Source: Escherichia ruysiae
GTDB taxonomy: Bacteria; Pseudomonadota; Gammaproteobacteria; Enterobacterales; Enterobacteriaceae
Direction of reading: 5' to 3'
Assembly: GCF_031323975.1 (NCBI RefSeq)
Contig: NZ_JAVIWS010000001.1
Coordinates: 2,232,001-2,296,000 of the forward strand
DNA: 64,000 nt
Shown piece after piece: positions 1 through 64,000 of the stretch. The position numbers and the translations under genes were made by a program. Every line of letters begins with the position of its first letter. Positions within the stretch are counted from its first letter, which is position 1. The notes beneath the pieces were generated by a model, which was not told where the DNA came from, made no database searches, and was given only the letters and a program-made list of their open reading frames with translations.

Positions 1-195
1 GAATTGCAGGGTGCAATCTCTGTAACAAGCGTAGCTGGTTTGCTTACACGATCCGATTAAGGATTGTACAATCAAACCTGTTGACGCCTGAATTGGGCAG
101 TTAATGACCTTTTTACCCTACCAGCGTTTAAATTTGTGATCAACTTCACATATGGATTTCGTTGAGCACTCATTGATGTAACTGATTATTTACAG
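1..195 (-). promoter_or_regulatory. proP upstream regulatory region (proP itself lies outside the window)
   Basis: Intergenic DNA beyond the 3' end of yjcZ. In E. coli the next gene in this direction is proP, the osmoregulated proline/betaine transporter, whose P1 promoter is CRP-controlled and whose P2 is Fis and RpoS dependent. The consensus CRP palindrome at 135-150 fits P1. No coding sequence is visible. The assignment rests on synteny plus the CRP site; the gene is not seen here. Confidence 0.7.
135..150. promoter_or_regulatory. CRP binding site (proP P1)
   Basis: The sequence TGTGA-N6-TCACA is a perfect two-half-site CRP consensus. It sits between yjcZ and the expected proP start, where CRP is known to act at proP P1 in E. 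coli. Confidence 0.75.
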
Positions 196-1068
196 TCAAT
201 TTACAGAGAAGATTTCTTCGACCATTGCCCCCGCCAGACGCTGTGCTGAACAGAGCCGTGGCATCCCCAACGCGACGGTTTGCCAGCGTTGGGTTACTGA
301 CCAGCAAACAGGCTGCTTATCGGCATCCGACCACTTGCCAAGCCAACTTAAAAAGTCTGCATGATCCCCGCCTGTCGGGGCTCCAGGAGGGGAAAACCAC
401 TGATGGTAATAATGGCGAGTGGTCGGTGCCGCATTGATACTATCTGCCAGATATTGCGTCGCTTTCACGCGCAAATCGTCAAGCAACGACGCCGCTGCTT
501 GTGGATTACCCAGACGACAGGCATCACCAAACGCTCCCCAGCGCAGCTCCTCCAGAGCAATAAAACAACGTCCCGGTAGCGACCAGGCGTTATACGCACC
601 AGCACGCCAGCGGGTAAAAATTTGCTCACTCTGCTCACCTGCCTGAACCAGTAACCCTCGTTGCATTAACGCTTTTTCCTTCCAGCGACAGCGGGCAGAA
701 AACCACTCATACAACGCGGCGATTTGCTGGGGAAGTTCCGGGAAAGCAGAGTACGAACGGTGATCCATTTTTTGCAATAGTGCCAAATGTTGCGCGATCT
801 GCGTCAGCGCCAGATGACCGGGATCAAGCATCGCCGCCAGTTTTTCCACCAATGTCAGGCGCAGGCTAAGTGGCGCATTTAACATTCCGGCATTCGCCCA
901 CGTCTGAAGCTGTGCGCGAGCAAGGATCTCCTGCATCAGTCGTTCACGAAGCTGCTGCTGATGGGTTTGTGGATAGCGGGCATCATCGCCCTGCGCCAGA
1001 TCCACCAAAAAGCGGGGATAAACTGACTCCAGTACGCGACCAGAGCCGTCCAGTAACGTCTTTGTCAA
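196..1068 (-). CDS. yjcZ: YjcZ family protein
   Basis: A 290-residue protein of unknown biochemical function, recognised from its position directly after crfC and its size (about 292 residues in K-12). It has no signal peptide and no obvious membrane segment, and is rich in Gln, Leu and Trp. The predicted start is TTG at 1068, which overlaps the crfC stop codon as TTGA, so translation is probably coupled to crfC; no ATG lies in frame between the upstream stop and this TTG that would give a longer form. The next in-frame Met would remove about 44 residues. Function is not inferable from sequence alone. Confidence 0.85.
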   Translation of the reverse strand: MTKTLLDGSGRVLESVYPRFLVDLAQGDDARYPQTHQQQLRERLMQEILARAQLQTWANAGMLNAPLSLRLTLVEKLAAMLDPGHLALTQIAQHLALLQKMDHRSYSAFPELPQQIAALYEWFSARCRWKEKALMQRGLLVQAGEQSEQIFTRWRAGAYNAWSLPGRCFIALEELRWGAFGDACRLGNPQAAASLLDDLRVKATQYLADSINAAPTTRHYYHQWFSPPGAPTGGDHADFLSWLGKWSDADKQPVCWSVTQRWQTVALGMPRLCSAQRLAGAMVEEIFSVN

Positions 1069-3293
1069 TACTGTTCTGCCATGAAAAGAGTTTGAATATC
1101 ATCGCGTAACAACTGAGAGTCCGTATAAATCCAGCCATGAATCATCACGGTCTGTTGCAATTGCTGCTGCATCATCCTGACCACGGATTCATTTTGTTGA
1201 CGCAGAGCCAGACTATCGCGTAAACGCGCCTGTAATTCCGTCAAACATAACGCGAAATCAGCGAAAAAAGTGTTCATGCCTGCCGTGACAGAATCATCGA
1301 CCTGAACCGCCAAAGCTTTAGCCATTTGTTGGCAATAAAGGTCTACTTCTTCGGTTAACGTTCGTTGTAGCGCACTGTAATCAACGGCCTCTGGCGGTGA
1401 TTTCTCACCACCCCGTCCCCAGTCAGGCTGATTCAGCCAGCGCGAGAACGTCTCACGCACAATGCCAAAACGGCTGCTCTGCTCATCCATTGCTTCCTGG
1501 TGGGATATTGCATCACTGAACAGCTGGCGAGTATTGAAGTGTGGGACTGCGCCGTGAAAAGCAGGAAAATGAAAGCCGGGGCGAAACCCGGACTCATTCA
1601 ATTCTGTTTTTACCCGTTGCTCGATGGGGTGAATAACATCGCTTAACACCCGGCAAAGGGTTGATTCCAGTTCAGCAAAACGCAGCGTAAAGTCACGGCT
1701 GATTTTGGTCTGTGCCGCCTGTAACAGCGTCTCGCAGCGGGTACGAATCTCGCTTAACGGCCACGAATCATGTTGAAACAGCACTGCTAACTGGGTATTC
1801 ACCTCGTCTTGCTGCTGACGCAGAAAGTCGTTGGCTGATGCCAGAGCCACCTCGATTTCATGTTTAATCTCGCCACTCACCTGCACCTGATTAAGCTGCA
1901 ATAGCTGCATATTTTCTTCAACCTGGAGGATATTTTGCCGCAATTGCTCGCAAACGACGTTCAGCCCGTGTGCGCGAAAATCAAGGTATTCCCGCGCTTG
2001 TTGGGCATAATTCAACAACTTATGCGAGGCAGATCGCAGTGCATATAACGACGCGTTGGCGTAGGCGGCATGGAGTAATGCCTGAACCGGTTGGGCGAAC
2101 AGCGAATCTTCCCACAGTTGATCGGCAGCATGGCGAATATGGTCGATATCTGCCAGATCGGCATTGCACCAGCGCCTGCCAAGCGCGGCATGGGCAAAAT
2201 CCTCCACCCAGCGTTGTTGCTCCGGTGCTGGCAACTTACCATTGTTAGCTAACTCATGACGTGCCCGATTTGCCAGATAGCCCCACATCGACGATACCGG
2301 AAATATCTGCCCTGGCGTAACACAACCTTTCATCAACGTCCCGGAAATCAGCGCCCGCACCTGTTCAGCATCGTCACTGTTACGATCCTGCTGATCGAAC
2401 TTATTGACGAGCACATACAGCGGTACTGATTTCCCCACCGCTAAAACCGCCTCACGCACTTCTTCATCGGAGATTGACTTCAGTTGCGTATAGTCCAGCA
2501 CCGCCAGCACTGCGGAGGCGTGCGCCAGTTGCTCGTTAAGCATTTTTTGCAGATGCGGTTGTCCGGCTTCATTCGGTCCGGGGGTATCCAGCAGCGTCAA
2601 CTGCCCGGGATAACTCTCCAGCCCTGCCAGATGGACAAACTCCACTTCAATTACTGGAATATGCTCAATGGCGGCGTAAGCAGAAAAAGGAAAATCGACG
2701 TCCAGCGCCTTCGCCAGACGCACCAAATCATTCAAACTTTTCAGGCAATGAAAAATTGGCTGGGCACCAAGATAATATTTTTCAAAAGCAACGCCATTTT
2801 CGATCCGCTGCATAAGCGCACGCATATCTTTATCTATTTCCAGCAGTTCGGTCAGATGCTCAATATCGCAATCGCGCAGGCGTTGTTGTAATTGTTGGAT
2901 TAAACTGTCGATTGGTGCGACATGTGAAAAATGCAGCACCGGTTCTTTTTGCCCCGGCGTATGGCGAATAAGCGTCGGCAGCGCAGTCATAGGGCGATTG
3001 CGATTAGGCAGAACTTCAGTGCCAACAATAGCGTTAATGGTGGTTGATTTCCCTGCTTTCATGGTGCCAATAATCGCCAGCACCATTTCCAGACGGGAAA
3101 TTTTTCGCAGCTCATTATTCAGCATTGCGTGACGCTCGGCGATATTAGGCTGACTCCAGGGTAAAGCCAGTGGTGGTGCATCTTCTCCGGGCACAGAGAG
3201 CGGCATTTTTTCCAGTAACTGCAACTGTTGTCTGGAAAGCTGTAACAGACGTTCAGCCTCCTGACTTAACTCATATATTGTCTGTGTGTACAT
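1065..3293 (-). CDS. crfC: Dynamin-like GTPase CrfC (clamp-binding sister replication fork colocalization protein)
   Basis: A 742-residue large GTPase of the dynamin superfamily. The P-loop GTMKAGKST lies near residue 57, a G3 motif (LLDTPGP) near residue 235, and VNKFD (G4) near residue 298, followed by a long helical region typical of bacterial dynamins. In E. coli, CrfC (YjdA) binds the DNA polymerase clamp and tethers sister replication forks. The ATG at 3293 has an AAGGAAG ribosome-binding site. It forms a two-gene operon with yjcZ, with overlapping stop and start. The length matches the K-12 protein. Confidence 0.92.
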   Translation of the reverse strand: MYTQTIYELSQEAERLLQLSRQQLQLLEKMPLSVPGEDAPPLALPWSQPNIAERHAMLNNELRKISRLEMVLAIIGTMKAGKSTTINAIVGTEVLPNRNRPMTALPTLIRHTPGQKEPVLHFSHVAPIDSLIQQLQQRLRDCDIEHLTELLEIDKDMRALMQRIENGVAFEKYYLGAQPIFHCLKSLNDLVRLAKALDVDFPFSAYAAIEHIPVIEVEFVHLAGLESYPGQLTLLDTPGPNEAGQPHLQKMLNEQLAHASAVLAVLDYTQLKSISDEEVREAVLAVGKSVPLYVLVNKFDQQDRNSDDAEQVRALISGTLMKGCVTPGQIFPVSSMWGYLANRARHELANNGKLPAPEQQRWVEDFAHAALGRRWCNADLADIDHIRHAADQLWEDSLFAQPVQALLHAAYANASLYALRSASHKLLNYAQQAREYLDFRAHGLNVVCEQLRQNILQVEENMQLLQLNQVQVSGEIKHEIEVALASANDFLRQQQDEVNTQLAVLFQHDSWPLSEIRTRCETLLQAAQTKISRDFTLRFAELESTLCRVLSDVIHPIEQRVKTELNESGFRPGFHFPAFHGAVPHFNTRQLFSDAISHQEAMDEQSSRFGIVRETFSRWLNQPDWGRGGEKSPPEAVDYSALQRTLTEEVDLYCQQMAKALAVQVDDSVTAGMNTFFADFALCLTELQARLRDSLALRQQNESVVRMMQQQLQQTVMIHGWIYTDSQLLRDDIQTLFMAEQY

Positions 3294-3596
3294 GGAAAAT
3301 TCTTCCTTAAAGCAAATTTCATTATTTTTATTTAGCCAGATCGTTTTTTCGTTCTGTTGTCGGCTTTTATAATTACTGCAGGAAATAATTTTTATATTTA
3401 ATATGTTGTTTTTATTCGGATGAATAAATCTCTTCCGACAAGTTAAAAGTCAGAAAGATAAAATAACAATTTAATTAAAAAAAGAACAAGAAGAGAGTTA
3501 ACCTTAACTTAAATAATAAACAGAGGCAAAAAGATTATTTTCTTTTTGCGTTGTCTTTCAAATGAAAACGATCGTCGACTAAAATCAGCAGTACCC

Positions 3597-3625
3597 CCGA
3601 CAAACGCAGGGATTTTGTGTATAAT
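3597..3625 (+). promoter_or_regulatory. Predicted sigma-70 promoter of yjdM
   Basis: A perfect TATAAT -10 element at 3620-3625 is preceded after 17 bp by CCGACA at 3597-3602, a weak -35. Transcription would begin near 3632, about 60 nt before the yjdM ATG. Confidence 0.55.
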
Positions 3626-3637
3626 TGCGGCCTTTTT

Positions 3638-3656
3638 CGGCAATCTGCCGTTTTTT
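3638..3656 (+). terminator. Terminator-like hairpin in the yjdM leader
   Basis: A five-base-pair stem CGGCA/TGCCG with a 3-nt loop is followed by six T residues (3651-3656). It lies between the predicted yjdM promoter and the yjdM start. It could attenuate yjdM or be a fortuitous weak hairpin. Confidence 0.4.
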
Positions 3657-3692
3657 GGCGCTTTTGCCCTGCTGACTTTTGAGGAAATCCAC

Positions 3693-4028
3693 ATGTCATT
3701 ACCACACTGCCCGAAATGCAACTCCGAATACACCTACGAAGATAACGGCATGTACATCTGCCCGGAATGCGCCTACGAATGGAACGACGCTGAACCTGCG
3801 CAGGAAAGCGACGAGCTGATCGTTAAAGATGCTAACGGCAACCTGCTGGCTGACGGCGACAGCGTTACCATCATTAAAGATCTGAAGGTGAAAGGTAGCT
3901 CTTCGATGCTGAAAATCGGCACCAAAGTGAAAAACATCCGCCTGGTTGAAGGCGACCATAACATCGATTGCAAAATCGACGGTTTTGGTCCGATGAAACT
4001 GAAATCTGAGTTTGTGAAAAAGAATTGA
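3693..4028 (+). CDS. yjdM: Zinc-ribbon protein YjdM (formerly PhnA)
   Basis: A 111-residue protein with an N-terminal zinc ribbon (CPKCNSEY near residue 6 and CPECAYEW near residue 23) and a C-terminal SH3-like PhnA domain. The start at 3693 is preceded by GAGGAAATCCAC, and the length equals that of E. coli YjdM. The former name PhnA came from its position next to the phosphonate operon; it is not required for phosphonate breakdown and its role is unknown. In this genome it sits close to yjdN but the phn operon is missing, which agrees with a function independent of phosphonates. Confidence 0.93.
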
Positions 4029-4035
4029 TTTCGAA

Positions 4036-4206
4036 TGCCGGGTGCGATACATCCGGCAACGGTGCCAAATGCCTGATGCGACGCTTACGCGTCTTATCAG
4101 GCCTACAAATTCCCGCGCCATCCGTAGGCCGGAATAAGGCGTTTACGCCGCATCCGGCAACGGTGCCAATGCCTGATGCGACGCTTGCGCGTCTTATCAG
4201 GCCTAC
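4036..4206. repeat. BIME / REP cluster between yjdM and yjdN
   Basis: Repeated palindromic units are visible: GCCTGATGCGACGCTTNCGC units at 4071 and 4171, each ending TTATCAGGCCTAC, an inverted GTAGGCCGGAATAAGGCG unit near 4123, and a partial unit at 4036-4058. These are the classic E. coli REP (PU) sequences in alternating orientation. They may bind DNA gyrase or IHF and stabilise the yjdM mRNA 3' end. Confidence 0.92.
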
Positions 4207-4267
4207 TCTTCATCTGTACAAAATTCAAACTACACTTAACTGACTTCTCTTAACTGAGGTCACCATC

Positions 4268-4711
4268 ATGCCGTTAAGCCCCTATATCTCTTTTGCCGGT
4301 AACTGTGCCGACGCCATAGCCTATTACCAACGCACGTTAGATGCGGAACTGCTCTATAAAATCAGCTTTGGGGAAATGCCGAAACCCGCGCAGGAAAGCT
4401 CCGAAGGTTGTCCTTCAGGGATGCAATTTCCCGATACTGCCATCGCCCATGCTAACGTGCGCATTGCCGGAAGCGACATCATGATGAGCGATGCCATACC
4501 GTCAGGAAAAGCCAACTACTCCGGATTTACGTTGGTGCTCGATTCGCAACAGGTCGAGGAAGGGAAACGTTGGTTTGACAACCTTGCCGCCAACGGAAAA
4601 ATCGAAATGGACTGGCAGGAAACCTTCTGGGCACATGGCTTCGGCAAAGTTACCGATAAATTTGGAGTGCCGTGGATGATTAATGTCGTTAAGCAGCAGT
4701 CAACACAATAG
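4268..4711 (+). CDS. yjdN: VOC-superfamily metalloprotein YjdN (formerly PhnB)
   Basis: A 147-residue protein of the glyoxalase / dihydroxybiphenyl dioxygenase fold (PhnB-like, 3-demethylubiquinone methyltransferase-type VOC domain). It begins MPLSPYISFAGNCADAIAYY, typical of the family. The start ATG is preceded by a GAGG ribosome-binding site. Its enzymatic role is unknown. In K-12 the phnC gene follows; here a 63-bp gap separates it from the convergent yjdP. Confidence 0.93.
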   Translation: MPLSPYISFAGNCADAIAYYQRTLDAELLYKISFGEMPKPAQESSEGCPSGMQFPDTAIAHANVRIAGSDIMMSDAIPSGKANYSGFTLVLDSQQVEEGKRWFDNLAANGKIEMDWQETFWAHGFGKVTDKFGVPWMINVVKQQSTQ

Positions 4712-4774
4712 CCGGGCCTTAATAGCTGATGGGGAGAATTAGGGGGAGGGGCGATGCCTGCCCCATACCCAACA

Positions 4775-5104
4775 TCACCGCCCATACTCATCTTCCATTC
4801 TCCGCTCTTCATCTTCCAGCTGCCGACGCTCCTGATCAAGCTGGCGCTGGCGGTCGTCCAGCTGCCTGCGGCGATCTTCAAACTGGCGGCGGCGGTCGTC
4901 ATATTGTCTGCGACGATCGTCGCTCACTTGACGCTGCCAGCCGTCGTCGCGCGAATCTTCATAGTCACGCCCACGGTCAGGGTTATAAGCGTCGTTAATC
5001 GCCTGCTGAATATTACCAATCGTGTCGTCGATAATATCGGCCTGAGCCGGAACGGTGGTCAGCGTGAGCAGGGTGAAAAGAAAGAGCGTGGAGTAAGGTT
5101 TCAT
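4775..5104 (-). CDS. yjdP: Periplasmic/secreted YjdP, charged heptad-repeat protein
   Basis: A 109-residue protein with a Sec signal peptide (cleavage after VPAQA near residue 24), then a short globular stretch, then an extremely charged C-terminal half. That half consists of six 7-residue repeats of the type DDRRRQ-hydrophobic, which should form a continuous helix or coiled coil. The start at 5104 was chosen because it gives the proper signal peptide and the K-12 length. Function is unknown. It ends 63 bp from the convergent yjdN, without the phn operon between them. Confidence 0.9.
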   Translation of the reverse strand: MKPYSTLFLFTLLTLTTVPAQADIIDDTIGNIQQAINDAYNPDRGRDYEDSRDDGWQRQVSDDRRRQYDDRRRQFEDRRRQLDDRQRQLDQERRQLEDEERRMEDEYGR

Positions 5105-5172
5105 AAGACAGTCTCTGTGATGGACTGGCTTAACGTTAGTTGAGTGTGAATAACCGGAGTAGCGGAGTAATC

Positions 5173-5835
5173 TCAAATACGGTAAGGCGCAGACTCTTCC
5201 ATTAGCTGGATAGCTCGCCGTTTATTTTCCGCCACCAGCACAATGCTATGACATTTTTGATCCGGAGAAATACTCCAGATACGTTCTTCCGGAATGCAGC
5301 CACCATCGTAGATCACTTTCGTGCCATCGTAAGGCCAAAATGTCTCTTGTTCAGTGTCTAATATAAACACCGAAATCTGATCGGACTCGCGCGCGATCTT
5401 CTGCCGGAGCATCTTCCCGCCATCATACTGATCAAAATCGCTGATGAGTGTGATTCCGCATTGCAGGATTAACGCTTCATACAGTCGCGTTGCCAGACCT
5501 TTATCGCGTTCACCTGGGGAGACGCAGATACCTTCCACTTGTACCAGATCCGAGTCTTCCCACCAGCGTTCAACGGCAATAATATCGCTGCCGAACTCTT
5601 TTTTACGCTGCAGGTCGAGAGCGGCGAGTACCCGATGACGTGGCACGCCTGCAAAAACTTCAATGTCCGCTTCAATGATGGCCGCTCTTGGCGTCTGGCT
5701 GTCATAAATCACCTGTAACAGACGCCCGGAAAGCTCGATCTCTTCCACCACGCGAAAAGAACGAGCAACCGTCATTGGGCTATAGGTGGTTGGCATCACG
5801 ATCATATGTGAATCGCCTCTTGTCAGTACTGACAT
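5173..5835 (-). CDS. GNAT-like acyltransferase domain protein, unassigned
   Basis: I do not recognise this gene by name. The 220-residue protein carries a GNAT motif A near its middle, CVSPGERDKGLATRLYEAL, with the R-x-x-G-x-A acetyl-CoA pyrophosphate-binding signature. A second region near the C-terminus resembles no family I know. The start at 5835 has AAGGAATT just upstream; a longer frame from a TTG at 5928 would overlap the sensor-kinase stop, and a Met at 5805 is also possible. It is downstream of and co-oriented with the hybrid kinase (gap about 80 bp). There is no signal peptide, so it should be cytosolic. The substrate is unknown; phage-type or self-standing GNATs are alternatives. 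Confidence 0.6.
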   Translation of the reverse strand: MSVLTRGDSHMIVMPTTYSPMTVARSFRVVEEIELSGRLLQVIYDSQTPRAAIIEADIEVFAGVPRHRVLAALDLQRKKEFGSDIIAVERWWEDSDLVQVEGICVSPGERDKGLATRLYEALILQCGITLISDFDQYDGGKMLRQKIARESDQISVFILDTEQETFWPYDGTKVIYDGGCIPEERIWSISPDQKCHSIVLVAENKRRAIQLMEESAPYRI

Positions 5836-5917
5836 AATTCCTTTTATATCCCATTCAGAGCAGAATTGCTCACAATAGCAGCACGTTTGCTCCAGGCCTC
5901 TTGATAAATTCTGAAAA

Positions 5918-8182
5918 TCATCCCTCAATTTGCCCCAATGCCTGCGCCAGTTGCACGCGGGTAAAAGGTTTGCGCAGCAGCGCCACTTCTGGCAACGCGG
6001 GGTTATAGCTGGGGCGTAAATCCTGACCGCTGATGAGCAGCAGCGTCAGGTGTGGGTAGCGTTTGCGTGCTGCATTGACCACTTCTGCGCCGCTCATACC
6101 GCCTGGGAGCATTAAGTCGCTGATAAAAATATCGATTTCCACTGATGCCGCCAGCAGATCCAGCGCCTGTTCGCCGCTGCTGGCTTCCAGCGTCAAATAG
6201 CCCAGCAGGTGCAACTGTTCGCAGATTGTCTGGCGTACTGCAGCTTCATCTTCCAGCACCAACACCAGCTTATCGCTGCTGACGGCTGTCTGTTCTACCA
6301 CCGCTGACGATACATTTTTCGCCGCCAACAACGCACGGGGAAGCTGTAGTCTGACTGTCGTTCCCTGCCCCGGCGCGCTTTCGATTTCCACCCTCCCGCC
6401 GGACTGACGCACGAAACCATAGACCATCGACAAGCCCAGCCCGCTGCCACTGCCCGTCTGTTTGGTGGTAAAGAACGGCTCGAATACCTGGCTTTTCACC
6501 TCCTGCGACATTCCACAGCCATGATCGATAACCTCCAGAGCCACCATGTCCTGACGCTGCCCACCGCTACGGGTGACACGCTGGTTCCAGGTGCGGATTT
6601 TGAGGGTTCCCGTCAGCCCTTCCATCGCATCACGAGCGTTCATCACCAGGTTGATGATGGCGTTTTCCAGTTGGCTGACGTCAATCCACGCAGGCCACGC
6701 CGGAGACTGCGCTTCAATCTCCAGCGTCAGCGTTGCCGGTAAGGAGTGGCGCATCAATTCGCTTAACTCTTCCAGTAATGTTTTCAGTTCAATGGCTTGT
6801 GGATGTAAGGACTGCTTGCGGGAAAACGCCAACAGTCGCTGGGTTAGTAGCGCGCCACGTTCGGCGGCTTGCTGCGCTCGCTGTATTCGCGGCGCGTCGG
6901 GCGAGTCTGTGTTCACCAGCTCCAGGCTGCCAATAATCACCGCCAACAGATTATTAAAATCATGCGCCAGTCCCCCCGTCAGTTGCCCGACCGCTTTTAG
7001 TTTCTGGCTATGCAACAGCGCCTCTTCCAGCCCCTGCCGCTCGGTTTGAGCAATCTCCATCTGCGTGGTTTTCTCTTTCAGCAGCCGTGACGTCCGCTCA
7101 AGCGATGCGGTATTACGGGCGAAGACGTTAAAGGCGCGTGCCAGTTCACCTAACTCATCGCGCCGCTGTAACGCCGGAAAGCTGACGTCTGCTTCACCGT
7201 GCGCCAGACGGCTCATGGCGCGGGAAATCGCCGTCAGGTTTGAGCCGAGATTGCGATAGATGTACCAACCTGCAAATGCGGTGATCACCACCGCTAACAG
7301 GGCAAAAATCATGATCACCCTCTCGCCGGAGCGCAGATCCTGGTAACTTTGTGCTACCCGCTGACCGGAAAGCATCGCCACCTGTTCGGCATAATGGTTT
7401 ATATCGCTGTTAAGGATCGCCACCAGAGCTTTGATGTGAAACATATACCAGCTAATCGCCAGATCGCTTTGCTCCAGTGACGCCGAAAGCGGCGCGAGTT
7501 TACGTAGTTCATCATTGAAATCAGTAAGTAGCGTATTTACTAACGGCGTATCACTATGAGTCGGCAGCGCAGACATCACTTCAACCAGTTGATGAATAAT
7601 CGCCTGCGGTGCTGGAGTGGCAATGGCGGCAACGATCAGCCGGTTCATCTCGTTAAGCAAAAGATCATCTTCCGCGTAAGTGACTTTTTGCAGATGCCGC
7701 AGATAACTTAAGTTTTGATATAGCGAACTTAACAGCGCGTTACGTTCCAGGTGCCGCCTTTGCCCCCGCTCCAGCATTCCGCCGACGCTGGTTTGCAGTT
7801 CATTACTGCGCTGGATGATTCGCGCCACCAGCCCGGCGTCCTGCTGTGCTAAAGGCGCGTTCGCCAGTTGTGCAAGCGAGCTTTTTAATGCCCGCTGTGT
7901 CTCCTGCAATCGCTCGGCTTCACCTTTATATTCCAGCGCCCCCACCACCTGTGATAATCGCACCGCCGCTGTCGCCACGTTTGCGGTGTCGCGCGCCAGA
8001 TTCAGGCTGCCGGTCATATCATCCACCGTTTGCTGCTGCACCTGCTCCTGCATCTGGCTGGCATGACGAAAGCCCATTACCGCCACGCCGCTGACCATCA
8101 GCGTCACCGCCACCACAAGCAAATTTAAAAGCAGCAACCGCCCGCGCGCGCTGGCAAAAAAGTGACGTCCGGGGTGCGCCAT
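5918..8182 (-). CDS. Hybrid sensor histidine kinase, TorS-like
   Basis: A 754-residue inner-membrane sensor. TM1 is at about 17-39, followed by a helical periplasmic sensor of roughly 250 residues, TM2 at about 289-309, HAMP, then HisKA with the phosphoacceptor His near residue 407 in GGLAHDFNNLL. HATPase_c has N (NLVMNARDAM), G1 (DHGCGM) and G2 (GSGSGLGLSMVYG) boxes, and the C-terminal receiver has Asp near residue 689 (FISDLMLPGG). There is no HPt domain, so it is shorter than TorS, which has one. ATG 8182 with GGAG was chosen over an upstream in-frame Met. It is divergent from the ABC operon, and its likely partner is the regulator at 12818-13525. Confidence 0.88.
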   Translation of the reverse strand: MAHPGRHFFASARGRLLLLNLLVVAVTLMVSGVAVMGFRHASQMQEQVQQQTVDDMTGSLNLARDTANVATAAVRLSQVVGALEYKGEAERLQETQRALKSSLAQLANAPLAQQDAGLVARIIQRSNELQTSVGGMLERGQRRHLERNALLSSLYQNLSYLRHLQKVTYAEDDLLLNEMNRLIVAAIATPAPQAIIHQLVEVMSALPTHSDTPLVNTLLTDFNDELRKLAPLSASLEQSDLAISWYMFHIKALVAILNSDINHYAEQVAMLSGQRVAQSYQDLRSGERVIMIFALLAVVITAFAGWYIYRNLGSNLTAISRAMSRLAHGEADVSFPALQRRDELGELARAFNVFARNTASLERTSRLLKEKTTQMEIAQTERQGLEEALLHSQKLKAVGQLTGGLAHDFNNLLAVIIGSLELVNTDSPDAPRIQRAQQAAERGALLTQRLLAFSRKQSLHPQAIELKTLLEELSELMRHSLPATLTLEIEAQSPAWPAWIDVSQLENAIINLVMNARDAMEGLTGTLKIRTWNQRVTRSGGQRQDMVALEVIDHGCGMSQEVKSQVFEPFFTTKQTGSGSGLGLSMVYGFVRQSGGRVEIESAPGQGTTVRLQLPRALLAAKNVSSAVVEQTAVSSDKLVLVLEDEAAVRQTICEQLHLLGYLTLEASSGEQALDLLAASVEIDIFISDLMLPGGMSGAEVVNAARKRYPHLTLLLISGQDLRPSYNPALPEVALLRKPFTRVQLAQALGQIEG

Positions 8183-8207
8183 ATCACGCTCCGTAAAGAA
8201 AAATCGC

Positions 8208-8223
8208 AATATGACAAATATGA
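8208..8223. promoter_or_regulatory. Direct repeat resembling tandem TorR boxes
   Basis: AATATGA occurs at 8208-8214 and again at 8217-8223, phased by 9 bp. Read on the minus strand, the stretch CCGTTCATAT matches the TorR box CTGTTCATAT at nine of ten positions, with a weaker second copy beside it. It lies in the 113-bp gap between the divergent sensor-kinase and ABC genes, a natural place for the cognate OmpR-type regulator. Binding is inferred. Confidence 0.45.
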
Positions 8224-8295
8224 ACGGCTTCTGACATTTTGCATTTACTTTCCTGTGATGGAGTGCTGATATCGACAACCTCGCAGGAGTCCGCC

Positions 8296-9816
8296 ATGAA
8301 CAGCACGCCAGTTCTGGAGATGCGCAATATTGCCAAAGCCTTCGGCAAATTTTACGCGCTCAAAGGGGTGGATTTGACGGTTTACCCTGGCGAGATCCAT
8401 GCCCTGATGGGGGAAAACGGCGCCGGAAAAAGCACGCTGATGAAGGTGCTGGCGGGGGCGTATACCGCCACCAGCGGCGAGATCCTGATAGACGGCAAGC
8501 CCTTTCACATTCGCACACCGAAAGATGCCTTAAGCGCCGGTATTACGCTGATTTATCAGGAGATGCAGCTGGCACCGAATCTGACGGTGGCAGAAAATAT
8601 TTTCCTCGGCAGCGAGCTTTCCCACGGCGGGCTGGTGCAGCGTAAAGAGATGCTGGTGCAGGCGCAAAAAGTGATCGACCGCCTCGGCGCGCAGTTTAAC
8701 GCCAGCGATAAAGTCATGACGCTGACCATCGCCGAGCAACAGCAGGTCGAAATCGCCCGCGCGTTGCATCGCAACAGCCGCATTCTGGTGATGGACGAAC
8801 CTACCGCCGCCCTCTCCTCCCGCGAAACTCACCGCCTGTTTGAACTGATTATGCGACTGCGCGATGAAGGGATGGCGATTATCTACATCAGCCACCGCAT
8901 GGCAGAAGTGTATGAGCTTTCCGATCGCGTCAGCGTGCTGCGTGACGGGCAATACGTTGGCAGCCTGACCCGCGACAATCTCAACGCCGGGGAACTGGTG
9001 CGGATGATGGTCGGCAGGCCGCTGAGCGATCTGTTCAATAAAGAGCGCGATATCCCGCTCGGCAAAGCCCGCCTGAACGTTCACCACCTGACCGACGGCG
9101 GCAAAGTCCAGCCGAGTAGCCTGCTGGTGCGTTCCGGCGAAATTGTCGGCCTCGCCGGGCTGGTGGGCGCCGGACGTTCCGAACTGGCGCAGTTAATTTT
9201 CGGCGTGCGGAAAGCGACAGGCGGAATGATTGAAGTCGATGGCGAACCGGTGGTGATCCACTCCCCGCGCGAAGCCATCGATCTTGGCATTGGTTTTCTC
9301 ACCGAAAACCGCAAAGAACAGGGATTGTTCCTTGAAATGGCGGCAGCCGAAAACATCACCATGGCAACCCTGGAGCGCGATGCCAGCTGGGGGATGCTCA
9401 ATCGCAAAAAAGCACAAACCATTTCCGATGACGCCATTAAGTTGCTCAACATCCGCGTGCCTCATGCCCAGGTGCGAGCAGGTGGGCTTTCGGGCGGTAA
9501 TCAGCAAAAACTGTTGATCTCCCGCTGGGTGGCGATTGACCCACGCATTTTACTGCTCGATGAACCCACGCGCGGCGTGGATGTCGGCGCAAAAAGCGAG
9601 ATCTACCGGATCATGAACGAGATGGCGCGCAAGGGCGTGGCGATCCTGATGATCTCCAGCGAACTGCCGGAGATAGTCGGGATGAGCGATCGCGTTTATG
9701 TAATGCGCGAAGGCAGCATTGCCGGTGAGTTAAACGGCAACAACATCACCCAGGAAAACATTATGACCTTAGCGACCGGCGTCAACGACGCCCATTCCCA
9801 GGCGGTGCGCTCATGA
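8296..9816 (+). CDS. Sugar ABC transporter ATP-binding protein (RbsA/AlsA family)
   Basis: A 506-residue double-NBD ATPase of the carbohydrate uptake transporter-2 class. NBD1 has Walker [10 protein letters not shown] (39-47) and Walker B with DEPTAALS near residue 167. NBD2 has a degenerate P-loop GLVGAGRSE, a full signature LSGGNQQ, and [13 protein letters not shown]. Such proteins energise uptake of ribose, allose, xylose, galactose and related sugars; the substrate cannot be read from the ATPase. The start at 8296 has AGGAG six bases upstream. It is first in the operon and overlaps the permease by 4 bp. It occupies the location of alsA in K-12 but belongs to a separate locus with its own regulators. 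Confidence 0.93.
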
Positions 9817-10787
9817 CGACATCTGCAAAGACCTCTGCCAAAAAAATGTTAATGAGCGATCTGATGCAAACGGTCGGCATTTTGCCGATTCTGATCCTGA
9901 TCGTGGCGGTTTTTGGCTTTATCGCGCCGAACTTTTTTACCGAAAGTAACCTGCTGAATATTACCCGCCAGGCGTCGATCAACATTGTGCTGGCGGCAGG
10001 AATGACCTTCATCATTTTGACCGGCGGGATCGATCTTTCTGTAGGTTCAATTCTCGGCACCACGGCGGTGGCGGCGATGGTCGTCTCCCTTAGCCCGGAG
10101 TTCGCCATGCTGTCGATTCCAGCGGCGCTGATGCTCGGCCTGCTGCTGGGGTTGTTCAACGGCGCACTGGTGGCCTTTGCCGGATTGCCGCCATTTATCG
10201 TCACGCTCGGCACCTATACGGCGCTACGCGGGGCGGCGTATCTGCTGGCAGACGGCACCACGGTCATCAACTCCAACATTAATTTCGAGTGGATAGGTAA
10301 TAACTATCTCGGGCCGGTCCCGTGGCTGGTGGTGATTGCGCTGGCGGTGATCGTGGTGTGCTGGTTTATTCTGCGCCGCACCACACTTGGCGTTCATATC
10401 TACGCCGTCGGCGGCAATATGCAGGCGGCGCGTCTTACCGGCATTAAGGTCTGGCTGGTGCTGCTGTTTGTTTATGGCATGAGCGGCCTGCTTTCAGGGC
10501 TGGGCGGGATTATGAGCGCCTCGCGGCTATACAGCGCCAACGGCAACTTAGGCATGGGTTACGAACTGGACGCCATTGCGGCGGTGATCCTCGGCGGCAC
10601 CAGTTTTGTTGGCGGGATCGGCACCATCACCGGCACGCTGGTCGGCGCGCTGATTATCGCCACGCTCAACAACGGCATGACCTTAATGGGCGTCTCTTAC
10701 TTCTGGCAGTTGGTGATCAAAGGGGCGGTGATCATCATTGCGGTGCTGATCGACAAATACCGTACCCGACATCATCAAAGCGCATAA
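9813..10787 (+). CDS. Sugar ABC transporter permease (RbsC/AlsC family)
   Basis: A 324-residue polytopic inner-membrane protein with about eight to ten hydrophobic segments and the family hallmark [11 protein letters not shown] near residue 70. A later loop [16 protein letters not shown] matches the conserved cytoplasmic coupling loop of BPD_transp_2 permeases. It begins within the last four bases of the ATPase gene, indicating translational coupling, and the binding-protein gene follows after 30 bp. Confidence 0.93.
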
Positions 10788-10817
10788 CAACAATACCCTA
10801 CACATGAGGAATACAGT

Positions 10818-11759
10818 ATGAGATTGAAGCCCTTAGTGACCGCGCTCTGTGCAGGCGCGCTGCTGGCTGCGGCACCGTTCGCCCAGGCGAAAGAACTGAA
10901 ATCGATAGGCGTAACGGTAGGCGACCTGGCGAACCCGTTCTTCGTACAGATAACCAAAGGCGCGGAGCTGGAAGCGCGTAAACTGGCAGGCGATAACGTC
11001 AAAGTGACGCTGGTTTCCAGCGGCTACGATCTAGGCCAGCAGGTGTCGCAAATTGACAACTTTATCGCCGCTAACGTCGATATGATCATCCTTAACGCTG
11101 CCGATTCAAAAGGGATCGGCCCGGCGGTGAAACGGGCGAAAGACGCCGGGATCGTGGTGGTGGCGGTTGACGTAGCGGCAGAAGGTGCCGACGCCACCAT
11201 TACTTCCGATAACACCCAGGCGGGCGAAATGGCCTGTAAATACATCACCGATCGCCTGAAAGGCAAAGGCAACGTGGTGATCATCAACGGCCCGCCGGTG
11301 TCCGCCGTGCAGAACCGCGTCGAAGGCTGCCAGACCGAATTTAAACGCCATCCTGACATCAAGGTGCTCTCTGACAACCAGAACGCCAAAGGCAGTCGTG
11401 AAGGCGGACTGGAGGTGATGACCGGGCTGCTGGCGGCGAATCCGAAGATCGACGGCGTGTTTGCGATTAACGATCCCACCGCGATCGGCGCCGATCTGGC
11501 AGCAAAACAGGCACAACGTAACGAGTTCTTTATTGTTGGCGTGGATGGTAGCCCGGACGCCGAAGAGGCGCTGAAGCGTGAGAACTCATTGTTTGTCGCG
11601 ACTCCCGCACAAGACCCACAGGTGATGGCGGCGAAAGCCGTCGAGATCGGTTATGACATTTTGCAGGGCAAACCCGCGCCGAAAGAGCCGGTGCTGATCC
11701 CGGTGACGATGATCGACAAAGACAACGTCGGCAATTACAAAGGCTGGACGGTGAAATAA
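10818..11759 (+). CDS. Periplasmic sugar-binding protein (RbsB-like)
   Basis: A 313-residue type I periplasmic binding protein. The Sec signal peptide is 24 residues, ending in FAQA. The mature chain begins KELKSIGVTVGDLANPFF, the ribose/allose-type ligand-binding start. Aromatic and charged residues at positions typical of the pyranose pocket are present, but the ligand cannot be named. The two-component sensor next door could respond to this protein or to the sugar itself. A hairpin lies just after its stop codon. Confidence 0.92.
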   Translation: MRLKPLVTALCAGALLAAAPFAQAKELKSIGVTVGDLANPFFVQITKGAELEARKLAGDNVKVTLVSSGYDLGQQVSQIDNFIAANVDMIILNAADSKGIGPAVKRAKDAGIVVVAVDVAAEGADATITSDNTQAGEMACKYITDRLKGKGNVVIINGPPVSAVQNRVEGCQTEFKRHPDIKVLSDNQNAKGSREGGLEVMTGLLAANPKIDGVFAINDPTAIGADLAAKQAQRNEFFIVGVDGSPDAEEALKRENSLFVATPAQDPQVMAAKAVEIGYDILQGKPAPKEPVLIPVTMIDKDNVGNYKGWTVK

Positions 11760-11766
11760 GTCCGAA

Positions 11767-11789
11767 GCCGGGCGGCGACGCTGCCCGGC
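11767..11789 (+). terminator. Intra-operonic hairpin after the binding-protein gene
   Basis: A seven-base-pair stem GCCGGGC/GCCCGGC with a 9-nt loop and no T-run. It sits between the binding-protein gene and the sugar kinase, as in many ABC operons. It probably acts as an RNA stabiliser or partial terminator, giving more binding protein than kinase. Confidence 0.5.
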
Positions 11790-11819
11790 GGTAGCGCATT
11801 AGCTAATCCAGGAGCTGGC

Positions 11820-12821
11820 ATGATGGAACGTAAAGGTATTATCGCAGCAGGAAATATGCTGGTTGATCACGTCCACCAGATTATCCAGTGGCCGGAGCGC
11901 GGCTGGCTGGCGGAGATCACCCACAGCGAACGCTCTACCGGTGGCGCACCGCTTAACGTCCTGCTGACGCTGGCGAAAATGCGCGCCGGGCTGCCTTTGC
12001 AGGCGGTCGGGCTAATCGGTCAGGACAGCGATGGCGATTACATTATGGCGATGCTGGAGCAATATCACGTCAACCGCCAGCATGTGCAGCGCACCACTTT
12101 TGCGCCGACGTCGATGTCGCAGGTGATGACCGATCCCAGCGGACAGCGCACATTTTTCCATTCACCGGGCGCTAACCGGCTGCTGGATCTTCCGGCGTTC
12201 GACCAGCTTGATAGCAGCATGAAAATCTTCCATCTCGGTTATCTGCTGTTGCTCGAAAGCCTGGATATGCCAGACGATGTTTATGGCACTCGAAGCGCCC
12301 GCCTGCTGGCGCAGATGCATGACGCTGGCTATGAAACCTGTCTCGATCTGGTTTCCCGCAAGGGCGATCCGCGCTATCAGCCGCTGGTATTGCCCGCGTT
12401 GCGTCATCTGGATTATCTGGTGATTAACGAACTGGAGGCTGGGGAATTTAGCGGGCTGGAGATTCGTTTGCCTAACGGCGAGCCACATATCGCGCATATT
12501 GCCGCCGCCGCGCGCGAACTGTTAGATGCGGGCGTGCGCCAGCGCGTGGTGATTCACTGCGCGGAAGGCGCATGGGGAGAGACGCCGGAACAGGGCGGCA
12601 TGTGGATACCCTCACGGAAATTAGAACCGCGCGAGATTATCGGTAGCGTCGGCGCGGGTGATGCGTTTTGTGCCGGATTTTTGTATGGCTGCCACGAACG
12701 CTGGACGCTTACCGAGAGCATCAAACTGGCACATGCCTGCGCACGCGCGAGCCTGTTATGCGCCAACGCCATCGACGGGGCAAAAACACTGGAAGAGCTG
12801 CAAACAGAAATGTCGGATTAA
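11820..12821 (+). CDS. PfkB/ribokinase-family carbohydrate kinase
   Basis: A 333-residue kinase of the PfkB family. Near the N-terminus is the substrate-binding Gly-Gly motif (STGGAPLNVLLTLAKM), and near the C-terminus GSVGAGDAFCAGF with the catalytic Asp near residue 281. The family phosphorylates sugars or nucleosides on a hydroxymethyl group. Being last in the ABC operon, it likely phosphorylates the imported sugar. Two adjacent ATGs lie at 11820 and 11823, and AGGAG is positioned for either. The stop codon overlaps that of the convergent response regulator. No isomerase, epimerase or aldolase is nearby, so the product must enter central metabolism through genes elsewhere. Confidence 0.9.
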   Translation: MMERKGIIAAGNMLVDHVHQIIQWPERGWLAEITHSERSTGGAPLNVLLTLAKMRAGLPLQAVGLIGQDSDGDYIMAMLEQYHVNRQHVQRTTFAPTSMSQVMTDPSGQRTFFHSPGANRLLDLPAFDQLDSSMKIFHLGYLLLLESLDMPDDVYGTRSARLLAQMHDAGYETCLDLVSRKGDPRYQPLVLPALRHLDYLVINELEAGEFSGLEIRLPNGEPHIAHIAAAARELLDAGVRQRVVIHCAEGAWGETPEQGGMWIPSRKLEPREIIGSVGAGDAFCAGFLYGCHERWTLTESIKLAHACARASLLCANAIDGAKTLEELQTEMSD

Positions 12822-13525
12822 TGCACGTCGGCAGCGAAGACGTAACCCAGACCGCGCAGAGTTTTAATCAACATTGGCTGATGCGGGTTCAGTTCGATTT
12901 TGCGTCGTAGTCGCATGATTAATACGTCGATGGTGCGATCAAACACCTCTATGCTGTCACTATGGGTAAACTCCAGCAACTGCTCACGGCTCAATACCCG
13001 ACGGGCGTTTTGTGCCAGAGCCAGCAACAAGCAATATTCGCCCTGAGTCAGCTCAACAAGTTGCTGTCGCGGATTGTGTAGCTGGCAGCGTGTGGTATCG
13101 AGATACCAGCCATTAAATGACAGCCCGGCATTTTTCTCCTCATTGACCGCCAGCACGCCAACGCGCCGTAACACCGCTTTTAGTCGCGCGACCACTACCC
13201 GTGGGGTAAATGGCTTGCAGATGTAATCATCCGCGCCCATTTCCAGCCCGACCACCACATCAGACTCACTGCCCAGACCGGTCAGCATCACCACCGGCAA
13301 TGCAGGACGCATTTTCTGTAGTTGTTGTAATACCATCAGGCCGTTGGTATCAGGCAACATCATATCCAGCACCACCAGTGCAATATCAGGATCGCCTTCA
13401 ATACACGATATTGCCGCCTGTCCGGTATGGCAGACTGAAACCGTAAAGACATGTTCGCTTAACACGTCCTGCAACAGTGCACAGATAGCCGCGTCATCAT
13501 CCACCACCAGCACCACGGGTTTCAT
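12818..13525 (-). CDS. OmpR-family response regulator (TorR-like)
   Basis: A 235-residue two-domain regulator. The receiver domain has acidic residues DDD at 9-11, the phosphoacceptor Asp near residue 54 (LDMMLPD) and a Lys in YICKPF. A winged-helix DNA-binding domain follows, ending GYVFAADVH, close to the C-terminus of TorR. ATG 13525 with GGAG is preferred; an in-frame ATG at 13540 would add five residues. It is separated from the hybrid kinase by the whole ABC operon and is convergent with it, but no other sensor is present, so the two are the obvious pair. It probably controls the ABC operon. Confidence 0.88.
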   Translation of the reverse strand: MKPVVLVVDDDAAICALLQDVLSEHVFTVSVCHTGQAAISCIEGDPDIALVVLDMMLPDTNGLMVLQQLQKMRPALPVVMLTGLGSESDVVVGLEMGADDYICKPFTPRVVVARLKAVLRRVGVLAVNEEKNAGLSFNGWYLDTTRCQLHNPRQQLVELTQGEYCLLLALAQNARRVLSREQLLEFTHSDSIEVFDRTIDVLIMRLRRKIELNPHQPMLIKTLRGLGYVFAADVH

Positions 13526-13815
13526 GGTTACACTCCGCATTATTCACCTGATTAATCATTGTGCGTACTTCCTGGCGAAGTGAAAGAGGAAAGCAATATA
13601 TATAATAAAAATATAATTCATGTCACATTATTGATATTGTTAATAGATATGCCGTACTTTTTCACCTTCAGCACAAATGCCTAATAAAATGGCTCGTTCC
13701 GCTCACACTTCCACTTATTAAAGTCGCAATTTCCCAATTATGATATCGCCAGCTTTAAATGACGTATTTTGCATGGATTACATATTTACGACACAAATGA
13801 TAAATGGAGATTTAT
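13526..13815. other. AT-rich divergent promoter region, response regulator / yjcS
   Basis: About 290 bp, very A/T-rich around 13590-13660, separating the response regulator (minus strand) from yjcS (plus strand). No ORF is seen and no repeat like that at 8208 is obvious. H-NS binding would be plausible from composition. Confidence 0.5.
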
Positions 13816-15801
13816 ATGAATAACTCTCGGTTATTCCGTTTGAGCAGGATTGTTATTGCGTTAACCGCCGCCAGCGGCATGATGGTAAATACCGCTTACG
13901 CGAAAGAGGAAGCGAAAGCCACCTCCCAATATACGCAACAGGTAAATCAGAATTACGCCAAATCATTACCGTTTAGCGATCGTCAGGATTTTGACGACGC
14001 CCAGCGCGGATTTATCGCCCCGCTGCTCGATGAAGGTATTCTGCGTGATGCGAACGGCAAAGTTTACTACCGCGCGGACGATTACAAATTTGATATTAAT
14101 GCCGCTGCGCCGGAAACGGTAAACCCCAGCCTGTGGCGTCAGTCACAGATCAACGGTATTTCTGGCCTGTTCAAAGTCACCGATAAAATGTATCAGGTGC
14201 GCGGCCAGGACATCTCCAACATTACGTTCGTGGAAGGCGAGAAAGGCATTATTGTTATCGACCCGCTGGTAACGCCGCCTGCCGCAAAAGCCGCCCTTGA
14301 CCTTTACTTCCAGCATCGTCCGCAAAAACCGATTGTTGCGGTTATCTACACCCACAGCCACACTGACCACTATGGTGGCGTGAAAGGTATTATCTCTGAA
14401 GCCGATGTTAAATCGGGCAAAGTGCAGGTGATTGCCCCTGCTGGATTTATGGACGAAGCCATCAGTGAAAACGTGCTGGCGGGTAACATCATGAGCCGCC
14501 GTGCGCTCTACTCTTACGGTCTGTTACTGCCGCACAACGCGCAAGGCAACGTGGGTAATGGCCTTGGCGTGACGCTGGCAACCGGTGACCCAAGCATTAT
14601 TGCGCCAACCAAAACAATCGTCAGAACTGGCGAGAAGATGATTATCGACGGTCTGGAGTTTGACTTCCTGATGACCCCTGGCAGCGAAGCGCCAGCGGAA
14701 ATGCACTTCTATATTCCGGCACTGAAAGCCCTGTGTACCGCCGAGAACGCCACTCATACCCTGCACAACTTCTACACTCTGCGCGGCGCGAAAACCCGCG
14801 ATACCAGCAAATGGACCGAGTACCTGAACGAAACGCTGGATATGTGGGGTAACGAAGCGGAAGTCCTGTTTATGCCGCACACCTGGCCGGTATGGGGCAA
14901 TAAGCATATCAATGATTATATTGGTAAATATCGCGATACTATCAAGTACATTCACGACCAGACCCTGCACCTGGCAAACCAGGGCTACACCATGAATGAA
15001 ATCGGCGACATGATTAAGCTGCCACCTGCGCTTGCCAATAACTGGGCCAGCCGTGGCTATTACGGTTCTGTCAGCCACAACGCCCGTGCGGTATATAACT
15101 TCTACCTCGGCTATTACGACGGTAACCCGGCAAACCTGCATCCGTATGGTCAGGTGGAGATGGGTAAACGTTATGTACAGGCGTTGGGCGGTTCCGCACG
15201 CGTCATCAGCCTGGCGCAAGAAGCAAACAAGCAGGGAGATTATCGCTGGTCGGCAGAGTTACTGAAACAGGTGATTGCCGCCAATCCGGGCGACCAGGTG
15301 GCGAAGAATCTGCAAGCCAATAACTTTGAACAGCTTGGTTATCAGGCGGAATCCGCCACCTGGCGCGGTTTCTACCTGACTGGCGCGAAAGAGCTGCGCG
15401 AAGGGGTACATAAGTTCAGCCACGGCACCACCGGTTCCCCGGATACCATTCGCGGGATGTCGGTCGAAATGCTGTTCGACTTTATGGCTGTTCGCCTCGA
15501 TAGCGAAAAAGCCGCCGGGAAGAACATCAGCCTGAACTTCAATATGAGTAACGGCGATAACCTCAACCTGACCCTGAACGATAGCGTGCTTAACTACCGT
15601 AAAACGCTGCAACCGCAAGCCAATGCGTCCTTCTACATTAGCCGTGAAGATCTGCACGCCGTGCTGACCGGACAGGCAAAAATGGCGGATCTGGTAAAAG
15701 CGAAGAAAGCCAAAATTATTGGCAATGGTGCGAAACTGGAAGAAATTATTGCTTGTCTGGATAATTTCGATTTGTGGGTGAATATTGTAACCCCGAATTA
15801 A
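13816..15801 (+). CDS. yjcS: Alkyl/aryl-sulfatase YjcS, metallo-beta-lactamase fold
   Basis: A 661-residue periplasmic sulfatase of the SdsA1 type, which hydrolyses linear alkyl sulfates such as dodecyl sulfate. It has a signal peptide (about 29 residues, ending NTAYA), the zinc motif THSHTDH near residue 178, further metal ligands in the TAENATHT region, and a C-terminal SCP2-like domain. The start at 13816 follows GGAGATTTAT; an in-frame ATG at 13804 would add four residues. It is monocistronic with a strong terminator. Confidence 0.93.
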
Positions 15802-15812
15802 TTCCACTCATT

Positions 15813-15840
15813 TTCGGGGGCATTCAAGCCCCCGAAAGTA
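15813..15840 (+). terminator. Rho-independent terminator after yjcS
   Basis: A nine-base-pair stem TTCGGGGGC/GCCCCCGAA with a 6-nt loop, followed by an A/T-rich tail. It is placed just after the yjcS stop. Confidence 0.75.
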
Positions 15841-16009
15841 TTTATATTAAAAATACATACAGAAAATTAATACACAATATATATAAGTTATGAATGCGGT
15901 GGCTGAATAAAGCTATTTTTATTCATCAAGAAAATAGCCATACTGACGCCTTCAATGGATATTGATATTCACTACAGATATTGTTCGCAGCAGACAGGAT
16001 GTATTTATT

Positions 16010-16285
16010 ATGCCAACAGTTCTCTCTCGCATGGTGATGCAATTCAAAAAAGCAGCCTGGATAATTCCCGTCATCATGGTTTCGGGATGCTCATTATCTC
16101 CGGCGATCCCGGTGATTGGCGCTTATTATCCCAGCTGGTTTTTCTGCGCTATTGCCAGCCTTATTGTGACACTCATCACGAGGCGAATTATTCAGAGGGC
16201 AAATATCAATCTGGCATTTGTCGGAATTATTTATACCGCCCTTTTTGCTCTCTACGCCATGCTGTTCTGGCTGGCATTTTTCTAA
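16010..16285 (+). CDS. ytcA: Small lipoprotein YtcA
   Basis: A 91-residue protein with a lipobox VSGCSLS (Cys near residue 27), followed by two hydrophobic segments (about 36-60 and 70-91). It lies 18 bp before mdtN and is co-directional, matching the K-12 ytcA-mdtNOP arrangement. It resembles the small DUF1656-type membrane partners found with MdtN/AaeA-type efflux systems. The start was chosen to match the known length, with the ATG near an AT-rich leader. Its role in the efflux complex is inferred. Confidence 0.85.
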   Translation: MPTVLSRMVMQFKKAAWIIPVIMVSGCSLSPAIPVIGAYYPSWFFCAIASLIVTLITRRIIQRANINLAFVGIIYTALFALYAMLFWLAFF

Positions 16286-16303
16286 TCTATTTGAGATGCG
16301 CTC

Positions 16304-17335
16304 ATGGAAAGTACGCCGAAAAAAGCTCCTCGCAGTAAGATCCCTGCCCTGCTGGTCGTTGCGCTGGCGCTTGTTGCCCTCGTTTTCGTTATCTGGCGCG
16401 TAGACAGTGCGCCATCAACTAATGACGCTTACGCGTCAGCAGATACCATTGATCTGGTGCCGGAAGTCAGCGGTCGCATTGTAGAACTGGCGGTCACCGA
16501 CAACCAGGCGGTGAAACAGGGCGATTTACTGTTCCGCATCGACCCGCGCCCGTACGAAGCCAATCTGGCGAAAGCCGAAGCCTCCCTCGCGGCGCTGGAT
16601 AAGCAAATTATGCTCACCCAGCGTAGCGTTGACGCGCAACAGTTTGGTGCCGACTCGGTTAATGCCACGGTAGAAAAAGCCCGTGCCGCCGCGAAACAGG
16701 CCACAGATACATTACGCCGCACCGAGCCGCTGCTGAAGGAAGGTTTTGTTTCTGCTGAAGACGTTGACCGTGCGAGAACCGCACAGCGCGCTGCCGAGGC
16801 CGATCTTAATGCCGTATTGTTGCAGGCGCAGTCAGCCGCCAGCGGCGTCAGCGGCGTCGATGCGCTGGTCGCCCAACGTGCGGCGGTGGAAGCGGATATC
16901 GCGCTAACCAAACTGCATCTGGAAATGGCAACCGTCCGCGCGCCGTTTGATGGTCGGGTCATTTCCCTCAAAACCTCGGTTGGGCAATTTGCTTCTGCCA
17001 TGCGCCCTATTTTCACGCTAATCGACACTCGTCACTGGTACGTTATCGCCAACTTCCGCGAAACCGATCTGAAAAATATTCATGCCGGTACGCCTGCGAC
17101 GATTCGCCTGATGAGCGACAGCGGCAAAACCTTCGAGGGTAAAGTGGATTCCATTGGCTACGGCGTGCTGCCGGATGACGGCGGTCTGGTGCTGGGCGGC
17201 CTGCCGAAAGTGTCTCGCTCTATTAACTGGGTTCGCGTTGCCCAGCGTTTTCCGGTCAAAATCATGGTCGATAAACCTGACCCGGAAATGTTCCGTATTG
17301 GCGCGTCGGCAGTCGCTAATCTTGAGCCGCAATAA
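16304..17335 (+). CDS. mdtN: Membrane-fusion efflux protein MdtN
   Basis: A 343-residue HlyD/EmrA-type periplasmic adaptor. One N-terminal transmembrane helix (about 12-30) is followed by a biotinyl-lipoyl-like half (SGRIVELAVTDNQAVKQGD), a long coiled-coil hairpin, and the return half with RAPFDGRVISLKTSVGQF. It links the inner-membrane component MdtO to the outer-membrane factor MdtP. The MdtNOP system is implicated in resistance to puromycin and acriflavine. Its stop overlaps the mdtO start. Confidence 0.94.
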   Translation: MESTPKKAPRSKIPALLVVALALVALVFVIWRVDSAPSTNDAYASADTIDLVPEVSGRIVELAVTDNQAVKQGDLLFRIDPRPYEANLAKAEASLAALDKQIMLTQRSVDAQQFGADSVNATVEKARAAAKQATDTLRRTEPLLKEGFVSAEDVDRARTAQRAAEADLNAVLLQAQSAASGVSGVDALVAQRAAVEADIALTKLHLEMATVRAPFDGRVISLKTSVGQFASAMRPIFTLIDTRHWYVIANFRETDLKNIHAGTPATIRLMSDSGKTFEGKVDSIGYGVLPDDGGLVLGGLPKVSRSINWVRVAQRFPVKIMVDKPDPEMFRIGASAVANLEPQ

Positions 17336-19386
17336 TGAGCGCGCTCAACTCCCTGCCATTACCGGTGGTCAGGCTGCTGGCGTTCTTTCATGAAGAGTTA
17401 AGCGAGCGGCGACCTGGTCGTGTGCCGCAGACCGTGCAGCTCTGGGTAGGCTGCCTGCTGGTGATTCTGATCTCAATGACCTTCGAGATCCCCTTCGTGG
17501 CGTTATCACTAGCGGTGCTGTTTTACGGTATTCAGTCGAACGCGTTTTACACCAAATTTGTGGCGATCTTGTTTGTGGTTGCCACGGTGCTGGAGATCGG
17601 CAGCCTGTTTTTGATCTACAAATGGTCATACGGCGAACCGTTGATCAGATTGATCATCGCAGGTCCTGTCCTGATGGGCTGCATGTTTTTGATGCGCACC
17701 CATCGGCTGGGACTGGTCTTTTTCGCCGTCGCCATTGTCGCCATTTACGGGCAAACCTTCCCCGCCATGCTCGACTACCCGGAAGTGGTCGTGCGCTTAA
17801 CGCTGTGGTGTATCGTTGTCGGCCTCTATCCAACCTTGCTGATGACGTTAATCGGCGTGCTGTGGTTTCCCAGCCGCGCTATTACGCAGATGCATCAGGC
17901 GCTTAATGATCGGCTTGATGACGCGGTACGTCACCTGACAGAAAGCCTTGCGCCGCTACCCGAAACGCGGATTGAAAGAGAGGCGCTGGCGCTGCAAAAA
18001 CTGAATGTCTTTTGCCTCGCGGACGACGCCGACTGGCGAACCCATAATGCATGGTGGCAAAGCTGCGTGGCAACGGTAACCTACATTTACTCGACGCTGA
18101 ATCGCTACGATCCCACCTCTTTTGCTGATTCGCAGGCGATCATTGAGTTTCGGCAAAAATTAGCCATTGAAATCAACAAGCTGCAACATGCTATTGCCAA
18201 AGGGCAGTGCTGGCAAAGCGACTGGCGGCTTAGTGAAGATGAAGCGATGGCGGCACGGGAATGTAACCTGGAGAATATTTGCCAGACACTGTTACAGCTT
18301 GGTCAGATGGACCCGCACACGCCGCCAACGCCCGCCGCCAAACCGCCGTCAATGGTCGCCGATGCCTTTACTAATCCGGACTATATGCGTTACGCGGTAA
18401 AAACGCTGCTGGCCTGTTTGATCTGTTACACCTTCTACAGCGGCGTGGACTGGGAAGGCATTCACACCTGTATGCTGACCTGCGTGATCGTCGCTAACCC
18501 CAATATCGGTTCTTCGTACCAGAAGATGGCGCTACGTTTTGGCGGAGCTTTTTGTGGTGCAATTCTGGCGTTGCTGTTTACGCTACTGGTCATGCCATGG
18601 CTGGACAACATTGTCGAATTGCTGCTCGTACTGGCACCGATTTTCCTGGTGGGCGCGTGGTTCGCCACCAGCTCTGAGCGTTCTTCTTATATCGGCACGC
18701 AGATGGTGGTGACCTTTGCTCTCGCCACGCTCGAAAACGTCTTTGGTCCGGTTTACGACCTGGTGGAAATACGCGATCGTGCCATCGGCATTCTTATCGG
18801 TACGGCGGTATCGGCGGTGATTTACACCTTTGTCTGGCCTGAAAGCGAAGCGCACGCACTGCCGCAAAAACTGGCTGGCGCGCTGGGTATGTTAAGCAAA
18901 CTGATGCGTATTCCGCGCCAGCAGGAAGTCACGGCTCTGCGCACTTATCTGCAAATTCGTATAGGTCTACATGCGGCGTTTAATGCCTGTGAAGAAATGT
19001 GCCAACGCGTGGCGCTTGAACGTCAACTGGACGGCGATGAACGCGCCTTACTGATTGAACGCTCGCAAACAGTTATTCGTCAGGGACGCGACATTCTTCA
19101 CGCCTGGGATGCCACCTGGAACTCGGCTCAGGCGCTGGATCACGCGCTCCAGCCGGACAGAGCCAGCCACTTTGCCGACGCACTGGAGAAATACGCTGCC
19201 GGTCTGGCAACCGCGCTCAGCCGTTCTCCTCAAATAACGCTTGAAGAGATACCCGCCTCGCAGGCCATCCTGCCCACCTTATTAAAACAGGAGCAACACG
19301 TCTGTCAGCTCATCGCCCGCTTGCCAGACTGGACAGCCCCGGCATTAACGCCCGCCACGGAACAGGTACAAGGAGCCACTCAATGA
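17335..19386 (+). CDS. mdtO: Efflux inner-membrane protein MdtO (FUSC family)
   Basis: A 683-residue protein of the aromatic acid exporter / FUSC family, with two blocks of about five to six membrane helices (about 40-180 and 365-500) separated by cytoplasmic domains and ending in a cytoplasmic tail. It is the transporter subunit of the MdtNOP tripartite pump. Its start overlaps the mdtN stop and its stop overlaps the mdtP start, so the three are translationally coupled. Confidence 0.93.
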   Translation: MSALNSLPLPVVRLLAFFHEELSERRPGRVPQTVQLWVGCLLVILISMTFEIPFVALSLAVLFYGIQSNAFYTKFVAILFVVATVLEIGSLFLIYKWSYGEPLIRLIIAGPVLMGCMFLMRTHRLGLVFFAVAIVAIYGQTFPAMLDYPEVVVRLTLWCIVVGLYPTLLMTLIGVLWFPSRAITQMHQALNDRLDDAVRHLTESLAPLPETRIEREALALQKLNVFCLADDADWRTHNAWWQSCVATVTYIYSTLNRYDPTSFADSQAIIEFRQKLAIEINKLQHAIAKGQCWQSDWRLSEDEAMAARECNLENICQTLLQLGQMDPHTPPTPAAKPPSMVADAFTNPDYMRYAVKTLLACLICYTFYSGVDWEGIHTCMLTCVIVANPNIGSSYQKMALRFGGAFCGAILALLFTLLVMPWLDNIVELLLVLAPIFLVGAWFATSSERSSYIGTQMVVTFALATLENVFGPVYDLVEIRDRAIGILIGTAVSAVIYTFVWPESEAHALPQKLAGALGMLSKLMRIPRQQEVTALRTYLQIRIGLHAAFNACEEMCQRVALERQLDGDERALLIERSQTVIRQGRDILHAWDATWNSAQALDHALQPDRASHFADALEKYAAGLATALSRSPQITLEEIPASQAILPTLLKQEQHVCQLIARLPDWTAPALTPATEQVQGATQ

Positions 19387-20849
19387 TCAATCGTCAACTT
19401 TCACGCTTGTTGTTGTGCAGCATTCTCGGCAGCACGACGCTGATTTCCGGCTGTGCGTTAGTGCGTAAGGATTCAGCCCCTCATCAACAGCTTAAACCAG
19501 AGCAGATCAAACTTGCCGATGATATTCATCTTGCCAGTTCCGGCTGGCCGCAAGCGCAGTGGTGGAGACAGTTTAATGATCCACAACTGGATGCGCTGAT
19601 CCAACGGACGTTAAGCGGTTCTCACACCCTCGCCGAAGCGAAATTGCGGGAAGAAAAAGCGCAGTCGCAGGCAGATTTGTTAGATGCTGGTTCACAATTG
19701 CAGGTGGCGGCGTTAGGGATGCTCAACCGCCAGCGCGTCTCTGCCAACGGCTTTTTAAGCCCTTATGCGATGGATGCGCCCGCACTGGGAATGGATGGTC
19801 CGTACTACACCGAAGCCACCGTAGGTTTATTTGCTGGACTGGATCTCGATTTATGGGGCGTACATCGCTCAGCGGTTGCCGCCGCCATTGGCGCGCATAA
19901 CGCCGCGCTGGCAGAAACTGCGGCAGTGGAACTGTCGCTCACTACAGGCGTAGCGCAGCTTTATTACAGTATGCAGGCCAGCTACCAGATGCTCGATCTG
20001 TTAGAGCAAACCCGCAGCGTGATTGATTACGCGGTGAAAGCGCATCAGAGCAAAGTGGCGCACGGCCTGGAAGCGCAAGTACCGTTCCACGGCGCGCGGG
20101 CGCAGATTCTGGCGGTCGATAAACAAATTGCTGCCGTCAAAGGGCAAATCACTGAAACACGAGAATCTCTGCGCGCATTGACTGGCGCGGGCGCCAGCGA
20201 TATGCCGGAGATCAAACCAGTGGCGTTACCACAGGTACAGACCGGCATTCCGGCGACACTCTCTTATGAGTTGCTCGCCAGACGTCCGAATCTGCAAGCC
20301 ATGCGCTGGTATGTTCAGGCGTCATTAAATCAGGTGGATTCCGCGCGGGCGCTGTTCTACCCAAGCTTTGATATCAAAGCGTTTTTCGGCCTTGATGCCA
20401 TCCACCTGGATACCTTATTCAAAAAAAGCAGTCGCCAGTTCAACTTCATTCCAGGCCTGAAATTGCCGCTGTTTGACGGTGGACGGTTGAATGCCAATCT
20501 CGAAGGCACTCGTGCCGCCAGCAACATGATGATTGAACGTTACAACCAGTCCGTGCTGAACGCAGTGCGCGACGTTGCAGTCAATGGCACGCGTCTGCAA
20601 ACGCTGAATGACGAGCGGAAGATGCAGGCAGAACGCGTAGAAGCGACCCGCTTCACCCAGCGCGCCGCCGACGCCGCCTACAAGCGCGGTTTAACCAGCC
20701 GCTTACAGGCAACCGAAGCCGAATTGCCGGTGCTTGCCGAAGAGATGTCATTACTGATGCTGGATAGCCGCCGCGTGATCCAAAGCATTCAGTTGATGAA
20801 ATCGCTGGGCGGCGGATATCAGGCGGCTCCCGGCATCGAGAAAAAATAA
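19383..20849 (+). CDS. mdtP: Outer-membrane efflux lipoprotein MdtP
   Basis: A 488-residue TolC/NodT-type outer-membrane factor. The lipobox LISGC places the lipidated Cys near residue 24. Two outer-membrane efflux protein repeats follow, rich in Ala, Gln and Leu, forming the periplasmic alpha-barrel. It is last in the ytcA-mdtNOP operon and is followed by a hairpin terminator. Confidence 0.94.
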   Translation: MINRQLSRLLLCSILGSTTLISGCALVRKDSAPHQQLKPEQIKLADDIHLASSGWPQAQWWRQFNDPQLDALIQRTLSGSHTLAEAKLREEKAQSQADLLDAGSQLQVAALGMLNRQRVSANGFLSPYAMDAPALGMDGPYYTEATVGLFAGLDLDLWGVHRSAVAAAIGAHNAALAETAAVELSLTTGVAQLYYSMQASYQMLDLLEQTRSVIDYAVKAHQSKVAHGLEAQVPFHGARAQILAVDKQIAAVKGQITETRESLRALTGAGASDMPEIKPVALPQVQTGIPATLSYELLARRPNLQAMRWYVQASLNQVDSARALFYPSFDIKAFFGLDAIHLDTLFKKSSRQFNFIPGLKLPLFDGGRLNANLEGTRAASNMMIERYNQSVLNAVRDVAVNGTRLQTLNDERKMQAERVEATRFTQRAADAAYKRGLTSRLQATEAELPVLAEEMSLLMLDSRRVIQSIQLMKSLGGGYQAAPGIEKK

Positions 20850-20857
20850 AATGTCTG

Positions 20858-20884
20858 CCGCGTGATGGCTGTCACGCGGTATTT
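20858..20884 (+). terminator. Terminator after mdtP
   Basis: An eight-base-pair stem CCGCGTGA/TCACGCGG with a 6-nt loop, then T-rich sequence, nine bases after the mdtP stop. Confidence 0.7.
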
Positions 20885-20886
20885 CG

Positions 20887-20926
20887 TTTCGTCACGTCAA
20901 AACTGACGACAGCCTGTTTTTCGTCA
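20887..20926 (+). promoter_or_regulatory. Likely FhlA upstream activating sequences of fdhF
   Basis: TTTCGTCA occurs at 20887-20894 and 20919-20926, with an inverted copy TGACGA between them. They lie about 80-120 bp upstream of the sigma-54 start site, the distance at which FhlA is known to activate fdhF. The motif assignment is inferred. Confidence 0.5.
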
Positions 20927-20979
20927 GAGTTTTGAATAAATAGTGCCCGTAATATCAAGGAATGTCCCCAAATAAAATG

Positions 20980-20995
20980 TGGCATAAAAGATGCA
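20980..20995 (+). promoter_or_regulatory. Sigma-54 promoter of fdhF
   Basis: TGGCATAAAAGATGCA has the GG (-24) and GC (-12) dinucleotides separated by exactly 10 bp, the RpoN promoter signature, about 50 bp before the fdhF ATG. This matches the known FhlA/formate-dependent control of fdhF. Confidence 0.88.
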
Positions 20996-21046
20996 TACTG
21001 TAGTCGAGAGCGCGTATGCGTGATTTGATTAACTGGAGCGAGACCG

Positions 21047-23194
21047 ATGAAAAAAGTCGTCACGGTTTGCCCATATTGCGCATCAGGTTGCAAAATCAAC
21101 CTGGTCGTCGATAACGGCAAAATCGTCCGGGCGGAGGCAGCGCAGGGGAAAACCAACCAGGGTACTCTGTGTCTGAAGGGTTATTATGGCTGGGATTTCA
21201 TTAACGATACCCAGATCCTGACCCCGCGCCTGAAAACCCCCATGATCCGTCGCCAGCGTGGCGGCAAACTCGAACCTGTTTCCTGGGATGAGGCACTGAA
21301 TTACGTTGCCGAGCGCCTGAGCGCCATCAAAGAGAAGTACGGTCCGGATGCCATCCAGACGACCGGCTCCTCGCGTGGTACGGGTAACGAAACCAACTAT
21401 GTAATGCAAAAATTTGCGCGCGCCGTTATTGGTACTAATAACGTTGACTGCTGCGCTCGCGTCTGACACGGCCCATCGGTTGCAGGTCTGCACCAATCGG
21501 TCGGTAACGGCGCAATGAGCAATGCCATTAACGAAATTGATAATACCGATTTAGTGTTCGTTTTCGGGTACAACCCGGCAGATTCCCACCCAATCGTGGC
21601 GAATCACGTAATTAACGCTAAACGTAACGGGGCGAAAATTATCGTCTGCGATCCGCGCAAAATTGAAACCGCGCGCATTGCTGACATGCACATCGCCCTG
21701 AAAAACGGCTCGAACATCGCGCTGTTGAATGCGATGGGCCATGTCATTATTGAAGAAAATCTGTACGACAAAGCGTTCGTCGCTTCTCGCACAGAAGGCT
21801 TTGAAGAGTATCGTAAAATCGTTGAAGGCTACACGCCGGAGTCGGTTGAAGATATCACCGGCGTCAGCGCCAGTGAGATTCGTCAGGCGGCGCGGATGTA
21901 TGCCCAGGCCGAAAGCGCATCCATTCTGTGGGGCATGGGTGTTACCCAGTTCTATCAGGGCGTGGAAACCGTGCGTTCTCTGACCAGCCTCGCGATGCTG
22001 ACCGGTAACCTCGGTAAGCCACATGCGGGCGTTAACCCGGTTCGTGGTCAGAACAACGTGCAGGGTGCCTGCGATATGGGCGCGCTGCCGGATACGTATC
22101 CGGGCTATCAGTACGTGAAAGATCCGGCTAACCGCGAGAAATTCGCCAAAGCCTGGGGCGTGGAAAGCCTGCCGGCCCATACCGGTTATCGCATCAGCGA
22201 ACTGCCGCACCGTGCGGCGCATGGCGAAGTCCGTGCGGCGTACATTATGGGCGAAGATCCGCTACAAACGGACGCGGAACTGTCGGCAGTACGTAAAGCC
22301 TTTGAAGATCTGGAACTGGTCATCGTCCAGGATATCTTTATGACCAAAACCGCGTCGGCGGCGGATGTTATTTTACCGTCAACCTCGTGGGGCGAGCATG
22401 AAGGTGTCTACACTGCGGCTGACCGTGGCTTCCAGCGTTTCTTCAAGGCGGTTGAACCGAAGTGGGATCTGAAAACGGACTGGCAAATCATCAGTGAAAT
22501 CGCCACCCGTATGGGTTATCCGATGCACTACAACAACACCCAGGAGATCTGGGATGAGTTGCGTCATCTGTGCCCGGATTTCTACGGTGCGACTTACGAG
22601 AAAATGGGCGAACTGGGCTTCATTCAGTGGCCTTGCCGCGATACTTCAGATGCCGATCAGGGGACTTCTTATCTGTTTAAAGAGAAGTTTGATACCCCGA
22701 ACGGTCTGGCGCAGTTCTTCACCTGCGACTGGGTAGCGCCAATCGACAAGCTCACCGATGAGTACCCGATGGTGCTGTCAACGGTGCGTGAAGTCGGTCA
22801 CTACTCTTGTCGTTCGATGACTGGTAACTGTGCGGCGCTGGCGGCGCTGGCTGATGAACCTGGCTACGCGCAAATTAATACCGAAGACGCCAAACGTCTG
22901 GGTATTGAAGACGAGGCATTGGTTTGGGTGCACTCGCGTAAAGGCAAAATTATCACCCGTGCGCAGGTCAGCGATCGTCCGAACAAAGGGGCGATTTACA
23001 TGACTTACCAGTGGTGGATTGGTGCCTGTAACGAGCTGGTTACCGAGAACTTAAGCCCGATTACGAAAACGCCGGAGTACAAATACTGCGCCGTGCGCGT
23101 CGAGCCGATCGCCGATCAGCGCGCCGCCGAGCAGTACGTGATTGACGAGTACAACAAGTTGAAAACTCGCCTGCGCGAAGCGGCGCTGGCGTAA
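21047..23194 (+). CDS. fdhF: Formate dehydrogenase H, selenocysteine-containing
   Basis: A 715-residue molybdenum selenoenzyme of the formate hydrogenlyase complex, oxidising formate to CO2. The N-terminal [4Fe-4S] motif is CPYCASGCKINL...TLCLKGYYGWD, followed by the molybdopterin guanine dinucleotide-binding domains. The in-frame TGA at 21464-21466 is codon 140 and is read as selenocysteine. The flanking residues (CCARV-Sec-HGPSV) are the active-site context, and a SECIS hairpin follows at once. It is therefore one intact gene, not two fragments. It has a sigma-54 promoter upstream and a terminator downstream. Cytoplasmic, expressed in fermentation. Confidence 0.97.
21464..21502 (+). promoter_or_regulatory. 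SECIS element of fdhF with UGA selenocysteine codon
   Basis: Just after the TGA, an upper stem GGT(T)GC pairs with GCACC around an AGGTCT loop. The bulged T and the GGTCT loop are the SelB recognition features known for fdhF mRNA. Confidence 0.9.
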
Positions 23195-23208
23195 ATCAGT
23201 CCCTCTTA

Positions 23209-23237
23209 CAGCCTCCTTTCGGAGGCTGTTTTTTTAT
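23209..23237 (+). terminator. Rho-independent terminator of fdhF
   Basis: A nine-base-pair stem ACAGCCTCC/GGAGGCTGT, a TTTC-type loop and a run of eight T residues, 15 bp after the fdhF stop. Confidence 0.92.
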
Positions 23238-23287
23238 CCATTCGAACTCTTTATACTGGTTACTCCCTACCCAATCGTATTATCAAA

Positions 23288-23977
23288 ATGAAAAAAATTA
23301 TCGCATTGATGTTGTTTTTGACATTCTTTGCCCACGCGAACGACTCCGAGCCTGGCAGCCAGTATTTAAAGGCAGCAGAGGCCGGGGATCGACGCGCACA
23401 ATATTTTCTTGCCGACAGCTGGTTTAGCTCCGGCGATTTGAGCAAAGCCGAATATTGGGCACAGAAAGCCGCTGACAGCGGTGATGCCGATGCCTGCGCG
23501 CTGTTAGCGCAGATCAAAATCACCAATCCGGTCAGTCTGGACTATCCACAAGCAAAAGTGCTCGCCGAGAAAGCAGCACAGGCGGGCAGTAAAGAAGGTG
23601 AAGTGACGCTGGCGCATATTCTGGTTAATAGCCAGGCGGGTAAACCAGATTATCCGAAGGCGATTTCTCTGTTAGAAAACGCCTCGGAAGATTTAGAGAA
23701 TGATACCGCCGTTGATGCCCAGATGCTGCTTGGCTTGATTTACGCCAACGGCGTAGGCATCACGGCTGACGACGACAAAGCAACCTGGTATTTCAAACGC
23801 AGCTCCGCGATTTCCCGTACCGGTTATTCCGAGTACTGGGCGGGGATGATGTTCTTAAACGGTGAAGAGGGTTTTATCGAGAAGAACAAACAAAAGGCGC
23901 TGCACTGGTTGAACCTGAGCTGTATGGAAGGGTTTGATACCGGGTGTGAAGAGTTTGAAAAATTAACCAACGGTTAA
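23288..23977 (+). CDS. yjcO: Sel1-repeat protein YjcO
   Basis: A 229-residue protein with a cleavable signal peptide (about 18 residues, FFAHA) and at least four Sel1-like (TPR-related) repeats, seen as regularly spaced A-x-x-G-x-x-x-A patterns such as KAAEAGDRRAQYFLADSWF and GLIYANGVGITADDDKATWYF. Such proteins are usually scaffolds in the periplasm; no enzymatic motif is present. The length matches K-12. It is convergent with gltP. Confidence 0.9.
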   Translation: MKKIIALMLFLTFFAHANDSEPGSQYLKAAEAGDRRAQYFLADSWFSSGDLSKAEYWAQKAADSGDADACALLAQIKITNPVSLDYPQAKVLAEKAAQAGSKEGEVTLAHILVNSQAGKPDYPKAISLLENASEDLENDTAVDAQMLLGLIYANGVGITADDDKATWYFKRSSAISRTGYSEYWAGMMFLNGEEGFIEKNKQKALHWLNLSCMEGFDTGCEEFEKLTNG

Positions 23978-23980
23978 GAT

Positions 23981-24017
23981 AGGCCTGATAAGACGCGGCA
24001 AGCGTCGCATCAGGCAT
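23981..24017. repeat. REP element between yjcO and gltP
   Basis: A single REP palindrome (AGGCCTGATAAGACGCGGC... ending GCATCAGGCAT) directly after yjcO, of the same family as the units near 4071 and 34490. Confidence 0.88.
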
Positions 24018-24023
24018 CCACAC

Positions 24024-24048
24024 ATTGCCGGGGGATATCCCCGGCAAT
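24024..24048. terminator. Bidirectional terminator yjcO/gltP
   Basis: ATTGCCGGGG and CCCCGGCAAT pair around a short loop, between the convergent genes yjcO and gltP. A/T-rich sequence on both sides allows use in either direction. Confidence 0.75.
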
Positions 24049-24054
24049 CTTCAA

Positions 24055-25368
24055 TTATTGATCCGCAGTTTTATCAAATTTGCCCAGCACTTCACGCTCA
24101 TAAGCCATCGCCTTTTTGCGGTCAAATTTGTGTTCCCACTTGGCAATCACCAGCACAGCCAGCGCATTACCCACCACGTTCAGCGCGGTACGCGCCATGT
24201 CGAGGATACGGTCAACACCGGCAATAAACGCCAGACCTTCCAGCGGAATACCGACACTACCCAGCGTTGCCAGCAGCACCACAAACGACACGCCAGGCAC
24301 GCCAGCAATCCCTTTCGAGGTCACCATCAGCGTCAGCACCAGAATGATTTCCTGCCAGATAGACAGGTCAATTCCATACAACTGCGCGATAAAGATAGCG
24401 GCAATACTTTGATACAGCGTCGAACCATCGAGGTTAAAGGAGTAACCGGTCGGCACCACGAAGCTGGTGATCGACGCCGGTGCTCCGTAGGCTTCCATCT
24501 TCTCAATAATTCGCGGCAGTACGCTTTCAGAGCTGGCAGTGGAGTACGCCAGAATCAGCTCATCTTTCAGAATACGAATCAGGATCCAGACGCTTAACCC
24601 GCACAGGCGCGCCACAATTCCCAGCACTACCAGCGCGAAGAACAGAATGGCGAAATGCACCAGCAGCACCAGTTTCGCCAGTGGCCACAGAGAAGAGAAA
24701 CCAAAGTTAGCCACCGTCACCGCAATCAGCGCAAACACACCCACCGGTGCATAACGCATCACCATGTGAGTCACTTTAAACATGGTTTCAGAGATGGAGC
24801 GGAACACGGTCACCAGCGGTTCACGATGCGTCGCGGGCAGGGAGGAAAGCCCCAGACCAAACAGCACCGAGAAGAAGATGATCGGCAGCATTTCGCCTTT
24901 CGCCATCGACGCCACAATGTTCGTCGGCACCAGCGACAAAATCGTGCCCATAATGCCGTGGGAACTGCTTTGTACCGCTTCCGTAGTGCTCTGATATTTC
25001 GAGATATCGACGGTCGCCAGCTGCGACATATCCACCCCGGCACCGGGCTGGAAGACGTTTGCCAGAGTGATCCCCAGAATGATGGCGACGGTGGTGATCA
25101 CTTCAAAGTAGATAATGGTTTTCGCGCCAATACGCCCAAGCTGTTTGGCATCACCAACACCCGCGATACCTACCACCAGCGTGGAGATCACAATCGGCAC
25201 AACAATCATTTTGATCAGGTGGATGAAGATATCACCCGCCGGAGAGAGCAAATTGACGACCAGCCATTCGCGACTGTCGCTATGGTAGTGCAGGTAGCTT
25301 CCCAGGAGAATGCCCAGCACCATAGCAAACAGAATCTGCCAGGCCAGGCTGAATTTTATATTTTTCAT
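24055..25368 (-). CDS. gltP: Glutamate/aspartate:proton symporter GltP
   Basis: A 437-residue transporter of the DAACS (glutamate carrier) family in the inner membrane. It has eight hydrophobic helices plus the two re-entrant hairpins. The serine-rich hairpin TASSESVLPRI and the conserved FVVPTGYSFNLDGS motif of helix 7 are present. It is downstream of nrfG and co-directional, but a 340-bp gap points to its own promoter, as in K-12. Confidence 0.95.
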   Translation of the reverse strand: MKNIKFSLAWQILFAMVLGILLGSYLHYHSDSREWLVVNLLSPAGDIFIHLIKMIVVPIVISTLVVGIAGVGDAKQLGRIGAKTIIYFEVITTVAIILGITLANVFQPGAGVDMSQLATVDISKYQSTTEAVQSSSHGIMGTILSLVPTNIVASMAKGEMLPIIFFSVLFGLGLSSLPATHREPLVTVFRSISETMFKVTHMVMRYAPVGVFALIAVTVANFGFSSLWPLAKLVLLVHFAILFFALVVLGIVARLCGLSVWILIRILKDELILAYSTASSESVLPRIIEKMEAYGAPASITSFVVPTGYSFNLDGSTLYQSIAAIFIAQLYGIDLSIWQEIILVLTLMVTSKGIAGVPGVSFVVLLATLGSVGIPLEGLAFIAGVDRILDMARTALNVVGNALAVLVIAKWEHKFDRKKAMAYEREVLGKFDKTADQ

Positions 25369-25709
25369 ATGAATGACTTCCTCAATGGAGCACCGTTCCC
25401 CGTTCAGAAACGCGAGAACGTGACATACTGCCAGGGCATGAATTGTGTTGCGTTGGTTTGTAGATTTTTTTAACGCTTATGATCAGTATCATTTGCGCGG
25501 TATGTTGCGCAACCCTTTAACAACAGAGCTTTTCGCTGCATTAATGCATAATAACGCGAGTTTATGACAGGTTATATGAATAACCATTTGTTATAGAAAG
25601 ATTTTTATTTGTTTAATCTGCAATAATCGTTAATGGTGATTATTTTTTACATGTATTCATTCGATTATTTTTTATGCAGCTCAATGACATAATCTTCATC
25701 ACCAGATGA
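25369..25709. other. gltP upstream region
   Basis: About 340 bp between the nrfG 3' end and gltP. It is A/T-rich, with no ORF, repeat or hairpin that I can support, and must contain the gltP promoter. No clear nrf terminator is visible. Confidence 0.5.
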
Positions 25710-26306
25710 TTAATCCGATCTCCGCTGCAACAGTTTCGCCATATTAATCGACTCGACCAACTGTGTCCGGTTGACCCTGGGTGAATTGAGATCCATCACT
25801 TTTTGCCATAGTTCGATGGCCTGCGCGTAATTCGCCTGCATAAAAGCATCGGAAGCCAGCAGCATCAGGGCGGTAATTTCGTTTTCGTCCAGCGCGAGGG
25901 CTTTGTCGATCATTGCGCGAGTCTGGGCGGTCATATGCTGGCTGGCCTGGTAATAAAGCACCGTCGCCAGCGCCGCATACAGTTCAGCGTTCTCACCACG
26001 TAGTTGCAACGCCTGACGGTATGCCAGCAGCGAATTACTGTAATCGTTTTGCCACAGGTAATACTCGCCCAGTAACGCCCATTGTTCGCTGTTTTGTGGA
26101 TTAGCGCGGATTTTATCCTGCAATACCTGAAGCTGCGCTTCCGGGGTTTGCTGGCTGGCAAACTGATGTAGCGGATCGCGCTGACGCTGATACTCCGCAC
26201 GTACCGCCTGCCATTTTGGGCTTAACAGATAACTGCCGACACAGAGAAATAGCATCAAAATCGTGAGTATTGTCAGCATTTTCACCGGTATTTTGGGCTG
26301 TTTCAT
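25710..26306 (-). CDS. nrfG: NrfG, TPR subunit of the NrfEFG haem lyase
   Basis: A 198-residue protein with one N-terminal transmembrane helix (about 8-27) and TPR-like repeats ([37 protein letters not shown]). NrfG binds the C-terminus of NrfA and directs haem attachment to the unusual CWSCK site. ATG 26306 overlaps the nrfF stop. It is last in the nrfABCDEFG operon. Confidence 0.93.
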
Positions 26307-26686
26307 CGCTTCGCCCTCACTCGCCAGAGGATCAGTGCCATCAGCAGTAACAACACCACAGGCAGCGCCCACAACACCAGCGTCTGACCCGTTAACGGTG
26401 GGTTATAGCGAACAAAATCTCCGTAGCGTTCGGTCATCCAGCCAATGATTTCGACTTCGTTCTTCCCCTCCGCCACCATGCTGTAAACCTGATGACGCAT
26501 ACTGACCGCCACCGGCGCGTTGGATTCCAGTAAGTTCTGATTTTGGCACTGCGGACAGCGTAACTGACTGGCAATACTTAACGCCTGTTCCTGTTGTTGC
26601 GGACTGGCGAATTGCCAGGTGTCTACGACCTGAGCGCGCGCAAAACAGGCGAACAGCAGCAGCAAAGTGAGAAGTCCTTTATTCAT
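26303..26686 (-). CDS. nrfF: NrfF, CcmH-like haem lyase subunit
   Basis: A 127-residue protein with a signal peptide, the redox motif LRCPQCQNQ (CxxC) near residue 43 and a C-terminal membrane anchor, as in CcmH. It is thought to keep the apocytochrome cysteines reduced for NrfE. It overlaps nrfE by 8 bp and nrfG by 4 bp. Confidence 0.93.
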
Positions 26687-28361
26687 CGCGCTTCCTCCCC
26701 CGCCATCCGCTTAACAATGCGCCCGCAATCATCAACAATCCTCCCCCCCAGATCCAGCGCACACCGCTTTGTACATACAAACGAAAAGCGTAACGATCCG
26801 CTCCGGTTTTTTCACCCATGACCGCATACCAGTCATGGATGCCGTTCCAGCGAATTGACGGCTCCATCATTTGCTGACGACGTGCTTCGTAAAAACGCCG
26901 CTCCGGTGTCAGTTCACCAATGCGTTGCTGATGGTCAAATAACGCCACTATCGCTTTTTCGCTGGTGTAATTACCTTTGGCTTGTAGATCGAGGCGCTCA
27001 AAACGGAAGGTGTATCCTGCCAGCGTCACCTGCTGACCCGGCTGTAAATTCAGGCTGATCTCCTGACGGCTGACGCTGGAGACCACGATCCCGGCGGCAA
27101 ATAACAGCACGCCCGCATGAGCTACCAGCGCCGGAAGCTGCGCGCGTTTGCCAGAGACAAACGTCGCCAGCACAATCACCACCAGCATCAACAGACCAAA
27201 CGGTAACGTCGCGCGGTTAAAATACGGCGCGCCAACGGAGAGGCGTCCCCAGCCCAGCAGGCCGTAAATCATCGGATAAAGCGTTCCCACCAGCACGATC
27301 AGTAGCACTGCGCAAAACAGCAACAGCGTAGCGAGGATTAACATTTCCCGCGATAACCCCGAAAAACGCACCGCCGGGCCACCGTCCCGCGCTCGCCAGC
27401 CATACAGAGCCAAAGACGCAAGGCTAATCAGTGCAAACAGGCTGAACAACGGCACGGCGCGGACGTTATCCAGCGCGAACGCATGAACCGAAACCAGAAT
27501 GCCGGAACGGACAATCAACGTGCCCAGCAGCGACAGCATCAGAGTAACTATCGCCAGCAACAGCGACCAGTGGCGGAAAATCCCCCGCTGGCGTGTCAGG
27601 GATAAACTGTGCAGCAGCGCAGTGGCAGAAAGCCAGGGTAATAAAGAGGCGTTTTCCACCGGATCCCAGAACCACCAGCCGCCCCAGCCGAGTTCGCAAT
27701 AGGCCCACCAGGAACCGAGGATGATCCCCGCTGTTAATGCACTCCAGCCAGGTAGTGCCCAGCGCCAGCAAATTCGGGCGCTAGACGCATCAAACTCGCC
27801 GCGCAGTAGACTCGCCAGCGCCACACTCGCCGCCACCATCAAACCACCATAGCCGAGATAGAGCAGCGGCGGATGGAAGATAAGACCGGGATGTTGCAGC
27901 ATCGGATTGAGATCGCGGCCTTCGATTGCTGGCGGAAATATCCGTACAAAGGGATCGGACCACAGCACTACAAACAGTAGCAGCGCGGCGAGCATGAGAG
28001 ATAAAACGGCTAACGTCAGCGGAAATAACGGATCGGTTTGCTGCCGATAATGCCAGGCAAACAGCGCGCTCCAGGCGGAAAGCAGCAGCACCCAAAGCAG
28101 CAGCGAACCTTCATGACCGCCCCACACCGCCGCCAGTTTGAGTTCCCACGACAGCAGGCTATAGCTATGTTGGGCGACATAAATGACCGAGAAATCGCTG
28201 ATGAGAAAACAATACGTCAGTACGCCAAAGGCGAGCAGCAGGAGCGCGAACTGCGCCAGAATGCCGATGCTGGTGAGTCGCATCATGGCAGGCCAGCGCA
28301 ACCGCACTCCCGCGAAGGTCGTCAACGGGGTCAACACATTGACCCCAAGACTTAACAACAA
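26679..28361 (-). CDS. nrfE: NrfE, CcmF-like haem lyase subunit
   Basis: A polytopic inner-membrane protein of about 560 residues with the tryptophan-rich WWD motif (WGGWWFWDPVEN), which binds haem in CcmF-type lyases. It attaches haem to the CWSCK motif of NrfA. No ATG is available at the 5' end. TTG at 28361 gives 560 residues; GTG at 28337 gives 552, which equals the length I recall for K-12. The frame upstream of the TTG (GTATTCCTTCCTGAAGTC) still encodes a CcmF-like FLPEVGF stretch, so the real start may be further upstream. Confidence 0.9.
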   Translation of the reverse strand: MLLSLGVNVLTPLTTFAGVRLRWPAMMRLTSIGILAQFALLLLAFGVLTYCFLISDFSVIYVAQHSYSLLSWELKLAAVWGGHEGSLLLWVLLLSAWSALFAWHYRQQTDPLFPLTLAVLSLMLAALLLFVVLWSDPFVRIFPPAIEGRDLNPMLQHPGLIFHPPLLYLGYGGLMVAASVALASLLRGEFDASSARICWRWALPGWSALTAGIILGSWWAYCELGWGGWWFWDPVENASLLPWLSATALLHSLSLTRQRGIFRHWSLLLAIVTLMLSLLGTLIVRSGILVSVHAFALDNVRAVPLFSLFALISLASLALYGWRARDGGPAVRFSGLSREMLILATLLLFCAVLLIVLVGTLYPMIYGLLGWGRLSVGAPYFNRATLPFGLLMLVVIVLATFVSGKRAQLPALVAHAGVLLFAAGIVVSSVSRQEISLNLQPGQQVTLAGYTFRFERLDLQAKGNYTSEKAIVALFDHQQRIGELTPERRFYEARRQQMMEPSIRWNGIHDWYAVMGEKTGADRYAFRLYVQSGVRWIWGGGLLMIAGALLSGWRGRKRDE

Positions 28362-28416
28362 CGCCAGAAAACCGACTTCAGGAAGGAATACGTCCAGAAA
28401 CCACCTCTTTTCTGGT

Positions 28417-29373
28417 TTACGCCACCGTCAACTGTCCGGCGTAGAGAATGAAAAAACGCAGCATCAACACACCGACCAGGCTGGCTCCACACGCCGCCAG
28501 CACGGCAGAAATGCCGGAACTGCGATTCACCCACGGTTTGAGCAACATTGGCACAATCAGCCCCAGCCCGGCGACACCAAGCCAGAACCACCACGTCCAG
28601 AAACCACCGCCCAACGCCGCCACCAGCGCACGAGCTTTACCGTCATCGCCCAGCGCCAGGCCGACGAAAAACGCCACCAGCAGGAAGATTTCACCCCATA
28701 CCACAGGGATTTCCATACGGTGAACAAAGTGCGCTTCCGTGGAATGCGGATTACTGCGCTGGCGTATCGCCATGGCGATCAGCGCCACCGCCGCACCGGA
28801 CGAGATGCCGGAGAAGAGGAACAGCACCGGCAGGATCGGGTTATTGAGGAACGGATACGATTTCAGCGCCGACAGCAGAAAGCCTGTATAAGCCCCCAGC
28901 AGCACCGCCAGCACCAGCATCAGCGTTTCCAGTCCGCGATGAACGGGTGACAGCAGGTTCAGAACCTTTTGCACGATCCCCAGCTTCGGCAACCAGCGTT
29001 GTTGCAGGGCAAGCAAATCGTGTTCAAAGATTTTCGCCAGCCACAGCACCAGCACCACCATGTAGAGCTGAAACAGCATTACCCCCATCGACATCACCGA
29101 GGTAAAACTGTAGTGGAACATCAGCTTCCAGAAGGTCCACGGTCTCGTCAGGTGGAAGACGAGGATCAACAGACCGAGGATCACCGCGCCAGGCCCGACA
29201 ATCAGCGTGGTACGCAGCAACGTACTGTCTGCGCCGCCCGCCTGCGGGTAGAAGCGACGCAGCAACACCGCCAGCGTCACCAGCCCGGCAGAAATCCCCA
29301 CCAAAAACAGATAGATGGCAATCGGCCAGTCCCACACCAGTGATTCAAAATGAAATGCGGAAGCCTGCGTCAT
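28417..29373 (-). CDS. nrfD: NrfD, membrane quinol-oxidising subunit
   Basis: A 318-residue inner-membrane protein of the NrfD/PsrC family with about eight transmembrane helices. With NrfC it transfers electrons from menaquinol to NrfB and then NrfA. Its start overlaps the nrfC stop by 4 bp. Confidence 0.94.
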   Translation of the reverse strand: MTQASAFHFESLVWDWPIAIYLFLVGISAGLVTLAVLLRRFYPQAGGADSTLLRTTLIVGPGAVILGLLILVFHLTRPWTFWKLMFHYSFTSVMSMGVMLFQLYMVVLVLWLAKIFEHDLLALQQRWLPKLGIVQKVLNLLSPVHRGLETLMLVLAVLLGAYTGFLLSALKSYPFLNNPILPVLFLFSGISSGAAVALIAMAIRQRSNPHSTEAHFVHRMEIPVVWGEIFLLVAFFVGLALGDDGKARALVAALGGGFWTWWFWLGVAGLGLIVPMLLKPWVNRSSGISAVLAACGASLVGVLMLRFFILYAGQLTVA

Positions 29374-30041
29374 TGACTCACCTCCCCGTATTTAAACGGT
29401 ACGCGGTACAGCTTCGGTTTGGTTCCCAGCGCCAGCTTGTAGCGGTAAGAGGGCTTCTGGCGCAGCAGTTGCGAAATCTCACTGTTAGGATCGTCCAGAT
29501 TGCCAAACGTCAGTGCTTTCGTCGGGCAAGCTTCAACGCACGCGGGTAGCTTACCGGCCTGTAAATTGGTCTTACGGCAGAAATCGCATTTGTCCGCCGT
29601 CTTCGTGACCGGATGGATAAAGCGCACGCGGTACGGACAGGCGGCGATGCAGTACTGACAACCGACGCAGAGATCCGGATTAACATCGACAATCCCGCTG
29701 GCGGCATCGCGAAAAGAGGCGCCGGTCGGGCAGACGTCAACGCAAGGCGCATGGTCGCAGTGCTGGCAAGACTTACGGAAGAAGCGATATTTCACATCAG
29801 GAAATTCGCCCAGTGGCTCGCTACGAATAATCGTCAGGCGCGAGACACCTTCCGGCACCTTGTTTACTTCCCGACAAGCATCCATACAGGCGGTACAGCC
29901 GATGCATAACGACTCGTCATGCACCATGCCGTAACGCACGCCATTGATATTCAACGTTTTCGCCACCACGCGTCCTGCGGTGCCGCTGACGGCTGCCAGC
30001 ACGCCGACGCCGGTGAGAAACTGGCGACGTGACCAGGTCAT
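29370..30041 (-). CDS. nrfC: NrfC, four [4Fe-4S] cluster ferredoxin-like subunit
   Basis: A 223-residue iron-sulfur protein with a twin-arginine signal (SRRQFLTG) and four cysteine groups: [37 protein letters not shown], and CDFC with CVEACP. It relays electrons between NrfD and NrfB. It overlaps nrfB and nrfD by 4 bp each. Confidence 0.95.
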
Positions 30042-30604
30042 GGCTGCTCCTTAAGCAACGGAACAGACGCCGGGTTAAAGTTCGGATTGGTGCGCTGATC
30101 GCTGTGGCAATCGACGCAAATCTTAATCCGTCCTTTGTCACTTAACGTCTGCATCGTATCTTGCTGTGGATGCAGGGAATGGCAGCTGGCGCACGCCACT
30201 TTAGTCACGTGGACATCGTGCGGCCAGAACGCTTTTTGCAACTGTTCCGGCAGATGGCAGGACATACAAACACTGTTCTGCTCACCAACGTTGTACATCG
30301 GCTCGTTAAAGCGCATCACATCTTTCACCCCTTCGCGGTGTTGCGGTGACGGCTGGCCGTGACAGTTGGTGCAGGTAACCGGCAATTTATTATTCGGGTT
30401 GATAACGGAAGCATGTTTGCCATGCATACCTTCGGTGTCTGGCTTATGACAGTCCAGACAGGCGGCATCCGGGTTACGCTGCTGGGTAACTTCGTAGCGA
30501 TCACCAGATGCCTGCGCCGCAGGGGTAGCGGTAATTCCGTTCAGGCTCCACAACAGGCCCGACGCCAGCACCCCGGCAGTTAATAACGAACGTAATACGC
30601 TCAT
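30038..30604 (-). CDS. nrfB: NrfB, pentahaem cytochrome c electron donor
   Basis: A 188-residue periplasmic cytochrome with a signal peptide and five CxxCH haem motifs (CLDCH, CTNCH, CMSCH, CASCH, CVDCH). It donates electrons to NrfA. ATG 30604 gives the known length; an in-frame GTG two codons upstream is not needed. Confidence 0.95.
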
Positions 30605-30649
30605 ATTCACTCCATTGTGTTTTCCGCCCCTTGCGAGGCGGAACGGGGG

Positions 30650-32128
<1,479 letters not shown>

Positions 32129-32214
32129 TTATTGTTTTTTCATAACAGTAACCGCACATACACTGTTATGACATTGCTCGCCCCTATGTGTAACAAATAA
32201 CCACACTCAGAATG

Positions 32215-32228
32215 TTGTCTTTAATCAA
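32215..32228 (-). promoter_or_regulatory. FNR site of the nrfA promoter
   Basis: On the minus strand, TTGATTAAAGACAA matches TTGAT-N4-ATCAA with one weak half. Its centre is exactly 33 bp from the NarL/NarP site, equal to the known -41.5 and -74.5 spacing at nrfA, which implies a start site near 32180. Confidence 0.8.
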
Positions 32229-32246
32229 TTGTAAGTGCATGTAAAA

Positions 32247-32262
32247 TACCACTTTAGAGTTA
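32247..32262 (-). promoter_or_regulatory. NarL/NarP 7-2-7 site of the nrfA promoter
   Basis: TAACTCT-AA-AGTGGTA on the minus strand is an inverted pair of heptamers with a 2-bp spacer (consensus TACYYMT). Its position relative to the FNR site corresponds to -74.5. Confidence 0.78.
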
Positions 32263-32479
32263 GTCGGTATCTTCCTCTTTTTCAACAGCATGCATAACTG
32301 CATGTTCCTCAAAGAATTAATCAACTTTTGTTGGTGTCCTTCAAAAATTACCCTGCCGTTTATTTGCACAATTCTACTTTTGCGTGATCTGTCGCCCAAA
32401 TACTAAACAAAACTGCCAATACCCCTACATTTAACGCTTATGCCACATATTATTAACATCCTACAAGGAGAACAAAAGC

Positions 32480-34438
<1,959 letters not shown>

Positions 34439-34446
34439 CCCACAAT

Positions 34447-34552
34447 TGCCGGATGCGAGTCGGTAACGGTTTGTAGGCCTGATAAGACGCGACAGCGTCG
34501 CATCAGGCATTGATTGCCGGATGCGGCGTATAACGCCTTATCCGGCCTACAT
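34447..34552. repeat. BIME between acs and yjcH
   Basis: Two REP units in opposite orientation (TAGGCCTGATAAGACGCGAC and GCCGGATGCGGCGTATAACG) with a further partial unit at 34447. They lie within the acs operon and may stabilise the upstream acs mRNA. Confidence 0.9.
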
Positions 34553-34638
34553 TCGGCAAGGGTTACCTGAGCGATAACCTTCTCCCATAAGGGAGCGGGA
34601 ATTAAAACAATCCCTACATTACCTCTGGAGAATCTGTG

Positions 34639-36599
<1,961 letters not shown>

Positions 36600-36608
36600 T
36601 CTCTACCC

Positions 36609-36632
36609 TTCCCCGGTCGCCTGACCGGGGAA
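36609..36632. terminator. Terminator between actP and the lrgB-like gene
   Basis: An eight-base-pair stem CCCCGGTC/GACCGGGG with a 4-nt loop and T-rich (plus strand) flank, between the convergent actP and the LrgB-like gene. Confidence 0.8.
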
Positions 36633-36637
36633 TTTCT

Positions 36638-37327
36638 TCAGAACATCATCCAGGCCACCAGCGGCGAAACCAGTACCATTAATACGCCAGAAAGCATCAT
36701 GACCAGACTGGCAACCACGCCCTCTTGTTGACCCAATTCATACGATCGCGCGGTCCCGGCGCCATGAGACGCCGCGCCAAATCCGGCACCTTTCGCCATC
36801 CCTTCGCGAATCGAGAGACGTAAAAACAGCACGTCGCCAATCGCCATGCCAAACACGCCGGTGACCACCACAAACAACGCCACCAGATCAGGCTGTCCGC
36901 CGAGCGACTGGCTCGCTGCCAGAGCAAATGGTGTAGTGACCGAACGCACCGCCAGGCTACGCTGGATCTCATCCGACAGGGTAAATAATCGTGCCAGCCA
37001 CACCGAGCTGGTCACTGCCACCACCGTTGCCGTCAGTACGCCCGCCGTCAGCGACATCCAGTGACGTTTAATGATCGCCCGATTGTCATACACCGGCACC
37101 GCAAAGGCGATGGTTGCCGGGCCTAATAACCATAGTAGCCAGTGCGCTTCGCCAATATAGTTTTGCCAGGAAATATTGCCAAAAACCAGCAGCATAACCA
37201 GTAGCGCAGGCGTCAGCACCAGAGGCATCAACGGCAGTTTACGAAAGCGGCGATAAAGGCGTTTGTTAAGAAAATAGATAACCAGGGTTATCGCCAGACA
37301 AAGCACACTTAACTGAAAATTAGTCAC
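36638..37327 (-). CDS. LrgB/CidB family inner-membrane protein
   Basis: A 229-residue membrane protein with about six to seven helices, matching the LrgB/CidB/YohK family (motifs SVTTPFALA and GFGAASHGAGTARSYE). The family works with LrgA/CidA holin-like proteins in murein hydrolase control and pyruvate or small-metabolite export. It overlaps the upstream LrgA-like gene by 8 bp. Not present at this locus in K-12, which has a different gene (yohK) elsewhere. Confidence 0.9.
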   Translation of the reverse strand: MTNFQLSVLCLAITLVIYFLNKRLYRRFRKLPLMPLVLTPALLVMLLVFGNISWQNYIGEAHWLLWLLGPATIAFAVPVYDNRAIIKRHWMSLTAGVLTATVVAVTSSVWLARLFTLSDEIQRSLAVRSVTTPFALAASQSLGGQPDLVALFVVVTGVFGMAIGDVLFLRLSIREGMAKGAGFGAASHGAGTARSYELGQQEGVVASLVMMLSGVLMVLVSPLVAWMMF

Positions 37328-37730
37328 GGTTTAATCTGCGCATTTCATAGCGATAGACTTTTTCCACTACCCAGGCGGTCGTGCCCAATACCATCACCGT
37401 GCTCAACGCGATCACTGCAAAAATACGCCAACCATCCACCAGCAATAGTTGTGCATAGTTCACCACCGCCACCACGGCAGGAACAAAAAACAGCAGCATT
37501 TCAGCCAGTAACCAGCGCGCCCCGGCACGTACCCATTGCAGAGGAATAATGCGGCAAACAATCAGCGCCAGCATCAGGATCATCCCCACCAGGTTGGCAG
37601 GCAGCGGCAAATGCAGCCAGGAGACGAGATATTGCGCAAAAATAAATAAACCTGCATACAGCACAACCTGCACAAATACCTGAAGAGATTGCACAACGGC
37701 AGGGGTAATGCGGCGAAGCGCCACGGACAT
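37320..37730 (-). CDS. LrgA/CidA holin-like protein
   Basis: A 136-residue protein with four hydrophobic segments, typical of CidA/LrgA/YohJ (LPANLVGMILMLALIV... and the AEMLLFFVPAVVAVVNY segment). These proteins oligomerise in the inner membrane. It is the first gene of a two-gene operon with the LrgB-like gene and is divergent from the LysR-type regulator. Confidence 0.88.
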   Translation of the reverse strand: MSVALRRITPAVVQSLQVFVQVVLYAGLFIFAQYLVSWLHLPLPANLVGMILMLALIVCRIIPLQWVRAGARWLLAEMLLFFVPAVVAVVNYAQLLLVDGWRIFAVIALSTVMVLGTTAWVVEKVYRYEMRRLNRD

Positions 37731-37833
37731 GAGGGGATATCCTGAAAATAAAACAGAACGTTAAGTATAGAGAGCCTCATGCCGCTACTGAAATGAATTA
37801 AAATCATTGCAGGTATAGTCAAAGGGAATAGTT

Positions 37834-38718
37834 ATGGATATCAGAACGCTGCGTTATTTTGTCGAAGTCGTGCGCCAGCAAAGCTTCACCCGCGCAGCGG
37901 AGAAGTTGTTTGTGACCCAGCCCACCATCAGCAAGATGCTGAAGAATCTCGAAGATGAGCTGAACTGTATATTGTTGATCCGCGATGGTCGTCGGCTGCT
38001 TCTCACTGATACTGGTCGCGTCGTATTTGAGCGCGGGCTGGCTATATTGGCTGAGTTTCGGCAACTGGAAGCTGAGCTTAGCGATATCAATCAGCTTAAA
38101 ACCGGCGTTTTACGGTTGGGGATCCCGCCGATGGTTGGGATGTTAATGGCCGGGCCGATTGGCTTGTTCCGCCAGCGTTACCCCGGCGTGGAACTGAAGA
38201 TTTCGGAGTTTGGTGGTCTGACGGTACAACAAGCGGTAATGAACGGCGAACTGGATATGGCACTGACCGCCCTGCCAGTAGAAGAAAGTGGCCTGACAAC
38301 GTTATCGCTGTTTAGTCATCCGCTTTGTGTTCTGGTGCCGCGTTCAGGTAAATGGCTTGAGCGTGATGCCGTCTCACCAGAGACACTGGCGGAACATCCT
38401 CTTCTTATCTATAACGAAGATTTTGCCTTAAGTAAGCAATTGATGGCGTTATTCGATGAACATGGCGTTAAGCCGAGGATTGCGGTTCGCAGCGGACAAT
38501 GGGATTTTCTCGCCGCGATGGTTCAGTCCGGTGTCGGAATAGCCATTTTGCCGGAACCCATTTGCCAGCGATTAGATAAAAACACCTTAAAATGGCTGCC
38601 GCTGGAAAGCGAATTACGCTGGAAATTAGGAATGATTTGGCGTGAGGGCGTTTACCTTTCCCACTGTGCCCAGGCGTGGCTGACCTGTTGTGAAGGATAC
38701 TGGTTAACGCCAGAGTAA
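37834..38718 (+). CDS. LysR-type regulator, CidR-like
   Basis: A 294-residue LysR regulator. The N-terminal winged helix-turn-helix is MDIRTLRYFVEVVRQQSFTR with TQPTISKMLKNLE, followed by a ligand-binding domain (RLGIPPMVGMLM...). Its divergent position 103 bp from the LrgA-like gene suggests it controls that pair, as CidR does with cidAB in Gram-positives in response to weak acids such as acetate. The adjacent acs-actP operon fits that idea but does not prove it. Confidence 0.85.
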   Translation: MDIRTLRYFVEVVRQQSFTRAAEKLFVTQPTISKMLKNLEDELNCILLIRDGRRLLLTDTGRVVFERGLAILAEFRQLEAELSDINQLKTGVLRLGIPPMVGMLMAGPIGLFRQRYPGVELKISEFGGLTVQQAVMNGELDMALTALPVEESGLTTLSLFSHPLCVLVPRSGKWLERDAVSPETLAEHPLLIYNEDFALSKQLMALFDEHGVKPRIAVRSGQWDFLAAMVQSGVGIAILPEPICQRLDKNTLKWLPLESELRWKLGMIWREGVYLSHCAQAWLTCCEGYWLTPE

Positions 38719-38753
38719 GACGGGTTGGCGGGCAAGCCCGCCAACCCTGCAGA

Positions 38754-40403
38754 TTATTGATTTTCCTCAATCAACAACGCTTCCAGCAAATCGAGATCGT
38801 GCAGTAATTTTTGCAGCGTTTCGTTGCTGATCTCCCGCGTGGCGCGCAGGTGGTAGAGTTCAGCGCGTTCAGAACGCAGCGCCGCCAGACGGAAGCGACG
38901 CTCCAGGTTCTCTTCCTGAACCGAACTTTCAACGTCATTACGTCCATCGGCGCGACGGCGCAGATTACCAATGACGCGAGAGCTGACTTCAGTGAGCAAC
39001 TGGTTGTCGATATTCTCTTCGGTATCCGCCGCCAGACGCTCCTCCATTTTCTGGATCGCCACAATTGCCACTTCAGCGGTTGCCGCGCGCGCGATTCGCT
39101 CCTCTTTCAACTGTTGTGAATGGTCTGCGACTTCAATGTGTTGTAGCAGAACAGGCAGCATCACTACGCCGACAAACAGCGAAAAGAGAATGACACCAGC
39201 CGCCAGGAACACCAGCTCATAACGCGCCGGGAAGACATTTCCATCCGGCAACAGCAGAGGAATAGAGAGCACACCAGCAAGAGTAATTGCCCCGCGCACC
39301 CCGGCGAAAGAAGCGATAAGGATTTCTCGTGTCGTCCACGAACCAAACTCCATCGGCTTCTTCTTCAGGAACCGGTTGCTGAACTTTTTCATCGTCCACA
39401 GCCAGCCAAAACGCACCAGCATTAGCGCCGCATAAATCAAGATGATGTCAGTAAACAGCATCCAGATTTCGACGTTAGGGTCAATTTCCGCCGCAACCAG
39501 CGACGTTTCCAGAATACCCGGTAGTTGCAGACCCAACAGCAAGAACACCATGCCGTTAAAGACAAATTCCAGCATCGCCCAGGTGCTGTTCGCGCGCAGT
39601 CGCATCGCCAGCGGCGCACGGCGCATCACGCCGGAACGGGTGATGGTCATCCCGGCGGCAACTGCTGCAAGGATGCCGGAAACGCCAATATGTTCGGCAA
39701 TCAGATAAGAAGCAAACGGCAGCAGGAACAGCAATACGATCTGCGTCGCGGGTTCATCGCCGCCCCAGCGGCTGAGGAAACGCAACGAGCGACCATACAG
39801 CCAGCTCACCGCAAAACCGGCGAGAATACCGCCAATGGCCACTTTCATAAATTCAACCGTCGCGCCGCCAACGGTGAAGATCATCGTCCCCATCGCAACT
39901 GCCACGGCAAACTTCAGCGACACCAGGCCGGAGGCGTCATTCATCAACGCTTCGCCCTGCAAAATACCCATGATTTTTTTCGGGATGCGCCCTTCGCCAA
40001 CAATCCCGGAGAGCGCCACGGCATCGGTCGGAGAGAGCACCGCCGCCAGCGCAAAGGCGGGTATCAGCGGGATACCCGGCACCACCCAGTAAATAAGGAA
40101 GCCAATGCCGACCACAGTGACCACCACCAGCGCCAGCGCGAGGCCGAATATTTCCCGACCATGTTCGAGAAATTCGCGGGTTGGTGTTTTCCAGCCATCA
40201 GCAAACAGCAACGGCGGGATAAACAAGACTAAAAAGAGTTCAGGATCAAACTCCACATGCAAACCAAACGTCGGCCACGCCAGTAGCGCACCGATGGCGA
40301 TTTGCATAAGCGGAAGCGGGATCTGAAAGGGCATGACACGAGTGACCACCCCGGACAGCGAGACCACGAGGGTCATTATCAGTATGGTGAAGAAGATTTC
40401 CAT
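38754..40403 (-). CDS. yjcE: Putative Na+/H+ antiporter YjcE (CPA1 family)
   Basis: A 549-residue transporter with about 12 membrane helices, including LSPTDAVAL near residue 125 (CPA1 signature with the ion-binding Asp) and NDASGLVS near residue 155. A long charged cytosolic tail begins around residue 420. It belongs to the NhaP-like branch; its substrate in E. coli is not settled. Length equals K-12. Confidence 0.93.
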   Translation of the reverse strand: MEIFFTILIMTLVVSLSGVVTRVMPFQIPLPLMQIAIGALLAWPTFGLHVEFDPELFLVLFIPPLLFADGWKTPTREFLEHGREIFGLALALVVVTVVGIGFLIYWVVPGIPLIPAFALAAVLSPTDAVALSGIVGEGRIPKKIMGILQGEALMNDASGLVSLKFAVAVAMGTMIFTVGGATVEFMKVAIGGILAGFAVSWLYGRSLRFLSRWGGDEPATQIVLLFLLPFASYLIAEHIGVSGILAAVAAGMTITRSGVMRRAPLAMRLRANSTWAMLEFVFNGMVFLLLGLQLPGILETSLVAAEIDPNVEIWMLFTDIILIYAALMLVRFGWLWTMKKFSNRFLKKKPMEFGSWTTREILIASFAGVRGAITLAGVLSIPLLLPDGNVFPARYELVFLAAGVILFSLFVGVVMLPVLLQHIEVADHSQQLKEERIARAATAEVAIVAIQKMEERLAADTEENIDNQLLTEVSSRVIGNLRRRADGRNDVESSVQEENLERRFRLAALRSERAELYHLRATREISNETLQKLLHDLDLLEALLIEENQ

Positions 40404-40506
40404 GCGTTCCCTGTTTGCAATGTTTTTTATGATTTGAGAAAGGCGTTATGCCCGGACTCTCAGTTTTTCAGAATATCGCAAAAGCTCACACAATGTACGG
40501 AGAAAA

Positions 40507-40537
40507 TAAAAACGGGCAGCCATTGCCACCCGTTTTC
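40507..40537 (-). terminator. Terminator after ghxP (region before ghxP stop on plus strand)
   Basis: ACGGG pairs with CCCGT around a TGGC-rich loop, followed on the minus strand by TTTTTATTTT. It lies just past the ghxP stop. Confidence 0.7.
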
Positions 40538-40553
40538 AGAATCTTATTAAAGC

Positions 40554-41903
40554 TTAGATAGCCCAGCCTCCAGCATAGAAGGTGACCAGCGCCACGGCGA
40601 TAACGACCGTACCGATGTTCAGCTTACGCCATTCGCCAGAAACCAGACGACCAATCACCAGGGTCGCGAAGCCGATCATGATGCCAGTTACGATGTTACA
40701 GGTCAGCACGATGAATACTGCTGTTACCAGACCCGCCATTGCATCGACGAAATCAGCAAAGTCGATTTTCGCCACGTTGCTCAACATCAACAGGCCAACG
40801 TACATCAGCGCCGGAGCTGTTGCGTAACCCGGAACGAGGTAAGAGAGCGGAGAGAGGAACAGAATCAGCAGGAACAGCACGCCAACCGTGATTGCCGTCA
40901 GACCGGTTTTACCGCCCGCCGCTGTACCCGCCGCAGACTCAATGTATACCGCAGCCGGAGCCGCACCGACCAGGCCAGAGAAAACGCTGCTCAGGGAGTC
41001 GGTGGTCAGTGCTTTACCGCCGTCGATAATCTGCCCGTCTTTATCCAGCAGGTTCGCCTGACCGGCTACCGCACGAATGGTTCCGGTAGCATCGAAAACA
41101 GCAGTCATCACCAGCGCCAGTACGCTCGGCAGAACCACAGGGTTCAGCGCCCCCATAATATCCAGGCTACCAATTAGCGAATTACCGTTCTCATCGCTCA
41201 ATGAAGGCATGGCGAAAACGCCAGAGAAATGGACGTTAGGATCGAAGATCAAACCGACAATTGAGATACCGATAATGGTCAGCAGAATGCCACCAGGGAC
41301 TTTCAGTTTTTCCAGGCCGATGATCACCGCCAGACCTACCAGTGACATAATCACCGGGAAGGTCGCGAAATCACCCAGCGCAACGGGCAGACCGTCGAGC
41401 GGGTTTTTAATCACCAGACCGACACCATTAGCGGCAATCAGCAGCAAGAACAGGCCGATACCAATCCCCGTGCCGTGCGCCACGCCGTGCGGTAAGTTGC
41501 GCAAAATCCAGCTACGGATACCCGTGGCAGAAATTACCGTAAACAGAACGCCCATCAGGAACACGGCACCCAGCGCGACAGGTACGCTAATATGTTGCCC
41601 CAGCACCAGGCTGAATGCGGTAAACGCCGTCAGAGAGATGGCGCAGCCGATAGCCAACGGCAGATTGGCCCATAACCCCATCGCGATAGAACCAATCCCG
41701 GCAACCAGACAAGTTGCAACAAAAACTGCCGCTGGCGGGAAGCCCGCTTTACCCAACATACCTGGAACGACGATAACCGAGTAGACCATCGCCAGAAACG
41801 TTGTTAACCCGGCAACCACTTCCTGACGGACGGTGCTTCCACGTTGTGAAATTTTAAACCAGGCGTCGAGTGAACCGCCGGTACGCGCTGATGGCGTAGA
41901 CAT
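40554..41903 (-). CDS. ghxP: Guanine/hypoxanthine permease GhxP
   Basis: A 449-residue NCS2-related (AzgA-type) purine:proton symporter with about 13 hydrophobic segments. It transports guanine and hypoxanthine in E. coli (formerly YjcD). The motifs [17 protein letters not shown] and [13 protein letters not shown] are typical. Three sequences resembling PurR operators lie upstream. Confidence 0.95.
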
Positions 41904-42018
41904 AAGAAAACATCCCCTGAGAGTTTATTTTTCGTCAAGATGCGTGGCGGACAATCCCCTGCCAGCGAAACGTTATTCTTCCTGCTTCAGGTTTGCGACA
42001 ATCTGGGGCATCGCAAAA

Positions 42019-42177
42019 AAGCAAACGTTTAGCTCCGCGCATACAAAACGGGTGGTAAAAAAAAGCAAACGATTATCCGGCGATCATAGCGGCTTTTTCA
42101 ACCGAAGTTTGCTGCTTTTTTCCCTTTTCTTGTGTTGACGATGAAAAACCAGGCAATTGATGCGCAAACGTTATCGT
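42019..42177. promoter_or_regulatory. Candidate PurR operators upstream of ghxP
   Basis: AAGCAAACGTTTAGCT (42019-42034), AAGCAAACGATTATCC (42063-42078) and GCGCAAACGTTATCGT (42162-42177) resemble the PurR consensus ACGCAAACGTTTNCGT, the last most closely. A purine permease is a logical PurR target; operator function is inferred from sequence only. Confidence 0.55.
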
Positions 42178-42317
42178 GGATGCGCAAAATTACGGCATTT
42201 GTAGGCAACTTGTGGCGAAGGTTTACGGTAAAAAATCACGCAAGATGGCAAAAATATTGCGGTTAAAAAGGATCACTTTGCACTGGCGAAGAAACAGCGG
42301 TGACATACAATTAAAGT

Positions 42318-42457
42318 ATCAACACTAACCGGAACCTCCACCACGTGCTCGAATGAGGTGTGTTGACGTCGGGGGAAACCCTCCCGTGTACCAGCGGGAT
42401 AGAGTGAAAGACAAAGACCGGAAAACAAACTAAAGCGCCCTTGTGGCGCTTTAGTTT
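42318..42457 (+). ncRNA. ryjA: Small RNA RyjA
   Basis: In K-12 a small RNA of about 140 nt, RyjA, lies between soxR and yjcD (ghxP) on the strand opposite to soxR, overlapping the soxR 3' end by a few bases. The plus strand here ends in a strong terminator at 42430-42458 exactly at the soxR stop. The 5' end is set from the known length, not from a promoter I can define. Function unknown. Confidence 0.65.
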
Positions 42458-42458
42458 T
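42430..42458. terminator. Terminator shared by RyjA and soxR
   Basis: A ten-base-pair stem CTAAAGCGCC/GGCGCTTTAG with a 5-nt loop and TTTT on the plus strand; A-rich sequence on the other side gives T's for soxR as well. Confidence 0.88.
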
Positions 42459-42915
42459 GTTCATCTTCCAGCAAGCGTGCGCCGGTGCCTTCTTCCCCTA
42501 AGCGGTCGCCCGGGTTACGCAACGGGCAGTCGCTACGCGAAAGGCAGCCGCAGCCAATACAACCGTCCAGTTCATCACGCAGCGCGACTAAGGTATGAAT
42601 GCGCCGATCCAGTTCTTCTCGCCATTGCGAAGATAGCTGTTTCCACTCTTTCGCACTTAACGTATGCCCTTCGGGCAACACACCAAACGCTTCACCAATG
42701 GTCGCCAGCGGAATGCCGATGCGTTGAGCAATTTTGATAATTGCGACGTATCGCAACACATCACGCTTATATCGCCGCTGATTACCGCTATTGCGGATAC
42801 TGGTAATCAATCCTTTGCTTTCATAGAAGTGCAGCGCCGATACCGCCACGCCGCTACGTTTCGCCACTTCGCCTGGAGTAAGCAAGGCTTTAATGCGGGG
42901 TAATTTCTTTTCCAT
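42451..42915 (-). CDS. soxR: Redox-sensing regulator SoxR
   Basis: A 154-residue MerR-family activator with an N-terminal winged helix ([21 protein letters not shown]) and the C-terminal [2Fe-2S] ligands in [12 protein letters not shown]. Oxidation of the cluster by redox-cycling drugs or nitric oxide turns on soxS. It appears identical to the K-12 protein as I recall it. Divergent from soxS, with the operator between them. Confidence 0.97.
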
Positions 42916-42922
42916 AAATCGC

Positions 42923-42953
42923 TTTACCTCAAGTTAACTTGAGGAATTATACT
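42923..42953 (+). promoter_or_regulatory. soxS promoter with SoxR operator
   Basis: An 18-bp perfect palindrome CCTCAAGTTAACTTGAGG at 42927-42944 lies between TTTACC (-35, 42923) and TATACT (-10, 42948). The spacer is 19 bp, the overlong spacing typical of MerR-family promoters. Confidence 0.95.
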
Positions 42954-43000
42954 CCCCAACAGATGAATTAACGAACTGAACACTGAAAAGAGGCAGATTT

Positions 43001-43324
43001 ATGTCCCATCAGAAAATTATTCAGGATCTTATCGCATGGATTGACGAGCATATCGACCAGCCGCTGAACATTGATGTGGTGGCGAAAAAATCAGGTTATT
43101 CAAAGTGGTATTTACAACGAATGTTCCGCACTGTGACGCATCAGACGCTTGGCGATTACATTCGTCAACGCCGACTGCTACTGGCTGCCGTTGAACTGCG
43201 CACCACCGAGCGCCCTATTTTTGATATCGCGATGGATCTGGGTTACGTTTCACAGCAGACCTTTTCCCGCGTTTTCCGTCGGCAATTTGATCGCACTCCC
43301 AGCGATTACCGCCACCGGATCTAG
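43001..43324 (+). CDS. soxS: SoxS, superoxide-response transcriptional activator
   Basis: A 107-residue AraC/XylS-family protein consisting only of the two helix-turn-helix DNA-binding motifs (GYSKWYLQRMFR and YVSQQTFSRVFRRQ). It activates the soxRS regulon. It is transcribed from the SoxR-controlled promoter and convergent with pdeC, with 2 bp between the stops. Confidence 0.96.
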   Translation: MSHQKIIQDLIAWIDEHIDQPLNIDVVAKKSGYSKWYLQRMFRTVTHQTLGDYIRQRRLLLAAVELRTTERPIFDIAMDLGYVSQQTFSRVFRRQFDRTPSDYRHRI

Positions 43325-43326
43325 GG

Positions 43327-44913
43327 TTACTGCCCGCGCATGGCGTCATGCGCGGGTAATTGCTCTGCCCATGCCATAAAAACCTGCGGCGGCATCGCCT
43401 TTGCAAAGTACCAGCCCTGACAATAGCGCACGCCGCGTTTGCGCAGCCAGTTGACCTGATCCTCCGTTTCCACCCCTTCTGCAATCGTTTTTAGACCCAG
43501 ACTGTGTGCCAGTTCGATGATATGTTCTGCAATCAAATGGCTGGTTTTATGCGTGGTCAACGTCTCAACAAACGATTTATCGATTTTCAGGATATCAATA
43601 TTCAATGAGTTAAGGTTATGCAGGTTGGAGTAGCCAATACCAAAGTCATCGATCGCCACTTCGTAACCAGCCTGACGGAAAGCCAGAATAATCGGTGTCA
43701 TTTTGGCGACATCTAAAAATGCATGTTCAGTGACTTCAAATTTAATTTGCTGCGGACGCACGGTGAATTGTTCTATTTTTTGATTAGTTAAGGCAATCAC
43801 CCTTGAAGTATGAAAATCGGAGGCAGACAAATTAATTGAAGTAGATAATTCAGGGTGTTTTGCCAGCCAGGAACCGAGATCGTCAAACACCATGTTAATG
43901 ACATAATCTGTCACCTGCGCAATTAGACCCTCTTGTTCCGCCAGCGGAATAAACTCTGCTGGCGTCATTACCTGTCCCTGATTCCCCGGCCAGCGTAGCA
44001 ATGCCTCAGCACCAATACATTTATTCGTTTTAATATCAATAATCGGTTGGTAATAGAGACAAAGCTGCCGTTTTTCGAGGGCACGTTGCAATTTACGCTT
44101 AGGTGACTGGTACTTCTGGTTTATACGCAGCCAGAGTAAAAGAAGCACCAGGCTGCCCATAATGCCTGCCGGTAAGGCAAATACAAGGTGATTATAAAAG
44201 TGTGACAAAATACGCTGATTGGAGGTTGCAACGATAGCAGCAATGGGACGTTTTGTTGAATGGACTATCGCATATAAATAACCGTTCTGCTGTACGGTTA
44301 TTTCCCTTTGATGAATCAATGGTGAGAATTTTTCTGCTGAGGCTTGTTTACTTAAAGAGAAAAAGGTTTTCGTCACCGTATCATATACCCCCCATTGCAG
44401 CGTTGGATCGTCAGACATCACCTCGCTCCAGAATAAAGGGTTAATTACCGCGACATAGTTTCCTCGTTGCATATAGGTCATTTTATAACCGGCAAAAAAA
44501 GGAGTGTCGCGATAATAATAGATTGAGACATTAGGTTCACGCTTATAGTTCGCTGGCGATATCGTATAGCCGTTAACGGGAGCCATTAATGTTGAGCATA
44601 AAAAAAGGTTATCGTGGGCATAGATCAATTCGTTGATATAAAGATAACCACGGATAATATTCAACATTTGTTGTTGATGAGTGGGAGTACAAATTTGTCC
44701 CTGATAGCGTTCCGCATCGTCGCTTGCTAAATCTGCCTGGCGAATGACCAGCTCGGATTTCTCCAGTGCCAACTGGGCAAAAGCACGAAGTTGATTATTC
44801 GCTTCCGCTTTAGCCCAAAGAAAGGCGATCCATAGCGACAGAATGATGGGAAGGAGGACTACAAAGATAATACCCGGCAACGCCAGCAATTTGTGTCGCA
44901 CACTATGACTCAT
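43327..44913 (-). CDS. pdeC: Cyclic-di-GMP phosphodiesterase PdeC (CSS-EAL)
   Basis: A 528-residue inner-membrane phosphodiesterase. TM1 is at about 10-33, then the periplasmic CSS domain with cysteines near residues 75 and 106, TM2 near 240, and a complete cytosolic EAL domain ([38 protein letters not shown]). In E. coli, DsbA/DsbB-dependent disulfide formation keeps it inactive. The motif that names the domain reads C-S-T here rather than C-S-S. ATG 44913 has AGGGAA; the frame from TTG at 44922 is not needed. The sensor domain is clearly more diverged from my memory of K-12 than other genes here. Confidence 0.93.
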
Positions 44914-45360
44914 TTCTATCAATTCCCTGCCTGGTTATACCTGGTCATTGCAAGGTTAAAACCCTGGCTACCGACGACGTTAGATAAATCTTACGGTATA
45001 AATAGCACTTTTGCCTGATTTGAAATTGATACCTTCATAATCTTTGTTTAAATAAAAATAACTCGCTGATATCAAAAGGGCTTTGCTGAAAAAATGCAGG
45101 TCAGGCAGGAAGTTAAAATATTTCTTTATTATGCATTGTCTCGATTTCACTGAAAAACCACATAATTAGTGCAGCAATAAAAGTAGCAGCATAATCTGGC
45201 TAACAAACGAGCAATTGTGATATAGTTCACAAAAATTTATGAAACAAACTAAGTGTTTCATTTTATGTTCTGAAAGTCCCGCGATAGCCAGAGTGTATCA
45301 CGCCCCCCGTGAGTAATACCGTGCTATCCAGGGCTTGGTAATTTTCAGAGGAAATGTTTG
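44914..45360. other. pdeC-yjcB intergenic region
   Basis: About 450 bp, A/T-rich, with no ORF I can support. A perfect CRP consensus lies at 45216-45231. AGAGGAAA before 45361 is the yjcB ribosome-binding site. Confidence 0.55.
45216..45231. promoter_or_regulatory. CRP consensus site upstream of yjcB
   Basis: TGTGA-TATAGT-TCACA is an exact match to the CRP palindrome. It lies 130 bp before yjcB and about 300 bp before pdeC. I know of no described CRP control here; regulation of yjcB is more likely by distance. Confidence 0.55.
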
Positions 45361-45642
45361 ATGGCTACCCTCACCACTGGCGTGGTTCTCCTTCGCTGGC
45401 AGCTTCTTAGCGCCATATTGATGTTTCTGGCCAGCACGCTCAACATCCGTTTCCGGCGCTCTGATTATGTCGGGCTGGCAGTGATCAGTAGCGGTCTGGG
45501 CGTGGTTTCCGCCTGTTGGTTCGCAATGGGGTTGCTTGGCATCACAATGACCGATATTACTGCCATCTGGCACAACATTGAGTCGGTGATGGTGGAAGGG
45601 ATGGGTCAAACTCCACCACAGTGGCCGATGATTTTGACCTGA
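45361..45642 (+). CDS. yjcB: Small inner-membrane protein YjcB
   Basis: A 93-residue protein with two or three hydrophobic segments (about 6-26 and 35-60), of unknown function. ATG 45361 follows AGAGGAAA, giving the K-12 length. It is convergent with ssb. Confidence 0.88.
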   Translation: MATLTTGVVLLRWQLLSAILMFLASTLNIRFRRSDYVGLAVISSGLGVVSACWFAMGLLGITMTDITAIWHNIESVMVEGMGQTPPQWPMILT

Positions 45643-45648
45643 TATGTA

Positions 45649-45678
45649 GAAGCCTCCATAACGGAGGCTTCTTTTTTA
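45649..45678 (+). terminator. Terminator of yjcB
   Basis: A nine-base-pair stem GAAGCCTCC/GGAGGCTTC followed by TTTTTT, seven bases after the yjcB stop. Confidence 0.88.
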
Positions 45679-45740
45679 TGGCTGGCGGATGCTTCAATCA
45701 CCCACATTAAAACAATATAACCTATTGTTTTAATGACAAA

Positions 45741-46277
45741 TCAGAACGGAATGTCGTCATCGAAATCCATCGGCGGCTCGTTAGACGGCGCTGCCGGAGC
45801 GGACTGCTGCGGGCGAGACTGCGCACCGCCGCTGAACTGATTGCCACCCTGCGGCTGCTGAGGCTGCCCCCAACCGCCCTGCGGCTGACCGCCACCGACG
45901 TTACCGCCTGCCGGTGCGCCGCCGCCCTGGCGACCACCCAGCATCTGCATGGTGCCGCCAACGTTCACCACGACTTCTGTGGTGTAGCGATCCTGGCCGG
46001 ATTGGTCAGTCCATTTGCGGGTACGCAGCTGACCTTCGATATAAACCTGAGAACCTTTACGCAGATATTCGCTGGCAACTTCCGCCAGTTTGCCGAACAG
46101 CACAACACGGTGCCATTCAGTCTGCTCTTTCATCTCGCCGGTCGCTTTATCACGCCAGGATTCGGAAGTAGCCAGCGTAATGTTGGCAACTGCGCCACCA
46201 TTCGGCATATAGCGTACTTCCGGGTCCTGGCCCAGATTACCAACGAGAATAACCTTATTTACGCCTCTGCTGGCCAT
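45741..46277 (-). CDS. ssb: Single-stranded DNA-binding protein SSB
   Basis: A 178-residue protein with an N-terminal OB fold ([20 protein letters not shown]...), a Gly/Gln-rich linker, and the acidic tail DFDDDIPF that recruits partner proteins. It coats single-stranded DNA in replication and repair. Divergent from uvrA, with a shared LexA box between them. Confidence 0.97.
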
Positions 46278-46426
46278 GTCGTGTCTCCTGAAAAAAACGT
46301 TCTAATAAGTGTAAACGCGCGATTGTAGCATTACCAATAGCGGTTTTACCACGATGTGACCTCGGTTCCGGTAAACAAACATGGCCCGACATTGTTACAC
46401 AGCACTCCGGGTTTTGCATTCCAATA

Positions 46427-46442
46427 CTGTATATTCATTCAG
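46427..46442. promoter_or_regulatory. LexA (SOS) box of uvrA / ssb
   Basis: CTGTATATTCATTCAG is the SOS box of the uvrA-ssb intergenic region, matching CTG-N10-CAG. Confidence 0.92.
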
Positions 46443-46527
46443 GTCGATTTGTGTCATAATTAACCGTTTGTGATCGCCGGTAGCGCCATGCCGCCGGGCA
46501 AAAAAGTGTTTAATCCGGGAAAGGTGA

Positions 46528-49350
46528 ATGGATAAGATCGAAGTTCGGGGCGCCCGCACCCATAATCTCAAGAATATCAACCTCGTTATCCCCCGCGACA
46601 AACTGATTGTCGTCACCGGGCTTTCGGGTTCTGGCAAATCCTCGCTCGCTTTCGACACCTTATATGCCGAAGGGCAGCGTCGTTACGTTGAATCCCTTTC
46701 CGCCTACGCGCGGCAGTTTCTGTCACTGATGGAAAAACCGGATGTCGATCATATTGAGGGGCTTTCTCCCGCCATCTCAATTGAACAGAAATCGACGTCT
46801 CATAACCCGCGTTCCACAGTGGGGACCATCACTGAAATCCACGACTATTTGCGTCTGCTGTACGCTCGCGTCGGCGAGCCGCGCTGCCCGGACCACGACG
46901 TTCCGCTGGCGGCGCAAACTGTCAGCCAGATGGTGGATAACGTGCTTTCGCAGCCGGAAGGCAAACGTCTGATGCTACTCGCGCCAATCATCAAAGAGCG
47001 CAAAGGCGAACACACTAAAACGCTGGAGAATCTGGCGAGTCAGGGTTATATCCGCGCGCGTATTGATGGCGAAGTCTGCGATCTTTCCGATCCGCCGAAA
47101 CTGGAACTGCAAAAGAAACACACCATTGAAGTGGTTATCGATCGCTTCAAGGTGCGTGACGATCTTACCCAGCGTCTGGCGGAATCGTTTGAAACCGCAC
47201 TGGAGCTTTCCGGCGGTACGGCGGTTGTTGCGGATATGGACGATCCCAAAGCGGAAGAACTGCTGTTCTCCGCGAACTTCGCCTGCCCGATTTGCGGCTA
47301 CAGTATGCGTGAACTGGAACCACGCCTGTTCTCGTTTAACAACCCGGCGGGCGCCTGCCCGACCTGTGACGGCCTCGGCGTACAGCAATATTTCGATCCC
47401 GATCGCGTGATCCAGAACCCGGAACTGTCGCTGGCTGGCGGGGCGATCCGTGGCTGGGATCGCCGCAACTTCTATTATTTCCAGATGCTGAAATCACTGG
47501 CAGATCACTATAAGTTTGACGTCGAAGCGCCGTGGGGCAGTCTGAGCGCAAACGTGCATAAAGTGGTGCTGTACGGTTCTGGCAAAGAAAATATCGAATT
47601 TAAATACATGAACGATCGCGGCGATACCTCCATCCGCCGCCATCCGTTCGAAGGCGTGCTGCACAATATGGAGCGCCGTTATAAAGAGACGGAATCCAGC
47701 GCGGTACGTGAAGAGTTAGCTAAGTTTATCAGCAATCGTCCGTGCGCCAGTTGTGAAGGGACGCGTTTGCGCCGTGAAGCGCGCCATGTTTATGTCGAGA
47801 ATACGCCGCTGCCTGCAATCTCTGACATGAGCATCGGTCATGCGATGGAGTTCTTCAACAATCTCAAACTCGCCGGACAACGCGCGAAGATTGCGGAAAA
47901 AATCCTCAAAGAGATTGGTGACCGGCTGAAATTCCTCGTTAACGTTGGGCTGAATTACCTGACACTTTCCCGCTCGGCAGAGACACTTTCCGGCGGCGAA
48001 GCCCAGCGTATCCGTCTGGCGAGCCAGATTGGCGCAGGGCTGGTTGGCGTTATGTATGTGCTGGATGAGCCGTCTATCGGCCTGCACCAGCGCGATAACG
48101 AACGTTTGCTGGGTACGCTTATCCATCTGCGCGATCTTGGTAATACCGTGATTGTGGTGGAACACGATGAAGACGCGATTCGCGCGGCTGACCACGTTAT
48201 CGACATCGGTCCGGGCGCAGGTGTTCACGGTGGTGAAGTGGTCGCGGAAGGATCGCTGGAAGCGATTATGGCAGTGCCAGAGTCGTTGACCGGGCAGTAC
48301 ATGAGCGGTAAACGCAAGATTGAAGTGCCGAAGAAACGCGTCCCTGCGAATCCGGAAAAAGTGCTGAAACTGACAGGCGCACGCGGCAACAACCTGAAAG
48401 ATGTGACGCTAACGTTGCCAGTAGGCCTGTTTACCTGCATTACAGGGGTTTCAGGTTCCGGTAAATCGACGCTGATTAACGATACCCTGTTCCCGATTGC
48501 CCAACGCCAGTTGAACGGCGCGACTATCGCCGAACCGGCACCCTACCGTGATATTCAGGGGCTGGAGCATTTCGATAAAGTCATCGATATCGACCAAAGC
48601 CCAATTGGTCGTACTCCGCGTTCCAACCCGGCAACCTATACCGGCGTGTTTACGCCTGTGCGCGAATTGTTTGCGGGCGTACCGGAATCCCGCGCGCGCG
48701 GTTATACGCCAGGACGGTTCAGCTTTAACGTCCGTGGCGGACGCTGCGAAGCCTGTCAGGGCGATGGCGTGATCAAAGTTGAAATGCACTTCCTGCCGGA
48801 TATTTACGTACCGTGCGATCAGTGCAAAGGTAAACGCTATAACCGCGAAACGCTGGAGATAAAGTACAAAGGCAAAACCATCCACGAAGTGCTGGATATG
48901 ACCATCGAAGAGGCGCGAGAGTTCTTTGATGCCGTACCGGCGCTGGCGCGTAAGCTGCAAACGTTGATGGACGTTGGCCTGACGTACATCCGCCTCGGGC
49001 AGTCCGCCACCACGCTTTCCGGTGGTGAAGCCCAGCGCGTGAAGCTGGCGCGTGAGCTATCAAAACGCGGCACCGGGCAGACGCTGTATATTCTCGATGA
49101 GCCGACCACCGGTCTGCACTTTGCCGATATTCAGCAACTGCTCGACGTACTGCATAAACTGCGCGATCAGGGCAACACCATTGTGGTGATTGAGCACAAT
49201 CTGGACGTGATTAAAACCGCCGACTGGATTGTCGATCTTGGCCCGGAAGGCGGCAGCGGCGGCGGCGAGATCCTCGTCTCCGGTACGCCAGAAACCGTCG
49301 CGGAATGCGAAGCTTCGCATACAGCGCGCTTCCTCAAACCAATGCTGTAA
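46528..49350 (+). CDS. uvrA: Excinuclease ABC subunit A
   Basis: A 940-residue ATPase of the ABC superfamily that finds DNA lesions in nucleotide excision repair. There are two Walker A motifs (GLSGSGKSS near 31 and GVSGSGKST near 640), two signature LSGGEAQR motifs (about 488 and 830), and zinc-finger cysteines (CPIC...CPTC near 253-280; CEAC...CDQC near 740-770). It begins from an SOS promoter. Confidence 0.97.
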
Positions 49351-49357
49351 TCACAAA

Positions 49358-49377
49358 GGCCGCTTTCTGAGCGGCCT
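49358..49377. terminator. uvrA terminator-like hairpin
   Basis: AGGCCGC pairs with GCGGCCT around a TTTCTGA loop, just after the uvrA stop. No strong T-run follows; the same hairpin arms reappear at 49488. Confidence 0.6.
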
Positions 49378-49412
49378 CAGACTGATGACAAAGTCTAAAA
49401 ATGTGCTCGGAC

Positions 49413-49441
49413 AGTCCCCTCGCCCCTCCGGGGAGAGGGGG
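49413..49441. repeat. GC-rich intergenic palindrome (boxC-like, tentative)
   Basis: CCCCTCGCCCCTCCGGGG-type imperfect palindrome between uvrA and yjbR. Its composition resembles the dispersed GC-rich repeats of E. coli called boxC; membership is not checked. Confidence 0.4.
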
Positions 49442-49487
49442 AAAACCGTGCCGCTTTTGACTTTTAAACCAGTTTTTCAGCAATATC

Positions 49488-49511
49488 AGGCCGCTTTCTG
49501 AACGGTCTTTT
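49488..49511. terminator. Second hairpin before yjbR, partial copy of 49358
   Basis: AGGCCGCTTTCTGAACGGTCTTTT repeats the arm and loop of the hairpin at 49358-49377 and ends in TTTT. It could terminate transcription of either convergent gene. Confidence 0.5.
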
Positions 49512-49515
49512 CCTT

Positions 49516-49872
49516 TCAGAGTTGTACCAGCAATTTGCGTTTTTCTTCCGGCAGCAAATTCACCGCCTGCTGATACGACGCATCGACCAGATAATAGATT
49601 TGCGAATCCGGCAACGATCCGTCGAGATATACGGTACTCCAGTGCGCTTTATTCAGATGTCGGCTGGGACGTACATCGCTGTGCTGCTGACGCAGAAGAT
49701 CCGCCAGTTCCGGGCTGGTTTTCAGCGAAACCGCCGGGCGATTTTCCACTTCTTTCACCATCGCAAACAGCACATCTTCCACTTTGATTTGCGTCGCTTT
49801 CCAGTCGCTGTGAACGCTCTGTTCAGCGCCAGGTTTTGCCATGCAATATTGTAGCAACTCCGATATGGTCAT
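49516..49872 (-). CDS. yjbR: MmcQ/YjbR family DNA-binding-fold protein YjbR
   Basis: A 118-residue protein of the double-wing CyaY-like fold. The family motifs HLNKAHWSTVYL and SYQQAVNLLPEEKR are present. Function unknown. Its gene follows yjbQ after 3 bp, suggesting co-transcription. Confidence 0.92.
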   Translation of the reverse strand: MTISELLQYCMAKPGAEQSVHSDWKATQIKVEDVLFAMVKEVENRPAVSLKTSPELADLLRQQHSDVRPSRHLNKAHWSTVYLDGSLPDSQIYYLVDASYQQAVNLLPEEKRKLLVQL

Positions 49873-49875
49873 TTT

Positions 49876-50292
49876 TTACTCCCCTTGTAGTGTCGCGATG
49901 ATGCGACGCGATCCGCCGTGGACACGATGTTCCCCCAGCCAGATACCCTGCCAGGTGCCGGTCTGAATACGTCCTTTATGCACTGGCAAAACAAGCGATA
50001 CTCCCAGCATTGAGGATTTGATATGAGAAGGCATATCATCTGCCCCTTCATAATCATGCTCATAGTTTCCGTTATCGGGAACAGTGCGGAGGAAAAAACG
50101 CTCCATGTCCTGGCGTACCGTGGGGTCGCAATTCTCATTAAGTGTCAGAGAGGCGGAAGTGTGTTGCAGCAACAGGTGCAGTAAACCGACATTAACACGC
50201 GGCATATCTGCCAGTTGATTCAGAATTTCATCCGTTACCAGATGAAACCCGCGAGATTTGGCGCTAAGCGTGAGCGTCTTTTGATACCACAT
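49876..50292 (-). CDS. yjbQ: UPF0047 family protein YjbQ
   Basis: A 138-residue protein with conserved residues [11 protein letters not shown] and the C-terminal Gly-Thr-Trp-Gln-Gly-Ile motif of the UPF0047 family. A thiamine phosphate synthase-like activity has been reported for members. AAGGAG precedes the ATG. First of a probable yjbQ-yjbR operon. Confidence 0.92.
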
Positions 50293-50402
50293 GTGCTGCT
50301 CCTTGATAAAACTCTCTTAATCAGTTTGCAGCAAGACAGCGAAAGGATAAAGGTGTGATTAAAAAAACAGCATTCGGGAGAGTGACACACTCTCCCGCAC
50401 TA

Positions 50403-51451
<1,049 letters not shown>

Positions 51452-52645
51452 TTACATCACTGCAGCAAACGCCTTTGCAACGCGCTGCACGTTCGCAGAG
51501 TTAAGCCCGGCAACACACATACGACCGCTGGCGATCAGGTAAACGCCAAATTCCTCGCGCAGGCGATCGACCTGAGCGGCGCTTAAACCGGTATAGCTGA
51601 ACATGCCGCGTTGCTTAAGCAGGTAATCAAAATTGCGCTCCGGCATCTCAGTGCTCAACACCCGCACCAGTTGCTGACGCATTGCCAGAATACGGGTTCG
51701 CATTTCTTCTACTTCTGCCAACCAACTGGCTTTCAACGCCTCATCATTCAGCACCGTTGCCACTACCTGTGCACCAAAATTCGGCGGGCTGGAGTAAATA
51801 CGGCGCACAGTAGCTTTCAGTTGCCCCAGCACACGGCCTGCGGCTTCGGCATCTTCACACACCACCGAAAGACCGCCGACACGTTCGCCGTACAGGGAGA
51901 AAATTTTCGAGAATGAATTGCTTACCAGAGCAGGTAATCCGGCGCTGGCAATGGCGCGAATGGCGTAGGCATCCTCTTCCATACCGGCACCAAATCCTTG
52001 ATAAGCGATATCGAGAAATGGGATAAGCTCGCGTGCTTTGAGAATTTCAATGACTGCGTCCCATTGGTCGTTGGTGAGATCGGCGCCCGTTGGGTTATGA
52101 CAGCACGGATGCAGCAGCACAATACTGCGGGCAGGCAATGTTTTTAGCGTCGCCAACAGATCGTCAAAACGCACACCGTTGGTCACTTCATCATACCAGG
52201 GGTAAGTGCTCACTTCGAATCCAGCCCCGGCAAATATTGCTACGTGATTTTCCCAGGTGGGATCGCTGACCCACACACCTGATTCCGGGAAGTAGCGTTT
52301 CAGGAAGTCAGCCCCCACTTTCAATGCCCCTGAACCGCCAAGCGTTTGAATAGTCGCCACGCGCTGTTGTTGTAACACCGGATGATTAGCGCCAAACAGC
52401 AGTGGCGCAATAGCATGGCGATAGCTGTTAAGCCCTTCCATCGGTAGATAAAGTGAAGCGCCATGAGGCTGCGCATTCAGGCGCGCTTCCGCTTCTTCGA
52501 CGGCTTTTAATTGTGGAATAATCCCGTCTTCGTTGTAGTACAGACCGATACTCAAATTCACTTTGTCGCTGCGAGGGTCTTCTTTAAAACGCTCCATAAG
52601 CGAAAGAATCGGGTCGCCAGCGTAGGCGTCAACTTTTTGAAACAC
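51452..52645 (-). CDS. tyrB: Aromatic-amino-acid aminotransferase TyrB
   Basis: A 397-residue PLP-dependent class I aminotransferase for tyrosine, phenylalanine and leucine synthesis. The PLP lysine lies in [16 protein letters not shown] (near 247), with conserved PTWENH and HNPTG. It starts with GTG at 52645, as in E. coli; the upstream in-frame region is not coding. TyrR sites are expected upstream, but I could not mark them with confidence. Confidence 0.95.
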
Positions 52646-52827
52646 GCGATGGTTCTCCAGGTTTACGGGCAGGTGGTTAAAACACAATAAACCGGAAGAT
52701 GGGGAAGATCGAGAGGATGTTTAGCAATGAGCAGCAATTAATAACGCAGCGAAGCTGATAAAAAACGCAAAACCTTCAGAGGTACGAACGACAAGAGTGT
52801 ATCAATTTATTGAATTTACATAAATTT

Positions 52828-52862
52828 GCAGGCCGGATAAGGCTTTCACACCGCATCCGGCA
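52828..52862. repeat. REP element between tyrB and alr
   Basis: A single REP unit (GCAGGCCGGATAAGGC... to CGCATCCGGCAC) downstream of alr and upstream of tyrB, same family as the other units here. Confidence 0.85.
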
Positions 52863-52887
52863 CAGACAATCAACTATTGCAGAACGA

Positions 52888-53967
52888 TTAATCCACGTAT
52901 TTCATCGCGACCCTTGATGTCAGGCGCGTGATAAGTTCGTAAGCACTCACTTTCGTCATTTCTGCGATACGCTCTACGGGCAGACCTTCGCCCCATAAAA
53001 TGACCTGATCCCCGGCTTTATCCTGCGCCTGCGGGCCTAAATCTACGCAGATCATATCCATCGCGACTCGCCCCACAATCGGCACTTCGCGGCCGTTCAC
53101 CAGCACTGGTGTACCGGACGGCGCGGCGCGCGGGTAGCCATCGCCATAGCCCATCGCCACCACGCCAAGGCGGGTATCGCGCTCGCTAATCCAGGTGCCG
53201 CCATAGCCTACCGGTTCACCTGCTTTATGCTCACGCACGGCAATCAGGCTGGAGGTCAGTGACATCACTGGCTGGCAACCGAAATCGGCACCGGTGGAAC
53301 CATCTTCCAGCGGTGACACGCCATAAAGAATGATGCCCGGGCGCACCCAATCAAAATGCGACTGCGGCCATAACAAAATTCCGCCCGATGCGGCGATTGA
53401 ACGCTTGCCGGGTCTGCCTTCGCAAAAGGTATTGAAGATATCGAGTTGTTTCTCAGTCGCGCCGCATTTTGGCTCATCAGCACGAGCAAAGTGGCTGACA
53501 ATATTCACCGGCTGACGGACGTTTTTACATTGCGTAAGTCGTTGATAAAACGCTTCAGCTTGTTCCGGTAACACGCCCAGCCGGTGCATACCGGTGTCGA
53601 GTTTCATCCAGACGGTAACTGGCTCCTCCAGATTGGCCTCTTCCAGCGCAGCAAGCTGTTCTTCGTTATGCACGGCAGTATGCAGATGTTCAGCGGAGAT
53701 CGTCGGCAGATCGTCTGCTTCAAAAAAGCCTTCCAGTAACAAAATAGGTTGCGTGATGCCCCCCGCCCTAAGCCGCAGGGCTTCTTCGAGACGGGCAACG
53801 CCAAAGGCGTCGGCATCGGGGAGCGTTCGCGCGGTCTCAATCAGACCGTGACCGTAGGCGTTCGCTTTCACCACCGCAACCAGTTTACTGGCAGGTGCCA
53901 GTTCACGCAGACGTTGCAGGTTGTGTCGCAGAGCGCGGCGGTTAATCACAACAGTTGCCGCTTGCAT
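52888..53967 (-). CDS. alr: Alanine racemase (biosynthetic)
   Basis: A 359-residue PLP enzyme converting L-alanine to D-alanine for peptidoglycan. The PLP lysine is in [10 protein letters not shown] (near 34) and the catalytic Tyr in [12 protein letters not shown] (near 255). Co-directional with dnaB upstream, separated by 52 bp. Confidence 0.96.
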
Positions 53968-54019
53968 TTGTGTTCCTTGATAAGTGTTTGCTTTAATTAC
54001 CTAATTCATAAAATAATTA

Positions 54020-55435
54020 TTATTCGTCGTCGTACTGTGGCCCCGCGTAGTTGTCGAAACGCGACCATTGACCGTTAAAGGTCAGGCGTACCGTCCCGAT
54101 TGGGCCGTTACGTTGTTTACCGATAATAATTTCTGCGATGCCTTTTAAATCACTGTTTTCGTGATAAACCTCATCACGATAGATAAACATGATCAAGTCC
54201 GCATCCTGCTCGATGGAACCGGATTCACGCAGGTCGGAGTTGACCGGGCGTTTGTCAGCACGTTGTTCCAGAGAACGGTTCAACTGAGACAGCGCCACCA
54301 CCGGCACATTCAGTTCTTTCGCCAGGGCTTTTAGCGAGCGGGAGATTTCTGCAATTTCCAGCGTACGGTTGTCTGAAAGCGCCGGTACGCGCATCAATTG
54401 CAGGTAGTCGATCATGATGAGTCCGATGCCGCCGTGTTCACGGGCAATACGGCGCGCGCGGGAGCGCACTTCCGTTGGCGTCAGGCCGGAGGAGTCATCA
54501 ATGTAGATATTTCGTTTTTCCAGCAAAATGCCCATCGTGCCGGAAATACGCGCCCAGTCTTCATCATCCAGTTGCCCGGTACGAATTTTGGTCTGGTCAA
54601 CGCGCGACAACGACGCCAGAGAACGCATCATAATCTGTTCCGATGGCATCTCCAGCGAGAAGATAAGTACTGGTTTATCCTGCAACATCGCCGCGTTTTC
54701 GACGAGGTTCATCGCAAATGTCGTTTTACCCATCGACGGACGCGCGGCGACGATGATCAAATCCGACGGCTGCAAGCCAGCGGTTTTTTTGTTGAGATCG
54801 TCATAGCCGGTATTAACACCGGTTACACCATCGTGCGGTTGCTGGAACAGTTGCTCAATACGCGCCACCGTGGCGTCGAGCACATCGGCGATATTCTTCG
54901 GCCCTTCGTCTTTATTGGCACGACTTTCGGCAATTTTAAAGACGCGAGATTCAGCAAGGTCGAGCAAGTCTTCACTGGTGCGCCCTTGCGGATCAAAACC
55001 GGCTTCGGCAATCTCATTCGCAACTGAGATCATCTCACGGACAACGGCACGTTCGCGCACGATGTCGGCATAGGCACTGATGTTCGCTGCACTTGGCGTA
55101 TTTTTTGACAGTTCCGCCAAATAAGCAAAACCACCAACGCTGTCAAGTTGCCCCTGGCGCTCCAGTGATTCGGCAAGGGTGATCAGGTCAATTGGGCTAC
55201 CGCTTTCCTGCAAACGCGCCATTTCGGTAAAGATATGACGGTGCGGACGGGTGTAGAAATCATCTGCCACCACTCGCTCGGCCACATCGTCCCAGCGTTC
55301 GTTATCCAGCATTAAACCGCCCAACACCGACTGCTCCGCTTCGATCGAGTGCGGAGGCACTTTCAGCCCGGCAACTTGTGGATCGCGATCGCGGGGTTCA
55401 GCCTGCTGTTTGTTGAAGGGTTTATTTCCTGCCAT
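54020..55435 (-). CDS. dnaB: Replicative DNA helicase DnaB
   Basis: A 471-residue hexameric helicase. The N-terminal DnaB domain (SIEAEQSVLGGLMLDNERWDD) is followed by the RecA-like motor with Walker A ARPSMGKTTFAM (near 230) and LIMIDYLQLMR. Divergent from qorA; upstream of alr. Confidence 0.97.
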   Translation of the reverse strand: MAGNKPFNKQQAEPRDRDPQVAGLKVPPHSIEAEQSVLGGLMLDNERWDDVAERVVADDFYTRPHRHIFTEMARLQESGSPIDLITLAESLERQGQLDSVGGFAYLAELSKNTPSAANISAYADIVRERAVVREMISVANEIAEAGFDPQGRTSEDLLDLAESRVFKIAESRANKDEGPKNIADVLDATVARIEQLFQQPHDGVTGVNTGYDDLNKKTAGLQPSDLIIVAARPSMGKTTFAMNLVENAAMLQDKPVLIFSLEMPSEQIMMRSLASLSRVDQTKIRTGQLDDEDWARISGTMGILLEKRNIYIDDSSGLTPTEVRSRARRIAREHGGIGLIMIDYLQLMRVPALSDNRTLEIAEISRSLKALAKELNVPVVALSQLNRSLEQRADKRPVNSDLRESGSIEQDADLIMFIYRDEVYHENSDLKGIAEIIIGKQRNGPIGTVRLTFNGQWSRFDNYAGPQYDDE

Positions 55436-55517
55436 AGTGAATGGAGTTACCGAGATAAAGAATGGGTCGAAACTTTACCATATGAAGCAGACCCTGACGA
55501 TACGTTCTGGAGGACAC

Positions 55518-56501
55518 ATGGCAACACGAATTGAATTTCACAAGCACGGTGGCCCGGAAGTACTTCAAACCGTGGAATTTACTCCTGCCGATCCGGCAGA
55601 GAATGAAATCCAGGTCGAAAATAAAGCCATTGGCATCAATTTCATCGACACTTATATCCGCAGCGGCCTTTATCCACCGCCATCGCTACCCAGCGGATTA
55701 GGCACCGAAGCGGCTGGCATTGTGAGCAAAGTCGGCAGCGGCGTGAAACATATTAAAGCGGGCGATCGTGTGGTTTATGCGCAGTCAACGTTAGGGGCTT
55801 ACAGTTCTGTGCATAACGTCAATGCCGATAAAGCGGCAATTCTGCCAGCGGCGATCTCTTTTGAGCAAGCTGCCGCGTCGTTCCTGAAAGGCTTAACGGT
55901 TTATTATCTGCTGCGCAAAACGTATGAAATCAAACCTGACGAACAGTTCCTGTTCCATGCGGCTGCTGGCGGCGTGGGCTTAATTGCCTGCCAGTGGGCA
56001 AAAGCCTTAGGAGCAAAACTTATTGGCACTGTGGGCAGCGCGCAAAAAGCGCAAAGTGCATTAAAAGCGGGTGCATGGCAGGTAATTAACTATCGCGACG
56101 AAAATCTGGTCGAGCGATTAAAAGAGATCACCGACGGCAAGAAAGTGCGCGTGGTGTACGATTCCGTAGGCAAAGATACCTGGGAACGGTCGCTGGATTG
56201 TCTGCAACGTCGCGGTTTAATGGTCAGTTTTGGTAACTCATCAGGCGCGGTGACGGGTGTGAACTTAGGCATTCTCAATCAGAAAGGCTCGCTGTATGTG
56301 ACACGCCCTTCCCTGCAAGGCTATATCACCACGCGGGATGAGTTAACCGAAGCCAGTAATGAACTGTTTTCTTTGATCGCCAGCGGCGTGATTAAGGTCG
56401 ATGTCGCAGAGCAACAGAAATATCCGCTGAAGGATGCGCGGCGAGCGCATGAGATTCTGGAAAGCCGGGCGACGCAGGGTTCCAGCTTACTGATCCCATA
56501 A
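55518..56501 (+). CDS. qorA: NADPH-dependent quinone oxidoreductase QorA
   Basis: A 327-residue zeta-crystallin-type medium-chain dehydrogenase/reductase without zinc-binding cysteines. The Rossmann motif is AAAGGVGLIACQWA (about 150). ATG 55518 with AGGA gives the K-12 length; an upstream in-frame ATG at 55410 would overlap dnaB and has no support. Confidence 0.95.
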   Translation: MATRIEFHKHGGPEVLQTVEFTPADPAENEIQVENKAIGINFIDTYIRSGLYPPPSLPSGLGTEAAGIVSKVGSGVKHIKAGDRVVYAQSTLGAYSSVHNVNADKAAILPAAISFEQAAASFLKGLTVYYLLRKTYEIKPDEQFLFHAAAGGVGLIACQWAKALGAKLIGTVGSAQKAQSALKAGAWQVINYRDENLVERLKEITDGKKVRVVYDSVGKDTWERSLDCLQRRGLMVSFGNSSGAVTGVNLGILNQKGSLYVTRPSLQGYITTRDELTEASNELFSLIASGVIKVDVAEQQKYPLKDARRAHEILESRATQGSSLLIP

Positions 56502-56508
56502 AGAAATT

Positions 56509-56537
56509 GGGCTTCCACCTGGGAAGCCCTTTCTTTT
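56509..56537 (+). terminator. Terminator of qorA
   Basis: GGGCTTCC pairs with GGAAGCCC, followed by TTTCTTTT, eight bases after the qorA stop. Confidence 0.88.
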
Positions 56538-56664
56538 ATAGTTCGGCTGTATGTAGGGTACAGCACGATGAATCTGTTAGAGACGCAATAGTGACAGATT
56601 TGATAATCAATTCCTATTTTGTTCTAAGGATAAAACCTTAGGTTGTGATCATCCGCACAATCCC

Positions 56665-56907
56665 TTAGTAACGCCAGCGGTCATAACGCTGATATTTCGG
56701 CACTTTTGGTGCTTTAATCGCCTTAATAACCCACACCACCGCAATCGCCAGCAGTAACCACGGCAGCAACTTAATCATCAATGCCAGCATACCGCCGAGG
56801 AACATAATGGCCGTCGCCACAACCAGCGCGGCGATAATGCCCAGCAACGAAACGCCGGTGACCATCAACATGACAAAAAAGCCAATCACAAAAAGTAGTT
56901 CCAGCAT
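56665..56907 (-). CDS. pspG: Phage shock protein G
   Basis: An 80-residue inner-membrane protein with two hydrophobic segments (about 1-25 and 32-60) and a charged tail (KVPKYQRYDRW). It is an effector of the Psp membrane-stress response. ATG 56907 was chosen as the K-12 start; upstream is a sigma-54 promoter. An intergenic run of 163 bp separates it from qorA. Confidence 0.93.
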   Translation of the reverse strand: MLELLFVIGFFVMLMVTGVSLLGIIAALVVATAIMFLGGMLALMIKLLPWLLLAIAVVWVIKAIKAPKVPKYQRYDRWRY

Positions 56908-56941
56908 GATGTACTCCCAAATATGAAATCTCTTGCAGCCA

Positions 56942-56959
56942 TTACAAGAATCATGCCAA
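56942..56959 (-). promoter_or_regulatory. Sigma-54 promoter of pspG
   Basis: TTGGCATGATTCTTGTAA on the minus strand has GG at -24 and GT at -12, 10 bp apart. It matches the PspF-controlled pspG promoter about 35-50 bp upstream of the start codon. Confidence 0.85.
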
Positions 56960-57042
56960 AACCTAACATTATGATTTATCAAAAAATATGCCCCGCGACG
57001 GTGCGCAGGGCATAGTGAATTTGACTACTTTGTGGTGAAAAA

Positions 57043-58038
57043 TTAACGCTTATCCGCCACCAGTTTGAGCGCATGTTCCAGCACGTTAATGTCAGCACCC
57101 GCTTTATGGGCATTTTCACTTAAATAACGACGCCACTGCCGCGCACCAGGAATACCCTGGAACAGACCCAGCATATGCCGGGTAATATGGCCGAGATACG
57201 TCCCCTGGCTAAGCTCACGCTCAATGTACGGATACATGGCGCGGACTACCGCCACCGGATCGGCATCAGTATCAGAGGAACCAAAGATCTCTCGATCCAC
57301 CGCCGCCAGAATCCCCGGATTCTGGTACGCCTCACGTCCGACCATCACGCCATCCATATGTTGCAAATGTGCTTTAGCCTCTTCCAGCGACTTGATGCCA
57401 CCGTTAATCGACATCGTCAGATGCGGAAAATCACGCTTCAGTTGATAGACGCGCGGGTAATCGAGCGGCGGGATTTCGCGGTTTTCTTTCGGGCTTAAAC
57501 CAGAAAGCCAGGCTTTACGCGCGTGGATGATAAACATCTCACACTCGCCTTTACCGGAAACGGTGTTGATGAAATCACAAAGAAATTCATAGCTGTCCTG
57601 GTCGTCAATACCAATACGCGTTTTCACCGTGACTGGAATCGACACCACATCGCGCATCGCTTTAACGCAGTCGGCTACCAGTTGCGCATTACCCATCAGG
57701 CACGCGCCAAACATGCCGTTCTGTACCCGGTCAGACGGGCAGCCGACATTCAGGTTGATTTCATCGTATCCGCGCGCTTCTGCCAGCTTCGCACACTGCG
57801 CCAGTGCCGCTGGATCGCTTCCACCCAGTTGCAACGCCACCGGATGCTCTTCTTCACTGTACGCCAGGTAATCACCTTTACCGTGAATAATTGCCCCCGT
57901 GGTCACCATTTCGGTATAGAGAAGTGTATTGCGGGAGAGCAGACGCAGGAAATAACGGCAATGTCTGTCCGTCCAGTCGAGCATCGGGGCAATGGAGAAA
58001 CGGTATGCGGAATAAGCGGTTTGTGATTCTGCTGACAT
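57043..58038 (-). CDS. dusA: tRNA-dihydrouridine(20/20a) synthase DusA
   Basis: A 331-residue FMN-dependent enzyme that reduces U20/U20a in tRNA. It has a TIM-barrel ([16 protein letters not shown] near the N-terminus) with the catalytic Cys in [11 protein letters not shown] and [16 protein letters not shown]. The N-terminus [20 protein letters not shown] resembles the Salmonella form rather than the K-12 form as I recall it. dusA 5' ends are integration sites for many elements; here the site looks uninterrupted, with zur next to it. Confidence 0.95.
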
Positions 58039-58192
58039 GGCGTTTTTTTAAGCACCTGGTGAATTGGGGGCGCTACTATAGCATAACGAATATGCGATCA
58101 GGCAATGTGACAGCTATGACGCCCTGTTCTCGGCGTTTAAGTGAGAACTATGGTAAAGTAAGGACATTCTTAACCCCACTTTGAGGTGCCCA

Positions 58193-58708
58193 ATGGAAAA
58201 GACCACAACGCAGGAGTTATTAGCGCAAGCTGAAAAACTCTGTGCACAGCGTAATGTGCGCCTGACCCCGCAGCGCCTTGAAGTGTTGCGCCTGATGAGT
58301 CTGCAGGAAGGAGCCATCAGCGCCTACGATCTGCTTGATTTACTGCGTGAAGCAGAGCCGCAGGCCAAGCCGCCAACGGTTTATCGCGCACTCGATTTTC
58401 TGCTTGAGCAAGGGTTTGTGCATAAAGTTGAGTCCACCAACAGCTATGTGCTCTGTCACCTGTTCGATCAACCAACGCATACTTCAGCTATGTTTATTTG
58501 CGATCGCTGCGGCGCAGTGAAAGAAGAGTGTGCGGAAGGTGTGGAAGACATCATGCATACGCTGGCGGCAAAAATGGGTTTTGCCCTGCGGCATAATGTG
58601 ATTGAAGCGCATGGATTATGTTCAGCATGTGTAGAAGTGGAAGCGTGTCGTCATCCTGAACAGTGCCATCATGACCACTCTATTCAGGTGAAAAAGAAAC
58701 CGCGTTAA
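58193..58708 (+). CDS. zur: Zinc uptake regulator Zur
   Basis: A 171-residue Fur-family repressor. The N-terminal winged helix (RLTPQRLEVLRLMSLQEGAISAYDLLD) is followed by a metal-binding C-terminal domain with two Cys pairs (CDRCGAVKEEC; CSACVEVEAC) and HHDH. In K-12, yjbL and yjbM lie between zur and dusA; here dusA follows directly. Start 58193 gives the known length; the in-frame codon at 58181 is not needed. Confidence 0.95.
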   Translation: MEKTTTQELLAQAEKLCAQRNVRLTPQRLEVLRLMSLQEGAISAYDLLDLLREAEPQAKPPTVYRALDFLLEQGFVHKVESTNSYVLCHLFDQPTHTSAMFICDRCGAVKEECAEGVEDIMHTLAAKMGFALRHNVIEAHGLCSACVEVEACRHPEQCHHDHSIQVKKKPR

Positions 58709-58749
58709 GAGGGCGTACATCCTTGTACACGTCGGGCAGGAGGGATTAA

Positions 58750-58959
58750 TTACCAGCGGTATTCATTGCGGGTTTCCCAGTCCACGACCTCTTTCTCTGC
58801 CTGATCTTTCTGGTAACCGTAGCGTTCCTGGATTTTACCCACTAACTGATCACGTTTACCTTCAATGACCGTCATATCATCATCGGTCAGTTTGCCCCAT
58901 TGCTCTTTCACTTTACCTTTGAACTGTTTCCAGTTACCGCCGACTTCGTCTTTATTCAT
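58750..58959 (-). CDS. yjbJ: CsbD-family stress protein YjbJ
   Basis: A 69-residue protein of the CsbD family (NWKQFKGKVKEQWGKLTDDD), abundant in stationary phase. It has no signal peptide. ATG 58959 gives the known length. Convergent with zur. Confidence 0.93.
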   Translation of the reverse strand: MNKDEVGGNWKQFKGKVKEQWGKLTDDDMTVIEGKRDQLVGKIQERYGYQKDQAEKEVVDWETRNEYRW

Positions 58960-59074
58960 ATTCAAGTCCTCATCGTTAGGTGGTGAATGAGAGTACGCTC
59001 GCTTTTCTTCTGAACATGGGATTAAGTGTAGTCAGGAATTTGGCTTAGGATTATTTATTCAGAATATTTAACCG

Positions 59075-60454
59075 TCACGCTCCGGCAAACCATGTTCCGT
59101 TGCGCCAGTGACGACGCCAGATAGCCGCCAGAGAAAGCCCGCGCAGCGCCAGAAAGACGGTTAACGCCAGCCACAAACCATGATTACCCAACCACGGCAA
59201 CGTGAGGAGCGTCAGCGCAAATCCTGCTGCTGCCACCGCCATACTGTTTCGCATTTCGGCGGCGCGCGTTGCACCTATAAACATGCCGTCCAGCAGATAA
59301 CACCAGACACCAACCAGCGGTAAAATGACCTGCCAGATAAGATAGCGATCGGCCAGCTGCTGAATCTGGGTTAATGACGTCAGCAACGCAATAATGTGTT
59401 CCCCTGCCAGCAAATAAATCACAGAAAACAGCAACGCCACGATCCCCGACTGGCGACACGCTGCGCGCCAGACATCCAGTAACTGGCTCCCGTCGCGCGC
59501 ACCGTATGCCTGACCTGAATGAGCTTCAACCGCGTAGGCAAAACCATCCAGCGCATAGGCGGTAAAGGTGAGTAGCGTCATCAGAACCGCGTTAACGGCG
59601 ATAATGTCACTTCCCAGTCGCGCGCCAAGTACCGTTATTGCACCAAAACAGAGTTGCAATAACAGGGAGCGCAGCATGATGTCGCGGTTAAGCGCCAGCA
59701 AGCGACGGACGTTTCCTCGCCAGGCTGTTTTCAGCATTTCGCCGGAAATACCGCGTAGTTTGAGGATTTTACGCACCATTAGCAGACCAATCAGCAACGT
59801 CGCATATTCTGCGATGACCGTTGCCAGCGCCGCGCCCTGCACGTTCATATGCAGCCCCATCACCAGCCAGACATCCAGCACAATGTTGAGAATATTACCC
59901 ACCACTAACAGGACAACCGGCGCACGGGCATATTGCACGCCGAGCAACCAGCCAAGTAATACCAGGTTTGCCAGCGACGCCGGTGCACTTAGCCACCGAA
60001 TTTCAAGAAAGCGCCGCGCCTGTTCCAGCACGGCTTCACTGCCACCAACAATATGCAGCGCCAGATCGATAATCGGTGTACGCAACAGAGCAATCAACGC
60101 GCCAGCCCCCAGCGCCAGTAGCAACGGCTGCACCAGCGCACGCGCTAATGCCTGAGGATTTTTGGCACCATACGCCTGCGCAGTAAGCCCGGTAGTGCTC
60201 ATGCGCAAAAACAGCAACAGCATAAAGAGAAAGCTGGTCGCCGTTGCGCCAACCGCCACGCCGCCCAGATAAACCGGACTATCAAGATGACCAATTACCG
60301 CCGTATCAATCAGCCCCAGCAACGGAACGGTGATATTGGAGAAAATCATAGGTAAGGCGAGATGCCAGAGAGCTTTATCAGATGAAGTGAGGAATGCCAT
60401 GCAGACAAGCCTGATGAAGAGAGATGAAAAACAAACCGCGACGCCAGGCGGCAT
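59075..60454 (-). CDS. dinF: MATE-family efflux protein DinF
   Basis: A 459-residue transporter with 12 transmembrane helices of the MATE family, implicated in tolerance of oxidative stress and bile salts. It is damage-inducible because it is co-transcribed with lexA (18 bp gap). The annotated ATG is kept; an in-frame Met at 60400 (MAFLTSSDK) would remove 18 residues and is also possible. Confidence 0.93.
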   Translation of the reverse strand: MPPGVAVCFSSLFIRLVCMAFLTSSDKALWHLALPMIFSNITVPLLGLIDTAVIGHLDSPVYLGGVAVGATATSFLFMLLLFLRMSTTGLTAQAYGAKNPQALARALVQPLLLALGAGALIALLRTPIIDLALHIVGGSEAVLEQARRFLEIRWLSAPASLANLVLLGWLLGVQYARAPVVLLVVGNILNIVLDVWLVMGLHMNVQGAALATVIAEYATLLIGLLMVRKILKLRGISGEMLKTAWRGNVRRLLALNRDIMLRSLLLQLCFGAITVLGARLGSDIIAVNAVLMTLLTFTAYALDGFAYAVEAHSGQAYGARDGSQLLDVWRAACRQSGIVALLFSVIYLLAGEHIIALLTSLTQIQQLADRYLIWQVILPLVGVWCYLLDGMFIGATRAAEMRNSMAVAAAGFALTLLTLPWLGNHGLWLALTVFLALRGLSLAAIWRRHWRNGTWFAGA

Positions 60455-60472
60455 CGCGGTATCAGAGATCTG

Positions 60473-61081
60473 TTACAGCCAGTCGCCGTTGCGAATAACC
60501 CCAACCGCCAGCCCTTCAATGGTGAAGCTCTGCTGACGAAGGTCAACGACAATCGGTTTAAACTCGCTGTTTTCTGGCAATAATTCGACTTTATTGCCCT
60601 GTTTTTTCAGACGCTTAACGGTAACTTCGTCATCAATACGTGCGACAACGACCTGACCATTACGTACATCCTGAGTTTTATGCACTGCCAGCAAGTCGCC
60701 ATCCATAATGCCGATATCTTTCATCGACATTCCGCTGACGCGCAGCAGGAAATCGGCATTCGGCTTGAACAAGGAAGGATCGACCTGATAATGACCTTCA
60801 ATATGCTGCTGCGCCAGAAGCGGTTCACCGGCAGCCACACGACCTACCAATGGCAACCCTTCTTCCTCTTCCTGCAACAAACGAATCCCACGCGATGCGC
60901 CGGAAACAATTTCAATTACGCCTTTGCGTGCCAACGCTTTCAGATGTTCTTCAGCCGCGTTTGGGGAACGGAACCCCAAACGCTGCGCGATTTCCGCACG
61001 CGTCGGCGGCATACCTGTCTGGCTGATGTGATCACGAATGAGATCAAACACCTCTTGTTGCCTGGCCGTTAACGCTTTCAT
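60473..61081 (-). CDS. lexA: SOS repressor LexA
   Basis: A 202-residue repressor with an N-terminal winged helix ([20 protein letters not shown]), the self-cleavage site Ala-Gly in VGRVAAGEP (84-85), catalytic Ser119 in [13 protein letters not shown], and Lys156 nearby. RecA-stimulated autolysis releases the SOS regulon. It is preceded by two LexA boxes (autoregulation) and followed by dinF. Confidence 0.97.
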
Positions 61082-61089
61082 TCCGCCCC

Positions 61090-61126
61090 CTGGGTGTATA
61101 TACAGTTATGCTGTGAGTATATACAG
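61090..61126 (-). promoter_or_regulatory. Two LexA boxes of the lexA promoter
   Basis: CTGGGTGTATATACAG (61090-61105) and CTGTGAGTATATACAG (61111-61126) are tandem SOS boxes, the well-known double operator of lexA. Confidence 0.95.
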
Positions 61127-61190
61127 CAAAAGGCGATTTTGGAACCATAAACTACACAATAAACCAGAGATTTATCGAATTCTGGAAGGG

Positions 61191-61559
61191 TTATCCAAAA
61201 TGCGACCATAACAGAATGACCCAGGTTGCCACAGCGACGATAATCGCGATCAGCACCGCTGCGGACCCCATATCTTTCGCCCGCCCGGAAAGCTCGTGGT
61301 ATTCAGAGCCAATACGATCAACCACCGCTTCGATGGCGCTATTGAGAATTTCCACAATCATCACCAACATGACGGAGCTAATAAGCAGTACGCGGGTTAT
61401 CGCGTCCACATCCAGCCAGCAAGCGATGACCACCGCCAACAATACCGCCACGCCTTCCTGACGGAATGCCGCTTCGTTGATCCATGCAGCGCGTAAACCT
61501 TTCCAGGAATAGCCAGCGGCTTTGATAATTCGAGTGAATCCAGTGGTATTATTGGCCAT
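61191..61559 (-). CDS. dgkA: Diacylglycerol kinase DgkA
   Basis: A 122-residue small inner-membrane enzyme with three transmembrane helices, recycling diacylglycerol from MDO synthesis to phosphatidic acid. The conserved motif EILNSAIEAVVDRIG contains the catalytic Glu (near 69). Divergent from plsB; followed by lexA. Confidence 0.96.
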   Translation of the reverse strand: MANNTTGFTRIIKAAGYSWKGLRAAWINEAAFRQEGVAVLLAVVIACWLDVDAITRVLLISSVMLVMIVEILNSAIEAVVDRIGSEYHELSGRAKDMGSAAVLIAIIVAVATWVILLWSHFG

Positions 61560-61728
61560 TGAAAGAACCTTTTTACATTATGAGCGTCAATATCAGTGTA
61601 CCGTTGAATCCGATGATTCCGGTAGCGTAGCGCCGCGCGAAACATGAGCGGATACCACAGAATTTCCCATGACTTTCTGCTATCCTTCCCGCGCATTTGC
61701 ATTATTAACCAGAGGCTTTACATCGTTT

Positions 61729-64000
61729 ATGTCCGGCTGGCCACGAATTTACTACAAATTACTGAATTTACCATTAAGCATCCTGGTAAAAAGCAAGTCT
61801 ATTCCGGCAGATCCTGCCCCGGAATTGGGGCTCGATACCTCTCGTCCAATTATGTACGTTTTACCGTACAACTCAAAAGCGGATTTGCTGACGTTGCGCG
61901 CCCAGTGCCTGGCGCATGATCTGCCTGATCCATTAGAGCCGCTGGAGGTAGACGGCACGCTACTGCCGCGCTATGTGTTTATTCATGGCGGGCCGCGTGT
62001 TTTCACCTATTACACGCCGAAAGAAGAGTCTATTAAGCTGTTCCACGACTATCTCGATCTGCACCGTAGCAACCCAAATCTGGATGTGCAGATGGTGCCG
62101 GTATCGGTGATGTTTGGTCGTGCGCCAGGACGTGAAAAAGGCGAAGTAAACCCGCCACTACGTATGCTCAACGGCGTGCAGAAATTTTTCGCCGTACTGT
62201 GGCTTGGTCGCGATAGCTTTGTGCGTTTCTCGCCGTCAGTTTCGCTACGCCGCATGGCTGATGAACACGGCACAGATAAAACTATCGCCCAAAAACTGGC
62301 GCGCGTGGCGCGTATGCACTTTGCCCGTCAGCGTCTGGCTGCCGTGGGTCCACGCTTGCCTGCTCGTCAGGATTTGTTTAATAAGCTGCTCGCCTCGCGT
62401 GCAATTGCCAAAGCGGTAGAAGATGAAGCGCGCAGCAAAAAGATCTCCCATGAAAAAGCGCAGCAGAACGCTATTGCGCTGATGGAAGAGATTGCGGCGA
62501 ACTTCTCTTACGAGATGATCCGCCTGACTGACCGTATTCTGGGCTTCACCTGGAACCGGCTCTATCAGGGAATCAACGTCCATAATGCCGAACGCGTTCG
62601 CCAGCTGGCTCACGACGGTCATGAGCTGGTGTATGTGCCATGCCACCGTAGCCACATGGACTACCTGCTGCTCTCTTACGTGCTGTATCACCAGGGGCTG
62701 GTGCCGCCGCATATCGCCGCCGGGATCAACCTGAACTTCTGGCCTGCCGGGCCGATTTTCCGCCGTCTGGGGGCGTTCTTTATTCGCCGTACTTTTAAAG
62801 GCAATAAACTCTACTCCACCGTTTTCCGTGAATATCTCGGCGAACTGTTCAGCCGTGGTTATTCCGTTGAGTACTTTGTGGAAGGCGGTCGTTCGCGTAC
62901 AGGACGTTTGCTTGATCCGAAAACCGGCACACTGTCGATGACCATTCAGGCGATGCTGCGTGGCGGTACGCGTCCGATTACGTTGATTCCGATCTACATC
63001 GGTTATGAGCACGTCATGGAAGTGGGTACTTACGCCAAAGAACTGCGCGGCGCGACGAAAGAGAAAGAGAGCCTGCCGCAGATGCTGCGCGGTTTAAGCA
63101 AACTGCGTAATCTCGGTCAGGGCTATGTCAACTTCGGTGAACCGATGCCGTTGATGACCTATCTCAATCAGCACGTACCAGACTGGCGTGAATCTATTGA
63201 TCCTATCGAAGCTGTACGCCCGGCCTGGTTAACGCCGACAGTCAATAACATTGCTGCCGATCTGATGGTGCGCATTAACAACGCAGGCGCGGCTAACGCC
63301 ATGAACCTGTGCTGTACTGCGCTGCTGGCGTCACGTCAGCGTTCACTCACTCGCGAGCAATTGACTGAGCAGCTGAATTGTTATCTCGATTTGATGCGCA
63401 ACGTGCCTTACTCCACGGACTCTACCGTTCCTTCAGCCAGCGCCGGTGAGCTGATTGATCACGCGCTGCAAATGAACAAGTTTGAAGTTGAGAAAGACAC
63501 CATCGGCGACATTATTATCCTGCCGCGTGAGCAAGCGGTGCTGATGACCTACTATCGCAACAACATTGCGCATATGTTGGTTCTGCCTTCGCTGATGGCA
63601 GCAATTGTGACGCAGCATCGGCACATCTCCCGCGAAGTGTTGATGGAGCACGTCAATGTGCTTTACCCAATGCTAAAAGCGGAGCTGTTCCTGCGCTGGG
63701 AGCGTGACGAGTTGCCGGGTGTTATTGATGCGCTGGCGAATGAGATGCAACGCCAGGGGCTGATTACGCTGCAAGATGATGAGTTACATATCAATCCGGC
63801 GCACTCCCGCACGCTTCAGTTGCTTGCCGCAGGCGCGCGTGAAACGCTGCAACGTTATGCGATTACCTTCTGGCTGTTGAGCGCCAACCCGTCGATCAAT
63901 CGCGGTACGCTGGAGAAAGAGAGCCGCACTGTGGCACAACGTCTTTCCGTGCTGCACGGCATCAACGCACCGGAGTTCTTCGACAAAGCGGTGTTCAGTT
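61729..64000 (+). CDS. plsB: Glycerol-3-phosphate acyltransferase PlsB, 5' part
   Basis: The first 757 or so residues of an approximately 807-residue inner-membrane enzyme acylating sn-glycerol-3-phosphate at position 1. The HX4D catalytic motif (HRSHMD, near 306) and GGRSRTG are visible. Start taken at 61729 (MSGWPRIYY), the K-12 form; an in-frame ATG at 61669 would add 20 residues. The gene runs out of the window. Confidence 0.96.

Follow-up and report, generated by a model that had tools for sequence, protein, structure and literature searches.

A lmv-lmu sugar uptake locus without isomerase and aldolase genes in Escherichia ruysiae

Introduction

Which sugar is taken up by a two-component-controlled ABC transporter of Escherichia ruysiae, and how could it be used when no isomerase or aldolase is encoded beside the transporter? 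The question is raised by a block of six genes at positions 5918 to 13525 of the window, as we call the whole stretch of 64,000 nucleotides that was analysed (contig NZ_JAVIWS010000001.1, positions 2,232,001 to 2,296,000). A first-pass annotation made from the letters alone had described a dedicated, sensor-regulated sugar pathway with no assigned sugar, adding that similar genes might occur in some pathogenic E. coli.

That suggestion was right. Judged by its sequence, the block is the orthologue of lmvK-lmuXYZIAK-lmvR, the OI167 island of E. coli O157:H7 EDL933. Sections of the mBio 2023 article on this island (PMC10128022) describe a two-component-controlled uptake system for D-lyxose and D-mannose. 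Growth of EDL933 on lyxose was impaired by deleting lmvR, lmvK or the operon, which was induced by both lyxose and mannose; the operon supported growth on mannose when manA was removed and lmvR overexpressed, while with an intact manA growth on mannose was unaffected by deletion of the operon (PMC10128022, same sections). A fructose kinase activity is also reported there for LmuK. The sugar is therefore not unassigned, since the orthologous EDL933 locus was shown in these sections to serve lyxose and mannose. Both the kind of system and its sugar are already known, and what is new is a reduced variant without two of the enzyme genes.

Results

All six reading frames within 5918..13525 are intact and each has a Pfam match above the curated cut-off, so that both the outer coordinates and the gene content of the first-pass annotation (hybrid kinase, ATPase, permease, binding protein, PfkB kinase and OmpR-type regulator) are upheld. 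The two regulatory genes are on the minus strand. The lmvK orthologue (5918..8182) encodes a hybrid sensor histidine kinase of 754 aa with HAMP, HisKA, HATPase_c and receiver domains and 95% identity to EDL933 LmvK; its phospho-acceptor His407 and receiver Asp689 align with H410 and D692 of EDL933, whose roles are taken from PMC10128022. The lmvR orthologue (12818..13525) encodes an OmpR/PhoB-family response regulator with 92% identity and D54 kept. On the plus strand follow one another the orthologues of lmuX (ABC transporter ATPase, 8296..9816, 99% identity), lmuY (permease, BPD_transp_2, 9813..10787, 99%), lmuZ (periplasmic sugar-binding protein, Peripla_BP_4, 10818..11759, 100% when rounded) and lmuK (PfkB-family sugar kinase, 11820..12821, 96%), the last preceded by AGGAG at 11810-11814. 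The known structure 4rwe is a close relative of LmuZ. The starts of lmvK (8182) and lmuX (8296) were set by homology to EDL933 and not by the longer TTG frames of the ORF list.

The window and EDL933 share the order of the common genes, their strands, the yjdP/yjcS site, the LmvR box and 92-100% protein identity. Among the features of lmv-lmu, the LmvK His and Asp, LmvR D54, LmuXYZ, LmuK and the LmvR box were all found, and LmuI and LmuA were not. The window also differs by an accessory GNAT-like ORF after lmvK (5173..5928, minus strand), which overlaps the lmvK 3′ end and whose Acetyltransf_1 match of 20.4 bits falls just under the cut-off of 20.7. A counterpart lies next to lmvK in 5 of the 53 related loci from named genomes that form our comparison set (L046, L047, L049, L058 and L080), and the ORF is broken in E. 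coli R32_14_1F.

In EDL933, lmuI (lyxose/mannose isomerase, its protein matching the solved structures 3kmh and 3mpb) and lmuA (class II aldolase) are located between lmuZ and lmuK. Homology with the window stops there at about 11789 and restarts at about 11811, so that, going by the alignment ends, a 21-bp stretch (11790..11810, plus strand) stands in place of 1,570 bp comprising lmuI and nearly all of lmuA. It directly follows a G+C-rich hairpin (11767..11789, plus strand) that is present too in EDL933 and E1V33; the 74-nt stretch containing this hairpin folds just 1.5 sd better than shuffles. The earlier remark on the lack of a neighbouring isomerase, epimerase or aldolase gene thus holds for the locus, where lmuI and lmuA have no match, and this absence is notable because orthologous loci carry both genes at exactly that spot. 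A low-stringency blastn of the two genes against the whole window gave no credible match (best E 0.13). A search of the window's own genome for the Lyx_isomer family gave no match while an E. coli control was positive, LmuI had no match there in a search run without control, and LmuA was found neither at the locus nor elsewhere except for paralogues at 38-39% and one partial hit at 30%. A search for the YihS-type isomerase (PF07221) likewise found none, which is uninformative since the E. coli control also failed to match. RhaA, which may act on lyxose, is present in this genome. We also considered an aldolase remnant in front of lmuK, but the likeness of the leader to the lmuA tail was no better than that of shuffles (935 of 2000 as good), and therefore no remnant is claimed.

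It is hardly credible that the two genes were simply dropped in assembly. A second genome of the same species, deposited as 'E. coli' E69 (CP089930.1; G007, its locus being L046), was assembled separately, is 98.9% identical across the locus and has the same lmuZ-lmuK junction, which contradicts such an artefact. This is also the only one of the 53 loci without both genes; the isomerase is kept in 52 of them and the aldolase in 51. The aldolase is missing from L084, and in L096 it is matched over only 43%, with other genes broken up too. Two further Escherichia genomes that carry the locus (L047/G009 and L099/G010) keep both genes. Of 5426 E. coli genomes, 401 cover at least 80% of the transporter-kinase stretch and 401 have isomerase-aldolase DNA (at least 80% covered in 400), the two sets being counted independently of each other. 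The parsimonious reading of these comparisons is that isomerase and aldolase were lost in this lineage.

Other rearrangements were seen in this part of the operon. E. coli R32_14_1F (L011:10274-11421) has a separate deletion running from inside the aldolase into the kinase gene, and therefore loss in this operon occurred more than once. In Citrobacter On2M (L094:282-7946), VgrG-like, lipase-like and two tandem similar lipoprotein-like ORFs, named from reading the ORFs and not from a family search, lie between binding protein and isomerase, at the very junction that has changed in the window. L060 and L085 likewise lack a match to the binding protein ahead of the isomerase.

One might suspect that the operon became useless with the loss of the two enzymes and is now a decaying remnant on the way to pseudogenes. 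Nonsynonymous and synonymous differences were counted between the window and G007 (read as L100), a comparison of only two genomes. Both are without the pair, and therefore their differences should largely post-date the loss. The counts were 1 nonsynonymous to 13 synonymous for LmuK, 0 to 22 for LmuZ, 1 to 13 for LmuY, 6 to 19 for LmvK and 0 to 5 for LmvR, with 3 to 25 for the neighbouring yjcS; those of LmuX (1 to 0) are uninformative on selection. For LmuK, the neutral probability of so few nonsynonymous changes is at most 1.8e-6 whether transitions are weighted 1, 2 or 4. Recombination from outside could blur such counts. In comparison with E. coli C9 and E1V33, lmvK, lmuK and lmvR show an approximately 1.4- to 4-fold higher synonymous divergence than lmuX, lmuY and lmuZ, an unevenness that could come from recombination or from codon-usage constraint. 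Decay would agree with the disappearance of two pathway genes, with three changes in LmuK (at 3 of the 188 columns that do not vary among 39 relatives) and with the further deletion in the operon of E. coli R32_14_1F. It is nevertheless unlikely: every remaining frame is intact, the differences are strongly silent-biased in the kinase, the binding protein, the permease, LmvK and LmvR, and the LmvR box matches the published one exactly. The operon, though shortened, does not seem to be dead, and its remaining genes look to be under purifying selection.

The same three changes in LmuK, whose structure model is poor (mean pLDDT 58.3), might also be taken to indicate a rewired route in which LmuK or another kinase, such as a housekeeping enzyme, phosphorylates the imported sugar directly, be it the original sugar or another one. 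Isomerase and aldolase would then be dispensable, and the importer that shed them would be kept by selection in a kinase-first configuration. The maintenance of LmuK although the enzyme usually producing its substrate is gone would fit as well, and we tentatively keep this possibility in both its kinase-first form and its wider form. On the other hand, LmuZ and the sensor part of LmvK have hardly changed (the sensor departs at none of 159 columns invariant in 45 relatives), which argues against a new sugar.

In EDL933, footprinting located the LmvR site at a direct repeat (ATATGA-N3-ATATGA) upstream of lmuX, as given in sections of PMC10128022. The window has an exact match to this published box, ATATGACAAATATGA, at 8209..8223 (plus strand) upstream of lmuX, and 28 of the 53 relatives have an exact box too. 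Mismatched boxes were sought in the window, exact ones genome-wide. Four exact boxes occur in the genome, of which the lmuX box is the sole one upstream of a gene. We considered rewiring through another LmvR target and dropped it, the three further exact boxes all being inside coding frames whose gene identities were read by eye. One of them (L124:1501-1515) falls at the very start of an autotransporter-like frame, within its first codons. These counts also bear on the quite improbable reading that the locus is mainly a signalling module, in which other genes respond to mannose or lyxose by way of LmvK/LmvR and uptake is minor. Such a role would be compatible with mouse infection by EDL933, where the operon was dispensable and LmvK/LmvR mattered (discussion section of PMC10128022). 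Here, by contrast, the transporter and kinase appear to be under purifying selection, and among exact boxes only that of lmuX precedes a gene.

How LmvK perceives the sugar is given as a model in sections of PMC10128022. Predicted as a single chain, the LmvK sensor may have a fold resembling that of TorS. The TorS kinase acts with a periplasmic binding protein. The TorS-TorT-TorR and ChvE-VirA-VirG systems resemble the window in combining a hybrid kinase, an OmpR-type regulator and an RbsB/TorT-type binding protein, although in the window the latter is part of a transporter and its contact with LmvK is putative. The possibly TorS-like sensor fold is a likeness to the first system. VirA-like, VirG and ChvE models gave just sub-cut-off matches. 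A sensor swap in Kosakonia, Buttiauxella, Atlantibacter and others, where tblastn aligned only about half of LmvK, was discarded because in the four loci that were read the sensor is the same one, lengthened by about 100 residues. In these ORFs (L059:2195-4759, L062, L074 and L086; 854-879 aa versus 754 in the window) the additional residues lie between HAMP and HisKA, and in L059 they constitute a PAS_7 domain that is absent from the window's LmvK.

The position of the locus bears on its origin. According to sections of PMC10128022, OI167 is a horizontally acquired, EHEC-associated island, and als is found at its site in K-12. We likewise find the als operon at the lmv-lmu site of K-12. The D-allose operon alsRBACEK also encodes a sugar ABC importer and a kinase, but has another regulator (AlsR), the epimerase AlsE and the kinase AlsK; the proteins of the window do not reach the equivalog cut-offs of AlsA, AlsB and AlsC, in agreement with the distinction from als drawn earlier. 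In the window's own genome, als genes gave just short partial DNA matches of at most 186 bp. Twelve Escherichia genomes have either the kinase at 95% identity or more (4), a long als match (5, including one split into two pieces at 80-84%) or neither (3), and none has both; als DNA occurs in 3392 of the 5426 E. coli genomes. A phn or yjdP gene is at most 4 kb away in 30 of the 48 loci in which lmvK was recovered (out of 53), while in the other 18 the stretch may end early or the site may differ. The locus is 93.0% and 89.6% identical to that of EDL933 in two blocks, as compared with 93.0% for the flank on the yjcS-mdt side. The shared phn/yjdP neighbourhood, the flank-like divergence and the alternation with als favour an ancestral locus. 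From these sequence comparisons, it is probably of ancestral origin and not something that EHEC acquired, with als having replaced it in most E. coli; exchange within Escherichia may have occurred. At 4712-4775 of the window, the phn C-P lyase operon, which lies between yjdN and yjdP in K-12, is not seen between these genes, and in E. coli C9 only phnO is left there.

Discussion

Of the proposed dedicated pathway, the sensor-regulated monosaccharide ABC importer with its sugar kinase stands, but the pathway is incomplete here, the window's copy being without isomerase and aldolase. We consider it fairly probable that a natural shortening has left a lmv-lmu locus which still senses and imports its sugar, with mannose being used through housekeeping enzymes. 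By analogy with the orthologue, LmvK/LmvR would activate lmuXYZ-lmuK through the LmvR box in response to external mannose or lyxose. Sensing would most likely proceed in TorS/TorT fashion, with LmuZ, once it has bound sugar, docking on the putatively helical sensor of LmvK. LmuXYZ should import the unphosphorylated sugar. The isomerase and aldolase steps were apparently lost in this lineage, and D-lyxose use is expected to be lost or much weakened. We infer that the most likely present use is the import of mannose, which the Mak kinase would convert to mannose-6-phosphate before ManA takes over. LmuK might be kept as an accessory ketose or hexose kinase.

The question of the substrate is answered by the sugar already assigned in the EDL933 orthologue. 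Beyond this, the shortened copy is in effect a knock-out of both lmuI and lmuA made by nature, and could help in asking which lmu step selection keeps. The possibly TorS-like sensor provides a testable idea for the detection of mannose by LmvK. Finally, the distribution challenges the published view of OI167 as an EHEC acquisition, the locus being found beside phn/yjdP in many Enterobacteriaceae and alternating with als within Escherichia.
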